From positions 372,001 through 436,000 of the forward strand of contig NZ_BLXX01000002.1 of NCBI RefSeq assembly GCF_014193515.1: a DNA stretch of 64,000 nucleotides, in the 5' to 3' direction. The stretch is from Geomonas silvestris (GTDB lineage Bacteria; Desulfobacterota; Desulfuromonadia; Geobacterales; Geobacteraceae). Within the stretch, counting starts at the first letter, position 1. Every line of letters starts with the position of its first letter. Under the pieces are notes generated by a model. That model was given only the letters and a program-made list of their open reading frames with translations, was not told the origin of the DNA and searched no databases. This document shows, piece by piece, positions 1-64,000 of the stretch. Position numbers and translations under genes: made by a program.

Positions 1-1375
1 GGATCCCCTCGTACACCGAGAGCTCCAGCATCTTCGGGTCCACCATGATGATGCGCACGTCGGTAGGGGTCGAGGTGTACAGAAGCGACAGGATCATGGT
101 GTTGATGGCGACCGACTTGCCCGAACCGGTGGCGCCGGCGACCAGAAGGTGCGGCATCTTCGCCAGGTCGGTGACCAGCGGGTTCCCCGCGATGTCTTTC
201 CCAAGCGCCATGGGGAGCTTCATCTTCCCCTTGTGGAACTCCTCGGAGTTGAAGATCTCCTTCAGAGAGACCATCTCGCGCTCGCGGTTGGGGAGCTCGA
301 TCCCCACCACCCCCTTGCCGGGGATCGGCGCCACGATGCGGATCGAGTGGGCCTGCAGCGCCATGGAGAGGTCGTCGGAGAGGTTCGCGATGCGGCTTAC
401 CTTGATGCCGGGACCGGGGGAAAACTCGTACATGGTGATGACCGGCCCCGGGCAGATCTCGACCACCTCACCTTCGACGCCGAAGTCCTTGAGCTTCTTC
501 TCCATGAGCCGCGCGTTCATGGTCAGGACCTCGCGGTCCTGCTTCTTGGCGGCTTCCGGGATCGGGTCCAGAAGCGAGAGCGGCGGGGTGCGGTAGTTGC
601 CGTCGGCCTTCAGGAACTCGAAGGCCTCCTGGACCGCAGCCGCCTTCTTCTCGTCCTTTTTCTTCTCCTTCTTGGCGACCGGTGCGGCCACCGGCGGCGG
701 CACCGCGGCCGGGCGGATGATCGGCGGGGCCGAGGCCGGCTTGGGCTTCTCCACCGTGGGGTCCTTCTTCTCCAGAAGCTCGCGGTTCAATTCGCGACGC
801 TGCAGGTAGAGGCTCACGCGCTCCTTCACCGCGGTGATCCACCAGTTGGCGAACAGGATGAAGGAGAAGCGGGAGAGCAGCATGGCGCTTGCCGCCAGCA
901 TGGGGAGCAGGATGAGCAGCGCGCCCACCTTCCCGAAGGCCCGCTTCAGGAGCTCGGCGCTCTGATAGCCGAGAAAGCCGCCGGTCGGGACCTTCTGGCT
1001 GGCGAGCTCGGTGAACTGCAGGTTGAAGGCGAAGAGGGCGGCAAGGGACATGAGCAGCAGCCCGAACCCCACCAGCTTGTAGGGGCGCCAGCGCACCGCG
1101 TCCTCGCTGATGGCCCGGTAGGAGAGGTAGATCAGGGTGGCCGGGACCAGGTACGAGGCGAGCCCGAAGAGCTGCAGGAAGAAGTCGGCGAGCTGGGCCC
1201 CGAAGCGCCCCCCCAGGTTGTGGGTGGCAGCGGCTGTCGAGAAGCTGTTGAAGGAGAGGTCCTCGCCGTTGTACGAGACGAGCGCGACCGCGAGGAAGAT
1301 GCCGGCGGCGGCCAGCGCCATCCCCTTCATCTCCTTGGTTACCTTCTCTTTTTTCTCTAGTTTCTCGTCTGTCAT
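1..1375 (-). CDS. ftsK: DNA translocase FtsK (3' part beyond the window)
   Basis: FtsK is the septal DNA pump that resolves and segregates chromosomes at division. The reading frame opens at an ATG at 1373-1375 (MTDEKLEKKEKV...) and stays open to base 1, so the N-terminal ~458 residues are seen and the rest is cut by the window edge. Hydrophobic stretches over roughly residues 20-190 fit the four-helix membrane anchor. A charged, Lys/Glu/Pro/Ala-rich linker follows. The motor begins with Walker A GATGSGKS at about residues 412-420 and Walker B-like MVDPKMLE at the window edge. It lies 52 bp downstream of the RNase J gene on the same strand, so the two may be co-transcribed. Confidence 0.95.
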   Translation of the reverse strand, partial: MTDEKLEKKEKVTKEMKGMALAAAGIFLAVALVSYNGEDLSFNSFSTAAATHNLGGRFGAQLADFFLQLFGLASYLVPATLIYLSYRAISEDAVRWRPYKLVGFGLLLMSLAALFAFNLQFTELASQKVPTGGFLGYQSAELLKRAFGKVGALLILLPMLAASAMLLSRFSFILFANWWITAVKERVSLYLQRRELNRELLEKKDPTVEKPKPASAPPIIRPAAVPPPVAAPVAKKEKKKDEKKAAAVQEAFEFLKADGNYRTPPLSLLDPIPEAAKKQDREVLTMNARLMEKKLKDFGVEGEVVEICPGPVITMYEFSPGPGIKVSRIANLSDDLSMALQAHSIRIVAPIPGKGVVGIELPNREREMVSLKEIFNSEEFHKGKMKLPMALGKDIAGNPLVTDLAKMPHLLVAGATGSGKSVAINTMILSLLYTSTPTDVRIIMVDPKMLELSVYEGI

Positions 1376-1427
1376 AGTTTCCCGCTGTTGGTCCGACCGA
1401 TTTGTCCGGTACGACTGATCGGTCCGG

Positions 1428-3104
1428 TCACATCTCCAGAATAAGCGGCAGTATCACCGGCCGCCGTTCAATAGTCTTGTTGAAAAAGCGCCTGAGCACC
1501 CGGCGCACCTCCAGCTTCACCTCGCTCCAGTCGGCGAGCACCTCGGTGTTCACCAGCGCGAGGGTGTCCAGCACCACCTTTTTCGCCTCGTCCAGGTACT
1601 GCTGGCTCTCGTCCTCGAAGACGAAGCCGCGCGAGACGATGTCCGGGCCGTAGATGATGGCTCCGCTCGCCTGGTTGATGCCGATGATCACCACCACCAT
1701 GCCGTCCTCGGAGAGGTGCTTTCGGTCCTTCAACACCACGTTGCCGACGTCCCCCACCCCTTTGCCGTCCACGAAGACCCGGCCGGTCTCGACCTGGTCC
1801 ACGATGGCCGCCTCGCCGTCCGAGAAGAGGACCACGTCGCCGTTCACCGCCAGAAGGCAGCGCTCTTTGGGGAGCCCCACCTTCTGGGCCAGCTGGCTGT
1901 GCTTCACCAGGTGCCGGTACTCGCCGTGCACCGGCACGAAGTACCTGGGCCTCACCAGGTTGTGCAAGAGCTTCAGCTCCTCCTGGCTTGCGTGCCCCGA
2001 GACGTGCACCTCGGAGACCTTCTCGTGGATCACCTCGGCGCCACGCCGGTACAGGTGGTTCATCAGGTCCGAGATGGTCTTCTCGTTCCCCGGAATGAAG
2101 CGCGAGGAGAGGATCACCGTGTCACCCTCCTCGAGCTTTATCTGCTTGTGGTCGTCCATGGCGATCCGGGTAAGCGAGCTCATCGGCTCGCCCTGGCTCC
2201 CCGTGGTGATCATGCAGACCTCTTCCTTGGGGAGCCGGGGGAGCTCCTTCAGGTCGATCAAAAGCTCCTCGGGGATGGTGAGGTAGCCGAGCTCGCGGGC
2301 GATCTGCACGTTGCCGATCATGGAGCGCCCGTTTAAAAGCACCTTGCGCCCGCTCTTCTTGGCCGCCTCGACCACCTGCTGAACCCGCTGGATGTTGCTG
2401 GAGAAGGCCGCCACGATGATGCGCCCCGCGCAGCGCGGGAAGATCTCGTCGAAGGCGTCCCCCACCAGGCGCTCGGAGAGGGTGTACCCCTCGCGCTCCA
2501 CGTTGGTGGAGTCGGCCAAAAGCGCCAAGACCCCCGCCTCGCCGTAGCGCGAGAAGGTGGCCAGGTCGGTGAGCTCGCCGTCCACCGGCGTCTGGTCCAG
2601 CTTGAAGTCGCCGGTGTGGATCACCACCCCTTCGGGGGTCGTGAGCGCCAGGGCGCAGCCGTCCACGATGGAGTGCGAGACCCGGATGAACTCGACCTCG
2701 AAGGCGCCGATCGCCACCTTCTGGCGCGGCTTGACCACGCGCAGGTCGACCTTCTGGTCCAGTTCGTACTCCTTCAGCTTTTCCTTCAGGAAACCAAGGG
2801 TGAGCGCGGTACCGTAGATGGGCGGGGAGATCTCGCGGAGCACGTAGGGAAGCGCTCCGATGTGGTCCTCGTGGCCGTGGGTCAGGAGGATGGCGCGCAC
2901 CTTGTCGGCACGCTCGGTGAGGTAACTTATGTCGGGGATCACCACGTCGATGCCGAGCATGTACGGCTCGGGGAACATCAGGCCGCAGTCCACGATGACG
3001 ATGTCCTCGCCGTACTCGAAGACCGCCATGTTGAGCCCGATCTCGCCCAAGCCCCCGAGCGCGATGAACTTCAGGCCGGTGCTCTCGCTACTGACTGGTT
3101 CCAC
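1428..3104 (-). CDS. rnj: ribonuclease J
   Basis: This is a 558-residue metallo-beta-lactamase/beta-CASP ribonuclease, which combines endo- and 5'-exonuclease activity in RNA maturation and decay. The zinc motif HGHEDH is at residues 76-81. Further His/Asp metal-ligand segments (VSHSIVDG, HTGDFKLD) and the beta-CASP/RMMBL regions (ADSTNVEREG, ITTGSQGEP, HVSGHAS, PVHGEYRH) follow in the order expected for RNase J. Length is typical of the family (~550). The start MEPVSSESTG precedes the conserved GGLGEIG block by about 16 residues. ftsK follows on the same strand. Confidence 0.95.
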   Translation of the reverse strand: MEPVSSESTGLKFIALGGLGEIGLNMAVFEYGEDIVIVDCGLMFPEPYMLGIDVVIPDISYLTERADKVRAILLTHGHEDHIGALPYVLREISPPIYGTALTLGFLKEKLKEYELDQKVDLRVVKPRQKVAIGAFEVEFIRVSHSIVDGCALALTTPEGVVIHTGDFKLDQTPVDGELTDLATFSRYGEAGVLALLADSTNVEREGYTLSERLVGDAFDEIFPRCAGRIIVAAFSSNIQRVQQVVEAAKKSGRKVLLNGRSMIGNVQIARELGYLTIPEELLIDLKELPRLPKEEVCMITTGSQGEPMSSLTRIAMDDHKQIKLEEGDTVILSSRFIPGNEKTISDLMNHLYRRGAEVIHEKVSEVHVSGHASQEELKLLHNLVRPRYFVPVHGEYRHLVKHSQLAQKVGLPKERCLLAVNGDVVLFSDGEAAIVDQVETGRVFVDGKGVGDVGNVVLKDRKHLSEDGMVVVIIGINQASGAIIYGPDIVSRGFVFEDESQQYLDEAKKVVLDTLALVNTEVLADWSEVKLEVRRVLRRFFNKTIERRPVILPLILEM

Positions 3105-3264
3105 AGAGTGTCCTTGTCGCTGTCATAACATTCCCTCAGAGGGGGAACCTCCCAAAGCTGCGCCGGCCTCAGGGGGAGCTCTCCGGCGCGAGAAGTCGGG
3201 GTAGTGGGTAGGTGCCCGTTTCTTTGGTGTGCCTCTCGGAAAGGACCTTCGGCGGGCCGGACCG

Positions 3265-3672
3265 TCAGCGTCCCCCCGCCGGCGCCCCCTGCTTCAGCAG
3301 CTGGGCGATCCTGGCGTCGCACTTCTTGATCCACTCCTCGCCCGGCTGGTACAGCCCGTTAACCGCGTAGAAGGAGCTCCTGAGCGAGCGGTAGGCGATG
3401 AGCGCACGGGGAAAATCGCCGCGCTGGGCGGAGAACTCGCCGAGTTCCCAAAGCCGCTGGGCCGACTGCTCCACCACCGAACTAAACGGCGTGTAGAGGT
3501 GGATGGCCGCCTCCCACCCCGCCAGGGCGCCCACGAAATCGCCGGCAGCCATCGCCCGCTCCCCCTTCTGGAACTGGACGTGCTGCCGGTAGAGTGTGTT
3601 CCCCCAGATGAGGGCGATCGAAACCAGCGCGATGAACGCGGCATTGACCGCTATACTCTTGATCTTTTCCAT
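3265..3672 (-). CDS. membrane-anchored TPR-like protein of unknown function
   Basis: The 135-residue protein begins MEKIKSIAVN with one hydrophobic segment at about residues 7-25 (signal anchor), after which the soluble part is helical. Repeated Ala/Gly-rich helical pairs (GERAMAAGDFVGALAGWEAA, GEFSAQRGDFPRALIAYRS) look like two tetratricopeptide units, so it may be a periplasm-facing scaffold. A Shine-Dalgarno-like GGCGG lies just upstream of the ATG. It sits between plsC plus a small membrane gene upstream and rnj downstream, all on the minus strand. I do not recognise a named family. Confidence 0.7.
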   Translation of the reverse strand: MEKIKSIAVNAAFIALVSIALIWGNTLYRQHVQFQKGERAMAAGDFVGALAGWEAAIHLYTPFSSVVEQSAQRLWELGEFSAQRGDFPRALIAYRSLRSSFYAVNGLYQPGEEWIKKCDARIAQLLKQGAPAGGR

Positions 3673-3706
3673 GAATCCGCCTGCCTCGGCTTAAACCGGG
3701 AGCCCA

Positions 3707-3889
3707 TTAACCTGCGAAGAAGTTCGGGACGCAGATGAGCAGCGCTCCCAAAAGAGCCGCAACCACGCCGGCCAGTACCGCAAAGGACGCCACCAGGTCC
3801 CACGGGCTCTTAAGCCGGTGTGCCGCCGGCAGTCCCCACACGACCAGGGCAAGCCCCGCCAGCACCATCGCAGCATACGCCATCGCCAT
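3707..3889 (-). CDS. small two-helix membrane protein
   Basis: The 60-residue protein consists almost entirely of two hydrophobic helices (about residues 4-22 and 32-54) joined by a short polar loop HRLKSPWD. The ATG follows the plsC stop codon directly with no spacer bases, which argues for translational coupling to plsC. Function is unknown. The strict adjacency and clean membrane pattern support a real gene rather than a shadow frame. Confidence 0.65.
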   Translation of the reverse strand: MAMAYAAMVLAGLALVVWGLPAAHRLKSPWDLVASFAVLAGVVAALLGALLICVPNFFAG

Positions 3890-4585
3890 CTACATGACCT
3901 CCAGCTTGGCCGCTATCGCCTCGCGCACCCGCTCCATCAGCTCGCTCTCCGGGACTCCGGCGCTCTCAAGCGGCGCCGAAAAACTGACGCTGATGGTTCC
4001 CGGGTAGAGCTCCAGGCGGTTGCGGGGATTGCGCTCCCTGCTGCCGTTAATGGTAAAGGGGACGATCGGGACCCCGGCCTTGGCGGCCAGGAGGAAGGCG
4101 CCGCGCTTGAAGGGGAGCAGCGAGCCGTCCATGGTGCGGGTCCCTTCGGGGAAGATCACCACGCTGGTACCCGAGGCGATGCGCTGGGCGGCCTGCGCCA
4201 TGCTCTTCAGGGCCTTCCTGCCGTCGCTTCTATCGAGCGGGATGTAGCCGGCCCGGCGCATGGCGGCTCCAAAGAGCGGCACCCGGAAGAGCTCTTCCTT
4301 GGCGATCCAGGAGAACATGCGCGGGATCGCCACGGTGAGCGCGTTGATATCGAAATTCCCCTGGTGATTCCCCATGTAGATCACCGGCCCGCCGGCCGGC
4401 ACCAGCTCCTGTCCCGAGACCGCCACCTTGATCCCCGCCACCTTGAGGCTCCAGACCGACCAGAATCTGGCGCAGGCGTGGCCCGCCTTGCCGGTAGCGT
4501 CGAAAAGCCCTCCGATCACGGCAGCAAGCGAGCAGGAGAGCGTGAAGGGAACCCAGAAAAAGAGGTAGAGCCGTGCACGCAACAT
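3890..4585 (-). CDS. plsC: 1-acyl-sn-glycerol-3-phosphate acyltransferase
   Basis: This 231-residue PlsC-family enzyme acylates lysophosphatidic acid to phosphatidic acid at the inner membrane. The catalytic NHQGNFD (His74, Asp79, H-x4-D) and the substrate-binding FPEGTR (145-150) are both present, with the usual block [12 protein letters not shown] between them. An N-terminal hydrophobic helix lies at about residues 5-27. The ATG is preceded by AAGGAG at good spacing. The gene is divergent from ssb and is followed immediately by a 60-residue membrane protein. Confidence 0.93.
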
Positions 4586-4722
4586 CTGGTTACTCCTTGC
4601 AGATAATCCCCGGTACGTTACTTTTTTTTACCGATGGAGTCAAACCAATTATCACTTGCCAGGTCCCCGCGAATTCTATACACTTCGACAACCTCAACGA
4701 GCAAAAAAGGAGAACAACCAAG

Positions 4723-5172
4723 ATGGCCAGTCTCAACAAGGTGATGCTGATAGGAAACCTGGGCAAGGACCCGGAGGTGCGCTACACCGCAGGCGGCACC
4801 GCCGTCGCCTCCTTCTCCCTCGCCACCTCCGAAAGGATGAAAAACAAAAACGGCGAGTGGGAAGAGAAGACCGAGTGGCACAACATCACCCTGTGGTCCC
4901 GTCTTGCGGAAATAGCCGGCGAGTACCTCTCCAAGGGGAAAACCGTGTACATCGAAGGGCGCCTGCAGACCCGCAAGTGGCAGGACAAGGACGGCAAGGA
5001 CCGCTACACCACCGAGATCGTCGGCGAGAAGATGCAGATGCTCTCCGGCCGCGGCGAAGGCGGTGCCCCCAGCGGCGGCGGCCGTCCCCAGCGTCCCGCT
5101 TCCAACCAGTACGACCAGGGGTCGAGCTACGAGGAGCCGGTGTTCAACCCGGACGACGAGATCCCCTTCTAG
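4723..5172 (+). CDS. ssb: single-stranded DNA-binding protein
   Basis: The 149-residue protein has an N-terminal OB fold ([20 protein letters not shown], then WHNI and [15 protein letters not shown]), a Gly/Gln-rich flexible linker and the acidic tip DDEIPF that recruits repair and replication partners. The ATG at 4723 is chosen because AAAAAGGAG lies just upstream and the N-terminus matches the family; a longer open frame upstream has no such support. It is divergent from plsC and ends in a strong terminator. Confidence 0.97.
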
Positions 5173-5197
5173 TCCCCCTTTCCTTGAGTGGAGACAC

Positions 5198-5233
5198 AAA
5201 CGGCGCAACCTGATCAGGCTGCGCCGTTTTTTT
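5198..5233 (+). terminator. rho-independent terminator of ssb
   Basis: An A-run leads into the GC-rich stem cggcgca/tgcgccg around a short loop, followed by seven T residues, 26 bp after the ssb stop codon. Confidence 0.9.
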
Positions 5234-5290
5234 GTTGCCGTCCCAGGCACCCCGGGGTTCCCAGCACCGTTTACGACGGGGCTTCCCGGC

Positions 5291-7684
5291 CTACGGCACC
5301 GGCAGCAGCGCCCTTTTGAGCGCCGCCTGCAGCTGGTCGCTGTTGTAGGGCTTGCTGATCATCCCGGCGATATCGCCCGGGGCGAGGCGGGTCGCCACCT
5401 CGGCGTCGCCAAAACCGCTGGCGATCAACACCGGCACCCGCGCCCCGAGCTTCTTCAGCTCGAAAACGAGGTCCTCGCCATCCATCTCGGGCATCCCCAG
5501 GTCGGAAAGCACCAGCCTGATCTCCTGGGCGCGCCTTCGGTACAGCTCGAGCGCCGCCTTGCCGTTTTCCGCCTCCAGCACGAGAAAACCGAGCCGTTCC
5601 AGCAGGGCCTTGGCGATCAGCCGCACCTGGAGTTCGTCCTCGACGAGGAGTACCGCCCCGCTCCCCTGCCAGGGCGCAGCACACCCTCCCCCTGCACCCT
5701 TTTCGCTGCAGCCCAATGCCGCCTGCACCGGGAGAAAGACCCGGAAACGGGTCCCGCGCCCCTGCTCGCTCTCAAGCTGCAGGGCCCCCTGGTGCGAGGC
5801 GATGATCCCGAGCACCGCCGACATCCCGAGTCCGCGCCCGGTGAACTTGGTGGTGTAGAAAGGCTCGAAGAGCCGGATCTTGGTTTCCTCGTCCATCCCG
5901 CAGCCGGTGTCGGCGACCTCCAGGCAGAGGTAGGCGCCGGGAGGAATGGCGCGCCCCAGGTGATCCTGCCCGCCCAGCGCCTCGTCGACGGCCACCCGGT
6001 CCAGCCGTACCCGGATCTCCCCCTGCTCGCTGCCGATCGCCTCGGAGGCGTTGATCAGAAGGTTCATGGCGATCTGGCGCAGCTGGCTCGGGTCGCCGTG
6101 CACGATGGGGAGCCCGGGGGCCAAGTGCTGGCTTATCACGATCTTGCGGCTGATGGTCTGGGTGAGCATCTGTACCATGTCCCGCAAAAGTGCCGCGAAG
6201 TCGACCTCCTCGCAGACGAACTGCGACTTCCCGGCGTAGGCGAGCATCTGGCGGCAGAGCTCCGCCGCGCGCTCTGCCGCCCGCTCGATCTCCGCGATGC
6301 TCCGTTCGGTACTGTGCGAGCCGAGTCTGGCGAGCGAGCAGTGGCCGATGATGATGGCGAGGATGTTGTTGAAGTCGTGCGCGATGCCGCCGGTCAGGAC
6401 ACCCAGGCTCTCCAGGCGCTGCGCGTGCTGCATCTGCTGCTCCCGGGTGCGCTTCTCCTCCTCGGCCCTCTTGCGCTCCGTGATGTCGGTATGGGTGCCG
6501 CTCATGCGCAGCGGAGTGCCGTCGTCGGCCCGCTTGACGATGCGCGCGCGGTCGAGGATCCACTTGTAGCTCCCGTCCTTGGCGAGCATCCGGTACTCCA
6601 CCTCGTAGCGCGGCACGCTTCCGGCTAGGTGCGCGTCCAGCATGGACCAGGCCCTGATCTCGTCCTCGGGGTGGATCAGCGTGGTCCACTGGTCCACGGT
6701 GAACTGCACCTCGTCGAGCGTGTAGCCCAGCATCTCGGCCCAGCGCTCGTTTCGTGCCACCTCCCCGGTCTCCATGTTCCAGTCCCAAAAGCCGAGCTGG
6801 CTCCCGTCGAGCACGAAGCGGAGCTGCTCGTTGCTCTGCCGCAACTGCTCCTCCATCCGCTTGCGCTCGGTGATGTCCTGGGTCGAACCGAAGAGCTTGA
6901 CGATCCTCCCGTCGGCCCACTCCGCCTCACCCTGCACCCGCCCCCAGATGCGCCTCCCTTTGGCGGTGACGATGGGGATCTCGAGGTCGAAGGGGACCCC
7001 GGTGGCCACCAACTGGTAGGCTGCCGCCTCGACGGCACCCCTTCCTTCCGGGGCGCAGAATGCGAGGGAGCGTTCCGGCGTCACCGGCTCCTCGGGCTCC
7101 AGGTCGTGGATCCGGCGCAGCATCTCGGACCAGTAGAGGGATCCGGTGGTCAGGTCGAGCTCCCACCCTCCGACCAGGGCCAGTTCGCCGGTACGTTTGA
7201 GGAGCTGGCTGTAGCGGTGCACCTCCTGTTCGGCCTGCTTTAGATCGGTGATGTCGCGGGAGATCCCGAAGACGCCGGAGACCTTGCCGTTTTTGTCGTA
7301 GACCGGCCCCTTGGTCGCCAGGTAGACCCGCGAGCGCCCCAGGGTGGTGATCCGCTCCACGGTGGTGGCGACCCGGTGCCCCTGCATGAACTCCAGGTCG
7401 TTGTTCCTTAATTGCTGCGCCTCCTCCTCCAGGAAGAAGCTGGTATCGTCGTGCCCCAGGATCTCGCCGCGCGGCCGGTCGAAGAGCCGTACCACCTCGT
7501 CGTTCACCACGATGTAGCGCCCCTCGACGTTCTTTATGAAGACCGCGTCGGTGGTCCCGTTGATGATGGAGCGCATCAGGCTCCCCTGCTCGTCCAGCTC
7601 CTGGGTCTTGGCCCTGACCTGCCTCCTTAACACCGCGATGAAGACGAGGCAGACCACGAGCCCCCCGGAGATGCCGGAGAGCAC
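5291..7684 (-). CDS. PAS-PAS-PAS histidine kinase with receiver domain (downstream part of the split gene)
   Basis: The frame starts inside the membrane helix (the GTG at 7684 is an annotation start, not a likely true one). Three PAS domains lie at about residues 30-155, 165-275 and 280-400, each ending in a DIT(D/E)xK motif. HisKA follows with phospho-acceptor His436 in GGIAHDFNN. The ATPase domain has DTGCGMDEE and a GRGLGMSAV box, and the C-terminal receiver has Asp728 in VLSDLGMPEMDG. All catalytic motifs are intact, so kinase chemistry could persist if the frame were restored. Confidence 0.85.
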   Translation of the reverse strand: MLSGISGGLVVCLVFIAVLRRQVRAKTQELDEQGSLMRSIINGTTDAVFIKNVEGRYIVVNDEVVRLFDRPRGEILGHDDTSFFLEEEAQQLRNNDLEFMQGHRVATTVERITTLGRSRVYLATKGPVYDKNGKVSGVFGISRDITDLKQAEQEVHRYSQLLKRTGELALVGGWELDLTTGSLYWSEMLRRIHDLEPEEPVTPERSLAFCAPEGRGAVEAAAYQLVATGVPFDLEIPIVTAKGRRIWGRVQGEAEWADGRIVKLFGSTQDITERKRMEEQLRQSNEQLRFVLDGSQLGFWDWNMETGEVARNERWAEMLGYTLDEVQFTVDQWTTLIHPEDEIRAWSMLDAHLAGSVPRYEVEYRMLAKDGSYKWILDRARIVKRADDGTPLRMSGTHTDITERKRAEEEKRTREQQMQHAQRLESLGVLTGGIAHDFNNILAIIIGHCSLARLGSHSTERSIAEIERAAERAAELCRQMLAYAGKSQFVCEEVDFAALLRDMVQMLTQTISRKIVISQHLAPGLPIVHGDPSQLRQIAMNLLINASEAIGSEQGEIRVRLDRVAVDEALGGQDHLGRAIPPGAYLCLEVADTGCGMDEETKIRLFEPFYTTKFTGRGLGMSAVLGIIASHQGALQLESEQGRGTRFRVFLPVQAALGCSEKGAGGGCAAPWQGSGAVLLVEDELQVRLIAKALLERLGFLVLEAENGKAALELYRRRAQEIRLVLSDLGMPEMDGEDLVFELKKLGARVPVLIASGFGDAEVATRLAPGDIAGMISKPYNSDQLQAALKRALLPVP

Positions 7685-7712
7685 CCAGATCGCCTCCCGG
7701 GACGCCTTCGGG

Positions 7713-8465
7713 CTTGCCGAACAGGTGCCCCAGTTCGTGGTTGTAGAGCGACGCCGGGTCTCCCTTCATGAGCCCGATGTTCCGGTCCAGGGCCTCGACG
7801 AGGTCGGCATTCTCCCCTTTGCTCACCGCAAAACCGAGCTTCACCGGGGTGAAGATGATGGGGGTCCGCTCCACCTCGTGGGCGTCCTCGTTGAGGATCC
7901 CCGGGATGTTGGAGGTTATCCCGGCGTCCGCCCGCCCCGACTCCACCGCCTTGAACACCTCGCTCACCTGGTTCACTTCCAAAAGCTTCACCTTCAACTG
8001 GAACTGGCGGGCCAGATCGAGGAAGCCTGCGGTATAGACGCTTCCCTTAAGACCGCACACGGTCTTTCCCTCCAGGTCCATGATGGTGCTTAGGTGCGAG
8101 GCCTTGGACCGGTAGACCGCCCCCCAGTCCAGGACCAGAAACTCCTTCGGGAAATCCAGGAAAGCGGTCCGGTCCGAGGTGTAGCCGACGCAGACCAGAA
8201 GGTCGATCTCCTGGCGCCGCAGGCGATCCATCCCCTCCTGCCAGGTCCCCGGCCGGTACTGCACCTCCCACCCCTCCTGTTCCGCGATGCGGTCGAGCAT
8301 CTTCACGAAGAAGCCCTGGGCGGAACCGTCCGGCGCCGAGTAGATGAGCGGCTTGTAGTTGAAGACCGCGGCGCGGACCAGCCGCTTGGCCTCCGCCTGC
8401 TGCGGTACGGACAGGGCCAGGCTCAGGACCAGCAGCACCAGGTATCGGGCAAATCGCATTGACAT
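7713..8465 (-). CDS. periplasmic solute-binding (SBP_bac_3-like) sensor portion of the split kinase
   Basis: About 250 residues make up a signal sequence (MSMRFARYLVLLVLSLALS...EA) and a family 3 solute-binding fold: VRAAVFNYKPLIYS, GFFVKMLDRIAEQEGWEVQY, DLLVCVGYTSDR and SGRADAGITSN are typical of such ligand-sensing input domains. The sequence suggests ligand sensing in the periplasm rather than transport, because it connects to a kinase. Beyond the ggg run at 7710-7712 this frame stays open to 6927 but encodes only Arg/Gly-rich nonsense. Confidence 0.75.
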
Positions 8466-8819
8466 TGATCCGGCTCTCCTTACATCTTCTTGCGGCGGCA
8501 CACTTTACGTCAACCTCACGGCCTTGGACAGCAAAATCTACCCAACATCGCGGCGTTGCCTACTTTCCTGAGCGCTGCCACAACGCGTGGTTATTAAGAA
8601 TCGACAACCGCCGGCGCACTTCGAGGGCCGCCGCACCGAAGCCCTCCCCTTCCGGTAGTATCGGCAAAACGCCGGGTATCTGTAGCGGTTGCCGTGCCGG
8701 GTTTTTGCCGATTTACATCGGCTTGGGAAATCCCCTAAGATTAATGGGGATCACGGTTCGCGGCCTCCCCGGCAGCTTCTCGAGGGAGGCCTGGGTCGTG
8801 GATGCACGAGGATCAGCAG
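8466..8819. other. gene-free stretch with one inverted repeat
   Basis: This is the divergent promoter region between the split kinase gene and the coiled-coil gene at 8820. The only structure I see is a perfect 9 bp inverted repeat, tcggcaaaa at 8661-8669 and ttttgccga at 8703-8711, enclosing smaller GC-rich dyads. It could be an operator or an RNA hairpin. No recognised riboswitch core was found. Confidence 0.45.
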
Positions 8820-9158
8820 ATGGCAAAAATACTCGAGTTCAAGAGAATCACGGCCAGACTGAAGGCCGAGCTTAAGCAGCACCCGGAATCCGACGACGCG
8901 ATCGACCGCATCGTCAACGACCCCTCCTTGCCTCCGGCACAGCGCCGCTGGTTGCTGGAAAACCTCTTGATGGACCTCGACGAGAAACTGCAGGAGTACA
9001 AGCACGAGCTGGAACTGGCGGAGAAGCGGCTGGAGCGCGTGGTAAGCGCTTCCCAGCGCCAGATCGAGGCGGCCTACGCCGAATACCTGGACCGGATCAC
9101 CAAGCTTACCGGTCAGGTGCATGACCTCACCCGGAACAAGGGACACCGGCGCGGGTGA
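8820..9158 (+). CDS. small coiled-coil protein of unknown function
   Basis: The 112-residue, highly charged, all-helical protein begins MAKILEFKRITARLKAEL. Long amphipathic heptad-like stretches (LLMDLDEKLQEYKHELELAEKRLERVV) predict a coiled coil over about residues 45-95. There is no membrane segment and no Cys. I prefer the ATG at 8820, preceded by GAGG at 8 bases, over an in-frame ATG 18 bases upstream. It is followed by the selenoprotein gene on the same strand after 200 bp. Confidence 0.65.
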   Translation: MAKILEFKRITARLKAELKQHPESDDAIDRIVNDPSLPPAQRRWLLENLLMDLDEKLQEYKHELELAEKRLERVVSASQRQIEAAYAEYLDRITKLTGQVHDLTRNKGHRRG

Positions 9159-9170
9159 CTCGGGGGGCAC

Positions 9171-9215
9171 GCAGGTGCGAGGCGGAGCTGCCCCTGCGCC
9201 TTTGCTCGCACCTGC
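9171..9215. repeat. 11 bp perfect inverted repeat
   Basis: The arms gcaggtgcgag (9171-9181) and ctcgcacctgc (9205-9215) enclose another GC-rich dyad. It lies between the coiled-coil gene and the selenoprotein gene and has no T-run, so it may be a rho-independent-like hairpin of low efficiency or a protein site. Confidence 0.6.
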
Positions 9216-9358
9216 GGCATGCCTCGGCACTGAGGGAAGGCTCGGGGTCGCGCCTTTTTCCGACCCTGCCGTGACTTCCTGTTTGCAGCGCCGGGCAATT
9301 GTGTTAGTAAGAAACCCGGAACTTCCTGTTGAGCCGGTCACCACACAAGGAGGCAGAG

Positions 9359-9610
9359 ATGAAAACACGGAAGAAGATCCTGGACTACGAATACGAGGAA
9401 GTACTGGAGACCAAGTACCGCGAACTGATCCGGGTCGGTTGCGCCGTGGCGGTAGGGTGTCCCACCTGACTCAAGAAACACTTCGCGGTCGCGAAGCAAG
9501 CCGGTGCCAGTGAGGCGGAACTCAGGGAAGCGATCGCCTACGGTATCATCGCCCCCTCCGGGAGGGCGAAGAACTTCGCCTTGGGGATGCAGGAAGAGCT
9601 TGGGTTATAA
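9359..9610 (+). CDS. AhpD-like (carboxymuconolactone decarboxylase fold) selenoprotein, CxxU
   Basis: Reading the in-frame TGA at 9467-9469 as selenocysteine gives an 83-residue protein. Its core, LIRVGCAVAVGCPT-U-LKKHFAVAKQAGAS, matches the CMD/AhpD redox motif CxxCxxxH, with the second Cys replaced by Sec37 (Cys34, Sec37, His41). The downstream half AELREAIAYGIIAPSGRAK continues the family pattern with no break. The ATG follows a perfect AGGAGG. A bSECIS-like hairpin lies just after the UGA, and selB is present at 45.7-47.6 kb. It is probably a small thiol/selenol peroxidase-type reductase; the substrate is unknown. Standard gene calling would miss it or split it. Confidence 0.88.
9467..9496 (+). 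promoter_or_regulatory. Sec UGA codon and bSECIS hairpin
   Basis: The UGA codon (9467-9469) is followed after exactly 11 bases by cttcgc-ggtc-gcgaag (9481-9496). This is a 6 bp stem with a GGTC loop that carries G in its first two positions. UGA-to-stem distance and loop G are the known hallmarks of bacterial SECIS elements recognised by SelB. Confidence 0.8.
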
Positions 9611-9636
9611 CGCCTAGAGAGAAAGGTTCTGTCGCG

Positions 9637-10983
9637 TTGAGAAAACGAATATCCCGGTCGGTGCGCAACAAGCGGGTCTCGATCCGGCGCAACGTCGCCG
9701 CCTTGTCGCTTCCCGTCTTGCTCTCCTCGCTGTTTCAGCGGCTGGTCTCCATCGTGGACATCTTCATGGTGGGGGGGCTCGGTGCCGCGGCGATCGCCGC
9801 CACCGGGGTGGGGCAGCTCCTCATCTTCGTGGTGATGACCGTCTTCTGGGGGCTCGCCACCGGCGCCACCGTGGTCATCGCCCACCTCTGGGGCGCCGGT
9901 CGGCGCAGCGAGGCGCGCCGCGCCGCCTTCGCCTCGTGCCTTTTGTGCGCGCTGCTCGCGGTGGCTGCGAGCCTCGCCGGGTACCGCTTCGGGGGGGAGC
10001 TCGCCCGCTTTCTCGGGGCGAGCCTCGAGGTGCGCGGTCAGGCGGGCGAGTACATACGGCTCGTGTTCCTCTATTTCGGCTGCACGGCAGGGCTCAACAT
10101 CCTCTCGGCCATCATGCAGGGGACCGGCAACACCAGGACCCCGATGCAGGGGGTGATCCTGGTCAACGTGCTGCACGTCCTGATCGCCTGGCCGCTCATC
10201 TACGGCCACCTGGGGCTCCCCAGGCTCGGGGTGGTGGGGGCCGCCTACGCCATCAACATCTCCGAGGCCGCGGGCTTTCTCTACCTGCTCGTCGAGGCGC
10301 TGCGCCGCAACTACCTGAGAATCGGCCCCCCCGACCTCGTCTTGTTGCGCAAGGTCTGGGACATCGGCTACCCGGTGGCACTCGAGCGCATCGCCCAGCA
10401 GTCCGGCCAGCTCTTCTACTCTAAGTTCATCATCGGTTTCGGCACGAGCGCCTATGCCGCGCACCAGATCGGCCTCTCCATCGAGTCGCTCTCCTTCATG
10501 CCGGGGGCGGGGATGGGGATCGCCGCGGCGACCCTGATGGGGCAGGCCCTGGGGGCCCGCAAGGTGAGGCGCGCCCGGATCAGCCACGCCGAGGCGCTGC
10601 GCCTGGCCCTTTTCGTCATGGCCAGCATGGCGCTTATCTTTCTCGTTGTCCCCCACCAGTTGATCGCCCTCTTCACCAGCGATCCCGAGGTGATCGAAAA
10701 GGGGAGCGTCTTTCTCAGGCTGGTCGCCTTCGCCCAGGTGCCGCTTGCGCTCTCCTTCGTCTACGCCGGCAGCCTGCGCGGCACCGGTGACACCCACTAC
10801 GTCTTCCTGGTGACCCTGGGCGCCATGTGGGGGATCCGGGTGCTCTTCTCCTGGATCGCCGCCTACCCCCTGAAGCTCTCCCTCTACCTGGTCTGGAGCG
10901 TCTTCGTCCTCGACTGGTTCGTGCGTGCCGCAGCCTTCGCCTGGCGCTACCACCGGCGCGACCTGCACAGCGTGGTGCTCTGA
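9637..10983 (+). CDS. MATE family multidrug/sodium antiporter
   Basis: The 448-residue protein has the MATE pattern of twelve helices in two halves: the N-half LSLPVLLSSLFQRLVSIVDIFMVGGLG and the C-half VWDIGYPVALERIAQQSGQL and AYAAHQIGLSIESLSFMPG. MATE proteins export cationic drugs or metabolites using Na+ or H+ gradients. The start is uncertain: TTG at 9637 after GAAAGG, or GTG at 9661. It lies 26 bp after the selenoprotein gene and is directly followed by a methyltransferase, so the three may form one transcript. Confidence 0.9.
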   Translation: MRKRISRSVRNKRVSIRRNVAALSLPVLLSSLFQRLVSIVDIFMVGGLGAAAIAATGVGQLLIFVVMTVFWGLATGATVVIAHLWGAGRRSEARRAAFASCLLCALLAVAASLAGYRFGGELARFLGASLEVRGQAGEYIRLVFLYFGCTAGLNILSAIMQGTGNTRTPMQGVILVNVLHVLIAWPLIYGHLGLPRLGVVGAAYAINISEAAGFLYLLVEALRRNYLRIGPPDLVLLRKVWDIGYPVALERIAQQSGQLFYSKFIIGFGTSAYAAHQIGLSIESLSFMPGAGMGIAAATLMGQALGARKVRRARISHAEALRLALFVMASMALIFLVVPHQLIALFTSDPEVIEKGSVFLRLVAFAQVPLALSFVYAGSLRGTGDTHYVFLVTLGAMWGIRVLFSWIAAYPLKLSLYLVWSVFVLDWFVRAAAFAWRYHRRDLHSVVL

Positions 10984-10984
10984 G

Positions 10985-12028
10985 GTGCGCCCGGCCTTCA
11001 CCCCCACAAGCGACCCTGCCGAAATCCGGCGCCGCCTGGACCGGCTCCTGGTGAGCGGGGCCTTGGGCGACCCGGGGCTTACCCGGCGCATCGACCGGCT
11101 GGCCGCGCGCTTTGCGGGCTTTACCGAAAGCTACCCGCTCCCCCTGTGGGCGCCCGGGCTGCTGCCGACCGAGGAGATGCGCAGCCTGAGCGAGGCGCTC
11201 TTCCCGTTGAGCGAGGTGCGCCCCGTCTTTGCCGCCCTGTGCCGGGCCGCCTGCCGGTTCACGCCGCTTCTTGAGGCGAGCTACCTGTACGGTTCGGCGA
11301 GCTGGCTCGACTTCCTGCACCGGTTCCGGCCCCGGCTGAAGCGCGCCGACCCGGCCCACACCCTCGCCCTGCTGGCCCGCGACGGCACCTTCCGGGAGAG
11401 CTTTCTCTTCGCCCTGTTCCTGCCGCAGCACTTCGGGGCGACCTTCGAGCGCTACCCGGGTCAGACCCGCTTCCTGAAGCGCTGGCTGGCCGGGAACCTG
11501 GGCCGGCTGGGCGGGCGCATCCGGGCCCTGGACAGCGCCTGCGGCAGCGGCGAGGGGAGCTACGACCTCGCCGGGACGCTCCTCGAGGCCGGCTACCGTG
11601 AGGTACGGCTGGACGGCTCGACCCTCGAGCACCTGGAACTCTTCGCCGCGGCCCACGCCTTCTTCCCGCACGACCCGCAACGGACCCGGGCCTACCGGGA
11701 ACGGGTCGCCCCCCTTTTGGCGTCCGAGGCCTTGACCTTGCGGTTCTACCTGGAGGAGGTGGCCGCTCCAAGCCCGGAGCGCTTCGACGTGATCCTGTGT
11801 AACGGGCTTCTGGGGGGGCCGCTTTTGCACGATGCGCGGGAGCTTTCGAAGGCGGTCGCGGCGCTCGCCGCCCGGCTCGCCCCGGGCGGGCTCTTCCTGG
11901 CGGCGGACCGCTTCCACGACGGCTGGCGGCTCAAGGTTCCCGTGGCAAGGCTGCAGGCCCTCTTCAAGGGCCAGGGGCTCATCCTGCGGGAGAGCGAGGA
12001 GGGGGTGGCGGGGGAACGACCCCGGTGA
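10985..12028 (+). CDS. SAM-dependent methyltransferase, CheR-like architecture
   Basis: The 347-residue protein has a helical N-terminal part and, from about residue 180, a Rossmann methyltransferase core: ALDSACGSGEGSYDLA is the SAM-binding glycine loop, RLDGSTLEHLELF the acidic second strand and FDVILCNGLLGG motif IV. The order resembles the CheR/chemotaxis methyltransferase group, but there is no chemotaxis context. I choose the GTG at 10985, one base after the MATE stop, because the longer frame would overlap the MATE gene by 59 bases. The substrate is unknown. Confidence 0.75.
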   Translation: MRPAFTPTSDPAEIRRRLDRLLVSGALGDPGLTRRIDRLAARFAGFTESYPLPLWAPGLLPTEEMRSLSEALFPLSEVRPVFAALCRAACRFTPLLEASYLYGSASWLDFLHRFRPRLKRADPAHTLALLARDGTFRESFLFALFLPQHFGATFERYPGQTRFLKRWLAGNLGRLGGRIRALDSACGSGEGSYDLAGTLLEAGYREVRLDGSTLEHLELFAAAHAFFPHDPQRTRAYRERVAPLLASEALTLRFYLEEVAAPSPERFDVILCNGLLGGPLLHDARELSKAVAALAARLAPGGLFLAADRFHDGWRLKVPVARLQALFKGQGLILRESEEGVAGERPR

Positions 12029-12032
12029 GGGG

Positions 12033-12341
12033 TCAGGGCTTCTTGTCGAAGGCCGCGTCGACCACGCCGTAGCACCAGAGCACCACGAACCCCACGAGGA
12101 CCCAGCGGGCGTAGGGGGCGTCGACCTGGATGGCGGCGATCACCTTCTCGGCGTCGAGGCCGGTCCTCCCAGCCAGGAGGAACTTCCCGGCGCTGCGCAG
12201 GGCGATGAAGAGCGCGGCCAGGATGAAGAGGTTGTCCAGGAAAAGGAGCACCCCTCCCTTGACGCGGCGCCCGCGGTAGAGCTGTCCCAGCCCGGGAAGC
12301 ACCAGGGCCGACAGCGCGATACTCTTCAATCTCTGGTTCAT
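12033..12341 (-). CDS. small membrane protein, PGLGQxYxG family
   Basis: The 102-residue protein has the motif VLPGLGQLYRGRRVKGGVLL near its N-terminus, as in TM2/DUF5683-type small membrane proteins, and three hydrophobic segments (about residues 8-20, 33-52 and 80-97). The start MNQRLKSI is chosen because GAAGGAG lies 7-8 bases upstream; the longer open frame lacks support. It is convergent with the methyltransferase (4 bp between stops) and divergent from the HEAT-repeat gene. The role is unknown. Confidence 0.75.
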   Translation of the reverse strand: MNQRLKSIALSALVLPGLGQLYRGRRVKGGVLLFLDNLFILAALFIALRSAGKFLLAGRTGLDAEKVIAAIQVDAPYARWVLVGFVVLWCYGVVDAAFDKKP

Positions 12342-12424
12342 CTGATACGCTCCTTCGACAAGGGGAGGGGAGGCTTTGCCGTTTTGCTTGCCCAAGCACC
12401 CGATTTTTGTTAGGTTATCTCTCC

Positions 12425-13000
12425 ATGGAACCCACATCCCGCATGAAACGCCGCGAGGCGATCATCCCGCTTCTCAAGGATGCCAGCGCCGAGGTGCGCC
12501 AGGCCGCAGCGCAGGCCCTGGAGACCCTGGAAGCGGCCCAGAGCCTCGACGAGCTTTTGACCCGCCTGAAGCAGGGGGACCGCGGCACCAAGATAGGCGC
12601 CATCTACGCGCTGGGGCGCCTGGGCGGGGAGAAGGTGCTCCCCATCCTGCTCTACTGCGCCGCCCGCCCCGAGCAGGACATCAAGTGCGCCGCCATCAAG
12701 GTGCTCGGCGAACTGGCCTACCCGCAGGCGCTCTCCCAGCTCGTGGAACGGCTCAAGGACCCGGTGGTCGCGGTACGTGCGGCGGCCATCGAGGCGCTCT
12801 CGCACTACCGCGAACCGGCGCTGGTCCCAAGGCTCATCCCCTTTTTGGAGGAGAGCGACGGCCTTTTGGACGCCGAGGCGGCCCTGGCCCTCGGGCACCT
12901 GGGCGACGCCCGCCTCGAGGAGCCGCTCTTAAGGCTCCTCGGCTCCCCGCACGAGCGGACCCGCTCTGCCGCGGCTACCGCCCTCTCCCTGCTCCCCTGA
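12425..13000 (+). CDS. HEAT-repeat protein
   Basis: The 191-residue protein is built of about five helical HEAT/PBS-lyase-like repeats (IIPLLKDASAEVRQAAAQAL, GTKIGAIYALGRLG, DIKCAAIKVLGELA, VVAVRAAAIEALSHY, LLDAEAALALGHLG). It is likely a protein-interaction scaffold. The start is placed at the ATG at 12425; no strong ribosome site is seen, and an in-frame alternative lies 18 bases upstream. Its stop is one base from that of the convergent HD-GYP gene. Confidence 0.8.
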   Translation: MEPTSRMKRREAIIPLLKDASAEVRQAAAQALETLEAAQSLDELLTRLKQGDRGTKIGAIYALGRLGGEKVLPILLYCAARPEQDIKCAAIKVLGELAYPQALSQLVERLKDPVVAVRAAAIEALSHYREPALVPRLIPFLEESDGLLDAEAALALGHLGDARLEEPLLRLLGSPHERTRSAAATALSLLP

Positions 13001-13001
13001 C

Positions 13002-13931
13002 CTAGAAACAGTCCGAGACGTCGATCCCCTGCTGCAGGGGGTCGACCAGGTCCACGATCCGCGTCCCCCCTTCCACGAGCGTCAAAAGCCGCGGCTCGGC
13101 GAGCGGGACCCCCGCGCTGTCCCGGACCACCTTCACCACCGCCGCACCGGCCGGATGGCTGCTCGGCGTGAACACCACCGCAATCTCGTTTCCCTCCAGA
13201 CGCACCAGGCTCCCCACCGGGTAGCGGCCGACCAGCGCCAGGAAGCGCTCCACGATGGCGCCGTCAAGGGCGCTCCCCGCCTGGCGCCGGATCTCCTGTA
13301 CCGCCTGCATGGGCTGCAGCTGCTCCTGGTAGAGCCGCATGGTGGTGGCGGCGTCGTAGCAGTCGGCAACCGCGACGATGCTGCTGATGCGGCCGTACTC
13401 CCGGCCGCAGGCCCAGTCGGGGTAGCCGGTGCGGTCGAAACGCACGTGGTGCGCGAGGACCGCCTCGGCGACCCGCTGCGACACCCCCGGCAGTTCGGCG
13501 CCGATCGCCGCGCCGTACTCGGGGTGGCGCTGCATCTCCTGGTACTCCGCCCGGGTCAGCTTTCCCGGCTTCAGCACGATGCTCCGATCGATCCGGGTTT
13601 TCCCGATGTCGTGGAGGAAACCGGCGAGACCGATCTCCTCCACCTCTTCCTGGGGCAACCCCATGCTCGCCGCGAGCGCCATGGCGAGCACCGCCACGTT
13701 CACGGAGTGGTGGAAGCTGTAGCTGTCGTAATCCTTACTGAGGGAGAGCCCCAGGAGGGGGACGGGGTCGCGCCGGGCCGCGGCCGCCAGGTCGCGCGCG
13801 GCCGCGAGCAGCGCCGCGGTCTCCGGGACCCGCCCCGCCTCGGTCTCCAGGAAGACGACGCGGATTGCCGCGATCGCCTGACTGTAACGCTGGGCGTGAC
13901 GATGAGACGATGGTATCCCGATCTTCCCCAT
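13002..13931 (-). CDS. HD-GYP domain protein, probable cyclic-di-GMP phosphodiesterase
   Basis: The 309-residue protein has a variable N-terminal helical region followed by the HD-GYP domain: HSVNVAVLAMALA, GFLHDIGKTRI (the HD pair), HPEYGAAI and HHVRFDRTGYPD (the GYP motif), then the DCYDAATTMR region. These proteins hydrolyse cyclic di-GMP or related dinucleotides. Metal and GYP motifs are intact. The ATG at 13931 follows GGAGGGGGAAC and is preferred over an upstream in-frame start. It is divergent from radA. Confidence 0.9.
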   Translation of the reverse strand: MGKIGIPSSHRHAQRYSQAIAAIRVVFLETEAGRVPETAALLAAARDLAAAARRDPVPLLGLSLSKDYDSYSFHHSVNVAVLAMALAASMGLPQEEVEEIGLAGFLHDIGKTRIDRSIVLKPGKLTRAEYQEMQRHPEYGAAIGAELPGVSQRVAEAVLAHHVRFDRTGYPDWACGREYGRISSIVAVADCYDAATTMRLYQEQLQPMQAVQEIRRQAGSALDGAIVERFLALVGRYPVGSLVRLEGNEIAVVFTPSSHPAGAAVVKVVRDSAGVPLAEPRLLTLVEGGTRIVDLVDPLQQGIDVSDCF

Positions 13932-14147
13932 CCGATGTTCCCCCTCCGCGGAAAAGCCGCGGCCGGCCCTTCCGCCGCGCTGCCGTCGCGCGGCTAACCC
14001 CGCCTGCCACACAGAAATTTCGGCGCGGCCAAGTTTAGCGTAGGTCAGGAAAGCTTGTCAAACCCCAACTGCCAGGAGTTGACAGCAAATGGCAAAGAGC
14101 ATAGTATCCCGGGTTGCATATGCCGCTATATGGCGGATCGGGGGCGC

Positions 14148-15500
14148 ATGGCGAAGACAAAGGTGAAAACGGGCTACGTGTGCGCCGACTGCGGCGCCAA
14201 CTACCCGAAATGGCAGGGGCACTGCACCGCCTGCGGGGCCTGGAACACCGTGAAGGAGGTCCGTCTGGGCGCCCCGACGCGCCGTGAGGGGTTTGCCGGC
14301 GCCTCTTCCGCGGTGACGCTTCTGGCCGAGGTCGAGCTCACCGAAGAGGCCCGCTTCTCCAGCGGCTCCGAGGAGTTCGACCGCGTTTTGGGGGGCGGCT
14401 TCGTGCCGGGATCGGTGATCCTGATCGGGGGGGACCCCGGTGCCGGCAAGAGCACCATCCTTCTGCAGACCATGTGCCACGCCGCCCGCTCCCGCGAGGT
14501 GCTCTACGTCTCCGGCGAGGAGTCGCTGCAGCAGATCGCGAGCCGCGCCAGGCGCCTTACGCTCCCCACCGACCGGGTGAAGATGCTTGCCGAGAGCTCC
14601 GTGGAGCGGGTGCTGGAAGTGGCCCAGGCTGAGCGCCCCGAGGTGGTGGTGATCGACTCGATCCAGGTGATGCAGTCGGCCGGACTCGATGCCGCTCCGG
14701 GAGGGGTCTCCCAGGTGCGCGAGAGTGCCGCCACCCTCACCTTGTACGCGAAGACCTCGGGGGTGGTGCTCATCATGGTGGGGCACGTCACCAAGGACCA
14801 GGCGCTCGCCGGACCCATGACGCTGTCGCACATGGTGGACACCCAGATCATGCTCTCTTCCACCGAGGACGCCCGCTACCGGCTGATGCGCACCACCAAG
14901 AACCGCTTCGGTCCCGTGAACGAGCTCGGGGTCTTCGCCATGACCGAGCGCGGCCTCAAGGAGGTCAAGAACCCCTCGGCCATCTTCCTGTCGCGCACCG
15001 ACACCGCCGCCCCGGGGAGCCTCATCAGCGTCCTGTGGGAGGGGACCCGGCCGCTATTGGTCGAGATCCAGTCCCTGGTGGTCTCGGCGCAGTACGGCAG
15101 CCCGCGCCGGCTCGGGATCGGCCTGGACGGCAACCGGATCGCCATGATACTCGCCGTGATCACCAAGCACGGCGGGCTGGTGCTTGCCGACCAGGACGTC
15201 TTCGTGAACGTGGTGGGAGGGATCCGGGTGCTGGAGACCAGCGCCGACCTGGCCGTGGCGCTCGCGGTGGTCTCCAGCCTCAGGAACCAGGTGCTGCCGC
15301 AGGACCTCCTGGTCTTCGGCGAGATCGGGCTCTCCGGCGAGATCCGGCCGGTGTCAAACGGCGAGGCGCGGTTAAAGGAAGGGGTGAAGCACGGCTTCAC
15401 CCGGGCCATCGTCCCCAAGGGGAACGCGCCCCGACAGGGGATCGCGGGACTCGAGGTGGTCGGGGTGGCCGACCTGGTCGAGGCCCTGGACGCCATCTGA
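14148..15500 (+). CDS. radA: DNA repair protein RadA
   Basis: The 450-residue RadA/Sms branch-migration ATPase has an N-terminal C4 zinc finger (CADCGANYPKWQGHCTACG), Walker A GGDPGAGKST, Walker B VVVIDSIQV, the RadA-specific KNRFG motif and the C-terminal Lon-protease-like domain (GIGLDGNR ... GEIGLSGEIRPV). RadA processes recombination intermediates. The ATG at 14148 is chosen because a GGGGG ribosome site precedes it and the zinc finger follows at once; the open frame extends 93 bases further upstream without support. Confidence 0.96.
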   Translation: MAKTKVKTGYVCADCGANYPKWQGHCTACGAWNTVKEVRLGAPTRREGFAGASSAVTLLAEVELTEEARFSSGSEEFDRVLGGGFVPGSVILIGGDPGAGKSTILLQTMCHAARSREVLYVSGEESLQQIASRARRLTLPTDRVKMLAESSVERVLEVAQAERPEVVVIDSIQVMQSAGLDAAPGGVSQVRESAATLTLYAKTSGVVLIMVGHVTKDQALAGPMTLSHMVDTQIMLSSTEDARYRLMRTTKNRFGPVNELGVFAMTERGLKEVKNPSAIFLSRTDTAAPGSLISVLWEGTRPLLVEIQSLVVSAQYGSPRRLGIGLDGNRIAMILAVITKHGGLVLADQDVFVNVVGGIRVLETSADLAVALAVVSSLRNQVLPQDLLVFGEIGLSGEIRPVSNGEARLKEGVKHGFTRAIVPKGNAPRQGIAGLEVVGVADLVEALDAI

Positions 15501-15651
15501 AAACGCGCCACCTCGACCTCCCTTTTTTGAGCGGCACGGTCGGCCGTAAGACGATTTCCGTCAACCACCGTGAGGAAACCGCATATTTTACTTTACTAAT
15601 GCGGAAAAATCCTCTTTAATAGCGAATTGATTCGAAAAAGGGACAGGTGTC

Positions 15652-16008
15652 ATGACTCCGGAAAAACTCGAATATTTCAGAGGTATCCTGCAGGAAGAAA
15701 AACGGGCGCTTCTCGAAGAGGCCGGCAGAACCGTCTCCGAGATGACCTCCGACACCACCAACTTTCCCGATCCGACCGACCGGGCCACCCAGGAATCGGA
15801 CCGCACCTTCGAGCTGAGGATCCGGGATCGCGAGCGCAAGCTGATCAACAAGATCCAGGAAGCTCTGGGGCGCATCGAGGCCGGGACCTTCGGCATCTGC
15901 GACGTGTGCGAGGAAGACATCAGCGAGGCGCGCCTCAAGGCCCGCCCGGTCACCACCCTCTGCATTAACTGCAAGATGGAGCAGGAAAAAAGAGAACGGA
16001 TGCGTTAA
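15652..16008 (+). CDS. dksA: RNA polymerase-binding transcription factor DksA
   Basis: This 118-residue DksA/TraR protein binds the secondary channel of RNA polymerase and works with ppGpp. A coiled coil covers about residues 5-75, its tip has the acidic DPTDRA segment (41-46), and the C4 zinc finger is Cys83, Cys86, Cys104 and Cys107 (CDVC...CINC). It is shorter than E. coli DksA (151) but of normal length for the short deltaproteobacterial forms. An AT-rich stretch at 15580-15640 probably holds its promoter. Confidence 0.93.
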   Translation: MTPEKLEYFRGILQEEKRALLEEAGRTVSEMTSDTTNFPDPTDRATQESDRTFELRIRDRERKLINKIQEALGRIEAGTFGICDVCEEDISEARLKARPVTTLCINCKMEQEKRERMR

Positions 16009-16053
16009 GCTCCCCCCTCTCGTCGTTCCAAACCATCTCCCCCTGGAGTAGGT

Positions 16054-18360
16054 ATGGCCGTGCGTAGCGGACAAAACCTCCTGGAGGAAGCGTTGCGCGT
16101 CGCCACCGCGACCAGGCGCTCCCATCCGGCACGGCTCACCTGCCTGCTCCGCCTGGCTGCCCGAACCTATGGCCTTGCCTCGGCCACCCTTTTTCTCCCC
16201 GACCACCAGAAAAATGCCCTCACCCGACGCTACGGCTCGGACCTGGCCCCTGCCGGCACCCGCTGTCTGATCCCTTTCGGCTCAGGACTCGCCGGCGGCG
16301 CAGCGCTCACGCTCACCGAGCAAACGGCCTCGCACCAGGAACTGCACCCCGAGGAAGCCCCCTCCCGGGAGGCCGAGCTGACCCGCGCCTTTCCGCTCTT
16401 AAACGGCCGGGAGTTGGCGGCGGTTGTCTCCCTCTCCGGCACGTCTCAAACCCTCACCCCCGCCAGGGCCGGGCTGCGTCCCCTTATGCCGCTTTTCTTG
16501 GGGGTGGTAACTTCGCTTTACCAGGAGGAGGCCGCCGAACGGGACCGGCGCCGCCTGGCGCTGGTGAGCGCGGTCGGCAACCTGCTCAGCTCGCCTCTCC
16601 CCCCGGGCCAGCTCATTACCCGCTTCCTGCGGCTGGTGACCGGGGGAGGCCTCGCGGTCTGCGCCGTGGCCCGCCTGGAAGCCGACGACAAAGGGAAGCC
16701 GCGCCTGTTTAGGGTCTGCCGCAGCGAGGCGCGTCTCTCCGTGGAAGGACTCTTAAGCCGCGAGCAGTCGCTTGCGCTGCGGGTGCTCGCGAGCGAGGCC
16801 CCCTGCTCGGAAGGGGCGGCGCCCGGCGACCCCTCCCGGCTCTGCGCCTTCGGCACACCTCTTGGTTCCAACGGCAAGACCCTGGGTACCCTGTGCCTGT
16901 TCGCCCCGGGCGAGCTCCTGGCACCTGATTACGCCGGGTTCCTGGAGACCCTGGCCCGCCTGGTGGCGAGTGCCCTCGCCGAGGCGGTGAGCTCCGAGCG
17001 GATCACGAGCTTTCTTGGGGAGAACGAGAAGAAGCTCAAGGAGCTCTCGCTGCTCTACCGGATGAGCAACACCATGCTCTCCACCATAAAGCTCAACAAG
17101 CTGATTCACCTGACCCTTACCGCCCTCACCTCGGCACCTACCTCCCTCTTCGACCGCGCCATGCTCTTTCTCAGCAACGAGCGCTCCGGCGTGCTGCAGG
17201 GGATGCTCGGGGTGACCTGCGAGTCGGCCCCGGCACTCGCCTCGCCCCGCAACGGGGGGAACGACCTCTTCTCCAGCCGTTGGGACATCTCCGAGGAGGC
17301 GATGGCCACCCAGCGCGACTCCGAGTTCAACCGGCAGGTGATGGGCAAAAGGCTCGAGCTCGACGCCACCCGTAACATCGCCTCTCAGGCGGTCCTGGAA
17401 CGACGGCTCATCTACGTCCCGGGCGAGCTCGAGGGGGAACCCGACGAGCTGCACCCGGGGCGCAGCACCGCCTACGCCGCCTCGCCGCTCATCGCCCACG
17501 GTCAGGCCGTCGGCGCGGTCCTGGTGGACAACGCGCTCAGCCGCGCCCCCATCACCCAGGAAGACCTCCGTTTCCTGCAGCTCTTCGCCAACCAGGCCGG
17601 GATGGCCATCGAGAACTCCATCCTCTACAACAAGGTCGAAGACGCCAACCGGCAGATCAGCGAGGCCCAGGAGAGCCTCCTGCAGAAGGAGCGCCTGGCC
17701 GCGATCGGCGAGATGGCCGCCGGCATAGCCCACGAGCTCAAGGGTCCCCTGGTCTCCATAGGCGGGTTCGCCGCCCGCCTGACCCGCAAGCTCCCCCCCG
17801 AGACCAGCGAGTGGAGCTGCGCCGACCTGATCGTGCGCGAGGTGCTCCGGCTCGAATCGGTGCTCTCCGAGATCCTGCACTACTCCAAGCGCCCAACGAT
17901 CTGCTACACCTGCTGCAACCTGAGCGACATCGTCAAGGAGTCTCTCGCCGTGGTGGCGCCCCAGGTCGAGGAGAAGGAGATCGGGGTGACCACCCGGTAC
18001 TCACGGAAGAAGCTCGGGCTGCAGGGGGACTGCCAGCAGTTGAAGCAGGTCTTCATCAACCTCTTGCTCAACTCCCTCGACGCCATGGACAAGGGGGGGA
18101 AACTGGCCGTCGTCGTGGCGCCCGACCGGCTCGAGGGAAAGGAGGCGGTCTGCGTGCGCATCGCCGACACCGGCGGCGGCATCCCCGTCGAGGCCCTGGC
18201 TAACATCTTCACCCCCTTCTACACCACGAAGGAAAACGGCACGGGGCTGGGACTCCCCATCGCCAATCGGATCATCACCAACCACGGCGGCAAGATCCAG
18301 CTCTTCAACAAGCCGGGCGTCGGCGCCGAGTTCAAGATCCTGCTCCCGATGGAGGGGTAG
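16054..18360 (+). CDS. GAF-domain sensor histidine kinase
   Basis: The 768-residue soluble kinase has an N-terminal GAF-like region (about 20-160), a second (about 170-315), a helical linker, a third GAF (about 345-525), HisKA with His560 in GIAHELKGPLVS, and an ATPase domain (LLNSLDAMDKGG, DTGGGIP, GTGLGLPIAN). There is no membrane segment and no receiver, so the partner response regulator must be elsewhere. The ATG follows GGAGTAGGT. The tRNA-Ala gene starts 71 bp after its stop. Confidence 0.92.
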   Translation: MAVRSGQNLLEEALRVATATRRSHPARLTCLLRLAARTYGLASATLFLPDHQKNALTRRYGSDLAPAGTRCLIPFGSGLAGGAALTLTEQTASHQELHPEEAPSREAELTRAFPLLNGRELAAVVSLSGTSQTLTPARAGLRPLMPLFLGVVTSLYQEEAAERDRRRLALVSAVGNLLSSPLPPGQLITRFLRLVTGGGLAVCAVARLEADDKGKPRLFRVCRSEARLSVEGLLSREQSLALRVLASEAPCSEGAAPGDPSRLCAFGTPLGSNGKTLGTLCLFAPGELLAPDYAGFLETLARLVASALAEAVSSERITSFLGENEKKLKELSLLYRMSNTMLSTIKLNKLIHLTLTALTSAPTSLFDRAMLFLSNERSGVLQGMLGVTCESAPALASPRNGGNDLFSSRWDISEEAMATQRDSEFNRQVMGKRLELDATRNIASQAVLERRLIYVPGELEGEPDELHPGRSTAYAASPLIAHGQAVGAVLVDNALSRAPITQEDLRFLQLFANQAGMAIENSILYNKVEDANRQISEAQESLLQKERLAAIGEMAAGIAHELKGPLVSIGGFAARLTRKLPPETSEWSCADLIVREVLRLESVLSEILHYSKRPTICYTCCNLSDIVKESLAVVAPQVEEKEIGVTTRYSRKKLGLQGDCQQLKQVFINLLLNSLDAMDKGGKLAVVVAPDRLEGKEAVCVRIADTGGGIPVEALANIFTPFYTTKENGTGLGLPIANRIITNHGGKIQLFNKPGVGAEFKILLPMEG

Positions 18361-18431
18361 CCTTGCGCTTGCACCCCGCGCGGGGTGCGCTCTAGAGACT
18401 CTGGCCGGTGCGGCTTGGAGAGAGCTTATAC

Positions 18432-18507
18432 GGGGATGTAGCTCAGCTGGGAGAGCGATGCGTTCGCAACGCATAGGTCGAGGGTTCGATCCCGTTCATC
18501 TCCACCA
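18432..18507 (+). tRNA. tRNA-Ala (anticodon CGC), integration target
   Basis: The 76-base cloverleaf has acceptor stem ggggatg/catctcc with the G3-U70 pair that identifies alanine tRNAs, D arm gctc/gagc, anticodon arm atgcg/cgcat around TTCGCAA (anticodon CGC at 18465-18467) and a TTCGATC T-loop. CCA is encoded. The T-stem gaggg/ccgtt has a G-G mismatch at 51-63. Its last 17 bases form part of the 18 bp repeat that bounds the integrated element. Confidence 0.95.
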
Positions 18508-18508
18508 A
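18491..18508 (+). repeat. attL direct repeat
   Basis: cccgttcatctccaccaa is the 3' end of tRNA-Ala plus one base, identical to 25000-25017. Confidence 0.9.
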
Positions 18509-18570
18509 TATTTTCGTAACTTGTTGTAGTTGTTGGCGACTTCGAGCACAGTAAATGCCTCTGTTTCTAC

Positions 18571-18596
18571 GGGTGGTCCGTTCAGGTGATCCGTTT
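18571..18596 (+). repeat. left pair of 13 bp integrase-arm-type repeats
   Basis: These are two tandem 13-mers, gggtggtccgttc and aggtgatccgttt, about 62 bp inside attL and just before the integrase start. The same pair type occurs inside the right end. They are likely arm-type integrase sites. Confidence 0.7.
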
Positions 18597-18610
18597 TGAC
18601 AGAGGCATTT

Positions 18611-20260
18611 ATGATTTCAACGGACTCCTACCTCTATCTTTCCCGTCACCACGTCTACTACTTCCGTGCTATAGTCCCTGATGGCGTTCGGCAGGATTTG
18701 CACAAAAGAGAGTATCGGCGGTCGATGCAGACCCGAAGTATTCACGTCGCCCGCAAAATCGCAAGGGCGCTGCGGGTCTGCTTTGAGGAGCACCTTCTAA
18801 AAATGAGAGGGCCAATGGCTACGTGGGAAGAACTGCGGAGGATTCTTGACGACAAACTGCAACAACAGCTTGCTCTGGAGCGGGAAAAACTCAAGACCGT
18901 TGGCCCTTACCCTGTTAGTGCCGATGACATCTGGAAACACAACACCATCCCCAGTTATCAGCGGGCAATAAAAGACATCTCCCGATCTCGCGCCGGGAAT
19001 GCTTCAGCGGGAAGTATCCCCGAGTTTGCAAAGCAACTGGCCGTTGAAATTCTCCAAGACAGCAACCTCATGGTTGACCAAACGTCTGCGCAATTCACAA
19101 AATTCTGCGAAGCAACTATGAGGATGTACCTGGAATTTGCTGAACAGCGGGTGCTTCTTAACGACCATGCGCGGTCGTTTAAGCCTGTGTCGCTGCCGGC
19201 ACCTTCGACGTTGGCTCCTATGCCCCCTTCTAGCCCAAGAATTTCAGAAGTAGTAGAAAAATACTGCAAAGAGATGGTAGCTGGCGGAAACTGGACGGCC
19301 AAAACCGAATCCGAGTACCGAGGTGGTTACCAAACCTTGGTCACGATCATCCAAGATATTCCGGTTGCCCTTGTAGACTACAAAGCTGCGCAGTTTTTCA
19401 AAGAAACGGTTATGGGTTTGCCGTCAAATATGAGCAAGAAGCCCCTGTATCGAGGCAGGCCAATCAAAGACATCCTGGCGATGAACATACCAAAAGAGGA
19501 ACTGTTGTCTATCTCCAAGATCAACACCCTTCTGAGCCGCATTTCCTCGCTGTTTGGGTGGGCTTTAAAGAACGGGTACACCCCGACAAATCCTTTCTCT
19601 GGCCTCAAAATTAAGGAGAAGGTCGCCGACCACGAGAAGCGCGATCCGTTCTCTGCTACCGACCTCAAGGCCCTTTTTTCCTCACCAGAATATTTGACGG
19701 GTAAGGCCAGCCACCCCTATCATTACTGGTTGCCACTTCTAGGGCTGTTCACAGGCGCCAGGATTGACGAGCTTTGCCAACTCCACCTTGAGGACTTCTA
19801 TCAGGTGGATGGCCTTTGGGTCATTAGCATCAACTCGAATGGCGACAAAAAGCTGAAGAATCTCGCCAGCGCCCGAATCATCCCCCTTCATACCCGGCTT
19901 ATGGCGCTGGGGCTTGTCGACTACATTTCCTGTTTAAAGAAAAAAGGGTATGCCAGGCTTTTCCCTGAGCTAAAGAAGCGACGTGATGGATACTCCCAGG
20001 ACGCCAGCAAATGGTTTCTTCGTTTCAGGGTGCGTTGCGGCGTCACAGGCAAGAATAAGCCTTTCCATAGCTTTCGGCACACCGTTATCGACTGCCTGAA
20101 ACAGAAAAATGTTCCCAAGGAGATCATAGCCGCCATTGTTGGGCATCGGGACGAATCCATTACAACCAACACTTATGGCAACCCCTATGGCCCTGCTGCC
20201 TTGGCCGGAACTGTCGAAAATCTTATTTTTCCTATTGATGTTTCAAAATGGAAAATGTAG
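18611..20260 (+). CDS. int: tyrosine site-specific recombinase (integrase)
   Basis: The 549-residue phage-type integrase has an N-terminal region (YLYLSRHHVYYFRAIVP...) of the DUF6538 type, a SAM-like core-binding domain and the C-terminal catalytic domain. Catalytic residues are recognisable: Arg in TGARIDELCQLH, HSFRHT (HxxR), the His in VGHRDES and the Tyr in TNTYG. It would integrate and excise the element at the tRNA-Ala 3' end. The ATG at 18611 has AGAGG six bases upstream; the TTG 15 bases earlier lies inside the arm-type repeat and is less likely. Confidence 0.93.
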   Translation: MISTDSYLYLSRHHVYYFRAIVPDGVRQDLHKREYRRSMQTRSIHVARKIARALRVCFEEHLLKMRGPMATWEELRRILDDKLQQQLALEREKLKTVGPYPVSADDIWKHNTIPSYQRAIKDISRSRAGNASAGSIPEFAKQLAVEILQDSNLMVDQTSAQFTKFCEATMRMYLEFAEQRVLLNDHARSFKPVSLPAPSTLAPMPPSSPRISEVVEKYCKEMVAGGNWTAKTESEYRGGYQTLVTIIQDIPVALVDYKAAQFFKETVMGLPSNMSKKPLYRGRPIKDILAMNIPKEELLSISKINTLLSRISSLFGWALKNGYTPTNPFSGLKIKEKVADHEKRDPFSATDLKALFSSPEYLTGKASHPYHYWLPLLGLFTGARIDELCQLHLEDFYQVDGLWVISINSNGDKKLKNLASARIIPLHTRLMALGLVDYISCLKKKGYARLFPELKKRRDGYSQDASKWFLRFRVRCGVTGKNKPFHSFRHTVIDCLKQKNVPKEIIAAIVGHRDESITTNTYGNPYGPAALAGTVENLIFPIDVSKWKM

Positions 20261-20410
20261 TATGCTTACTGAGTTGACTGTACCTCTGCAAGTATCTGGC
20301 CTGCATCTTCCCACCTTACAAGCTATTCTTTCTCAAGATTATCTCAACCTTCCTACCTAATAGCAGGTTAAGCTATATGCTAACCTAATAGAGAGCAATA
20401 TGGTAAATAG

Positions 20411-21391
20411 ATGGTAGTTTACATTAAAAAAGGTGACAAGACCCATTACCTCAGCGGTGATTTAGTCCCTCAGGTAGGCGTGCTCTTCGTGGACATGCTG
20501 ACTATGACTCTGGACATACCCGAGAAGGATCATGGCACTGTCATAGCTAAATTTCAAAAAGCCAAGGAGAATGGCGACGGCAAGTGGATTAAGAAAACCG
20601 CCTATCAATTTTGCCTTAAGCTGTCTGGGGTCGATGAAGCTGACATACTTGTCGAATGTTGCCCCACGACATCAAAAAATGATAAAAACAGTTACAGGTT
20701 TATCCGTATCGAGTTTAACCCCGCCAAAGTCAACCTCCCCAATCTTAGGAAGAATATTGATTTTATCATTCCCGGTGGGTATGCCCTCCTGATGAAACAG
20801 GGCATTGTGACCCGCATTGACCTCACTGTTGATGCCAGTTACCTTGATGCTACAGACGTTGTGGCGATGAACCCAAAGGTCAAGGTTGAAAGACACTACG
20901 CCAAGAACGGAACAATAGAGACCAAGTATCTTGGCGCCTCCAGCAGCAATAAACAGACCGTACTTTACGACAAGGTCGCCCACCTAAAACACCTCAATGC
21001 CAAGAAGGAAAAGGCTCTCAAGACCCCACTTCCTCCGCACAACATCTTTCGGATAGAGCAAAGGCTCCTAAAACTCAACTGCACCTTAAACGCCGTCGCA
21101 AGCCTGCCCAACCCTTTTACCGATCTGACGTTAATTGCCTATCCTGGGGCGAAATTGACAGATGCCTATTCCCCATTGTGGACCCTGTTTCTGAGTGCAT
21201 GTCGGTTCGAGGGAGTGAATGCCGCTCTCCAGCATCTAAGCCCTGAACACCAAGAAGAATTCAAAAGGCGGTTACATAAGGAAGGCCGTTCCGACTGGTG
21301 GAAACCGGGGAAGGTCTGGGAAGGCGTTTCTGCGGCTATCAAAGTTATCCTCACCGTCAAAAGCAATTCCCCCTCAAGTCTAAAACCTTAA
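20411..21391 (+). CDS. Rep_trans-type replication initiation protein
   Basis: The 326-residue protein resembles the replication initiation factor family (PF02486) of rolling-circle plasmids and filamentous-phage-like elements: FIRIEFNP, GIVTRIDLTVD and YLGASSSNKQTVLYDK match its conserved blocks (RIDLxxD, and GS..S....YDK). Such proteins nick a double-strand origin through a Tyr. It would allow the excised circle to replicate. It follows the integrase by 150 bp with an AT-rich leader. The assignment is from motifs only. Confidence 0.7.
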   Translation: MVVYIKKGDKTHYLSGDLVPQVGVLFVDMLTMTLDIPEKDHGTVIAKFQKAKENGDGKWIKKTAYQFCLKLSGVDEADILVECCPTTSKNDKNSYRFIRIEFNPAKVNLPNLRKNIDFIIPGGYALLMKQGIVTRIDLTVDASYLDATDVVAMNPKVKVERHYAKNGTIETKYLGASSSNKQTVLYDKVAHLKHLNAKKEKALKTPLPPHNIFRIEQRLLKLNCTLNAVASLPNPFTDLTLIAYPGAKLTDAYSPLWTLFLSACRFEGVNAALQHLSPEHQEEFKRRLHKEGRSDWWKPGKVWEGVSAAIKVILTVKSNSPSSLKP

Positions 21392-21409
21392 GCCTTGCAC
21401 ACAAATCCA

Positions 21410-21471
21410 GTGACATCAATGTCACCGCTTCACCACCAGTGATTGACATTGTATGTTCTTTTTTGTATAAT
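21410..21471 (+). promoter_or_regulatory. operator and sigma-70 promoter of the resolvase gene
   Basis: The perfect dyad gtgacat-ca-atgtcac (21410-21425) lies upstream of TTGACA (21443-21448), 17 bases, TATAAT (21466-21471). Both hexamers match consensus exactly. The same 14 bp core recurs at 22365-22378. Confidence 0.8.
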
Positions 21472-21513
21472 TATCAGTAACGACCGTCACGGATATTTAC
21501 ACGGAGGTTCATT

Positions 21514-22179
21514 ATGAGGTATATTGGGTACGCACGTGTAAGCACCGCCCGCCAAGGGCGCTCTGGTTTGGGTTTGGAAAGCCAGGAAGCTGCGATAGCT
21601 GCTTATGTCTCAAGTATGGGCGGAGACCTCGAACAGCTCTATGTAGAGGTTGAAAGTGGGAAGCGTGACGATAGGCCGGAGTTGCGAGAAGCGATACAGC
21701 ACGCGCAACTGATCGGGGCGCGACTGGTAATCCACAAGCTTGACCGCCTTAGCCGTGATCTTGGCTTCATCACTACGCTTCAAAAGAATTTGGTCGATTT
21801 CGTAGTTACGGATCTTCCCGGTGCTGATCGTTTCACGGTGCAGCTCTTTGGCGCTTTGGCAGAGAAGGAGCGGTTTATGATTTCGGAGAGAACGCGACAA
21901 GCGTTGGCGGCAGCGAAGGCGCGGGGCGTTAAACTCGGCAATTCAAAGGGTGAGGGGTTCACTCCTGAAATCCAGAAAGCCGGAGCGGTAGCTGCAGCTG
22001 CGGCTCGAATAGAGAAGGCTGACACCTTTGCAGTGAGGGTAAAGCCGATGGCTGAAAAGCTAAAAGCTGAAGGGTTAAGCCTGCGGGGGATTGCAGCCAA
22101 GCTGAACGAAAAGGGTATCAAGACGCCACGCGGTAAACAGTGGACGGCTACGGCGGTAAAAAACGCCATGGAGAGGTAG
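21514..22179 (+). CDS. serine recombinase (resolvase/invertase family)
   Basis: The 221-residue small serine recombinase has the catalytic Ser in IGYARVSTARQG, the LVIHKLDRLSRD arginine block and the FGALAEKERFMISERTRQAL helix E region. A C-terminal helix-turn-helix (LRGIAAKLNEKGIKTPRGKQWTATAVKN) completes it. It could resolve multimers of the excised circle or invert a segment; no inverted target sites were noticed. The ATG follows ACGGAGG, and a consensus promoter with an operator lies 43 bp upstream. Confidence 0.93.
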   Translation: MRYIGYARVSTARQGRSGLGLESQEAAIAAYVSSMGGDLEQLYVEVESGKRDDRPELREAIQHAQLIGARLVIHKLDRLSRDLGFITTLQKNLVDFVVTDLPGADRFTVQLFGALAEKERFMISERTRQALAAAKARGVKLGNSKGEGFTPEIQKAGAVAAAAARIEKADTFAVRVKPMAEKLKAEGLSLRGIAAKLNEKGIKTPRGKQWTATAVKNAMER

Positions 22180-22391
22180 CGGCATGAGTGCCGGCAAATC
22201 GTCTATTATGGCTGTGTGCACACCAAGGGCTAGATGGGAGGCTGAAATCCCGTCAGAGGGAATTTCGGAGAAAGGGGGACCATTCATTTCTTAATACCGC
22301 TACCGATGCCGCTCCTACGCCTGTGCTCTTCCTCCCTGCCCCGCATGATATCGCCTAAAAAGATTGACATCAATGTCAATACCGATAGCAA
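22180..22391. other. convergent intergenic stretch with second copy of the TGACATCAATGTCA dyad
   Basis: The space between the resolvase and regulator stop codons contains ttgacatcaatgtcaa at 22364-22379, the extended form of the dyad in the resolvase promoter, plus a gtgtgcacac palindrome near 22215. It is likely a second binding site for the same regulator. No ORF with a ribosome site was found. Confidence 0.6.
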
Positions 22392-22712
22392 TTATTTTCG
22401 CACCGCCTCAATTAGTTTGAAAATGAGGGTCAACTCCTCTTTGGTTGCCCCCTCTAAGGCCCGCTCAATCCCTCTAGGACTCGCGACTTCCGGTGAGTGG
22501 TGGGAGAAGTCGAACAGCTCCTTCATCTCCACGTCGAGGGAATCGGCTATCTTTTCAAGCGTCTCCAAAGACGGGGAACGTCGGCCAACCTCGATCCTGC
22601 TAATATATTTGCCCTCTATTCCTACTCGCTCCGCAAGCTGATCTTGAGACATGCCAACACGTCTCCTAAGTTCCTTGATCCTCGCCCCCAGAAGAGCCCG
22701 CTTCATTCCCAT
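22392..22712 (-). CDS. XRE/Cro-CI-type transcriptional regulator
   Basis: The 106-residue protein has a helix-turn-helix domain at about residues 10-66 (IKELRRRVGMSQDQLAERVGIEGKYISRIEVGRRSPSLETLEKIADSL, in the family order), then a short C-terminal region that could dimerise. The ATG at 22712 follows AGGAGG by nine bases. It is the only repressor-like gene on the element, so it is the natural candidate for binding the repeated TGACATCAATGTCA dyads. Confidence 0.9.
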   Translation of the reverse strand: MGMKRALLGARIKELRRRVGMSQDQLAERVGIEGKYISRIEVGRRSPSLETLEKIADSLDVEMKELFDFSHHSPEVASPRGIERALEGATKEELTLIFKLIEAVRK

Positions 22713-22783
22713 CCCGGTAATCCTCCTGCGACCGATGATGGCAGCAAATGAAGCTTTATAAACTAACTGACAGGCCTATTCCC

Positions 22784-22811
22784 TTGACAAATACGGCCTG
22801 GGTGTTAGTCT
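22784..22811 (+). promoter_or_regulatory. predicted promoter reading toward the secreted cargo gene
   Basis: TTGACA (22784-22789), 16 bases, TAGTCT (22806-22811). The leader to the ATG at 23011 is about 190 bases and contains a GC-rich hairpin near 22830-22852, so a regulated leader or a small RNA is possible. Confidence 0.5.
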
Positions 22812-23010
22812 ATGCCAACTTCTGGGCCGACCCCCCGGGTTTTTGGGGCCTCAGATGCTGAAGAGTAACTTCCCTCCACCTTTTGAAGCCAACCTTTTGG
22901 GAGACTGTTGATATGTCATACTCGGCATCAGAGACATTTGGAATTCTATGATAAGGTTTACATTTGGGGGCTTCTGAAATCTCCGAGATCATGTATGAAA
23001 AGGGGGAATC

Positions 23011-23604
23011 ATGAAAAAGGTTGTTTTTGGGCTGATGGCGGTGTTTTTCACTTCGTCTGTATGTTTTGGGGAAATTTTTTTCTGGGAAGACAAAAGTGGA
23101 ATTAATTCAACAGAAGACATTTCAAAATTACCGCCTAAATTCCGTGCAAAATATGAAAAATACATGCGGGAGCACTCTAAGACTGAACCCAAAACGGCTG
23201 ACAAAGCAAAATCTGAAAATATCGCTGACAAGGCAATTCCCGATAGTGCTGTATCTGCAGTCAAGGCACTTAAAAAATTGCAAGCTAAGTGTCAAGCTGG
23301 CATTAACCACCCCGATTTCACCTCTGCTTTGGGGGACACAAAATTTGAAGTAAATATGTTTGTCCAGGGCAAGTCCTCAAATGACTTCCCAGAATTGAAA
23401 AAATCAGTAACAGAAGCAATGGCTCATTACGAAAAAGCAGGAGTGTATTTGGATACGGGTGCACAGTACCAAAAAACATATATTTCAGCCGGGGATTACA
23501 CATCGGCTCTTAAAATGAAAGATCTTCACGACGACATGTTTCGCCTGGAAATTTCACGGGCTTCAAAAGAAGTGGATAAATCTTTCTCAGAAATAAATAA
23601 ATGA
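23011..23604 (+). CDS. secreted protein of unknown function, element cargo
   Basis: The 197-residue protein begins with a signal peptide (MKKVVFGLMAVFFTSSVCFGE). The mature start IFFWEDKSGINSTEDISKLP resembles the DUF4124 motif (W-x-D-x-x-G) of small periplasmic proteins. The rest is Lys-rich and helical with a single Cys. The ATG follows AAAGGGGGAATC. Codons are more AT-rich than in chromosomal neighbours, consistent with transfer. It is the likely cargo of the integrated element. Confidence 0.7.
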   Translation: MKKVVFGLMAVFFTSSVCFGEIFFWEDKSGINSTEDISKLPPKFRAKYEKYMREHSKTEPKTADKAKSENIADKAIPDSAVSAVKALKKLQAKCQAGINHPDFTSALGDTKFEVNMFVQGKSSNDFPELKKSVTEAMAHYEKAGVYLDTGAQYQKTYISAGDYTSALKMKDLHDDMFRLEISRASKEVDKSFSEINK

Positions 23605-23897
23605 TTTCAACCTGATTCCGCAAAACTCAAGCTGAACAAGTGGTCTGATGGCTTCCAGGGAGGGATTCACCTTTAGTTTGCTCCGATTGCAGTACAGGTT
23701 TTCAAACGATACACCCCGTAGTTATCACCCACTGTTTCATACCGTTTGAGCCCTTGCTAGGCCTATTGTTATGGGGTGATCTCGCTCGCCACCACATTGT
23801 AAAATATTGTTTTTATTGCATTTTTAGTTGCTTCGTCAAGAAAAATCTGATATAGTTTAGGTGCTTCGTCAATCCATAAATGTGAAATGGGGGGCAG

Positions 23898-24527
23898 ATG
23901 GCGCTGCAAAATCGTACCGATCCTTTTGGTAACATCATTGCGACCCCGGAACGTGGAACACTCATGGGAAACCGTGGGATTCTCCACGATCATGGTCAGC
24001 AACTGATCCGAAAAAGCAGAAACAAAGCGTGGGTTTTCTGCTTACTCAACTGGAGGGGGATAAGGCGTCAGGTGATGGGAGAGGGGCGCTATACAGAGCT
24101 TTTCTTCTTGGATGAAGCTACTGCGTTTGCTGCTGGGCACCGGCCCTGCTCCGATTGTCAGCGGGACCGATTCAACCTGTTTAAGCGCAGCTGGATTTCT
24201 GCCAACTCCGAGTATCACCAGTTAGACAATCCCTCGATTGCTGCGATAGACAAAATCTTGCATGGCGAAAGGATAGGCCGCCGGTCAGAAAAAATATCGT
24301 ATTCCGACCAAGCTGCGAACGTACCAGAAGGGGCATTCATCAGCCACCAAGGGAACGCTTACCTGAAGTGGAAGGGTAACTATGTACTTTGGACTTTTTC
24401 GGGATATCGAGCCGCTGTCAATCTCCCGCCGGAGCAAGAAGTAAACGTTCTAACGCCCCAATCAATCGTCCGATGTTTTTCAGCTGGATTCGTGCCACGG
24501 GTGCATCAGTCTCTTGATGAATACTGA
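23898..24527 (+). CDS. conserved protein of unknown function with HRPCSDC motif
   Basis: The 209-residue protein belongs to a family I recognise only as a conserved hypothetical: NRTDPFGNIIATPERGTLMGNRG near the N-terminus, YTELFFLDEATAFAAGHRPCSDCQRD in the middle and GNAYLKWKGNYVLWTFSGY in the C-terminal half. The His and two Cys of GHRPCSDC could bind zinc. There is no membrane or signal segment. It lies within the integrated element. I cannot assign an activity. Confidence 0.75.
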   Translation: MALQNRTDPFGNIIATPERGTLMGNRGILHDHGQQLIRKSRNKAWVFCLLNWRGIRRQVMGEGRYTELFFLDEATAFAAGHRPCSDCQRDRFNLFKRSWISANSEYHQLDNPSIAAIDKILHGERIGRRSEKISYSDQAANVPEGAFISHQGNAYLKWKGNYVLWTFSGYRAAVNLPPEQEVNVLTPQSIVRCFSAGFVPRVHQSLDEY

Positions 24528-24650
24528 CTTGACACACATGGTGATTCTTCCTGTCATTTGACGCCCACCAGGGCTGAAAATTGTTTCACTCTTGGGTGTT
24601 AGACAACCAGCTACCGTTACCGGGTTGACATTTACTCAAATGAGGGGCGA

Positions 24651-24896
24651 ATGAATAGTTTGAGGCCAGAAAAAGCAAAGAGGCATGAGGGTGTAGGAAC
24701 CGAAGCTCAGGAAGTCTTTTCCTTGATTGACGGCAAGAAGGTCTCCGCCCACATCCACGAGCACTGGATGGAGGGGGTAGTGGAAAGCGAGGCCTACCGA
24801 ATGACCTCCTATCAGGTGGCGGTGGACAACGGCATTCCCAAGGAGACGGCCGCCAGGCTATACCTGCTTCCCGGCGACAAAGAATATGTTTTTTAG
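24651..24896 (+). CDS. small hypothetical protein at the element's right end
   Basis: The 81-residue soluble protein begins MNSLRPEKAKRHEGVGTEAQEVF and ends in GDKEYVF. A GAGGGGCGA precedes the ATG. The residue pattern HIHEHWMEG and YRMTSYQVAVDNGIPKETAARLY, the latter possibly a helix-turn-helix, is coherent, but I do not recognise the family. It stops just before the right-hand arm repeats. Confidence 0.55.
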   Translation: MNSLRPEKAKRHEGVGTEAQEVFSLIDGKKVSAHIHEHWMEGVVESEAYRMTSYQVAVDNGIPKETAARLYLLPGDKEYVF

Positions 24897-24904
24897 CACC
24901 ATCA

Positions 24905-24930
24905 AGGTGATCCGTTTGGGTGATCCGTCC
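24905..24930 (+). repeat. right pair of 13 bp integrase-arm-type repeats
   Basis: aggtgatccgttt and gggtgatccgtcc lie in tandem, about 70 bp inside attR. The first is identical to the second left-end copy. Confidence 0.7.
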
Positions 24931-24999
24931 GATTCGGCGGCAAGGCTTTAAGACTCGCAAAAACAGCAAGTTATGAATGGTCGAGGCGGGAGGTGCTAC

Positions 25000-25017
25000 C
25001 CCGTTCATCTCCACCAA
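25000..25017 (+). repeat. attR direct repeat
   Basis: cccgttcatctccaccaa is identical to the tRNA-Ala 3' end at 18491-18508. This is the displaced original tRNA end. Confidence 0.9.
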
Positions 25018-25024
25018 CAACAAA

Positions 25025-25050
25025 AGGGGTTAGCTTTTCAGCTAACCCCT
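25025..25050. terminator. bidirectional terminator, originally that of tRNA-Ala
   Basis: The 11 bp stem aggggttagct/agctaacccct has a 4-base loop. On the minus strand it is followed by TTTTG, so it also ends the gene at 25086. Confidence 0.8.
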
Positions 25051-25085
25051 TCGTCGTGTCCGGAGCAAAGCGGTGCCCGCCCGGG

Positions 25086-25724
25086 CTAGATGGCGATGAT
25101 GAAGACGTAGGGGGACCAGGGGCCCGGGCCGTTGGGACCGATGCAGCGGGCACGCACCCCGTACTTGGTTCCCGGGTTCTTGCCGGCGAGCTCGAACTGG
25201 GCGTTCAGGTAGATCCCGTCCCGCTGCCAGTTCATCTCGTCGCTCGGGTCGCCACTGCAGCTCTCCACCTCGACCGCCCCGTTCCTGCACGGCTTCCCCA
25301 CCTTGCAGATGAGCCGCCCTCCGGCAAGCTGGACCACGCTGAGGGAGGTTTCCCCCGTCGGCGCACGGACCGTGCTCTTCTTCTTGGGGACCCGGATCCG
25401 CAAACCGAGACGCTGCAGGGCCTCCAGGTTGCCGTTGGCCGCCAGTTCGCAGTGCCCCAGAACCGTAGCCAGGTCGTTTTTCACCACTTCATGCCACTGG
25501 TTTTTCTTGGCGATCAGCAACACGTCCCGGTTCTGCGCCGCGTACGAGGCGGTCTCCAGCTCGTTGGTGTTCTGGTCCAGTTGCACCAGCGGGGTTACGT
25601 ACGACGGGTAGGGCTCCGGGAAGTCCGGGTTTCCCGCCAGTTTTGCGCTGAGCATCCGCGAAAAGGAGACGGTCTCAGCGGACTTCATGCGACCCAAATT
25701 GACCTGAACCTTCGATCGACCCAT
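25086..25724 (-). CDS. protein with C-terminal fibronectin type III-like domain
   Basis: The 212-residue protein has no signal peptide. The N-terminal half is helical (FSRMLSAKLAGNPDFPEPYPS...). The C-terminal ~90 residues look like an FnIII sandwich: VVQLAGGRLICKVGKPCRNGAVEVE ... MNWQRDGIYLNAQFELAGKNPGTKYGVRARCIGPNGPGPWSPYVFIIAI in order, with the typical Y-x-V-R-A-x-x-x-N-x-x-G-x-x-x-S-P ending. The ATG at 25724 follows GAGGAGGTGCAC. The role is unknown. Confidence 0.7.
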   Translation of the reverse strand: MGRSKVQVNLGRMKSAETVSFSRMLSAKLAGNPDFPEPYPSYVTPLVQLDQNTNELETASYAAQNRDVLLIAKKNQWHEVVKNDLATVLGHCELAANGNLEALQRLGLRIRVPKKKSTVRAPTGETSLSVVQLAGGRLICKVGKPCRNGAVEVESCSGDPSDEMNWQRDGIYLNAQFELAGKNPGTKYGVRARCIGPNGPGPWSPYVFIIAI

Positions 25725-26549
25725 GTGCACCTCCTCCCTCTGTTTTCCGGCTACCAGCCTAGCAGCCCCTATTTTCATGTCCAGCCGCTCCGGGTGCTTT
25801 TTTCTCTTCATTGGAAGGTGGCGCCTTTGAAGCGCCGACAGCCGGGCGCCCGCTCAACATTATTTTGCAGCCCGGTCCTGTTTCATTTGCCGAAGTGGGC
25901 GCTTTCGGGAGCCCTGTTCTGCTGACAACGCTGCAGCCACCCGATCCAGGGGGGGAAGCTGCGCGGCATGCCGGCCCCGCCGCACATTGCGCGGGCTGGC
26001 TCCTCTGCCGCCGGCCGCTGCAGCACTCCCCACGCATCGCGCCGTCGATCCCGGGGGCCGTGCTGCGAATCGGATGAGGGAAGATTACCATCAAAGCAGC
26101 GTCGACGTCGGACGGGTTTTACTATAACAAATCGATATGTTTACCTTTTTAGCAACAGCCCCGTTTGATGCGAATCAGCGCTGCGCTGACGACAATCATG
26201 ACGGGAGGTCTTAAGAGCAGCGGGGGGTAGCTGCCCTGCCAGGGGCGCCTGCTGCAAAGCAGGAAAGCCCGGAGCTCAAACCAGCGCAGTTGTGATCAGG
26301 GATGCCGCTGGAGTCCGGCATCAAGAGCACCAGGCAATGAAGCCACGCTCCCCGGACGGCCGGTAAAGGTGCCAGGTCGCGCATCGGGCGTCTCGCGCAG
26401 ATCCGGGTGCCTGTCTGACAGAACCGGCGCAAGCCACGCTCCCCCCTCCAGCTCAACCGGGCGAAAAGGCACCGCACCGTTTGCTTGACAAACCCCCTCA
26501 CCTCACCACAATGAGTAGGTGTCAATTTCATACCTGTTGCGGAGAGAGC
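25725..26549. other. long intergenic region with the cydA promoter at its end
   Basis: I find no ORF with a ribosome site in these 825 bases. A predicted promoter for the oxidase genes is TTGACA (26485-26490), 16 bases, CACAAT (26507-26512). A short ctgtctgacag dyad lies near 26412. The remainder is GC-rich with small dyads and no recognised RNA. Confidence 0.45.
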
Positions 26550-27848
26550 ATGAACCAGCTGCTGGCGGCCCGCGCCCTGATGGGGGCCTCGCTCGCCTTC
26601 CACATCGTCTACGCGACCATCGGCATCGGGCTCCCCCTCATGCTCATGATCGCCGAGGGGCTCGCACTCAGGACGGGCGACGGGGAGTGGCACGACCTGG
26701 CCAGGCTCTGGATCCGTCCGGCGGGGGTGCTCTTCGCCATCGGTGCGGTCTCCGGGACCATCCTCTCCTTCGAGCTTGGCCTTTTGTGGCCCCAGTTCAT
26801 GGCCTTTTCCGGCCCGCTCATCGGGATCGCCTTTTCCATGGAGGGGTTCGCCTTCTTCACCGAGGCGATCTTTCTGGCGCTCTACATCTACGGTGAGCGC
26901 CGGCTCTCGCGCCGCGCCCTTTTCCTGTGCACCATCCCCCTCACCCTCGCCTCGGCCATCTCGGCCGTCTTCGTCATCAGCGCCAACGGCTGGATGAACA
27001 CCCCTACCGGCTTCACCATGGTCGGCGGGGTAGTGCGCGACCTCTCGCCGCTCAACGCCTTTTTCAACCCGGCCTGGCGCCACGAGGCGGTGCACGGCAC
27101 CCTGGCCGCCTACGTCGCTACCGCTTTTGCGGTTGCCGGCCTCTACGCCTTGGCCGAGCTCAGGGGGGCGGGGTTTGCCCACCCTCGGCAGGCGCTTCTC
27201 ATCTCGCTGGGTGTCGCCACCTTCTCTCTGCCGCTCATGCTCGTCTCCGGGGACTGGGCGGCGAGTGCTGTCGCGAAGCACCAGGAGCCGAAGCTCGCCG
27301 CGATGGAGGCGCATTTTCGGACCCAGGCGGCGGCAGCGCTCGTGGTCGGAGGTTGGCCCGATCCGGCAACCGGTACGGTCACCTGGGGCATCGCCATCCC
27401 GAAACTCTTGAGCATCCTGGCAAAGGACGACCCGAACGCGGTGGTAAAGGGGCTGGACGCCTTCCCGGCCGATCGGGTCCCCGACCCGCGCCTGGTGCAC
27501 CCCTTGTTCGACCTGATGGTCGGCTCCTTCTTCATCATGGCGCTTGCCCTCGCGCGGTGCTGGTGGGTTACCTGGCGCCGCCGCGGCGAGCCGCTTAAAA
27601 GCGGCACGCTCCTTCTCATCGCCCTAGCCGCCCCCTTCGGCCTCCTCGCCCTGGAGAGCGGCTGGATGGTCACCGAGTTCGGGCGCCAGCCCTGGGTGGT
27701 CCAGGGGTACCTGCGCACCTCCCAGGGGGTCACCCCGAATTCGGGGGTTTTCCTCGTGTTCGTCGCCTTTCTCCTGGTCTACCTCGCCCTGACCCTGGGG
27801 ATTCTGAGGCTTTTGCTGCAGCCCAAGGGGAGGGAGGGGGAACCATGA
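26550..27848 (+). CDS. cydA: cytochrome bd-type quinol oxidase subunit I (CIO-like)
   Basis: The 432-residue membrane subunit carries the hemes of a bd oxidase that reduces O2 to water with quinol electrons. The high-spin heme ligand region is SLAFHIVYATIG near the N-terminus, and the hallmark GRQPWVVQGYLRTSQGVTP lies near the C-terminus. There is no long Q-loop insertion, so it is the short-loop, cyanide-insensitive-oxidase type. The ATG follows GGAGAGAGC. It overlaps cydB by 4 bases. In an anaerobe it probably protects against oxygen. Confidence 0.93.
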   Translation: MNQLLAARALMGASLAFHIVYATIGIGLPLMLMIAEGLALRTGDGEWHDLARLWIRPAGVLFAIGAVSGTILSFELGLLWPQFMAFSGPLIGIAFSMEGFAFFTEAIFLALYIYGERRLSRRALFLCTIPLTLASAISAVFVISANGWMNTPTGFTMVGGVVRDLSPLNAFFNPAWRHEAVHGTLAAYVATAFAVAGLYALAELRGAGFAHPRQALLISLGVATFSLPLMLVSGDWAASAVAKHQEPKLAAMEAHFRTQAAAALVVGGWPDPATGTVTWGIAIPKLLSILAKDDPNAVVKGLDAFPADRVPDPRLVHPLFDLMVGSFFIMALALARCWWVTWRRRGEPLKSGTLLLIALAAPFGLLALESGWMVTEFGRQPWVVQGYLRTSQGVTPNSGVFLVFVAFLLVYLALTLGILRLLLQPKGREGEP

Positions 27849-28867
27849 GCGAGCCGCTTTTTTGGTGCGAGATGGTGCTGGCCCTGGGCTTTGTCCTCTA
27901 CGCCCTCTTCGGCGGGGCCGATTTCGGCGGCGGCATCTGGACCGCTCTCGCCTTCGGCCCCCGGGCAGAGGCGCAGCGCGACCTCCTCTTCGACGCCATC
28001 GGTCCGGTTTGGGAGACCAACCACGTCTGGCTCATCTTCGTGGTGGTCACCCTGTTCACCGCCTTTCCCGCCGGCTTCGCCCTGGTCTTCACCGCGCTCA
28101 TGCCTCCGCTTGTCCTCGCCCTCATCGGCATCAATTTCCGCGGGGCCGCCTTTGCCTTCCGGCACTTCGGCCGCCAGGCCCGGCGCGAACTCCCGCTGAG
28201 CGCCCAGGTCTTCGAGATCGCCAGCGTCCTTACCCCCTTCACCCTGGGAACCGCGGTCGCCTCGCTCGCCTCGGGGCGGATCACCCTGAGCGCCGGGAAG
28301 CCGGTCGTCGACCTCGCGGCCTGGCTCAACCCGTTCAGCATCATGGGGGGGCTCGCCGGGCTCGCCGTCTGCGCCTACCTGGCCCCGATCTACCTGACGG
28401 TGCGGGTGGCCGGAGCGCTCAGGGAAGACTTCCGCAAGGCGGCCCTCCTGGCCGGTCTGGTGCTCGGGACGCTGACCGCCGCGAGCATCCCGGTCGCCCT
28501 TTACCAGGCGCCGCTCTTCGCGCACCGCCTCCTGGACTCCTGGCCGCTGGCCTTCGTGGCCATCGCGGTAACAAGCGGCCTCGGCACCCAGCTTTTGCTC
28601 TGGCGCCGCCGCTACGCCCCGGCCCAGCTGAGTGCCGGTCTCACGGTGGCGAGTACCCTCGGTGGCTTCGCCGCCGCACTTAGTCCCGACCTCATCATCG
28701 GCGCCTTGAGCCTGGAGGGGGCCGCAGCGCCGCGCGCCACCCTGAGCGCCTTCCTCGGCGTCCTGCCGGTCGGCGCGCTGTTCCTGGTCCCCGCTCTTTT
28801 TTACCTGTACTGGACCTTCCGGGGTGAGCCCAACCCCGACATCCCCCCCGCCGGGGAGGAGCCCTGA
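27845..28867 (+). CDS. cydB: cytochrome bd-type quinol oxidase subunit II
   Basis: The 340-residue membrane protein has eight or more helices and the CydB signature GGADFGGGIWTALAFG and GPVWETNHVWLIFVVV near the N-terminus. It is the partner of CydA, with an ATGA overlap between the genes. No CydX-like small ORF was found after it. An AT-rich stretch (28885-28960) without a clear hairpin follows. Confidence 0.93.
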   Translation: MSEPLFWCEMVLALGFVLYALFGGADFGGGIWTALAFGPRAEAQRDLLFDAIGPVWETNHVWLIFVVVTLFTAFPAGFALVFTALMPPLVLALIGINFRGAAFAFRHFGRQARRELPLSAQVFEIASVLTPFTLGTAVASLASGRITLSAGKPVVDLAAWLNPFSIMGGLAGLAVCAYLAPIYLTVRVAGALREDFRKAALLAGLVLGTLTAASIPVALYQAPLFAHRLLDSWPLAFVAIAVTSGLGTQLLLWRRRYAPAQLSAGLTVASTLGGFAAALSPDLIIGALSLEGAAAPRATLSAFLGVLPVGALFLVPALFYLYWTFRGEPNPDIPPAGEEP

Positions 28868-29074
28868 CCCGGGTTAAACCTGGCAGACACATTACGTCTT
28901 TTTTATTTTTTCTTGTGCTTGCGCCCTTAAAATGCTACACGTGTTTAAACTTTGAACACCACTAAGACGTCCCAAACGGCCGCCGTCTCAGGGCCCCTCC
29001 CTGTGTCAATGCAAGGCCTCACCAATCTCTTAACTTCTCAAGTAGGCCGTCAGTCCTGAAGGCTGGAGGGATTC

Positions 29075-31033
29075 ATGGCATCGACTCTCCCCGAAGCATC
29101 TCCCCACACACTGCTGCTCGTAGCTGACGATGCGGCGCAACGACGTCTGCTCGCCGAGGCGCTCGCCTCGAGGTTTCCCGAGCTGGCCCTTGAGGTCGCC
29201 GCGGACGAGGCGGCTGGCCTGGAACTCTCTCGCAGCGCGCTGCCGGAGCTCGCCGTCCTGGACCTCCAGAGCCCCTCCGGGGGGATTACCCTGGTACGGA
29301 GCCTGCTCGCGGAACAGCCTGCTGCGGCAATCGTCATGGTTACCGACACGGGCGAAGTCGGCCGGCTCCAGGAGGCGATCGGGCCCGGGGTAAGGCAGTA
29401 CCTTTGGAGGCCGCTCGTCCTGGAGGCCGCCTGCGAGGCGGTAGCCCAGTCCCTGGCCGCGCTGGAACTGGAGCGCGGGGTCAAGGGGCAGGCTGAGTAC
29501 CTGAGGAAGTTCTCCCGCGCCATCGACCAGGGTCCGGCCATCGTGCTCAGTACCGACGTCCAGGGGACCATCGAGTGCATCAACGCCCGCTATACCGAGC
29601 TGACCGGTTTTAAGACCGCCGATGTCCTGGGGAGGCCCTTCAGGGGGATCTGCGTGGAACACCCCGAGGAGTTCGCCGCGCTCTGGAAGGAGCTTTCAGG
29701 CGCGGGAGCCGAGGCGCCGGCCGGTGGAGGGGATTACTGCGTGGACTTCGAGTGTCAGTTGCTCTGCAAGGACGGCAGCGGCATCCCGTGCCTGGTCTCG
29801 GCCCAGGCGGTGCGGGAGGCGGACGGGACGTTCCAGGGTGCCAGCATCGTAGTGACCGACATGCGCACCCGGAAGCTGATCCAGGACCAGACCCTGCGCA
29901 CCCAGAAACTCGAATCTCTGGGAGTTTTGGCAGGGGGAATCGCCCACGACTTCAACAACGTACTGACCGGGGTCCTGGGAAACATCAGCTTCGCTCAAGC
30001 CCTGGTGCCGGAGGACCACCCGGCGCTCACCCCGCTCAAGGATGCCGAAGAGGCCTCGCTGCGTGCCGCCGAACTCGCCCGCCAGCTGCTCACCTTCGCC
30101 CGGGGCGGCAAACCGATCAAGAAGCGGGTCCTGGTGCGCCAGCTGTTGGAGGACTCGGTGGCCCTCGCCCTGAGCGGGTCGCGGGTAGTGGCCGCAATGC
30201 GGCTCGCCGACGACGTGGACGCCCTGGAGGCGGACCCGGGGCTCGTGACCCAGGCCTTCAGCAACATCCTGATAAACGCGGCGCAAGCCATGCCGGAGGG
30301 GGGTACGGTGAGCGTGGAAGGGCGCCGGCTGCGCCTGGGACGCCGCAACACGCTCGGGGTCCCGACGGGAACCTACCTGCGGATCAGCTTCAGGGACGAA
30401 GGGACCGGCATCCCCGAGGCGCTGCAGCGCAGGATCTTCGACCCCTACTTCAGCACCAAACCGGGCTCTTCGGGGCTGGGGCTCGCCTCCGCCTACACCA
30501 TCATCGTGAACCACGGCGGGCACATCGACGTCCGGTCACGCGCCGGCAAGGGGGCCACCATCATCTGCCACCTCCCGGCAAGCGGCGAACTCCCCGCCCC
30601 GCTCCTCAAGCCCCGGCCGTCTCCCGCCCCTACAACCCCGCAGCGCGGTGCGGTGCTCATCATGGACGACGAGCACATCGTGCGCAAGGTCGCCACCAAG
30701 ATGCTGGAGTCGCTCGGATACCGGGTCACCGCCTGCTCCAGCGGCGAACAGGCCATCGAACGCTACCAGGAGGGACTGCGGGCCGGCCGCCCTTACCTCG
30801 CCGTGCTGATGGACCTCACCATCCCCGCGGGGATGGGGGGGAAGGAGGCGGCCAGGGAGATCCTGAACCTGGACCCCCAGGCGCGCCTGGTGGTGTCCAG
30901 CGGCTACTTCGACGACCCGGTGATGGCGGACTACCGCGCCTTCGGGTTCTGCGCCGTGATGCCCAAGCCCTACAAGCTCGCCGAGCTCGCCCTCGTCATG
31001 GGGCGGCTCTCGGAAGAGGCACCGGGGGCCTGA
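29075..31033 (+). CDS. hybrid sensor histidine kinase (REC-like, PAS, HisKA, ATPase, REC)
   Basis: The 652-residue soluble protein opens with a receiver-like fold (about 8-130; LLLVADDAAQRRLL, ELAVLDLQSPSG). A PAS domain follows (about 145-275), then His291 in GGIAHDFNNVLTG, an ATPase domain (INAAQAMPEGG, DEGTGIPEA, SGLGLASAY) and a C-terminal receiver with Asp580 in VLMDLTIPAG. The ATG follows GGAGGG. It stands alone between cydB and the coo cluster and ends in a bidirectional terminator, so its target is unknown. Confidence 0.92.
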   Translation: MASTLPEASPHTLLLVADDAAQRRLLAEALASRFPELALEVAADEAAGLELSRSALPELAVLDLQSPSGGITLVRSLLAEQPAAAIVMVTDTGEVGRLQEAIGPGVRQYLWRPLVLEAACEAVAQSLAALELERGVKGQAEYLRKFSRAIDQGPAIVLSTDVQGTIECINARYTELTGFKTADVLGRPFRGICVEHPEEFAALWKELSGAGAEAPAGGGDYCVDFECQLLCKDGSGIPCLVSAQAVREADGTFQGASIVVTDMRTRKLIQDQTLRTQKLESLGVLAGGIAHDFNNVLTGVLGNISFAQALVPEDHPALTPLKDAEEASLRAAELARQLLTFARGGKPIKKRVLVRQLLEDSVALALSGSRVVAAMRLADDVDALEADPGLVTQAFSNILINAAQAMPEGGTVSVEGRRLRLGRRNTLGVPTGTYLRISFRDEGTGIPEALQRRIFDPYFSTKPGSSGLGLASAYTIIVNHGGHIDVRSRAGKGATIICHLPASGELPAPLLKPRPSPAPTTPQRGAVLIMDDEHIVRKVATKMLESLGYRVTACSSGEQAIERYQEGLRAGRPYLAVLMDLTIPAGMGGKEAAREILNLDPQARLVVSSGYFDDPVMADYRAFGFCAVMPKPYKLAELALVMGRLSEEAPGA

Positions 31034-31052
31034 TCCCGCCTCTGGTACGAAG

Positions 31053-31083
31053 AAGGGGGAGCCTGTGACGGGCTCCCCCTTGT
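31053..31083. terminator. bidirectional terminator
   Basis: The 11 bp stem aagggggagcc/ggctccccctt is followed by TGTTT, between the kinase gene and the convergent cooA. Confidence 0.85.
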
Positions 31084-31106
31084 TTGTCGGTGTGCGCTGC
31101 CGCAGC

Positions 31107-31772
31107 TTAGAGGTTGTCCGCCCAGGCTTTCAGGGCGTCCAGGTCCTTGATGAGCAGGGTGCGGCGGCTCACCTTTTCCAGGATATCGCTCTTGATGAAG
31201 TCGTTGAGGATCTGGGAGATGGTCTGGCGGGTGGTCCCCACCAGGAGGGCCAGGTCTTCGGTGCTGACCCCGAGTTCCACGATCGACCCTGCGGGGGTGC
31301 GGCGGCCGCGGTCCGCCTCGACCCCGACCAGGTACTCGACAAGGCGCCTGCGCACGTCCTTGAAGGCAAGGCTCTCGATGGTGGAAATGGAGTTCTTCAA
31401 GAGCTCGCCCAGGACGCGGACCGTGACGAGCGAGACTTCAGGGACGGCGAGGAGCTGCTGCTGTAGCCTGGTCGTGTTGCAGAAAAGGATCTCCGCCCCT
31501 TCGAGGGCCTGCACGAAGGCGCGGGTGTGGGTGGAGAAGACGTCGCCCGCCTCCAAAAGGGCCAGGGTGAACTCCTTCTCCTCGAAGGAGAGGAAGACCC
31601 TGAGCCGTCCGCTCTTCACCACGAAGACCAGGTTGCGCTCCTCGAACGGGGAGTAGATCAGGGTCTTCTTGGGAAAGTGCTTCAGGGTGAAGTCGCGCGG
31701 CAGGCCACCGTCTCCCTGCGGGTCGAAGAGGCGCTGCAGGTCTTTTTCTGTGAGTTTCATCTTCCCCGGCAC
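31107..31772 (-). CDS. cooA: CooA-like CO-sensing CRP/FNR-family activator
   Basis: The 221-residue CRP/FNR protein has an effector domain (VFVVKSGRLRVFLSFEEKEFTLALLEAGDVFSTHTRAFV), a dimerisation helix (LLKNSISTIESLAFKDVRRRLVEYL) and a C-terminal HTH (VSTEDLALLVGTTRQTISQILNDFI). GDVFSTH aligns with the heme-ligand segment GDMFCMH of Rhodospirillum rubrum CooA: His82 matches ligand His77, while the redox-switch Cys75 is Ser here. There is no FNR-type Cys cluster. The GTG start follows AGGGAG; an internal ATG 12 bases later is possible. It lies at the end of the coo cluster, whose promoter has a fitting dyad. Confidence 0.82.
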   Translation of the reverse strand: MPGKMKLTEKDLQRLFDPQGDGGLPRDFTLKHFPKKTLIYSPFEERNLVFVVKSGRLRVFLSFEEKEFTLALLEAGDVFSTHTRAFVQALEGAEILFCNTTRLQQQLLAVPEVSLVTVRVLGELLKNSISTIESLAFKDVRRRLVEYLVGVEADRGRRTPAGSIVELGVSTEDLALLVGTTRQTISQILNDFIKSDILEKVSRRTLLIKDLDALKAWADNL

Positions 31773-31942
31773 CGTCGCTCCCTGGTCTCCGGGTGTTGGG
31801 ACCCGGCCGTCTCGTTAGGCAGCCGTCATTGTTGCAGGTGTTCCCCCGGCGCGTCAACCTCGTAAACGGGTGGCCACGGGTTTCCCGGGAGCGGGGGCGA
31901 ATGGACCAGCGTGCCGGATTCTCCCCCCTTGGGGGATCCGCC

Positions 31943-32866
31943 TTAGTGAGTGAGCCGCTCGGTGAGCCGTTCCTTGAGCAGGCGGACCTCGTCAAGCGAG
32001 GCGGGTGCGCAGCTGCCGGGGGCGAGGTTCTCACGGTCTGCCTGCCTCAGATCCTCGCTGAAGGAGAGGTGCCCCAACAGGCGCCCGGCGCTGAAAGCCT
32101 CCTCGATGAGCCTCCGGTCTCCGGCGTCGCGCACCTTGCTCCCCACCACGAAGACCTCCGCTATCCCCAGGTCCCGGGCAAGGGCCATGGTCTGGTGAGC
32201 CGTCTGGATGCTGCGCTGGCCGGGCTCGACCACGACGACCAGGGCGTGCACCGACTCGGCCGTGCGCCGCCCCAGGTGCTCGATGCCCGCCTCCATGTCC
32301 AAAATAACTACATCCTCCTCGTCCAACAGGAGGTGCCCCATCAGGCGTTTCACCAGCGTGCTCTCCGGGCAGGCACACCCCGTTCCCCCCTGTTCGAGGG
32401 TCCCCATCCAGAGGAAGCGGATCCCGTCGTGCTCGAGGCAGAACTTCTCGGGGAGGTCGCTTACCTTCGGGTTCAGCTTGAAGAGGGTGCCGTAGCCGCC
32501 GCTGGCTCCCGTGCGCTCTTCCGCGAGCTCCTTCATCCGGGCGATGGGGAGCAAGGCCCGGGAGCGCGCCGGCGGTATCCCCAGCGAGGCAGCCAGGTTG
32601 GCATCCGGGTCGGCATCGATGGCGAGGACGCGACTCCCTTCGTCGGCGAAGGCACGGGCGAAAAGGCTCGCGAGCGTGGTCTTTCCCACCCCCCCCTTGC
32701 CGGTGATGGCGAGCTTCAGTCCCTTCGAGTGGCCGTGGCCGTGGTGATGGTCGTGGCCGTGGTCGTGGCCGTGGTGGTGGTCGTGGTCGTGGCCGTGGTG
32801 GTGGTCGTGGTCGTGGCCGTGGCCGTGGTGGTCATGGTCATGGTGGTGGTCATGGTGCTCGCACAT
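31943..32866 (-). CDS. cooC: CODH nickel-insertion ATPase CooC with His-rich N-terminal tail
   Basis: This 307-residue MinD/ArsA-type ATPase inserts nickel into CO dehydrogenase. After MCEHH, a tail made almost only of His, Asp and Gly carries 27 His within about 43 residues, encoded by imperfect repeats at 32730-32865. Then KLAITGKGGVGKTTLA (deviant Walker A), IDADPDANLA, GCACPE (CxC, Ni site) and ILDMEAGIEHL follow as in CooC. Separate CooJ proteins usually supply such His-rich nickel storage. The ATG at 32866 follows AAGGAG; a TTG 15 bases upstream is less likely. It lies just downstream of cooS. Confidence 0.92.
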   Translation of the reverse strand: MCEHHDHHHDHDHHGHGHDHDHHHGHDHDHHHGHDHGHDHHHGHGHSKGLKLAITGKGGVGKTTLASLFARAFADEGSRVLAIDADPDANLAASLGIPPARSRALLPIARMKELAEERTGASGGYGTLFKLNPKVSDLPEKFCLEHDGIRFLWMGTLEQGGTGCACPESTLVKRLMGHLLLDEEDVVILDMEAGIEHLGRRTAESVHALVVVVEPGQRSIQTAHQTMALARDLGIAEVFVVGSKVRDAGDRRLIEEAFSAGRLLGHLSFSEDLRQADRENLAPGSCAPASLDEVRLLKERLTERLTH

Positions 32867-32919
32867 GTTCTGCTCCTTCAAATTGCGGGGGGAGCAACGG
32901 AGCCGCTCCCCCCTTTTTC

Positions 32920-34827
32920 TTAGATCCCCAGCGCCCTGCGCCGCTCGTCGATGACCGCCAGAAGTTTTTCGGCCGCCGCCTCGGGGTCGGGCTCCACCAG
33001 GAAGTAGCCGCCCAGAAGCTCCTTGGCCGTCTCGGTCACCAGGTCGGTCACAACCTTGGAACCGGTCACCTGCGGCATGATCCCCAGGTGGGTCGGAAGC
33101 CCCAGGGCGATACTCCAGGTGCCGATGGCCACCGCCTTCTCGGACATCGCCTCCGGTGCGCTGGCCACGAGGGGCAGCGCATCGAGGTCGACGCCGATCT
33201 TGTCGGCGAGCGCCACCGCCACCTGCACCGCGCGGCTGTTGTCCACGCAGGATCCCATGTGCAAAACCAGGGGGAGCGGGCCGCCCAAGCCGGCCGCCTC
33301 GCCGATCGCCGTCAAGACCCCCTTCAGGGTCTCGCCGGCCCAGGCGAGCGTCGCCTCCTGGTTCATCAGGCCGTGCTTGGCGAAGGCGCCCGCGCCGCAG
33401 CCGGTCGCCAAGAGGAGCACGTTCTCAGCGGCGAGTTTCTTCGCCATGGTGACGAAGCTCGAGTCCTGCTTGGCGTTGGTCGAATTGCAGCCGGCGAAAA
33501 GCGCGATGCCGCGGATGTTGCCGTTCACGACGTTGTCCAGCAAGGGCTTCAAGGGGTCCTCGGCGTCGAGGAGCGCGAGCGCCTCGAGGATCGCCTCGGC
33601 GCCGAAGCCGACGATCGAGGTCTCCTTGAAATCCGGGATCAGCACCCTTTGCGGGTTACGCCTCTTGAAGGCCTCGATGGCCAGGGTGACGATCTGGCGC
33701 GCGTTCTCGGCACCGGTCTCCTCCTTGAAGGAGACGTGGCGGGTGCCGGTGATCTTGCAGTCGTCCATGGTGGTGACGATCTCGGTGTGGAAGCAGGAGC
33801 CCAGCTCGGCTATCGAGGGCATGATGCACTGGACGTCCACCACCATGGCGTCTACCGCCCCGGTCAAGAGCGCGAGCTCCTGGGAGAGGTAGTTCGCGGC
33901 CAGCGGTATGCCGTGGCGCACCAGGACCTCGTTTCCGGTGCAGCAGACCCCGACCAGGTTGATCCCGGCGCTCGCCCCGGCGCGGCGCGCCTCGTCCTCC
34001 ATGGTGTGGGCGATCTCGCAGACCAGGTCGCTTAAAAGCGGGTTGTGGCCGTGCAGCGCGATGTTGACCGCGTCCTCCTTGAGCACCCCCAGGTTCGCCG
34101 CGGTGATCACCGGGCGCGGCGTGCCGAAGAGGACGTCGGAGAGTTCGGTGGCGAGCGCCATCCCGTTGAAGTCGGCGAGCGCCCCCTTCACCCCCCCGAG
34201 TACCAGGTTCACCGGGTCGGCGTCGCAGCCGACGTTGGTGCGGGCCATGATGCCGGTCACCACGGCATCGATGTTGTGCGGCAGGACCTCGAGACCCGCC
34301 AGCTTGTCGAGCCGCTTTTCGGTGAGGCTCGCCTTGATCCAGGTGCAGGGGTCGTGGTGGTCCTGGTTCTGGAAGTCGGCCAGGGTTAAGAGCGCCACGT
34401 CGCGGGCCACCTCATGGGACCCGCGCCCGGCTTCCTCGATACCGAGCCGGCCTGCTATGCGGCGCAGTTTGGCCTCGTCACGGATCTGGTAGTCGGCAAG
34501 CCTTCCTTCGGCGACCCCCAAAAGGGCCAGCGCCACGTGGCGGCCGTGCTCGGAGTGCGCGGCGGCACCGGCCGCCATCATGCGGACCACGTTTCTGGCT
34601 ACGATGACGTCGGCGTTTGCACCGCAGATGCCGCGCTTGGGGCCGTCCCCGAAGGGGTCGATGCGGCAGGGTCCTTTCCAGCAGACGCGGCAGCAGATCC
34701 CCAGCTGGCCGAAGCCGCACTGCGGCTGCATGGCCTTGTGGCGGTCCCACACGGTGTCGATCTTTTCTTTCTTGGCAACCGGCAACAGGACGGAGGCGGA
34801 CGGGTCGAGCGAGAAGTTCTGGTTCAT
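32920..34827 (-). CDS. cooS: anaerobic carbon monoxide dehydrogenase catalytic subunit CooS
   Basis: The 635-residue Ni-Fe-S enzyme interconverts CO and CO2. The N-terminal Cys series GFGQLGICCRVCWKGPCR supplies the B and D clusters. The C-cluster Cys/His region is seen in HGHNPL, VCCTGNEVLVRHG, MVVDVQCIMPS, AGCNSTNAKQD, ATGCGAGAFAKHG and HMGSCVDNSRA. Length is typical of monofunctional CooS. The ATG at 34827 overlaps the cooF stop by 4 bases (ATGA) and follows AAGGAAGG; the longer open frame is cooF read out of frame. Confidence 0.97.
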   Translation of the reverse strand: MNQNFSLDPSASVLLPVAKKEKIDTVWDRHKAMQPQCGFGQLGICCRVCWKGPCRIDPFGDGPKRGICGANADVIVARNVVRMMAAGAAAHSEHGRHVALALLGVAEGRLADYQIRDEAKLRRIAGRLGIEEAGRGSHEVARDVALLTLADFQNQDHHDPCTWIKASLTEKRLDKLAGLEVLPHNIDAVVTGIMARTNVGCDADPVNLVLGGVKGALADFNGMALATELSDVLFGTPRPVITAANLGVLKEDAVNIALHGHNPLLSDLVCEIAHTMEDEARRAGASAGINLVGVCCTGNEVLVRHGIPLAANYLSQELALLTGAVDAMVVDVQCIMPSIAELGSCFHTEIVTTMDDCKITGTRHVSFKEETGAENARQIVTLAIEAFKRRNPQRVLIPDFKETSIVGFGAEAILEALALLDAEDPLKPLLDNVVNGNIRGIALFAGCNSTNAKQDSSFVTMAKKLAAENVLLLATGCGAGAFAKHGLMNQEATLAWAGETLKGVLTAIGEAAGLGGPLPLVLHMGSCVDNSRAVQVAVALADKIGVDLDALPLVASAPEAMSEKAVAIGTWSIALGLPTHLGIMPQVTGSKVVTDLVTETAKELLGGYFLVEPDPEAAAEKLLAVIDERRRALGI

Positions 34828-35393
34828 GGTTTCACCTTCCTTAGGGCGAGATGTTTGTGGGTCTGGGCGAGTTCGGCGGCGCGCGCTTCCATGAGCGACT
34901 GGCGCAGTTCCTCGAGGTCGACGAGGCTTATCGCCTTGGTGGGGCAGGCCTCGACACAGGCGGGGAGCTCGCGCCCGGTGTCGGCGCAGAGGTCGCACTT
35001 GCGCGCCACCCCGCCGTTACTGCGTCCGTCCGGCACCGTACCGGCTTCGGCCTTCACGGTGATGGCGCCGAACGGGCAGACCATGACGCATACCTTGCAC
35101 CCGACGCAGTTCTTCTCGCGGATCACCACCCGCCCCCCCTCCTGGGCGATGGCACCGGAGGGACAGGCGAAGGCGCAGGGTGCGTCCTCGCACTGGCGGC
35201 ACTGCACCGGCATGGCGACCCCGGCCGCGGCCACCACCCGGTTCCGGGGGCGCAGGATAACTCCCTTGAGCGCCGCCTCGTGCAGGCTCGAGGCACCGTG
35301 GGCGATGGCGCAGGAGAGCTCACAACTGTGGCACCCCAGGCACTTGCCGGCGTCGCAAAAGACGATGGCATTTTCACGCTGCAACTTGTTCAT
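34824..35393 (-). CDS. cooF: CODH electron-transfer ferredoxin-like protein CooF
   Basis: The 189-residue protein has four Cys clusters for [4Fe-4S] centres: CLGCHSCELSC, CRQCEDAPCAFACP, CVGCKVCVMVCPFGAI and the split CDLC...CVEACP. It carries electrons from CooS to the hydrogenase or other acceptors. The ATG at 35393 follows AAGGAG; the frame extends further upstream through repeat DNA and is not coding there. It is translationally coupled to cooS. Confidence 0.93.
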   Translation of the reverse strand: MNKLQRENAIVFCDAGKCLGCHSCELSCAIAHGASSLHEAALKGVILRPRNRVVAAAGVAMPVQCRQCEDAPCAFACPSGAIAQEGGRVVIREKNCVGCKVCVMVCPFGAITVKAEAGTVPDGRSNGGVARKCDLCADTGRELPACVEACPTKAISLVDLEELRQSLMEARAAELAQTHKHLALRKVKP

Positions 35394-35700
35394 GACATGC
35401 TCCTTGTGGGATCTGTTGTACTGCCATTCTCTACACACTCTCCTCGCGCCCGGCGGCGCCGCGTCCCAGCCAACCCTCAGAATCGAATCCCCCCCGTCCC
35501 CCCTTTGCGAAGGTTCATCGGGAAATTTGAAAAGTTGCGCTACAGGTGCGCGTTTCGGACAGTGGCAACTCTGGATGAAATCCCCACTGTCCCCCCTTCG
35601 CAAAGGGGGGGACGAGAGGCCGCCTGCCTTCCTGCGTGCTACCTCAACTGCGCTTCCCCGGGAACCCGTTTCCCCTGGGATCGATGGCGTTTTCTTCTCG
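35394..35700. repeat. dispersed palindromic repeat DNA between cooH and cooF
   Basis: The region has no ORF. ggacagtgg (35557-35565) pairs with ccactgtcc (35584-35592). Two inverted forms of a cccccttcgcaaagg module lie at about 35493-35508 and 35591-35610, and a related module is found near 63331-63358. The repeat splits the coo operon and may attenuate or process its transcript. Confidence 0.65.
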
Positions 35701-36783
35701 TCAGCGGTCGGTGCAGGAGATGCAGGGATCGATGGAGTTCACGATGAGCGGTATCCGGCTTACCGGTTCCCCCTTGAGCATCTCCCCGAGGGCAGCCCAG
35801 TTCGGGTAGCTGGGGACCCGCCACTTGAGCCTAACCGGCAGGTCAGTGCCGTCGGTCCTCAGGTAGTAGATGAGCTCGCCGCGCGGCGCCTCGGACTTGG
35901 CGATCACCTCTCCCGCCGGGATCTCGGGGAAACTCATGAGCGCCACCGGCCCCTCCGGAAGCTGATCCAGACACTGCTCGATGAGCGACACGGCCTGGCG
36001 CGCCTCGACAAGCCGTACCAGCGCGCGGGCGCGCACGTCGCCGGCGGCCTGCACGGCAACCTGGAAGCTCAGCCGGTCGTAGGCGCCGTAGGGGCTTTTT
36101 TCCCTGACGTCGTAGTCGATCCCCGCCGCGCGGGCCACGGGGCCGACCACCCCGAAGGCTTGCGCCTGCTCCCGGGTCAGGACCCCGACCCCCACGGTGG
36201 CGGCGGCAAGCGCAGGGTCGTCCGCAAAGACCCGGTAGAGCTCCTCAAGCGGGGCCTTGAGCCCCTCCAGCTGGCTCTTCAGATAGCCGACCCTCCCGGC
36301 GTCCAGGTCGTAGCGCACCCCGCCGATGCAGTTCGCCGCCAGGTCCATCCGGTTGCCGTAGATCGCCTCCTTGGTCTGCTGCACGGTCTCGCGCAACTCC
36401 ATAACCCGGCGAAAGAGTGCGTGTTCCCCGACGATATGGGCGACCACCGCGCAGTTGAAGAGGTGCGACGCGATGCGCTTTATCTCATCCGCCACCGCCC
36501 TCAGGTACTCGGCCCGGGGCGGTACCACCATCCCCGCCAGCTCTTCCAGGGCCGTGCAGAAGGTACTGGGATGGCTGTTGGAACAAAGCGAGCAGAGCCG
36601 CTCCAAAAGCGTGATGTTCTGGTAGAAGTTGCGCTTGAGCGTCAGGTGCTCGAGGCCCCGGTGCACCTGGCCGGCCAGCACCTCGAGGCCCGCAACCCGG
36701 TCCCCCGCGGTCTGCACCCGGAAGTACATGGGCTCCTCGAGCCCCAGCTGGCGCGGCCCCAGCGTGATGACGGTGCGGCTCAT
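35701..36783 (-). CDS. cooH: CO-induced [NiFe] hydrogenase large subunit (CooH-like, group 4)
   Basis: The 360-residue Ni-Fe subunit makes H2 from electrons delivered by CooF. Both nickel-binding motifs are intact: RLCSLC (Cys64, Cys67) and DPCISC (Cys354, Cys357). The protein ends DPCISCTDR with no extension beyond the last motif, as in R. rubrum CooH, so maturation would need no C-terminal peptidase. The NuoD-like ancestry fits group 4 hydrogenases. It overlaps the upstream cooU-like gene by 4 bases. Confidence 0.92.
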   Translation of the reverse strand: MSRTVITLGPRQLGLEEPMYFRVQTAGDRVAGLEVLAGQVHRGLEHLTLKRNFYQNITLLERLCSLCSNSHPSTFCTALEELAGMVVPPRAEYLRAVADEIKRIASHLFNCAVVAHIVGEHALFRRVMELRETVQQTKEAIYGNRMDLAANCIGGVRYDLDAGRVGYLKSQLEGLKAPLEELYRVFADDPALAAATVGVGVLTREQAQAFGVVGPVARAAGIDYDVREKSPYGAYDRLSFQVAVQAAGDVRARALVRLVEARQAVSLIEQCLDQLPEGPVALMSFPEIPAGEVIAKSEAPRGELIYYLRTDGTDLPVRLKWRVPSYPNWAALGEMLKGEPVSRIPLIVNSIDPCISCTDR

Positions 36784-37316
36784 GGGGCCACCTCCTCTTG
36801 GGCGGCCTGCACCTCGCGCCAGAGCCTCTCCCCGTTCGCACCGTTTATGAAGGTCGAGTAGGGGATGAGCCGCTCGAAGAGAGCCGGCTCGAGGGAGCGG
36901 TCCACGAAGAGCCTCCCCGGGTTGGGGTGCCCCAGCACCTCGATGTCGTAGAGCTCGCGGAACTCGCGCTCCTGCCAGTCCGCGTTGCGGTAGACCTGGG
37001 TGAGCGAGGGAACCCGGGCCCCCTCGAGGGGAAGCTCGAGGGTCAAGGTCAGGGTGCTGCCGTCCAGGTCGAAGTGGTAGGCGATCTCCCTGCCGATGGC
37101 GTTTTGCGGGGAGGGAACCAGGTAGGCGCTCACCATGCTCAGGCGCGCCTCGAGCCCTGCAAGCGCCCGGGCCACCATGGGGATCTCTTCCGGGTTGCCC
37201 AGCCGGTACCAGCCGCTCATCCCCCCTTTTGCGTCCCGCCGCCAGGCCGGCTCGCCCCTTTGCGCACCGAGCACCCCTTCCAGCACCCGTGCTACCGTTG
37301 CCTCTACGTCGTGCAT
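36780..37316 (-). CDS. cooU: CO-hydrogenase NuoC-like subunit (CooU)
   Basis: The 178-residue protein has the complex I 30 kDa (NuoC) signature DWQEREFRELYDIEVLGHPNPGRLF in its C-terminal half. It is equivalent to CooU/EchD in group 4 hydrogenases and supports the large subunit. It overlaps cooLX by 13 bases and cooH by 4, so the three are one translational unit. Confidence 0.88.
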   Translation of the reverse strand: MHDVEATVARVLEGVLGAQRGEPAWRRDAKGGMSGWYRLGNPEEIPMVARALAGLEARLSMVSAYLVPSPQNAIGREIAYHFDLDGSTLTLTLELPLEGARVPSLTQVYRNADWQEREFRELYDIEVLGHPNPGRLFVDRSLEPALFERLIPYSTFINGANGERLWREVQAAQEEVAP

Positions 37317-38197
37317 CGCTTCACCCCTTCAAGACTTCTCACCTGGCGGCACTCGCTGCACAGGGTCTGCAACCGGGCGGTCTCCGCACTCAGCGCCCGG
37401 TATCCTTTCTTCATGAGTTCCGGCACCACCGGAAGCATCGGGACCCCGCACGCGCTGCAGGGGATCCGGGGAACCACCCCCTTCTCGACCTGGCGGTATT
37501 TCTCCGCCTGACGGTGGGCCAGGTCCCACTCCCTGGTGGGGGCGAGCGCGCCGGTCGGGCAGTAATGGCTGCACATGCCGCAGAAAAGACAGCTGTTGTG
37601 CCACAGCGTGAAGCCAAGCCCCGCCTCTTCCTCGTCGAAGCGGATGGCCCCCCCGGCGCAGACGTGCTGGCAGATGCGGCACCCCACGCAGGCCTCGGCC
37701 CGGTAGCGCATCCGGCCGCGCAGGTTTTCCGTCAGGGAACCCTCCTCCGGCCCAGGGGACACGGGGGGGTGCTCCCCGCCCCGCCAGAGCTGAACCGCCT
37801 TGGCGATGCCGGCCACGATGGCCTGAGGGCGCGGCGGGCAGCCGGGGATGTTCAGGTCCACCGGCACGAACTCGTCGAGTGGCGCCACCACGGCGTAACT
37901 GTCGCGGAAGGCCCCTCCCGAGATGGGACACACCCCGATCAGGACCGTGATCTTCGGGTCGGGGACCTCGGCGTATTCGGCGAGGACCTTCTCCCTGCTG
38001 CTAACGGTGAGCGGGCCGGTGATCAGCACCAGGTCCGCCTGGGTGGGGTCGGCGGTGAAGCTCAGGCCAAGGCGGTCGAGACCGAACCTGGTGATGGCCT
38101 CGGTGGCGGCCAGTTCCACGTCGCAGCCGTTGCAGGAGCCGGTGTTGATCCGGTACAGGCGCAGCTTCGGGAGAGGTGGTACCTTGCAGGTGTGCAT
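37304..38197 (-). CDS. fused CooL small subunit and CooX ferredoxin of CO-induced hydrogenase
   Basis: The 297-residue protein has residues 1-125 like NuoB/CooL with four cluster ligands, Cys22, Cys25, Cys89 and Cys119 (SCNGCDVE, GVCPISGG, IPGCPPRP). Residues 165-215 are a 2x[4Fe-4S] domain as in CooX (Cys169/172/175/179 and Cys202/205/208/212). A C-terminal extension adds PCSACG and LCSECR, a possible zinc or extra iron site. In R. rubrum CooL and CooX are separate proteins. It is the first gene of the operon, with a CooA-type dyad and a -10 box upstream. Confidence 0.88.
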   Translation of the reverse strand: MHTCKVPPLPKLRLYRINTGSCNGCDVELAATEAITRFGLDRLGLSFTADPTQADLVLITGPLTVSSREKVLAEYAEVPDPKITVLIGVCPISGGAFRDSYAVVAPLDEFVPVDLNIPGCPPRPQAIVAGIAKAVQLWRGGEHPPVSPGPEEGSLTENLRGRMRYRAEACVGCRICQHVCAGGAIRFDEEEAGLGFTLWHNSCLFCGMCSHYCPTGALAPTREWDLAHRQAEKYRQVEKGVVPRIPCSACGVPMLPVVPELMKKGYRALSAETARLQTLCSECRQVRSLEGVKRCTT

Positions 38198-38256
38198 GTC
38201 GCATCCGTCCTTGTGGCGGCGCCTTGTGGCGGCGCCGGGTTTCCAAGCTGGTACGG

Positions 38257-38300
38257 ACTATAGGGGAAAGGAGAAGGAAGTTCTGTCGGCTGGCCGACAG
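38257..38300 (-). promoter_or_regulatory. CooA-type operator and -10 box of the coo operon
   Basis: The dyad CTGTCGGC-TG-GCCGACAG (38283-38300) contains TGTCG-N6-CGACA. On the minus strand TATAGT (38262-38257) follows after 20 bases. With +1 near 38250, the dyad centre falls at -41.5, the class II activator position. There is no -35 hexamer. Confidence 0.7.
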
Positions 38301-38527
38301 TTGGTGTTTTTTGTGGAGGGGAGAGCTGCCTTGCGGCGGACCGGCGGGGTTCTTCACTAAGGCCCCCTCACCCCGCCCCTCTCCCGGAGGGCGAGGGAGA
38401 GGCGGTAGCCCGTGCGAGGGGGAAAAGTCCCCGAGTGCCCCTTAAGGCGCGACAGCGCCCTTAAACGTCAAGAGGCCGCCCCATAACGGGTGCGGCCTCT
38501 TAAGTGATGTACGTCGTACGTCTCGTG
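38301..38527. repeat. repeat and hairpin region between the coo and RND operons
   Basis: A copy of the ccccctcaccc...gggcgaggg module lies at 38361-38402. A 10 bp stem aagaggccgc/gcggcctctt at 38470-38501 probably ends RND operon transcription on the minus strand, although no clear T-run follows. Confidence 0.55.
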
Positions 38528-38614
38528 CTACTTCCGGTGCCCTCGGTAGATGGCGACCAGGGCGATCACCGCCCAGACCACCGCGAAGGCCGTGATAAAG
38601 GTAGCATAGAGCAT
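38528..38614 (-). CDS. 28-residue membrane microprotein downstream of the RND operon
   Basis: ATG at 38612-38614, preceded by GGAGGG with ideal spacing, opens MLYATFITAFAVVWAVIALV..., one hydrophobic helix with a positively charged end (YRGHRK) and a stop at 38528. It lies 60 bp after the outer-membrane channel gene on the same strand. Such a protein could sit beside a larger membrane complex, as AcrZ does with AcrB in E. coli; this role is inferred from position only. Confidence 0.6.
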   Translation of the reverse strand: MLYATFITAFAVVWAVIALVAIYRGHRK

Positions 38615-38674
38615 GTTTCCCTCCAGGCTAGGTGCAGATACTGCATCGGATAGTCGGTACTAGGTACCGGTCGG

Positions 38675-40111
38675 CTACGGGTTGGCCCCGCCGCCTACTA
38701 CCTTGTAGAAGCTGACCATGTTGTTGAGCCGGGCCAGCACCACGCTGATCAGGCTCTGCTGCGAATCGTAGAGCGAGCGCTGCGAGACCAGCACGTTCAG
38801 GTAGTTGTCGATACCCCGCTCGTAGCGGGCCTGGGAAAGCCTCAGGCTCTCGCTGTTGGCGTTGGTGAGCGCCTGCTGCGCCGCCAGCTGATCCTCGATG
38901 GTGCCGCGCTGGGCGAGCGCATCGGCCACCTCCCGGAAGGCGGTTTGGATCGCCTTCTCGTACTGGGCGACCATGATGTCGCGCTCCACCTCGCTCGCCT
39001 TCAGGTTCGCCTTGTTGAACCCGCCGTCGAAGATGGGAAGCGAGACCTGCGGGGCGAACTGCCAGGCCAGGGCGCCTCCCTTGAAGAGACCGGAGAGGCT
39101 GTTGGAGCCGATCCCGACCGAGGTGGTGAGGGCGATGCGCGGGAAGAAGGCGGCCCGGGCCGCGCCGATGTTGGCGTTCGCGCCTTTGAGCTGCGCCTCG
39201 GCCTGCAGGATGTCGGGGCGGTTCAAGAGGACATCCGAGGGGAGTCCCGGGGTGAGGTCCTTAACCCCCGTCATGGTCGCCGCGAGCTGCGTGGGCTTGA
39301 GTTCGTCGGGGACCACCGAGCCGACCACCAGGTTCAGCGCGTTCTCGTCCTGGGCGATCAGGGTGGTGTAGCGGGCGATGTCCACCCGCGCCGCCTCCAC
39401 GCTGGTCTGGGCCTGGCTTAGGTCCAGCGCCGAGGCGACCCCGGCCGCAAAGCGGCTCTTGGTGAGGTCGAAGGAGGCCTGCTGGTTCGCCAGGGTCCCC
39501 TGTGCGATCCTCAGGCGCTCCCGGTCCGCGGCGAGCGTCAAGTAGCTCGTCGCCACCTGCGAGACCAGGCTGATCTGCACGGCGCGTCTCGCCTGCTGGG
39601 TGGCCAGGAACTCTTCCAGCGCCTGGTCCTTGAGGCTTCGCACCCGCCCGAACAGGTCGAGCTCGTAGGATGCGGCACCAAGGCCCGCGGTGTACTGGTG
39701 GCTGGTCCGGTGGCTGCCGGTGCTGGAGAAGTCCTTCGGGATCCCCTGGTAGTTCGCCTCGGCCGAGGCGTCGATCTGCGGGAACAGGTCGGCGCGCTGG
39801 ATCTGGTACAGGGCCCGGGTCCGCTCGATGTTCAGGACGGCCACCCTCAGGTCGCGGTTGTTGTTGAGCGCGAGCTCGATCACCTTCCTCAACTGCGGGT
39901 CGACGAAGAACTCCTGCCAGGGGACCTCGGCCAAGGGTTTCTGGTCCTTGGCCGCCGCCTGGCTTGTATAGGCGGCCCCGGTCGGCCAGGCGGCCGGCAC
40001 CGGTGCCTCGGGACGGCTGTATTTCGGGGCCATGGTCGAGCAGCCGCTAAGCACCACGAGCGCCCCCAAGGGGAGGACGAGGCCTCCCAGCATCTTTCTC
40101 ATGACGGTCAT
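38675..40111 (-). CDS. outer-membrane efflux channel lipoprotein (OprM/NodT family)
   Basis: The 478-residue TolC-like channel has a lipobox ([14 protein letters not shown]) for lipid attachment, then two repeated OEP domains with long helices (e.g. [27 protein letters not shown]). It completes a tripartite RND pump. The start overlaps the transporter stop by 4 bases (ATGA). Confidence 0.94.
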
Positions 40112-43100
40112 AGGGTTTCCTCTCCAACAGTTTCAGGTACGGCAGCCGGCGCGTGCTCCTTCTTCGCGAACATGCGCGAGACCAGCACGAAGAAGAACGG
40201 GATGAAGAGCAGGTCGATGAAGGTCGCCGACAAGAGCCCGCCGGTCACCGCGGTGCCGATGGCGTTCTGGGCACCGGCGCCGGCCCCCTTGGTCAGCGCA
40301 AGCGGCAGCGTACCGAAGAAGAAGGCGAGCGAGGTCATGATGACCGGGCGGAGCCGGATCTTCACGGCCTGGCGGGTCGCCTCCATGAGTCCCAGCCCGT
40401 GGTGCAGCTGGTCCTTGATGAACTGGATGATCAGGATGGCGTTCTTGGTCGACAGGCCCACCGTGGTCAAAAGACCGATCTGCAGGTAGACGTCGTTGGG
40501 AAGCATCCTGAGTTTCACCGCGGTGACCGCGCCGACCAGGCCCAGGGGGAGCATCAGGAGGTTCACGAACGGGATGGTCCAGCTCTCGTAGAGGGCGGCC
40601 ACGCTCAGGAACACCACCAGAAGCGAGATGGCGTAGAGCGCCGGGGCCTGGGCGCCGGCGTTGCGCTCCTCGTAGGAGAGGCCGGTCCACTCGTAGCCGA
40701 TCCCCTGCGGCAGCTGGGCCGCCATCTTCTCCATCTCGGCCATGGCCTCGCCGGTACTCACCCCAGGCGCCGCGGCACCCATGACCTCGGCGGACGGGAT
40801 GCCGTTGTAGCGCTCCAGGCGCGGCGAGCCGTACTGCCAGCGCGCGCTGGCGAAGGCCGAGAAGGGGACCATCTCGCCGGACTTGTTGCGCACGTACCAG
40901 GAGTTGATGTCCTCGGGGAGCATGCGGTACTGGGCGTCCCCCTGGATGTAGACCTTCTTGATGCGGCCGTTTTCGATGAAGTCGGTGACGTAGGTGGAGC
41001 CCCAGGCGGTGGAGAGCGCGCTATTTACGTCGTCCAGCGATACCCCCAGGGCGCCGGCGCGCACGTCGTCCACGTCCAGCTTGAACTGCGGGGAGTCGTC
41101 CTGGCCGTTGGGGCGCACCGCCACGAGTTTCGGGTTTTTCATGGCCATCCCCAGGAGCTGGTTTCTCGCCTCCATGAGCTTCGCGTGACCCAGGCCGCCG
41201 CGGTCCTGCAGCTGGAAGTCGAAGCCGTTGGCCTGACCGAGCTCCACGACCGCCGGGGGGGCGATGGCGAAGGCCAGACCGTCGCGGATCTGCGAGAACC
41301 CCTTCTGGGCGCGCATCACGATCGCCTTGGCCCGCATGTCAGCGGTGGGTCTCAGCTTCCAGTCCTTCAGTTTCACGAAGCAAAAGCCCATGTTCTGGCC
41401 TCGGCCGGCGAAACTGAAGCCGGAGATGGTGACCACCGACTCGACGGTGTTCTTCTCGTTCTTGTCGAAGTACTCCTGGACCTGCCGCATCACCGCCATG
41501 GTCCGCTCCTGGCTGGCACCGGCGGGAAGCTGCACCTGGCAGTAGAGGATCCCCTGGTCCTCATCCGGGAGGAACGAGGTGGGAAGGTGCAGGAAGAAGA
41601 AGGCCATCACCCCGACGATGACCGCGTACACCGCGAGGTAGCGGCCGATCTGCCCGAAGGACTTGCCGACGATATGCTCGTAGCGCTCGCGGCAGAACTC
41701 GAAGGTGCGGTTGAAGTAGCGGAAGAACCAGGCGAACCAGCCCCGTTCGCCGGCGTGGTGCCCCTGCTCGACCGGCTTTAGGAGCGTGGCGCACAGGGCC
41801 GGGGTGAGCGTCATGGCCACCAGCACCGACAGGATCATCGCCGAGACGATGGTGATGGAGAACTGCCGGTAGATGACGCCGGTGGAGCCGCCGAAGAAGG
41901 CCATCGGGACGAAGACCGCGGTGAGCACGGTCACGATCCCCCAGAGCGCCCCGGTGATCTGCCCCATCGACTTGATGGTCGCCTCACGGGGCGGGAGCCC
42001 CTCCTCGGTCATGATGCGTTCCACGTTCTCGACGACGACGATGGCGTCGTCCACCAAGAGGCCGATCACGATGACGAGCGCGAACATGGTGAGCGTGTTG
42101 ATCGAGAAGCCCGCCGCGGCGAGGACCCCGAAGGTTCCCAGGAGGACGACCGGCACCGCGATGGTCGGGATGAGCGTGGCCCTGATGTTCTGCAGGAACA
42201 GGAACATGATGATGAAGACCAGCACGACCGCCTCGAAGAGGGTCTTCACCACCTCTTCGATGGAGATCTTCACAAAGGGGGTGGTGTCGTAGGGGTACAC
42301 CACGCGCACCCCGTTCGGGAAGAACCTGGAGAGCTCAGCCATCTTGGCCTTGATGCGGTCCGCGGTCTGCAGAGCGTTGGCACCCGAGGCGAGGCGGATC
42401 GCCATGCCGCCGATCGGCTTCCCCTGGTAGTAGGACTGGATGTCGTAGTTCTCGGTACCGATCTTCGAGGTCGCCACGTCACGAAGCTTCACCGTGGAGC
42501 CGTCCGGGTTGGTACGCAGGATGATGTTGTCGAACTGCTCGGTGGTCTGCAACAGGGTGCGCGCCGTGATGGTCGCGTTCAGCTGCTGGCCGGGCAGCGC
42601 CGGGTTGCCGCCGAACTGCCCCGCCGATACCTGGGCGTTTTGCGCCTGCAGCGCCGCCGTCACGTCACCGGTAGAGAGGTGGTAGTTGTTCATCTTGGTC
42701 GGGTTGAGCCAGATGCGCATGGCGTTCTGGGAACCGAAGACCTGGAGCTCGCCCACCCCCTCGAGCCGGCTCACGATGTCCTGGACGTTGGAGACCAGGT
42801 AGTCGGTGAGCGCGTTCCTGTCCATGGAGCCGTCTTCGGAGATGAGTCCGACGAAGATGAGGTAGTTGCGGGTGGACTTCACCACCTGGACACCCTGCTT
42901 CTGCACGATCTGCGGCAAAAGGGGCGTCGCGAGCTGCAGCTTGTTCTGCACCTGCACCTGGGCGATGTTCGGATCGGTCCCCGCCTTGAAGGTCAGGTTG
43001 ATGGAGACCGCCCCTGCGGAGTCCGAGGTGGAGGACATGTAGATCAGGTTATCGATGCCGTTTAGCTTCTGCTCGATGACCTGGGTGACGGTGTCCTGGA

Positions 43101-43269
43101 CCGTCTGGGCGCTCGCGCCGGGGTAAACCGCGTTGATGGTGATCTGCGGCGGCGCGATGGCCGGGTACTGCGAGACCGGCAGCGCCTTGATGGACAAAAG
43201 GCCCACCAGCATGATCATGATCGCGATCACCCACGCGAAGATCGGTCGGTTTATGAAAAAACGGGGCAT
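40108..43269 (-). CDS. RND (HAE1) multidrug efflux transporter, AcrB/MexB-like
   Basis: The 1053-residue inner-membrane proton/drug antiporter begins [20 protein letters not shown], has the porter domains between the first two helices and the proton-relay aspartates in [20 protein letters not shown]. The second half repeats the architecture ([12 protein letters not shown]). Length is typical. It is the middle gene of the MFP-RND-OMP operon, 12 bases after the adaptor gene, with AAAGGAG before the ATG. Confidence 0.96.
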
Positions 43270-43281
43270 CGTGATTCTCCT

Positions 43282-44514
43282 TTAGTTCCTTGCTGCTGCG
43301 GGCTTAGCGGCCGGTGCGGCAGCGGCGGGTTGGGCCGTCCCGGCGGCGGGGGTGGCGGCAGCCGCGTTGAAGGGGACCGCCTTCACCGGAGTCCCCGGCT
43401 TGGCCTTTTGCAGCCCGTCCAGGATCACGCGGTCGCCTGCCTTGAGGCCATCGCCCACCAGCCAGTTGTCCCCCACGGTCCTGACCACCTTGACGACGCG
43501 CGGCTCCACCTTCTCGCCTTCACCCACGGTCATCACCACCGCCTCCCCCTTGGGGTTGCGGTTCACGCCGCGCTGCGGCACCAGGATGGCCGCGTCGTTC
43601 ACCCCTTCCTCGATCTGGGCGCGCACGAACATCCCCGGCAGGAGGGCCTGCTTGGGGTTGGGGAACACGGCGCGCAGGGTGACCGATCCGGTGCTCTGGT
43701 CCACGGTCACCTCGGAGAACTTGAGGGTACCCGGCAGCGGATAGGGGGTGCCGTCCTCCAGGAGGAGTTTCACCCGGGCCTGTCCGGCGCCGTCCTTCTT
43801 CAGGACGCCGTTGGCCAGGTTCTGGCGCAGCCTCAAAAGGTCCGAGGTCGACTGGGTCACGTCCACGTACATGGAGGAGAGACCCTGGATGGTGGCGAGC
43901 GGCGTCGCCTGGCTCGCGGTCACCAGCGCGCCGTCGGTCACCGCCGAGCGGCCGATGCGCCCGGAGATTGGGGCGGTCACCCTGGTGTAGCCCAGGTTGA
44001 TGTGGGCAGTCTCGACAGCTGCCTTGGCGGCGGCGACATCCGCCTCGCTCTGCTTCAGGGAGGCGTGCGCGTCGTCGTAATCCTGCTGGCTCACCGCTTT
44101 GATCTTCACCAGGTCGCGGTAGCGCTCCTCCTTGAGTTTCAGGGTCCCCAGGTTCGCTTCGGCGCGCGCCAGCGAGGCGCGTGCGCTGTCGTAGGCGGCC
44201 TGGTAGGTTGCCGGGTCGATCTGGTAGAGGACCTGGCCCGCCTTGACGTCGGTCCCTTCGGTGAAGACACGCTTCTTGATGATTCCGTTGACCTGCGGGC
44301 GGACCTCGGCGATCAGCTGCGGTGCGGTTCTACCGGAGAGTTCGCTGATGAGCGCCACGCGCTGCGGCTTGATCTCAAGGACTCCCACCTCGGGCGGGCC
44401 GGCGGGGGCGGGAGCCGCCGCGGTGGCCGCTTTCTTTTCACAACCCGTGACCAGCAAGCTGCCAGCGATGAGTCCCACAGTGCCAATGAGTTTTAAGCTC
44501 GTCCTTACTTGCAT
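43282..44514 (-). CDS. RND efflux periplasmic adaptor (membrane fusion) lipoprotein
   Basis: The 410-residue AcrA/MexA-like adaptor has the lipobox LLVTGCEKK, a split lipoyl domain (RTAPQLIAEVRPQVNGIIKKRV and YTRVTAPISGRIGRSAVTDG), a helical hairpin between these halves and beta-barrel domains after them. The C-terminal tail is Ala/Pro-rich. The ATG at 44514 follows GAGGT. It is the first structural gene of the operon, downstream of the tetR gene. Confidence 0.94.
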   Translation of the reverse strand: MQVRTSLKLIGTVGLIAGSLLVTGCEKKAATAAAPAPAGPPEVGVLEIKPQRVALISELSGRTAPQLIAEVRPQVNGIIKKRVFTEGTDVKAGQVLYQIDPATYQAAYDSARASLARAEANLGTLKLKEERYRDLVKIKAVSQQDYDDAHASLKQSEADVAAAKAAVETAHINLGYTRVTAPISGRIGRSAVTDGALVTASQATPLATIQGLSSMYVDVTQSTSDLLRLRQNLANGVLKKDGAGQARVKLLLEDGTPYPLPGTLKFSEVTVDQSTGSVTLRAVFPNPKQALLPGMFVRAQIEEGVNDAAILVPQRGVNRNPKGEAVVMTVGEGEKVEPRVVKVVRTVGDNWLVGDGLKAGDRVILDGLQKAKPGTPVKAVPFNAAAATPAAGTAQPAAAAPAAKPAAARN

Positions 44515-44583
44515 ACAACACCTCGTACTTCGTTGATTGATGGGGCTCCGCTGGCGGCGCCCCACGATTGAATGGTATGAATC

Positions 44584-45162
44584 CTATCTCCTGATGCCGT
44601 CCCAGCACGCCGCCATGAGTTTGTCGATCAACTCGTCGTTGAGGGCGACGAACCCCAGGATGTGGTCTCGAACCACGACCTTCAGGGGGCCGAAGGCCAG
44701 GGCGAACAGAATGGGCATCGGGAGGTCCTTGATGACCTGCTGGACCACCCCCTCTTCCAAAAGGTCGCGGTAGATGTGGCAGTCCCCGGTTTTCCGCTGC
44801 AGGATGTCCCTCTTGAACTCGACCCCGTAGGGGGAGTTGTGGAACTGCTCGATGTAGCGGAAATGCAGGGGGTGATTCACGAAATAGCGTGCGAGGGTGG
44901 TGAAGATGTGGTGGAAACGCTCCCTCAAGGGCTTGGCTTGCTGGTAGTCCTGCATGATCACCGCGCCGATCTTGTCGTCGATCTCGTGAAAGAGGTCGAC
45001 GATGAGGGCGTCCTTGTTCTCGAAGTAGCGGTAGATGGTCCCCGCCGCCACCCCGGCCCGCTCGGCGATCATCGCCATAGGCGCGCCGTGGAACCCCTGC
45101 TCGGCAATCAGTTCGAGCGCCGCGCGGAAGATCTCCTCACGCTTGTCACAGCAGTTCGACAT
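44584..45162 (-). CDS. TetR-family repressor of the efflux operon
   Basis: The 192-residue protein has the TetR HTH (REEIFRAALELIAEQGFHGAPMAMIAERAGVAAGTIYRYF in the family order) and a ligand-binding C-terminal domain. The start MSNCCDKR is chosen because AAGGGGG lies upstream; a longer frame exists. It is the first gene before the RND operon on the same strand, so it probably represses the operon and itself through the dyad at 45191-45208. Confidence 0.9.
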   Translation of the reverse strand: MSNCCDKREEIFRAALELIAEQGFHGAPMAMIAERAGVAAGTIYRYFENKDALIVDLFHEIDDKIGAVIMQDYQQAKPLRERFHHIFTTLARYFVNHPLHFRYIEQFHNSPYGVEFKRDILQRKTGDCHIYRDLLEEGVVQQVIKDLPMPILFALAFGPLKVVVRDHILGFVALNDELIDKLMAACWDGIRR

Positions 45163-45190
45163 GTTCGCAGTACCCCCTTGTACCCTCGAG

Positions 45191-45208
45191 TGAATGAACA
45201 CTCGTTCA
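45191..45208. promoter_or_regulatory. probable TetR operator
   Basis: tgaatgaacactcgttca is an imperfect dyad (TGAAyGA...TCrTTCA) 29 bp upstream of the repressor start. A related dyad, gaatgatcgttc, lies at 45346-45357. Confidence 0.65.
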
Positions 45209-45357
45209 GTAGATTTCCAGCACTACGCCGTTTCCATTTTTTTGTCAACGGTGATTTTCTTAAGGAAACTTGCAATACCACCGTATTGTAAGGATTGTGC
45301 AACGATTTGTCAGGATCGTGCAAGAATCCACGAGGGTCCAAAAGCGAATGATCGTTC

Positions 45358-45677
45358 ACTCCGATTGGGGTGCAACGATACTATCGTGTTCGTCGATAGG
45401 GGAGGCAGGGCGGCAGGGTAGTCTTGGGAAGCGGGTCGGGGGGAGAGGGGACTGCGGGACCATTGGGTCAGAGATGCGCCCCCTCACCCCTACCCTCTCC
45501 CAGAGGGCGAGGGGGGTGGCTCCCGTGGTAGCTGGGGGGCTCCGCGGAAGGCCGCGAGGCGACCGCCGATCCGGTTGCGGGTTGTGGGGCCAGGGAACGC
45601 AGACCTGCGACGCTGGAGCGTCCCGCAGAGGCGTTCCCACGCTCCGGCGTGGGAACGAGGGCGCAAAGGGGGGGCTG
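45358..45677. repeat. dispersed repeat cluster downstream of selB
   Basis: There is no ORF. A ccccctcaccc...gagggcgaggg module lies at 45480-45516, a gacgctggagcgtc dyad at 45609-45622 and a perfect hairpin cgttcccacgc-tccg-gcgtgggaacg at 45632-45657. The region separates the selB 3' end from the tetR promoter and may act as terminator for selB. Confidence 0.7.
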
Positions 45678-47588
45678 CTACCCCCTCCTGAGCACGCGCT
45701 TGTCGCCCATGCGGATGGTGAGCTTCTCCTGGTCGAAGAATTCCAGCAAAGGAATCATGAACTTGCGGGACAGGCCGGTTATCTCCCGGAACTCGGGAGG
45801 GGTGATCTCGCCCTTCTCTTTGAGGTAGGCGGTGAGTTTTTCGCGCAACTCCTGGAGCGCTCCCGGCGCGTAGAAGATGTCGCTCTTGACCTTGGCCGCC
45901 CTCCCCTCGCGCACCAGGAGGTTCGCGTGGTCGAGGAGCTGCTTCTCGGTGCACCCCAGCTGGTCGCAGAGCTCCTTCTGGGTCGGGGGTTCCAGCCACC
46001 CCTTCTTGAGGATCTCCTCCAACTTTGCCTGCACCCCCGCCTGGTCCACGGTGACCCCGACCTTGCGCCCGGGGAGCTTCACGATGTCGCGCTCGGACTG
46101 GGCGGAGCCGTCCTTCTCCATGCTGGCCAAAAGCGGGCCGAAGAAGCGCGGGTCGCTACGTCTGGGGACGCGCGACTTGAGCTCCTCCTTGCCGATACCC
46201 TCCTGCATCGGGTTGTCGTTCAAGTAGCTCACCAGCTCGTCGGAGAGCTTCTGTTTCAGCGCGGCGAAGGCCTGCTTCCCGAGGAAGATGCGCGGCTCCT
46301 TCACCACCTGGAGCACGGCCCCGGAGGAGAGCAGGGGGCCTAGCGCCGCATCGATCTTCTTCGTGGACATGCCGGATCTGTTCACCAGCTCCTCGAGGGA
46401 GAGACCCGAGAAGAGCGAGGACTCCACCATGAGGCGGATCCGCTCCTGGTCGGTCCCCTCTTCCGCCGCGGCCAACAGCTCGAGTGCCTCGGAGCTCCGC
46501 CTCCTGCGGCGCGGGGGGCCCGGGTCCAGCACCGTGCCGCCCCCCAGGGTCGCCTGGGGAGAGTAGGTGCGCACCACGAAGGGGTCGCCCGGCAAGAGGA
46601 GCACCGGGTGGGCAAGCCTTAGCTGCGCGAAGCAGCTCTCGCCGGGCTTCAGGAGGTCGCGGTCGAAGAGGATCACCTGTGCCGGCACCTCGTAGGTCGC
46701 CGAATGCAGCCTCAGGGTGGCCCGGTGTTTCAGGTCCTTGGGTGCCGAAGCGAGGTAGTCGAGCCTGACGTCCACGGCGCGGGTGGGGCGGTAGAGCCCC
46801 TTGGGGACCACCACGTCGCCGCGCTGAACCTCGCTGTGGTCCACCCCCTGCAGGTTCACCGCGAGCCGCTCGCCGGCACCGCCGCGCTCCACCTTGGAGC
46901 CGAAGGACTGCACCCCGCGCACCCGGCAGGCCTTCCCCGCCGGCAGCACCTCAACCTCGTCCCCCACCGCAACCGAGCCGGCGAGGAGCGTCCCGGTGAC
47001 CACCGTGCCGAAACCGGTCACCGTGAAGACCCGGTCCACGGGGAGGCGGAACGGGGCATCCACGCGCTTTTGCTCGATGAGCCCGGCCATCCGGACGAGC
47101 TCCTCTTTGAGGACCGGGATGCCGTCGCCGGTTCGCGAGGAGACGGCCACGATCGGGGCTTCGGCCAGAAAGCTGCCGGCGAGATAGTCGCGGACCTCCT
47201 CGGTCACCAGGTCGAGCCAGTCCGGGTCCACCATGTCCTTCTTGGTGAGCACCACGATGCCGCGCTTCACCCCCAAAAGCGAGCAGATCTCCAAGTGTTC
47301 GCGGGTCTGGGGCATGATCCCTTCGTCGGCTGCGACCACCAGGAGCACCAGGTCCATGCCGCCCACCCCGGCCACCATGGTGCGCACGAAGCGCTCGTGG
47401 CCGGGGACGTCGACGATGCCGAAGCGCACGTCGCCGGGGAGCTCCAGGTGCGCGAAGCCGAGCTCGATGGTGATGCCGCGCGCCTTCTCTTCCTTGAGAC
47501 GGTCGGTGTCGATGCCGGTGAGGACCTTGACCAGCGAGGTCTTGCCGTGGTCGATGTGGCCGGCGGTGCCGAGGATGAGGTGTTTCAT
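45678..47588 (-). CDS. selB: selenocysteine-specific elongation factor SelB
   Basis: This 636-residue translational GTPase brings Sec-tRNA to UGA codons marked by a SECIS hairpin. The G-domain ([27 protein letters not shown]) is of the SelB rather than EF-Tu type. EF-Tu-like domains 2 and 3 follow, then a C-terminal ~260 residues of winged-helix repeats that bind SECIS RNA. The start follows AGGAG. Its presence shows that the organism uses selenocysteine and supports the selenoprotein call at 9359. selA, selC and selD are not in the window. Confidence 0.96.
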
Positions 47589-47759
47589 GTCGTGGGGCTC
47601 CTAAAACTCAGTGGTACAAAGGACTCAATAGACGAAAAGGACACAAAGGACGAAAAGACACCCCGGGTTATACCTAAAAAAACCGCATACAAGGCAACCC
47701 GTAATCTTCGGCCCGTCTTCGAGGTCGCGGCAAGGGTCGCCGCATCTATGTGCCGGCGC

Positions 47760-49565
47760 TCATTCCTTGAACTGCAGTTGGTAGAGCCGGTAGTAGAGAC
47801 CTTTGGCGGCCAGGAGCTCGGCGTGGGTCCCCTCTTCGGCCTTTTCGCCGCGGTGGATCACCACGATACGGTCCGCGTCGCGGATGGTGGAGAGCCGGTG
47901 CGCCACCACCAGTGTGGTGCGCCCCTCCATGAGCCCTTCGAGCCCCTGCTGGATGAGACGCTCGCTGGCCGGGTCGACGCTGGCCGTCGCCTCGTCCAGA
48001 ACCAGGATCTCCGGGTCGAAGGCCACGGCACGGGCAAAGGAGATCAGCTGGCGCTCGCCGGCGGAGAAGTTCCCCCCGCGCTCGCGCACCTCCTCGTCGA
48101 ACCCCTTGGGGAGCTGCCTGATGAAGCGGTCCGCCCCCACCACCGCCGCCGCGCGCTCCACCCGCTTGGCCGCCTCGGGATCTCCCAGGGAGATGTTGTA
48201 GGCGATGGTGCCGGTGAAGAGGTAGGGGTCCTGCAGCACCACGCCGATGCGGGAGCGCAGGGACTTGAGGCTCATCTCCCTGATATCGGTGCCGTCGATG
48301 CTGATACAGCCGCGGTTGATCTCGTAGAGCCGGGACAAAAGCCGTGTCACGGTGGTTTTTCCCCCGCCCGTTTCGCCGACCAGGGCGACCTTCTCGCCGC
48401 TTTTCACCTCCAGCGAGAACCCTTTGAGCACGTAGTCCTCGTTGTGGTAGGCGAACCAGAGGTCACTGAAGGAGATGCTCCCCGGCGTGCGCCTGCCGCC
48501 TGCGGCGGCAACCGCTGCCGCTTGCGGGGGGGAGACCAGCAGCCGGGCCGGCTCCTGTTCCTCTTCCTTCTTGTCCAAAAGCCCGAAGATGCGCTCCAGC
48601 GAAGCCATCGCCCCCTGCATCACCGAGTACTTGGCGGAGAGGTCCCGGATCGGCGAGAAGAAGCGCTCGATGTACTGGATGAAGGCGACCAGGGCGCCGA
48701 AGGAGAGGGTCTCCTTGACGATTTCGCCGCCGCCGTACCAGATGATTAGCGCCACCGCCACCGAGGAGAGGGATTCGACCACGGCGTAGAGCGCGGCGTC
48801 CCAGGTGATCACCGGGAGGTTGGCGTCCCGGTAGGACTCGTTGAGGCGCCGGAACTCCCGCGCCTCGTCGCGCTCCCGGTTGAAGAGCTGCACCACCATC
48901 ATGCCGCCCAGGCTCTCGGCGAGGAAGGCGCTCAGGTTCCCGAGGCGGGCCCTGACCTGGCGAAAGGCGACCCGCATCCAGTTGCGGAAGGTGAAGGCGA
49001 CCCAGATCAGGAGCGGCAGCACCGAGAAGGTGACCAGGGAGAGCTTCACGTTCATCCAGAGCATGATCCCCACGATCCCCGCAAGGACCATGACGTCCCC
49101 CACGATGGTCACGATGCCGGCGGCGAACATCTCCCCCAGGACCTCGATGTCGCTGGTGAGCCGGGAGACCAGGCTCCCCACCGGCGTCTGGTCGAAGAAG
49201 CGGGCCGACAGGCGCTGGATGTGGGCGAAGAGCTCGATGCGGATGTCGTACATCACCTTCTGGCCGACGTACTGCAGCAGGTAGACCTCGACGAAGGTGA
49301 CCGCCGACTCGGCGAAGATGAGCCCCAGAAAGCCTGCGGCCAAAAGGGGAAGCCCCTCGAGTTTCCCGGTGACGATGTGGTTGTCGATGGCGCTCTTCAA
49401 GAGCCAGGGCTGGGCGAGCTTGGTCACCGCCATGATGGGCAGCATGACGAGCACCACCCAGATCAGGCGCCGGTAGGGCGCGATGTACCGGACGAAGCGC
49501 CGCATCAGCTTGCGGTCGTACATCTTGCCGACTACTTCATCTTCGTAAATGCCGCCAAAGTGCAT
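47760..49565 (-). CDS. ABC exporter half-transporter, canonical Walker B partner
   Basis: The 601-residue protein has six helices and a C-terminal ATPase domain: Walker A GETGGGKTT, a deviant signature FSAGERQL in place of LSGGQ, Walker B ILVLDEATASVD with its catalytic Glu and H-loop AHRLST. The N-terminus MHFGGIYEDE matches a known class of heterodimeric exporters. It lies 46 bases after the second half-transporter gene. The substrate is unknown. Confidence 0.92.
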   Translation of the reverse strand: MHFGGIYEDEVVGKMYDRKLMRRFVRYIAPYRRLIWVVLVMLPIMAVTKLAQPWLLKSAIDNHIVTGKLEGLPLLAAGFLGLIFAESAVTFVEVYLLQYVGQKVMYDIRIELFAHIQRLSARFFDQTPVGSLVSRLTSDIEVLGEMFAAGIVTIVGDVMVLAGIVGIMLWMNVKLSLVTFSVLPLLIWVAFTFRNWMRVAFRQVRARLGNLSAFLAESLGGMMVVQLFNRERDEAREFRRLNESYRDANLPVITWDAALYAVVESLSSVAVALIIWYGGGEIVKETLSFGALVAFIQYIERFFSPIRDLSAKYSVMQGAMASLERIFGLLDKKEEEQEPARLLVSPPQAAAVAAAGGRRTPGSISFSDLWFAYHNEDYVLKGFSLEVKSGEKVALVGETGGGKTTVTRLLSRLYEINRGCISIDGTDIREMSLKSLRSRIGVVLQDPYLFTGTIAYNISLGDPEAAKRVERAAAVVGADRFIRQLPKGFDEEVRERGGNFSAGERQLISFARAVAFDPEILVLDEATASVDPASERLIQQGLEGLMEGRTTLVVAHRLSTIRDADRIVVIHRGEKAEEGTHAELLAAKGLYYRLYQLQFKE

Positions 49566-49611
49566 GGGTGTCCTGTTGGTCTTCCTGCCGGGCGCGTCGC
49601 GCTCGCATCTA

Positions 49612-51360
49612 TTACAGCTTCTCGATCTCGGCCTTCAGCTGCTCTTCGCGGTGGATCGCCGCGTAGCGGCCACCTTGCGCCAGGAGCTCTTCGTGGCTTC
49701 CCTGCTCCGCAATGGCACCTTCCTCCAACACCAGGATCCGGTCGCAGCCGCGCAAGGGGGAGAGCCGGTGCGAGACGATGAGCACGGTCCGCTCACCGTA
49801 GTAGGTGGACAGGGCGCGCAAAATCTCCTCCTCGGTATCGGCATCGACTGCGGAGAGCGGATCGTCCAGGATGAGGATCTTCGGCTCCTTGATGAGGGCC
49901 CGGGCGATCGCCACACGCTGCTTCTGTCCGCCGGAGAGCGCCACGCCGCGCTCGCCGACCAGGGTGTCGTAACCGTCGGGGAACCTGGCGATATCGCCCG
50001 CGAGCCCCGCGATCTGGGCCGCGCGCTCCACGTCCTCGCGGGTGGCACCGGGCTTTCCGTAGGCGATGTTGTCGCCGATGCTGCGGGAAAAGAGAAAGCT
50101 CTCCTGGGGCACGAAGCCGACGGCGGCACGCAGGGTGGCCAGCGGGATCCGGTTCAGCTCCACCCCGTCCAGGAAGATCTGGCCGTCGGAGACCGGGAAA
50201 AGTCGCGGGATGAGCCGCACCAGGGTCGACTTGCCGCTCCCCACCACACCGACGATGCCGATCCGGGATCCCTTGGGGATCTTCAGGTCGATGCCGCGCA
50301 GCGTGGGAGCCTGGCCATAGGAAAACTCGAGGCTGCGGAACTCGATCTCCCCCTCGATGACGGCGTCGGTGGCGGGGTGCGCGGGATCGGTCACCACCGG
50401 GTGCGCGTTGAGAATCTCTCCCAGCCTCGCCATGGACGCCGCACCGCGCTGCAGCATGTTGAGGATCCAACCGAACATGATGGTCGGCCAGACCAGCATG
50501 GCGAGGTAGCCGTTGAAGGCGACGAAGCCGCCCAGGGTGAGCTCCCGGTGGATCACCATGTTGCCACCGACGAAGAGGACCACCAGGGTGCCCAGGGCAC
50601 CGGTCGCCGCCATGACCGGAAGCATCCAGCCGCGCAGCTTGGCGACCCCCATGCTGGCCTCCAGGTAGCTCGCGCAGACCTCGCGGAAGCTCTCCACCTC
50701 CCCCTCCTCGCGGCAGTACGCCTTCACGACCGCGGCCGCCGAGACGTTCTCCTCGACGCTGCTGGTGAGTCGGGAGAGAGCCTCCTGCATCTTCTTGGAG
50801 CGGCGGAACATGGAAGCGCTCATCTGCTTCACGATGTACACCATGACCGGGAAGGGACCGATGGCGCACAGGGTGAGAAACGGCGAGATCCGGGTCATCA
50901 GGAAGACGGCCGCGCTGTAGACGATGACCGTGTTGAAGAGGCTTAGGACGCCGAAACCAAGGAGCATCCTGACGTTGGTGAGGTCGTTGGCGAGCCGGGA
51001 GAGGATGTCGCCGGTGCGCCAGGCGGAAAAGTAGGGGCGATCCAGGGTCAGCAGCTTCTGGTAGAGGTCTTCGCGCAGGAGGAACTCGATGCGGCGCCCG
51101 GCGTTCAGCATCGTGGTGCGGGAAAAGACGCGCACCACACCCTGGATGAGCGCGGCCGCGGCGATGAGGCCGCCGTACTGCGCCGGGGTGAGCGAGGCGG
51201 GGGTCGGGTGCTGCAGCCCCTCGATGGCGAGCTTCAGGAGCCAGGGTATGGCGAGCCCGCAGGCATTGGTGCCCACCAGGAGCAGCACACCCACGCAGTA
51301 GGCACCCCAGCAGGTCTGCATGTATGTGGAAAGACGGCTGAGTTGGCTGATAGCACGCAC
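49612..51360 (-). CDS. ABC exporter half-transporter with degenerate Walker B
   Basis: The 582-residue protein has six helices and an ATPase domain with Walker A GVVGSGKST, normal signature LSGGQKQR and H-loop SHRLSP, but Walker B ILILDDPLSAVD, where Asp replaces the catalytic Glu. It pairs with the downstream gene to make a heterodimer with one degenerate ATP site. It starts at GTG 51360. The 624 bp upstream is a divergent regulatory region. Confidence 0.92.
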   Translation of the reverse strand: MRAISQLSRLSTYMQTCWGAYCVGVLLLVGTNACGLAIPWLLKLAIEGLQHPTPASLTPAQYGGLIAAAALIQGVVRVFSRTTMLNAGRRIEFLLREDLYQKLLTLDRPYFSAWRTGDILSRLANDLTNVRMLLGFGVLSLFNTVIVYSAAVFLMTRISPFLTLCAIGPFPVMVYIVKQMSASMFRRSKKMQEALSRLTSSVEENVSAAAVVKAYCREEGEVESFREVCASYLEASMGVAKLRGWMLPVMAATGALGTLVVLFVGGNMVIHRELTLGGFVAFNGYLAMLVWPTIMFGWILNMLQRGAASMARLGEILNAHPVVTDPAHPATDAVIEGEIEFRSLEFSYGQAPTLRGIDLKIPKGSRIGIVGVVGSGKSTLVRLIPRLFPVSDGQIFLDGVELNRIPLATLRAAVGFVPQESFLFSRSIGDNIAYGKPGATREDVERAAQIAGLAGDIARFPDGYDTLVGERGVALSGGQKQRVAIARALIKEPKILILDDPLSAVDADTEEEILRALSTYYGERTVLIVSHRLSPLRGCDRILVLEEGAIAEQGSHEELLAQGGRYAAIHREEQLKAEIEKL

Positions 51361-51984
51361 CTCGCAGGGGATTGGACCACCGTTACATGTATGCTATTTC
51401 GTCAGAGGTGTCAAAGCTTTTGCCAGTGCGGACCGGCCTTCGTTTCTGTTTTAAAATGACGTAAACCACCCCGGGCAAGGGGCCCGGCGAGGCGAGGCCC
51501 TCCAAGCCCAAGCCACCCGTACCCGCGGCACAAATCATTCTAGATCAACCACTTTCACCGCAGACCCTTTTCCGCCCCTCTTTGTTTTAAAAAATTGAAG
51601 GTTTTCGGTAATTTTCGAACAATTGGGGAGCCTCGGAAAGCGCTTTTTCTGGCCTGTTTCGGCAAAAGACATTTACTTTCAGCTAGTTCCCATGAAAAGT
51701 TATGCTTGCTTTTTTGTTTTAAAATGGCTTATATTCTGCCCGAAATTACCTGACGCCCTCGAACTGCCTGCGCGAAGCGGCAAAAAGACACCAAAATAAA
51801 ACGCTGTTCTCGGCATGGCGAGCATCCCGTTAAGGATCTGTTGCTTTTTTGTTTTCAATGAGCGTATGATTTAGCCGCTTCATTATAGGTTTAGTACTCT
51901 AGCGCAGGCTTGGCGCCTGACCTCCCCTCCCGCAAGCGCCCGCCTTTCGCCTCCACGATTCACTTCCAGTCGCGAGGTTTAGCC
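51361..51984. other. AT-rich divergent regulatory region with four TGTTTTAAAATG-like repeats
   Basis: There is no ORF. Copies start at 51447, 51583, 51715 and 51850 (TGTTTTAAAATG, TGTTTTAAAAAA, TGTTTTAAAATG, TGTTTTCAATGA), 136, 132 and 135 bases apart and in one orientation. The last two share a longer ttgcttttttgtttt block. The region separates the ABC exporter genes from the Hdr-Flox operon. Confidence 0.6.
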
Positions 51985-52569
51985 GTGAAAAACAAGTTGA
52001 TGCACCTCTCCAACGAGACGATGAACGTCGGTTTCGTGAAGAAGGTGGAGGCCCTGTCCGGCACGTCGGTGCGCCGCTGCTTCCAGTGCGGCAAGTGCTC
52101 CGCAGGGTGCCCCATGACCGGCTTCATGGAGCACCCGCCCAACCGCGTGGTGCGCCTGCTGCAGTTGGGCCAGGGGGCGCGCGTCCTCGCCGGCCGCTCC
52201 ATCTGGTACTGCGCCTCCTGTGAGACCTGCACCACCCGCTGCCCGAACAAGGTGAACCTCGCCGCCATCATGGACGCCTTGAGGAAACTCTCCTGGGACG
52301 CCGACGGCCCCTCGAAGGAGAGCTACGTGCAGCTTGCCAACCGCCTGTTCATCGAGAACATCCGCACCTACGGCCGCCAGTACGAGCTGAGGCTGGGTGC
52401 GGCCTTCAACATGAAGAGCGGGCAGTTCCTAAAGGACCTGATGCTCGGTCCCAAGCTTTTGTCCCGCGGGAAGATGAAACTCTTCCACCAAAAGAACAAG
52501 AACCTCCCCGAGATCGAGGCGATCTTCAACCGTATCGAGGAGATGCGTAAAAAAGGAGAGGCGCTGTGA
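51985..52569 (+). CDS. hdrC: heterodisulfide reductase-like subunit C
   Basis: The 194-residue protein has two [4Fe-4S] motifs, CFQCGKCSAGCP and CASCETCTTRCP, as in HdrC, and a Lys-rich helical C-terminus. It passes electrons between HdrA and HdrB in a soluble bifurcating complex. I choose the GTG at 51985, preceded by GAGG, rather than a longer frame; an ATG 15 bases on is possible. It overlaps hdrB by 4 bases (GTGA). Confidence 0.92.
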   Translation: MKNKLMHLSNETMNVGFVKKVEALSGTSVRRCFQCGKCSAGCPMTGFMEHPPNRVVRLLQLGQGARVLAGRSIWYCASCETCTTRCPNKVNLAAIMDALRKLSWDADGPSKESYVQLANRLFIENIRTYGRQYELRLGAAFNMKSGQFLKDLMLGPKLLSRGKMKLFHQKNKNLPEIEAIFNRIEEMRKKGEAL

Positions 52570-53522
52570 CCCCTGGCAAGAAGAACCTCCTTACCTACTC
52601 TTACTACCCCGGCTGCTCGCTGCACGCCTCGGGCCGGGAGTACGACATCTCCACCCAGGCGCTCTTCAAGGCGCTCAACCTGGGCCTTAAGGAGGTGCCG
52701 GACTGGTTTTGCTGCGGCGCGACCCCGGCCCACAACGTGGACGAGCTCCTCTCGCTCTCCCTGTGCGCCAAGAACCTCTCCCTGGCGGACCAGGTGGAGG
52801 GGGACCTGGCGGTCGCCTGCGCCGCCTGCTTCTCGCGGCTTAAGACCACCCAGCACCACCTGAAAGAGGACGACACCAAGCGCCACCAGGTGGAGACCGC
52901 CATCGCCGGCCCGGCCAGCCTCGGCAAGCCCGTGAAGCACATCCTGGAGATCCTGGCCCGCGACTTCGGCCTGGCCCGCCTCGAGGAGAGCGTGAAGAAG
53001 CCGCTTCTGGGGCTCAAGGTCGCGGCCTACTACGGCTGCCTCCTGACCCGCCCCCCCGAGGTGCCGGAACTCGACGACTGCGAGGATCCCAGCATCATGG
53101 AGGACATCCTGCGCGCCCTGGGTGCCGAGCCGGTCAAGTGGAGCCACCGCATGGAGTGCTGCGGGGCGAACTTCACCCTGTCGCGCCCCGGCGTCGTCCT
53201 GAAACTCTCCAACGCCATCCTGACCTCCGCCCAGGAGGCCAAAGCCGACTGCATCATGGTCGCCTGCCCCCTGTGCCACGGCAACCTGGACATCCGCCAG
53301 GAAAGCATCAACAAGTACGGCACCCCCGAGGGGTCCTTGATGGGGAACATCTTCGGCTCGGACTACATCCCGGGCTCCGAGGACGGCGCGCGCCGCGAGA
53401 TGCCGATCTTCTACGTGACCCAGTTGGCCGCGCTGGCCATGGGGGTCCCTACCGACAAGCTCGGCCTGGAGAGCGTGATCGTCGACCCGCGGCCGCTTTT
53501 GTACGAGAAAAACCTTCTGTAG
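52566..53522 (+). CDS. hdrB: heterodisulfide reductase-like subunit B
   Basis: The 318-residue protein has two CCG domains, YYPGCSLHA...DWFCCGATPAH and YYGCLLTRP...MECCGANFTLS, that ligate the two non-cubane [4Fe-4S] clusters at the disulfide-reducing site in methanogen HdrB. The natural substrate in a non-methanogen is not known; ethanol-, NADH- or thiol-linked roles have been proposed for related complexes. The GTG start is coupled to hdrC. Confidence 0.93.
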   Translation: MTPGKKNLLTYSYYPGCSLHASGREYDISTQALFKALNLGLKEVPDWFCCGATPAHNVDELLSLSLCAKNLSLADQVEGDLAVACAACFSRLKTTQHHLKEDDTKRHQVETAIAGPASLGKPVKHILEILARDFGLARLEESVKKPLLGLKVAAYYGCLLTRPPEVPELDDCEDPSIMEDILRALGAEPVKWSHRMECCGANFTLSRPGVVLKLSNAILTSAQEAKADCIMVACPLCHGNLDIRQESINKYGTPEGSLMGNIFGSDYIPGSEDGARREMPIFYVTQLAALAMGVPTDKLGLESVIVDPRPLLYEKNLL

Positions 53523-53677
53523 GAAGTCAACGGCTTGGGACGCGGAACCGTCCGGAAACCACGGCAAAAAAGCAGGATGAACCACCACCCAAGGCTTTTT
53601 GGGTAACCCGAAAGGCTTAACCCCTGTTTGTTCGACTTGGTTTCAAAGATCCGCCCAAGGGTTTTAAGAGGAAAGCT

Positions 53678-55675
53678 ATGTCCAGAATCGGCGTTTTTGT
53701 GTGCCACTGCGGGGAGAACATCTCGCGCACGGTTGATGTGGAGCGGGTCGCCAAGGAGGCGGGCGAGATCCCGGGGGTTGCCTACTCCTGCGATTACAAG
53801 TACATGTGCTCCGACCCGGGCCAGAACCTTCTGAAGAAGGCGGTGGCCGAGCATAACCTGGACGGCGCCCTGGTGGCGGCCTGCAGCCCGCGCATGCACG
53901 AGAAGACCTTCCGCAAGGCGGCCTCGGCAGCGGGGCTCAACCCCTACCTGTGCGAGATGGGGAACATCCGCGAGCACTGTTCCTGGGTGCACGAGGACCG
54001 CGAGGAAGCGACTGCCAAGGCCTCGGACATCGTGAAGTTCATGGTGGAGCGGGTCAAGAAGGGGAAGTCGCTCGCCCCGATCACCGTTCCGGTCACCAAG
54101 AAGGCGCTGATCATAGGCGGTGGCATCGCCGGGATCCAGGCGGCGCTCGATATCGCCGACGCCGGGCACCAGGTGGTCATGGTGGAGCGCGAACCCTCGA
54201 TCGGCGGGCACATGGCGCAGCTCTCCGAGACCTTCCCGACCCTGGACTGCTCGCAGTGCATCATGACGCCGAAGATGGTGGACGTCGCCAACCACCCGAA
54301 CATCACCCTCTACACCTACGCCGAGATCGAGAAGGTCGACGGTTACATCGGCAACTTCCAGGTAACGGTGCGCAAGAAGGCGCGCTCGGTGGACGAGTCG
54401 AAGTGCACCGGCTGCGGCGTCTGCATGACCAAGTGCCCCAAGAAGAAGATCCCCAACGACTTCGACCAGGGGCACGGGATGCGCACCGCGATCTACGTCC
54501 CCTTCCCGCAGGCGGTCCCCAACACCCCGGTCATCGACCGGCAGAACTGCACCATGTTCCAGTCCGGCAAGTGCGGGGTCTGCCAGAAGGTCTGCGGCCC
54601 GGGCGCCGTCGATTTCGAGCAGCAGGACACCCTGACCGTGGAGTCCGTGGGGGCCATCGTGGTCGCCACCGGGTTCAAGCTCTACTCCATCGAGCGCAAG
54701 CCCGAGGAGAGCGCCATCCAGGGTTACGGCGAATTCGGTTACGGCACCATCCCCGACATCATCGACGGCATGACCTTCGAGCGGCTCGCCTCGGCCTCCG
54801 GCCCGACCGGCGGCAGGATCCTGCGCCCCTCCGACGGCAAGGAGCCCAAGCAGGTGGTCTTCATCCAGTGCGTAGGGAGCCGTGCGAGAGAGAAAGGGAT
54901 CTCCTACTGCTCCAAGGTCTGCTGCATGTACACCGCGAAGCACACCATGCTCTACCACCACAAGGTGCACGACGGGCAGGCCTACGTCTTCTACATGGAC
55001 GCGCGCACCCCGGGCAAGGGGTACGACGAGTTCTGGCGCCGGGCCGTGGAGGAGGAAGAGGCGGTCTACATCAGGGGGATGGTCTCGCGCATGTACCAGC
55101 GCGGCGACAAGATCGTGGTGATGGGAAGCGACACCCTGGTGGGCGTGCAGGTAGAGATCGAGGCCGACCTGGTGGTCATGGCGACCGCGGTGCAGGCGCA
55201 GGACGGCGCCGACCTCCTGGCCCAGAAGCTGGGGATCTCCTACGACAAGTACAACTTCTACTCCGAGGCGCATGCCAAGCTAAAACCGGTGGAATGCGCC
55301 ACTGCCGGAATCTATCTCGCAGGCGCCTGCCAGGGGCCGAAGGACATCCCCGACACCGTCTCGCAGGCCTCGGCCGCGGCGGCCAAGGTTATGACGCTCT
55401 TTGCCAAAGACCAGCTGGAGCGCGACCCGGTGGTGGCCAAGGTGAACGAGAAGTACTGCGTCGGCTGCCTGGCCTGCAAGAAGGTCTGCCCTTACGGCGC
55501 GGTGGAAGAGCGCGAGATCAGGGACCGCCAGGGGAACCTGGTGAAGGTGGTGGCCAACGTGAACCCCGGTGTCTGCGGCGGCTGCGGCACCTGCCAGGCC
55601 ACCTGCCCGTCGAAGTCGGTCGAGCTGGACGGCTACACCGACGAGCAGATCATGGCGATGATCGAGTCGCTATAA
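53678..55675 (+). CDS. hdrA: heterodisulfide reductase-like subunit A (flavin bifurcating subunit)
   Basis: The 665-residue FAD protein has an N-terminal Fe-S domain (VFVCHCGENIS, ACSPRMHEKTF), the dinucleotide fold GGGIAGIQAALDIADAGHQVV, a conserved CSQCIMTPKMVDV, two internal ferredoxin motifs (CTGCGVCMTKCP, CGVCQKVCGPG) and two C-terminal ones (CVGCLACKKVCP, CGGCGTCQATCP). HdrA is the site of electron bifurcation. No Sec or missing Cys was seen. The ATG follows AAGAGGAAAGCT. Confidence 0.95.
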   Translation: MSRIGVFVCHCGENISRTVDVERVAKEAGEIPGVAYSCDYKYMCSDPGQNLLKKAVAEHNLDGALVAACSPRMHEKTFRKAASAAGLNPYLCEMGNIREHCSWVHEDREEATAKASDIVKFMVERVKKGKSLAPITVPVTKKALIIGGGIAGIQAALDIADAGHQVVMVEREPSIGGHMAQLSETFPTLDCSQCIMTPKMVDVANHPNITLYTYAEIEKVDGYIGNFQVTVRKKARSVDESKCTGCGVCMTKCPKKKIPNDFDQGHGMRTAIYVPFPQAVPNTPVIDRQNCTMFQSGKCGVCQKVCGPGAVDFEQQDTLTVESVGAIVVATGFKLYSIERKPEESAIQGYGEFGYGTIPDIIDGMTFERLASASGPTGGRILRPSDGKEPKQVVFIQCVGSRAREKGISYCSKVCCMYTAKHTMLYHHKVHDGQAYVFYMDARTPGKGYDEFWRRAVEEEEAVYIRGMVSRMYQRGDKIVVMGSDTLVGVQVEIEADLVVMATAVQAQDGADLLAQKLGISYDKYNFYSEAHAKLKPVECATAGIYLAGACQGPKDIPDTVSQASAAAAKVMTLFAKDQLERDPVVAKVNEKYCVGCLACKKVCPYGAVEEREIRDRQGNLVKVVANVNPGVCGGCGTCQATCPSKSVELDGYTDEQIMAMIESL

Positions 55676-55761
55676 ATCGGCGGCGCGTGTCTGATCGGAC
55701 CGAGCGGTCGGGTCGGACGGATCAGTTCGATCAGGCGCGCCGCACATATTGAGGATTGCCA

Positions 55762-56265
55762 ATGCACGCTGAAAAGCTCCAGCACGAGTTTGAACCGAAA
55801 ATAGTCGCCTTCGTCTGCACCTGGTGCACCTATGCCGGAGCCGACCTGGCCGGCACCAGCCGGATGCAGTACCCCGCCAACGTCCGGGTGCTCAAGTTCC
55901 CCTGCACCGGGCGCATCGACCCGGTCTTCATCCTGCGCGCCTTCCAGAAGGGGGCCGACGGGGTGCTGGTCTCGGGGTGCCACCCCGGCGACTGCCACTA
56001 CATGGCCGGCAACTTCCACGCCCGGCGCCGTTTCGCCGCCTTCCGCGCGCTCCTGGGCTTCGTCGGCGTGGACCTGGAGCGGCTGCAGTTCTCCTGGGTC
56101 TCGGCGGCCGAGGGGGGCAAGTGGGTCGAGGTGGTGACCGAACTGACCGAAAAGGTGCGCAGCATGGGCCCGATGAAGGAGTTCAAGGCGCTGGAGAACG
56201 AAGAACAGTGGTCGGGCGCGCTCAACACCCCCGAACTGCGCGAGGCGTTCGAGAGCATCACCTGA
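55762..56265 (+). CDS. mvhD: MvhD/FloxD-type [2Fe-2S] linker subunit
   Basis: The 167-residue protein has the Cys pattern of MvhD: FVCTWCTYAGADLAG, FPCTGRIDP and VSGCHPGDCHY. MvhD links a hydrogenase or NADH-oxidising module to HdrA. Here the neighbours are Flox subunits rather than a hydrogenase, so it acts as FloxD. The ATG at 55762 follows GAGG. Confidence 0.92.
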   Translation: MHAEKLQHEFEPKIVAFVCTWCTYAGADLAGTSRMQYPANVRVLKFPCTGRIDPVFILRAFQKGADGVLVSGCHPGDCHYMAGNFHARRRFAAFRALLGFVGVDLERLQFSWVSAAEGGKWVEVVTELTEKVRSMGPMKEFKALENEEQWSGALNTPELREAFESIT

Positions 56266-56392
56266 CGCCAGGGCGGTGGGGCGCGCACCACCCAAACCAC
56301 TGACCAAGTCACGTTGTGGCAGCGTCACCCACCCCCCTGCCCCCTCCCGTCAAGGGCGGGGGTGAGCTGGAATCCGCCCGAGTCCGGTTGGT

Positions 56393-56412
56393 GGGCGAAT
56401 GATTATTCGCCC
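56393..56412. repeat. palindromic dispersed repeat, copy 1
   Basis: gggcgaatgattattcgccc has 8 bp arms. Identical or inverted copies lie at 63474-63493 and 63579-63598. A C-rich/G-rich module (56327-56365) precedes it. Confidence 0.85.
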
Positions 56413-56476
56413 CTAGGTAAATCGAAATTTCCCGCATCGCACGCCTTCTGGGCTGCGACGCCGAGGGTGCCGAGAT

Positions 56477-57421
56477 ATGAACGCTAAAGCTGAAAAAATC
56501 CGGGTCGCCAGCATCGATCCCTCCTACTACCAGGCGGTAACGGACGCGATCCGCACCGAGGCGGTGAAACTGCTCTCCGAGGAAGCTGTGGTTGCGGTGG
56601 TGGGCTACCTGCCGGGCCGGCGCACCGGTACGGCGGTCCCCGGACTGGTGACCACGCCCGAACAGGCGCAGCAGCTCATCTTCTCGCCAGCCTGCGTCAA
56701 CAACCTCTCGCTCTACCTGACCAAGGCGAAGAAGGGGGTTTTGAAAAAGGGGAAGGTGGCGATCATCGCCAAGGGGTGCGACCTGCGCGCGCTGGCGGGA
56801 CTCATGGGCGAGTCCCAGGTGAAAAAGGAAGACATCTATACCATCGGGATTGCCTGCGCCGGGGTCTTCGGCGCCGACAGCAACCGAAGCGGCGGCCTCA
56901 GCGAGGCGAGTATCGCCCGCAAGTGCCGCGAGTGCACGGTGCACCAGCCCGAGGGAACCGATCTGCTGGTGGGTACCCTTCCGGAGCTTCCCCAGCTGAC
57001 GCCGCTTGAGGCCGAGGAACTGGCCCGTCTCGAGGCGCTCTCCCCGGAAGAGCGCTGGGCTTTCTGGAAGGAGCAGTTCGCCAAGTGCATCCGCTGCCTG
57101 GCCTGCCGCCAGGTCTGCCCGTTTTGCTACTGCGAGCAGTGCCTGTGCGACAAGAACCGCCCCCAGGCGCTGGAGAGCTCGCCGCGCCCCGCCGGCAACA
57201 CCGCCTGGCACATCGTGCGCGCCATGCACCTCGCCGGCCGCTGCGGCGGCTGCGCCGAGTGCGAGCGGGTCTGCCCGATGGATATCCCGCTCAACCTTTT
57301 GAACCGCCGCATGGCGATGGAGCTCAAAGAGCTCTACGACTACGAGGCGAGCACGGTTCCCCAGGAAAAGGGGCCGCTCACCCGGTACCAGGAGGACGAC
57401 GACCAGTCGTTCATCAAGTAA
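56477..57421 (+). CDS. Flox Fe-S subunit with FrhB-like N-terminal domain
   Basis: The 314-residue protein has residues 1-150 resembling the FrhB/FdhB electron-input fold (VVAVVGYLPGRRTG, AIIAKGCDLRALAGLM, IGIACAGVFG). The C-terminal half has a Cys-rich region (CIRCLACRQVCPFCYCEQCLC) and another cluster (CGGCAECERVCP). This fits FloxB or FloxC of NADH-linked Hdr-Flox complexes; which letter applies cannot be decided here. The ATG follows a GAGGGTG-type site. The next gene starts 17 bases after its stop. Confidence 0.85.
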   Translation: MNAKAEKIRVASIDPSYYQAVTDAIRTEAVKLLSEEAVVAVVGYLPGRRTGTAVPGLVTTPEQAQQLIFSPACVNNLSLYLTKAKKGVLKKGKVAIIAKGCDLRALAGLMGESQVKKEDIYTIGIACAGVFGADSNRSGGLSEASIARKCRECTVHQPEGTDLLVGTLPELPQLTPLEAEELARLEALSPEERWAFWKEQFAKCIRCLACRQVCPFCYCEQCLCDKNRPQALESSPRPAGNTAWHIVRAMHLAGRCGGCAECERVCPMDIPLNLLNRRMAMELKELYDYEASTVPQEKGPLTRYQEDDDQSFIK

Positions 57422-57438
57422 AAGGACACGAGACTGCC

Positions 57439-58455
57439 ATGTCGCTACTGATTACCGAAACGAATCTGCGCTCGCTCGTCGACGCCCTGGTGAAGGACGC
57501 CACGCTGGTGGTGGGTCCCAAGCTCTCCGGAAGCGTCGTGCTCTACCAGCCGCTCGCCGCCGGCGACGACCTCACGCTGGACGAACTGCCGCGCCGCTCC
57601 GCGAAGGAGCTCTACTTCCCGGTCTGCGAGGACATCCTGACCTACAAGCGGGAAAACGGCAAGCTGGAGGTACGCGACATCGACCGTTCCCGCTTCCCCG
57701 AGACGGTGCTGATCGGTGCGCCCCCCTGCGATGCCGGATCCCCTTCGATCCTGGACGCGGTGTTCTCCTGGGACTACAACGACGAGTTCTACCTGGAGCG
57801 GCGCAGGAAGAGCACCATCATGGGCATCGCCTGCACCAAGGGAGATGACGCCTGCTTCTGCACCGCGGTGGGGCTCGCCCCGGACGCCAAAGGGGGGAGC
57901 GACCTGTTCCTGACCCCGCTGGTGGGCGGCTCCTTCCGCTGCGAGCCGGTTACCGAGAAAGGCCAGGCGCTCATCGACAAGCACGCCGGGCTCTTCAGCG
58001 AGGGTGCCGCGGGCGAGGCGGTCGCTTTCGCCGACCAGTCAACGGGGAAGCTGGACCTGCCGAAGATCAAGGAGTGGCTGAACGGGCACTTCGAGGATCC
58101 GCTCTGGGAGAGCATCGCCGATATCTGCGTGGGGTGTGGCGCCTGCGCCTTCATCTGCCCGGCCTGCCACTGCTTCGACATCAACGACGAGGGGAACCCG
58201 GATAGCGGCACCCGGCGCAAACACTGGGACGCCTGCGGTTTCAGCAAGTTCACCAACCACGCCTCGGGCCACAACCCGCGCGACATCCAGAACAAGCGCT
58301 ACCGCAACCGGATCATGCACAAGTTCAAGTACTACGACGACAAGTTCGGCAAAACCCTGTGCACCGGCTGCGGCAGATGCATCCGCGCCTGCCCGGTGGG
58401 GATCGACATCGCGGAGATCCTCGACACTATCAACAAGAAGGCTGAACAGGGATAA
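57439..58455 (+). CDS. Flox dicluster 4Fe-4S subunit (sulfhydrogenase beta-like)
   Basis: The 338-residue protein has an N-terminal domain of the sulfhydrogenase/HydB beta type (LYFPVCEDILTYKR, VLIGAPPCDAGSPSILDAVF, GIACTKGDDACFCTAVG) and two distant [4Fe-4S] motifs, CVGCGACAFICPACHCF and CTGCGRCIRACPVG. It should shuttle electrons between FloxA and the Hdr core. The ATG at 57439 is preceded by a weak site (GGACACGAGAC). A hairpin repeat separates it from floxA. Confidence 0.85.
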   Translation: MSLLITETNLRSLVDALVKDATLVVGPKLSGSVVLYQPLAAGDDLTLDELPRRSAKELYFPVCEDILTYKRENGKLEVRDIDRSRFPETVLIGAPPCDAGSPSILDAVFSWDYNDEFYLERRRKSTIMGIACTKGDDACFCTAVGLAPDAKGGSDLFLTPLVGGSFRCEPVTEKGQALIDKHAGLFSEGAAGEAVAFADQSTGKLDLPKIKEWLNGHFEDPLWESIADICVGCGACAFICPACHCFDINDEGNPDSGTRRKHWDACGFSKFTNHASGHNPRDIQNKRYRNRIMHKFKYYDDKFGKTLCTGCGRCIRACPVGIDIAEILDTINKKAEQG

Positions 58456-58472
58456 AGACTAAAACCTGATCC

Positions 58473-58564
58473 AACAGGGATGAATGGGATTAAGGGAATA
58501 CACCAATCCTTAACGTCTTAACGCCTTTATCCCTTTTATCCCTTTTATCCCATTCATCCCTGTT
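58473..58564. repeat. 18 bp inverted repeat with internal tttatccc tandem units
   Basis: Arms aacagggatgaatgggat (58473-58490) and atcccattcatccctgtt (58547-58564) are perfect. Three tttatccc units lie between. Situated inside the Flox operon, it could fold in the mRNA. Confidence 0.85.
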
Positions 58565-58608
58565 CCGAGAGTTTGGTCTTTTCTTTCATCCCTGTAAAAG
58601 GTTACGCC

Positions 58609-59451
58609 ATGTGCAAATCGGATAACATCTACCTGCCGCACCTTGCCACCATCGAAGCTATCGTCGACGAGACGCCGGACGTCCGGACGCTGCGCCTGGT
58701 CTTCCAGGACGAGGCGGTCCGCGAGAGTTTCTCGTTCCGCGCCGGCCAGTTCGCCGAGTACTCCGCCTTCGGCTCGGGCGAGTCGACCTTCTGCATCGCC
58801 TCGGCTCCCACCCGCAAGGGGTACATCGAGTGCTGCTTCCGCAGCGTGGGGCGCGTCACCGAGGCGCTGAGAAGGCTCGAGGTCGGCGACACCATGGGCG
58901 TGCGCGGCCCCTACGGGAACTCGTTTCCCATCGAGCAGTTCTACGGGAAGAACCTGGTCTTCATCGCCGGCGGTATCGCGCTTCCCCCACTGCGCACCGT
59001 GATCTGGAACTGCCTGGACCTGCGCGACAAGTTCGGCGACATCACCATCGTGTACGGCGCCCGCTCGGAGGCCGACCTGGTCTACAAGCACGAGCTGGCC
59101 GAGTGGCAGGAGCGCTCGGATGTGCGGCTGGTGAAGTGCGTGGACCCCGGCGGCAATGGGCCCGATTTCGACGGGAAGGTGGGATTCGTCCCGACGGTTT
59201 TGGAAGAGGCGGCACCGAGCGCCGAAAACACCATCGCCCTGGTCTGTGGGCCGCCCATCATGATCAAGTTCACCCTGCCGGTGCTGGAGCGCCTCGGTTT
59301 CGCCGACGACGCCATCTACACCACGCTGGAAAACCGCATGAAGTGCGGCGTCGGCAAGTGCGGACGCTGCAACGTGGGCAACGTGTACGTCTGCAAGGAC
59401 GGCCCGGTGTTCACCGCGCGTGAAGTAAAGGCGATGTCCCAGGAGTTCTAG
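58609..59451 (+). CDS. floxA: Flox NAD(P)H-oxidising flavoprotein (FloxA-like)
   Basis: The 280-residue ferredoxin-NADP reductase/PyrK-like protein has an FAD-binding barrel (FRAGQFAEYSAF, GPYGNSFPI), an NAD domain (VFIAGGIALPPLRTVIW, VCGPPIMIKFTLPVL) and a C-terminal [2Fe-2S] site (KCGVGKCGRCNVGNVYVCKDGP). It would accept NADH electrons for the HdrA bifurcation. The ATG at 58609 is chosen because AAAAGG lies upstream and the frame before it is repeat DNA. A strong terminator follows. Confidence 0.9.
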   Translation: MCKSDNIYLPHLATIEAIVDETPDVRTLRLVFQDEAVRESFSFRAGQFAEYSAFGSGESTFCIASAPTRKGYIECCFRSVGRVTEALRRLEVGDTMGVRGPYGNSFPIEQFYGKNLVFIAGGIALPPLRTVIWNCLDLRDKFGDITIVYGARSEADLVYKHELAEWQERSDVRLVKCVDPGGNGPDFDGKVGFVPTVLEEAAPSAENTIALVCGPPIMIKFTLPVLERLGFADDAIYTTLENRMKCGVGKCGRCNVGNVYVCKDGPVFTAREVKAMSQEF

Positions 59452-59471
59452 GGTTCACTGATCAGCGACCT

Positions 59472-59502
59472 AAAAAAAGCCACGCATAAGCGTGGCTTTT
59501 TT
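59472..59502 (+). terminator. terminator of the Hdr-Flox operon
   Basis: Stem aaaaaaagccacgc/gcgtggctttttt with loop ataa begins 20 bp after the floxA stop. Confidence 0.92.
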
Positions 59503-59651
59503 CACTGCTGGGCCTGAAATTGTTCACCCCTTTGCGACAACCTTCCAGGATCTCTCCCACTTTAGCCTTGACACCTGCCCGACTTTGCGCGAACGTGCCT
59601 CCCTGTCCGCGGGAGGAACCTCCTGCCCATCATCAGCCTAGAGAGTCCCTG

Positions 59652-60533
59652 ATGCCGTACCTGCTGCTCACCCTAAGCGCCTTTATCTGGTCCGGAAACT
59701 TCGTGTTGAGCCGGGCCATGAATGCCACCATTCCTCCCGCCGGGTTCGTCTTCTGGCGCTGGCTGGTGGCGATCTGTGTGCTCTGCCCCATCGTCATCCC
59801 CAGGCTGCGCAAGGAGTGGCCGCTGGTCCGGGCTAACCTGAAACTCGTCTGCGTCTGCGGGTTCTTCGGCGTCACCCTCTTCAACTTCCTGATCTACACC
59901 GCGATGCACAGCACCACCGCCATCAACGCGGCGCTGGTGAACTCGGCCATCCCCGTTTTCATCCTGATGTTCGCCCGGCTGATCTTCGGTCAGACCGTCT
60001 CGCTGCGCCAGCACGCCGGCATCGCGCTGTCGCTCGCCGGGGTTGCCACCATCATCCTGCAGGGGGACCTGGGCCGGATCCGCACCCTGAGCTTCAACCG
60101 CGGAGACCTTTTGGTGCTTTTGGCCGCGGTGGCCTGGGCGCTCTACTCGGTGGCGCTGCGCCGCTACCCGCAGGGGCTCAACCCGTTCGTCTTCCTGTTC
60201 TCCATCTCGCTAAGCGGGCTCCTTTTCCTGGTCCCGTTCTACGCCTTCGAGATACACTCCGGCGCCGTGATGAACGCCAACACCCCTACCCTTTTAAGCA
60301 TCGCCTACGTCGGGATCCTCGCCTCGGTGGTCGCCTTCACCACCTGGAACATCGGCCTTAGGCGCGTCGGCGCCCACGTCGGAGGGCAGTTCATCCACCT
60401 GATGCCCGCCTTCAGCACCATGCTGGCCGTCGCGTTCCTGGGCGAGCAGCTGCACCTCTTCCACATCGTGGGGATCGCGCTCATCCTGACCGGCATCGTC
60501 TGCGCCACCTTCCGGATCGCCAAGACCGCCTGA
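59652..60533 (+). CDS. EamA/DMT-family transporter
   Basis: The 293-residue protein has ten predicted helices in two EamA repeats (SAFIWSGNFVLSRAMN... and VLLAAVAWALYSVALRRY...). These proteins export amino acids, nucleotides or other metabolites. The ATG at 59652 opens directly on the first helix; the longer frame upstream is not hydrophobic. It stands alone between two terminator/intergenic stretches. Confidence 0.9.
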   Translation: MPYLLLTLSAFIWSGNFVLSRAMNATIPPAGFVFWRWLVAICVLCPIVIPRLRKEWPLVRANLKLVCVCGFFGVTLFNFLIYTAMHSTTAINAALVNSAIPVFILMFARLIFGQTVSLRQHAGIALSLAGVATIILQGDLGRIRTLSFNRGDLLVLLAAVAWALYSVALRRYPQGLNPFVFLFSISLSGLLFLVPFYAFEIHSGAVMNANTPTLLSIAYVGILASVVAFTTWNIGLRRVGAHVGGQFIHLMPAFSTMLAVAFLGEQLHLFHIVGIALILTGIVCATFRIAKTA

Positions 60534-60847
60534 TTTGCCAAACAGTACTTCCGCCCCGCATTATCTTTTGCCAATTCTGCATCTCCTTTCAGCTGGTTAG
60601 AGCCCGTCTTCCGTTCGCAAATGCCGTATACTCTATTGCCGCGATTTTTGGAGACTGGTATCCTATCGCCTGGTAACAGGAAGCATCGTCAAATCCTTCC
60701 CGGTCAACGCTGACCTTCACCAGTGCGGCTCCCGCAAGATCCCCCGCGACAGCGTCCTGAATGGAAACGGCCCAAGGATGCGCCTACCCAATTTGATTTC
60801 CCACGAAGTGACCTCGATCCGAAAACGACCCCAGAGGAAGGTGACCC
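60534..60847. other. intergenic region upstream of nfnAB
   Basis: There is no ORF. A possible -10 box TATACT lies near 60628, and GAGGAAGG precedes the nfnA ATG. I see no repeat or recognised RNA. Confidence 0.4.
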
Positions 60848-61690
60848 ATGTTCGAAGTCTTGAGTAACGAAGTTCTCGCCGAGAACCTCCACAAGATGGT
60901 GGTGTCGGCACCACGCATAGCCAAGGCCCGCAAGGCAGGACAGTTCGTTATCGTCCGCCTGGCGCAGGGCGAGGAGCGCATCCCGCTCACCATCGGCGAC
61001 GCCGATGCCGCGGCCGGGACCATCACGCTGTTCATCCAAGCCATCGGCGCCTCGACCCGCCGCATCGTGCAGACCCAGCCGGGCGGCTTCATCCGCGATG
61101 TCGCGGGCCCCTTGGGCAAGGAAACCCACATCACCAACTGGGGCCGGGTGGCCTGCATCGGCGGCGGCGTGGGTACCGCAGTACTCTTCCCGCTGGTGAA
61201 GGCGCTTCACGAGGCCGGCAACCAGATCACCACCATCATCGGCGGCCGCTCGGAGCGCTACATCATCCTCGAGAACGAGCTCTCCCCGCTCTCCGAGGAG
61301 TTCCTGGTGACCACCGAAGACGGCAGTCGCGGCTTCAAGGGGTTTGTGACCGGTCCGCTCTCCGAGCTTCTGGCTGACCCGGAGAAGGCGCCCAAGGCGG
61401 TCTTCGCCGTCGGCCCGGTTCCCATGATGAAGGCAGTGGCCAACCTCACCCGCGAAAAGGGGATCGAGACCATCGTCAGCCTCAACCCGATCATGATCGA
61501 CGGCACCGGCATGTGCGGCGGCTGCCGGGTGCAGATCGGCAACGAAACCAAGTTCGCCTGCGTAGACGGCCCGGAATTCGACGCACACCTGGTCGATTTC
61601 GACGGCCTGAGCGACCGGCTCACCAGCTACCGCAAGGAAGAGGCCACTTGCCTCGCAGCGGAGTGCAAACTGGGCAGGGAGGAAGCCTAA
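60848..61690 (+). CDS. nfnA: NADH-dependent ferredoxin:NADP oxidoreductase subunit alpha
   Basis: The 280-residue FNR/PyrK-like flavoprotein has a NAD-binding segment (ACIGGGVGTAVLFPLVKAL, FAVGPVPMMKAV) and a [2Fe-2S] site (DGTGMCGGCRV ... KFACVDGPEFDAH). With NfnB it couples reduced ferredoxin and NADH oxidation to NADP+ reduction. The stop overlaps the nfnB start (TAATG). It follows the Hdr-Flox operon and the EamA gene on the same strand. Confidence 0.9.
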   Translation: MFEVLSNEVLAENLHKMVVSAPRIAKARKAGQFVIVRLAQGEERIPLTIGDADAAAGTITLFIQAIGASTRRIVQTQPGGFIRDVAGPLGKETHITNWGRVACIGGGVGTAVLFPLVKALHEAGNQITTIIGGRSERYIILENELSPLSEEFLVTTEDGSRGFKGFVTGPLSELLADPEKAPKAVFAVGPVPMMKAVANLTREKGIETIVSLNPIMIDGTGMCGGCRVQIGNETKFACVDGPEFDAHLVDFDGLSDRLTSYRKEEATCLAAECKLGREEA

Positions 61691-63102
61691 TGAGTAACAA
61701 GTTGACAGCGAAAGAGCGGCTGGCCATCGAGCGGGTTCACATGCCCGAACTGCCCGCCGATGAACGGAGCAGGAATTTCGAGGAAGTGAACCTAGGGCTG
61801 AGCGGCGACCAGGCGCTGGAAGAGGCCAAGCGCTGCCTGCAGTGCAAGCACCGCCCCTGCGTGGCCGGCTGCCCGGTCGGGGTATCGATTCCCGAGTTCC
61901 TGGACGCCCTGGCCAGCGACGATCTGCCCCGCTCGGTGCAGATCCTGCGCGGCGATAACGCGCTTCCCGCGGTATGCGGCCGTGTTTGCCCGCAGGAAAC
62001 CCAGTGCGAGGCGCTCTGCGTGCGCGGCATGAAGGGGGAGTCGGTCGGCATCGGCTACCTGGAGCGCTACGTGGCCGACTGGGCCATGAACCATCCGGAC
62101 CGGCTCCTGGTCGACCAGCGCGCACAGAAGACCGGTAAAACCGTTGCCGTGGTCGGCTGCGGCCCGGCAGGCCTCACCGCTGCCGGCGAACTGGCGCAGA
62201 AGGGGCACGCAGTGACCATCTTCGAGGCGCTGCACGACACCGGCGGGGTGCTGCGCTACGGGATCCCCGAGTTCCGGCTTCCCAAGGAGATCATCGACCG
62301 CGAGGTGGCCCACCTGATCGACTTGGGGGTCAGCATCGAGTGCAACGTGATCATCGGCAAGACGCTGACCATCGACGAGCTGCGCGAGGACTTCGACGCG
62401 GTGTTCGTCGCCAACGGCGCAGGGCTCCCCACCATGCTGGGGATCCCCGGTGAGAACCTGAAGGGGGTCTACGCGGCCAATGAATTTCTGACCCGCGTGA
62501 ACCTCATGGAGGCCGGACGGAAAGAGGACGCCTCGACGCCGATCATTAAGCGCAGCGAGGTCGCCGTCATCGGCGGCGGCAACACCGCCATGGACTGCGT
62601 GAGGACCGCGCGCCGGCTGGGTGCCGAGCGCGCCATGATCGTCTACCGGCGCAGCGAAGCAGAGATGCCGGCCCGTGTCGAAGAGATCAAGCACGCTAAA
62701 GAGGAAGGGGTCGAGTTCGTCATGCTGACCGCCCCGCTGGAGATCCTCGCCTCGGAAGATGGCTGGGTGCGGGCGCTTAAGTGCCAGAAGATGGAACTGG
62801 GCCCTGCCGATGCCTCCGGGCGCCGCCGGCCGCAACCGATCGAGGGCTCGGAGTTCGAACTTTCGGCCGGTGTCATCATCAACGCGGTCGGCACCAACGC
62901 CAACCCGCTTTTGACGGCTACTGCTCCGGAGCTGCAGTTGAACAAGTGGGGGAACATCGTGGCGAATGAGAACGGCGAGACCAGCATCCCCGGCGTCTTC
63001 GCCGGCGGCGACATCGTGAGGGGCGGCGCGACGGTCATCCTGGCGATGGGCGACGGGAAGAAGGCTGCGGCTGCTATTGATGAGTATTTGAAGACGAAGT
63101 AG
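61690..63102 (+). CDS. nfnB: NADH-dependent ferredoxin:NADP oxidoreductase subunit beta (GltD-like)
   Basis: The 470-residue protein has an N-terminal Fe-S domain (CLQCKHRPCVAGCPVG, VCGRVCPQETQCEALCV), then an FAD fold (VAVVGCGPAGLTAAGEL) and an NADPH fold (VAVIGGGNTAMDCVRTARRLG), ending VFAGGDIVRGGATVILAMGDGKKAA. It resembles glutamate synthase small subunit, but the pairing with nfnA identifies it as NfnB. The ATG at 61690 overlaps the nfnA stop. Confidence 0.92.
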   Translation: MSNKLTAKERLAIERVHMPELPADERSRNFEEVNLGLSGDQALEEAKRCLQCKHRPCVAGCPVGVSIPEFLDALASDDLPRSVQILRGDNALPAVCGRVCPQETQCEALCVRGMKGESVGIGYLERYVADWAMNHPDRLLVDQRAQKTGKTVAVVGCGPAGLTAAGELAQKGHAVTIFEALHDTGGVLRYGIPEFRLPKEIIDREVAHLIDLGVSIECNVIIGKTLTIDELREDFDAVFVANGAGLPTMLGIPGENLKGVYAANEFLTRVNLMEAGRKEDASTPIIKRSEVAVIGGGNTAMDCVRTARRLGAERAMIVYRRSEAEMPARVEEIKHAKEEGVEFVMLTAPLEILASEDGWVRALKCQKMELGPADASGRRRPQPIEGSEFELSAGVIINAVGTNANPLLTATAPELQLNKWGNIVANENGETSIPGVFAGGDIVRGGATVILAMGDGKKAAAAIDEYLKTK

Positions 63103-63128
63103 GGCCGGTTTTTTCAATTACCGACACG

Positions 63129-63164
63129 AGAGGCCTGGGCTAACTGCTCGGGCCTCTTTTTTTT
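63129..63164 (+). terminator. terminator of nfnAB
   Basis: Stem agaggcc/ggcctct with a 15-base loop is followed by an unbroken run of T residues, 27 bp after the nfnB stop. Confidence 0.88.
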
Positions 63165-63473
63165 GCTCTCCACATCTTGGCGCTATCACGAGCTACCGGC
63201 TTCCCCCACCCCCCCGGCCCCCTCCCGCAAAGGGGCGTGGGAGGAACGGCGTCAAACGCTTCCGAGGGGTTAGCTTTGACCTTCTGCAGCAAACATTTTT
63301 TTTGGCGAGTGCCTGCAAAGTGCAAATCCACCATGTCCCCCCTTTATCAAAGTGGGGGACGTGATGGCCTCGTCGGTGCTACGTGGCAACAGCAGGGGTG
63401 GTGGCACTGCCGGTTTTCCCCTGTCCCGCTTTTCAAAGCTAGTCCAGACACGTCCCGATTAACGGACATGTAG

Positions 63474-63493
63474 GGGCGAATAATCATTCGCCC
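63474..63493. repeat. palindromic dispersed repeat, copy 2
   Basis: gggcgaataatcattcgccc is the reverse complement of copies 1 and 3. Confidence 0.85.
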
Positions 63494-63578
63494 TGCACGC
63501 CGGCAGGCGTGTCGTACACGCCAGTACCACCTGACATCATGCTTCGGCCTTCGGCCGCCTCTCCCGTCCGGAGAGGTT

Positions 63579-63598
63579 GGGCGAATGATTATTCGCCC
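63579..63598. repeat. palindromic dispersed repeat, copy 3
   Basis: gggcgaatgattattcgccc is identical to 56393-56412, with matching flanks (tgg before, ccta-type after). Confidence 0.85.
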
Positions 63599-63674
63599 CT
63601 ACAAGGTCAGAAAGGCCGAGGGAGCCGTAAGGGGACAGGCACCTGGCGGTGCCAGTCCCCCTCGATGTCTCATT

Positions 63675-64000
63675 CTAGGAGTGCTGCTGCGACAGCGGCT
63701 CTTCCGGGTTGAGCCAGTCGAGGAACGTTTGCAGTAGCTTGGTCGGCTCCGCTTGCCGGGTCAACAGGCGCAGGCTGCGTTTCAGATCGAGGGGGGACTC
63801 GATGCCTACCAGCCAGCCGTGCTCCAACTCGCGCTGTACCGCGATCCGCGACAGGCACCCTACCCCCAACCCCTCCTCGGCCGCCTTCTTGATGGCTTCG
63901 GTGTGCCCCAACTCCATGGCGATGGAAAAGTTGAGCCCCTGCCTCGCCATTGCTGCTTCGAAAATCTCCCGGGTGCCTGAACCTTTCTCCCGCATCAGCC
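63675..64000 (-). CDS. LysR-family transcriptional regulator, C-terminal end (5' part beyond the window)
   Basis: About 108 residues are visible. MREKGSGTREIFEAAM is the ligand-domain signature of LysR regulators (RExGSGTR). LGHTEAIKKAAEEGLGVGCLSRIAV and a C-terminal LLQTFLDWL helix complete the second ligand subdomain. The frame runs off the window at 64000, so the HTH is not seen. Confidence 0.85.
   Translation of the reverse strand, partial: LMREKGSGTREIFEAAMARQGLNFSIAMELGHTEAIKKAAEEGLGVGCLSRIAVQRELEHGWLVGIESPLDLKRSLRLLTRQAEPTKLLQTFLDWLNPEEPLSQQHS

Follow-up and report, generated by a model that had tools for sequence, protein, structure and literature searches.

The locus considered here raises the question of whether an in-frame TGA in a short reading frame of Geomonas silvestris is read as selenocysteine (Sec) or as a stop, and of what the full-length product would do. 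The frame lies in a 64,000-nucleotide stretch of contig NZ_BLXX01000002.1, which is referred to as the window, and positions are those of the window unless indicated. The original prediction, made from the letters of the sequence, was an AhpD-like selenoprotein with a matching bSECIS hairpin. The features concerned are the following:

9348-9353, forward strand: Shine-Dalgarno sequence AGGAGG, read from the sequence, 5 nucleotides 5' of the ATG.
9359-9610, forward strand: predicted selenoprotein gene of family NF041047 (GSU3128 family), 83 residues, Sec37.
9467-9469, forward strand: in-frame UGA, predicted Sec37; the TGA is kept in 98 of the 98 core genes, that of the window included.
9481-9496, forward strand: bSECIS hairpin CTTCGC-GGTC-GCGAAG; the loop begins 17 nucleotides after the UGA, the six pairs are conserved, and the overlapping codons are synonymously locked.
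9637-10983, forward strand: MATE-family transporter gene (PF01554, E 5e-63), directly downstream of the selenoprotein gene.
45678-47588, reverse strand: selB, the Sec-specific elongation factor (TIGR00475, 382.7 bits), with SelB winged-helix domains.

The gene begins with the ATG at 9359-9361 and ends with the TAA at 9608-9610. The original prediction placed an AGGAGG, an ATG, an 83-codon frame with a single in-frame TGA, and a TAA here, and its coordinates agree with the sequence. When the TGA is translated as Sec, the product contains the motif C34-P-T-U37-L-K-K-H41 (CPTULKKH). Sec occupies the position of the second Cys of CxxCxxxH, as had been proposed.

Relatives of the gene were sought with the NF041047 profile in 141 genomes of the order. 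The profile matched 119 of these at E ≤ 0.001 and 91 above its cut-off, and all 91 of the latter carry one TGA. A 395-genome sample of the phylum gave 16 matches above the cut-off, each with one TGA (16/16), and seven weaker matches (E ≤ 1e-12), of which five have the TGA and two have no stop. In total, 103 genes were extracted (92 with a first motif pattern, the remaining 11 with a looser one): 91 from the order, including that of the window, seven more from the class, and five weaker TGA genes. The 91 and the seven make up the core set of 98 distinct coding sequences, one per assembly. A GGAG, GAGG, or AGGA core close to the start (within the 18 bases before it) is present in 91 of the 98, the window's gene among them. 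Five divergent relatives (L070-L074) are 85-98 residues long and score 66-71 bits, under the NF041047 cut-off. They have a CxxU motif (CSHU, CAHU, or CPTU) and the same hairpin.

The window protein matches NF041047, the 'GSU3128 family (seleno)protein' model used by NCBI to name such genes, with 157.2 bits against a cut-off of 110 (E 8e-47). Residues 1-82 align with positions 1-83 of the 84 in the model. The CxxU motif of the family is found in 98 of the 98 core genes, the window's included, and with a match over the whole length there is no difference of substance between the protein and the family. The gene is an orthologue of, and 98% identical to, locus L137 of Geomonas limicola.

This family has a published history. 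A survey from 2005 lists a 4-carboxymuconolactone-decarboxylase-like prediction in G. sulfurreducens (PMC1242214), an entry that we infer to be the GSU3128-family gene. In a 2006 survey, G. sulfurreducens and 'G. uraniumreducens' are listed with a 'distant AhpD homolog', to which one Cys-to-Sec event is assigned (PMC1794560). The family entry is given as CxxU in a 2022 review (PMC9312934), and a 2026 review ties the 'distant AhpD homolog' to NF041047, also as CxxU (PMC13188914). No paper naming GSU3128 was found in the literature searched. As its family already has a name and a place in the literature, the window gene is counted as a member of a known family in Geobacter and relatives, rather ordinary and of low novelty. 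AhpD-like 1 and AhpD-like 2, from marine metagenomes (PMC2398784), are likewise AhpD-type selenoproteins with CxxU; they are listed under COG2128 and pfam02627 and are kept apart from NF041047 in the 2026 review (PMC13188914).

A second model (A1) was built from TGA-bearing rows, and a search with it leans toward such genes. In the 395 phylum genomes, 21 of its 21 matches over 100 bits carry the TGA, and no close Cys orthologue over 100 bits was found with this TGA-leaning model.

The window protein belongs to the AhpD/carboxymuconolactone decarboxylase superfamily (PF02627, E 6e-13, 49.1 bits against a gathering score of 23). It has in common with the superfamily the helical fold, the CxxCxxxH motif, and a Glu at -12. 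It differs in having Sec for the second Cys, a length of only 83 residues, and a short N-terminal beta hairpin. A structure model made from the 41-row alignment A1, with Cys substituted for Sec, has a pLDDT of 94.5 and a pTM of 0.84. In this model, the beta hairpin is followed by four helices, and residue 37 is near the start of the helix formed by residues 35-47. Foldseek ranks 1-36 are all structures of the CMD/AhpD type, with 3bey first (E 5.7e-3, probability 1.00) and 2af7_H matching with a TM of 0.72 at 1.8 Å; no match had E ≤ 0.001, the best being the 5.7e-3 of 3bey. The original prediction expected Cys homologues to align at residue 37, and Cys does align there in two Cys-type PDB sequences, 3bey and RclX (7y4r).

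All 98 core genes encode Glu22, Cys34, Sec37, and His41. The spacing of these four residues, Glu-12-Cys-3-Sec-4-His, is that of the relay residues of PA0269, Glu36/Cys48/Cys51/His55 (PMC3141380). The relay of classical AhpD is composed of Glu118, Cys130, His132, Cys133, and His137 (PMC3141380). The window protein differs from it at the fifth relay residue, with Thr36 at the position of His132. Most core genes (92 of 98) have Thr or Asp at this position, and three of the five divergent relatives have His. Membership in classical AhpD (TIGR00777) was rejected on account of Thr36, and TIGR00777 is absent from the 11 NCBIfam matches of the window protein.

These features suggest how the gene would be decoded and used. 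SelB with tRNA-Sec would bind the hairpin at 9481-9496 and recode the UGA at 9467 as Sec, a step for which the support is conservation. Sec37, near its helix start, would take the place of the second active-site Cys of AhpD, which in that enzyme is the peroxidatic one. By analogy with AhpD, Cys34 would resolve Sec37 through a selenenylsulfide, Glu22 and His41 would act as a proton relay, and the protein would reduce a hydroperoxide or exchange a disulfide. We infer an enzymatic role as a selenol oxidoreductase, and the analogy with AhpD moderately favors a role of the peroxidase type.

A possible, though somewhat doubtful, alternative is that the protein is not a peroxidase and serves instead in selenol/thiol-disulfide exchange or as a redox-sensing partner, for example one linked to the adjacent MATE transporter. 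Consistent with this, the protein lacks the relay residue His132 of AhpD, and in 41 of the 98 loci, the window's included, the next gene downstream, on the same strand, is a MATE gene; a few loci whose downstream flanks are short (L127, L098, and L085, for example) could have been missed in this count. The same count also argues against it, since the MATE gene is present in these 41 loci only, and seven of 12 loci listed are without MATE and have other neighbors in its place. By eye, some of the non-MATE neighbors among the 12 are GlnE-like and some are protoporphyrinogen oxidase-like. With MATE in 41 of 98 loci and other neighbors elsewhere, the gene has no universal partner.

Upstream of the gene, a 118-residue protein (8802-9158) is encoded near it in 15 of the 98 loci, that of the window included; this protein has no Pfam match. 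A conserved operon partner was dropped as a clue to function, neither the MATE gene nor the 118-residue protein being universal. Elsewhere in the window, the segment 18432-22179 resembles an element that has integrated at a tRNA gene: after a tRNA-Ala come an integrase of the phage type (18596-20260) and a recombinase of the resolvase family (21514-22179).

The TGA is at the same codon in all 98 core genes, and a conserved frame continues beyond it in each, so that the similarity past residue 37 on which the original prediction depended is present. The genes were also retrieved a second time using patterns independent of the UGA. Of 119 matches the best 80 were kept, and the TGA is present in 80 of 80; the genomes are mostly those of the first retrieval, with 16 of the 80 new. 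Downstream of the TGA, H41, A43, A45, and K46 are invariant across the core genes.

The hairpin is composed of CTTCGC (9481-9486), a GGTC loop (9487-9490), and GCGAAG (9491-9496), giving a stem of 6 bp. It is separated from the UGA by 11 nucleotides (9470-9480). Both the spacing and the hairpin, with its loop G, are exactly as first described. A bSECIS element is expected to have a loop of 3-9 nucleotides, an upper stem of 4-16 bp, and a G in the first two loop positions, with 16-37 nucleotides from UGA to loop and an MFE ≤ -7.5 (PMC13188914). The window element, with its GGTC loop, 6-bp stem, and 17 nucleotides from UGA to loop, is within these constraints, and the 42 nucleotides after the UGA fold with -8.2 kcal/mol, within the energy limit. 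The bSECIS reading of the original prediction is supported by this and by the conservation of the hairpin in relatives.

Taken alone, the window hairpin would not stand out from chance. Its 60-nucleotide single-sequence fold has a z of -0.46, which is not significant, as 57 of 200 shuffles fold as well. Single-sequence folding was dropped as SECIS evidence for this reason, and conservation was used in its place. An Rfam scan of the window at gathering scores returned a tRNA and nothing else. Comparable hairpins, defined as having at least 6 bp, a loop G, and the right distance from a TGA, are found downstream of 55 of the 1590 TGA triplets counted on both strands and in all frames of the window. 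Three of these 55 TGAs, that of the window gene among them, have 30 open codons of their frame on either side.

With the relatives included, the sequences point overwhelmingly to a hairpin beyond chance. All six pairs can form (G-T allowed) in 94 of the 98 core genes, and the outermost pair is C-G in 93, T-A in three, and T-G in two. Across the hairpin, codons 41-46 (HFAVAK) hardly vary at synonymous sites, in contrast to the rest of the gene. TTC encodes Phe42 in 94 of 94 genes, compared with 42 of 98 for Phe73 (Fisher p 7e-22, a value that is too strong, kin genes having been taken as independent). Ala45 is GCG in 94 of 98, compared with 240 of 1008 for the other Ala codons, 43 and 45 excluded (Fisher p 5e-48, overstated in the same way). 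Lys46 is AAG in 95 of the 98.

The machinery for Sec insertion is present in the genome. The selB gene reported in the window by the original prediction was located by its TIGR00475 match at 45684-47576 on the minus strand (C2:417684-419576), with a score well over the cut-off of 242.25. The further expectation of selC and selD in the genome also held, and selA is present as well. The selC gene (tRNA-Sec) scores 78 bits against a cut-off of 47, in agreement with ARAGORN, selD (L022, C11:84133-85047) scores 366 bits, and selA scores 604 bits. The selD gene itself contains one in-frame TGA, and SelD of this genome is for that reason probably a selenoprotein too.

Across the order, the gene is above the cut-off in 84 of the 122 genomes with a selB match (E ≤ 1e-60) and in seven of the 19 without (p 0.01), in a selB search that scored at most eight candidates per genome and was repeated for the seven only. 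On the repeated search, none of the seven had selB above the cut-off. Five of the seven are 52-85% complete. Among the seven, selB is in split pieces in G049 and gives partial matches in G048 and G022, tRNA-Sec is above the cut-off in three, and selA is present in five. G081 (96% complete) and G091 (99% complete) have no selA match, no selB above the cut-off, and no tRNA-Sec above the cut-off in a first look that scored 150 of 332 and 150 of 373 candidates, respectively. Their TGA genes (L113 in G081 and L107 in G091) and hairpins are intact. Either these genomes have recently lost the trait and the gene survives as a remnant, or the three missing genes escaped the assemblies or the searches. 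Seven other genomes (G023, G043, G053, G107, G114, G116, and G117) have two selB matches each (E ≤ 1e-60).

From these comparisons, the window gene is very probably a genuine small selenoprotein in which the UGA is read through as Sec. That the TGA is a true stop, with a coincidental or decaying frame downstream and a 36-residue peptide as the product, is highly improbable. The comparable hairpins after 55 of the 1590 window TGAs and the two related near-complete genomes that retain the TGA gene, seemingly without Sec machinery, are in line with such a stop; against it are the TGA kept in 98 of 98 genes, the conserved frame beyond it, the synonymous lock over the hairpin, and the presence of selA, selB, selC, and selD in the window's genome. 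A sequencing error or assembly artefact has a negligible probability, found no support, and is refuted by the occurrence of the TGA in 98 distinct coding sequences from 98 assemblies.

The four core genes without the old stem (L089, L090, L098, and L106) are all in genus g27. In these four, a new stem can form three bases, or one codon, further downstream. Its length is 6 bp in three of the loci and 8 bp in L106, the loop is GGCA, and the energies of the new hairpins are -9.6 and -13.2 kcal/mol. At offsets 17 and 32 from the UGA, the new stem pairs C with G in L089 and A with T in L106. The other seven of the 11 g27 loci have the old 6-bp stem with a CCTG, CTTG, or TCTG loop, which, contrary to the bSECIS rule, is without G in the first two places. 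In one of them, L039, 4 bp of the new stem can form as well. The two loci with G-less loops that were folded freely, L039 and L046, favor another pairing. In all 92 loci from outside g27 (87 core and five divergent), the old stem is present, its loop has a G within the first two bases, and no more than 1 bp of the new stem can form.

The loss of the G from the loop start in g27 would result from the change of Val44 to Leu together with that of Ala43 from GCG to GCC. A gene tree was constructed from 24 sequences and 150 columns, with the hairpin codons left out. The 11 g27 loci group together in it (96/98), and this tree of 24 sequences does not settle the order and number of hairpin shifts. 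The word 'shift' was not found in the portions of PMC13188914 covered, and the shift is not claimed here as unpublished. It is proposed, tentatively and with slightly more doubt than confidence, that the GSU3128 family is obligately Sec-containing in the phylum and that the g27 SECIS has moved one codon downstream.

The evidence points to a recoded gene, which would be cut at the UGA in a standard reading and which belongs to a small redox family of which all high-scoring members examined retain Sec. If the proposal for g27 is true, this genus would provide a natural series in which the RNA target of SelB is re-made inside a constrained protein. Its re-registered hairpins would be natural variants for testing which loop and stem features SelB needs.
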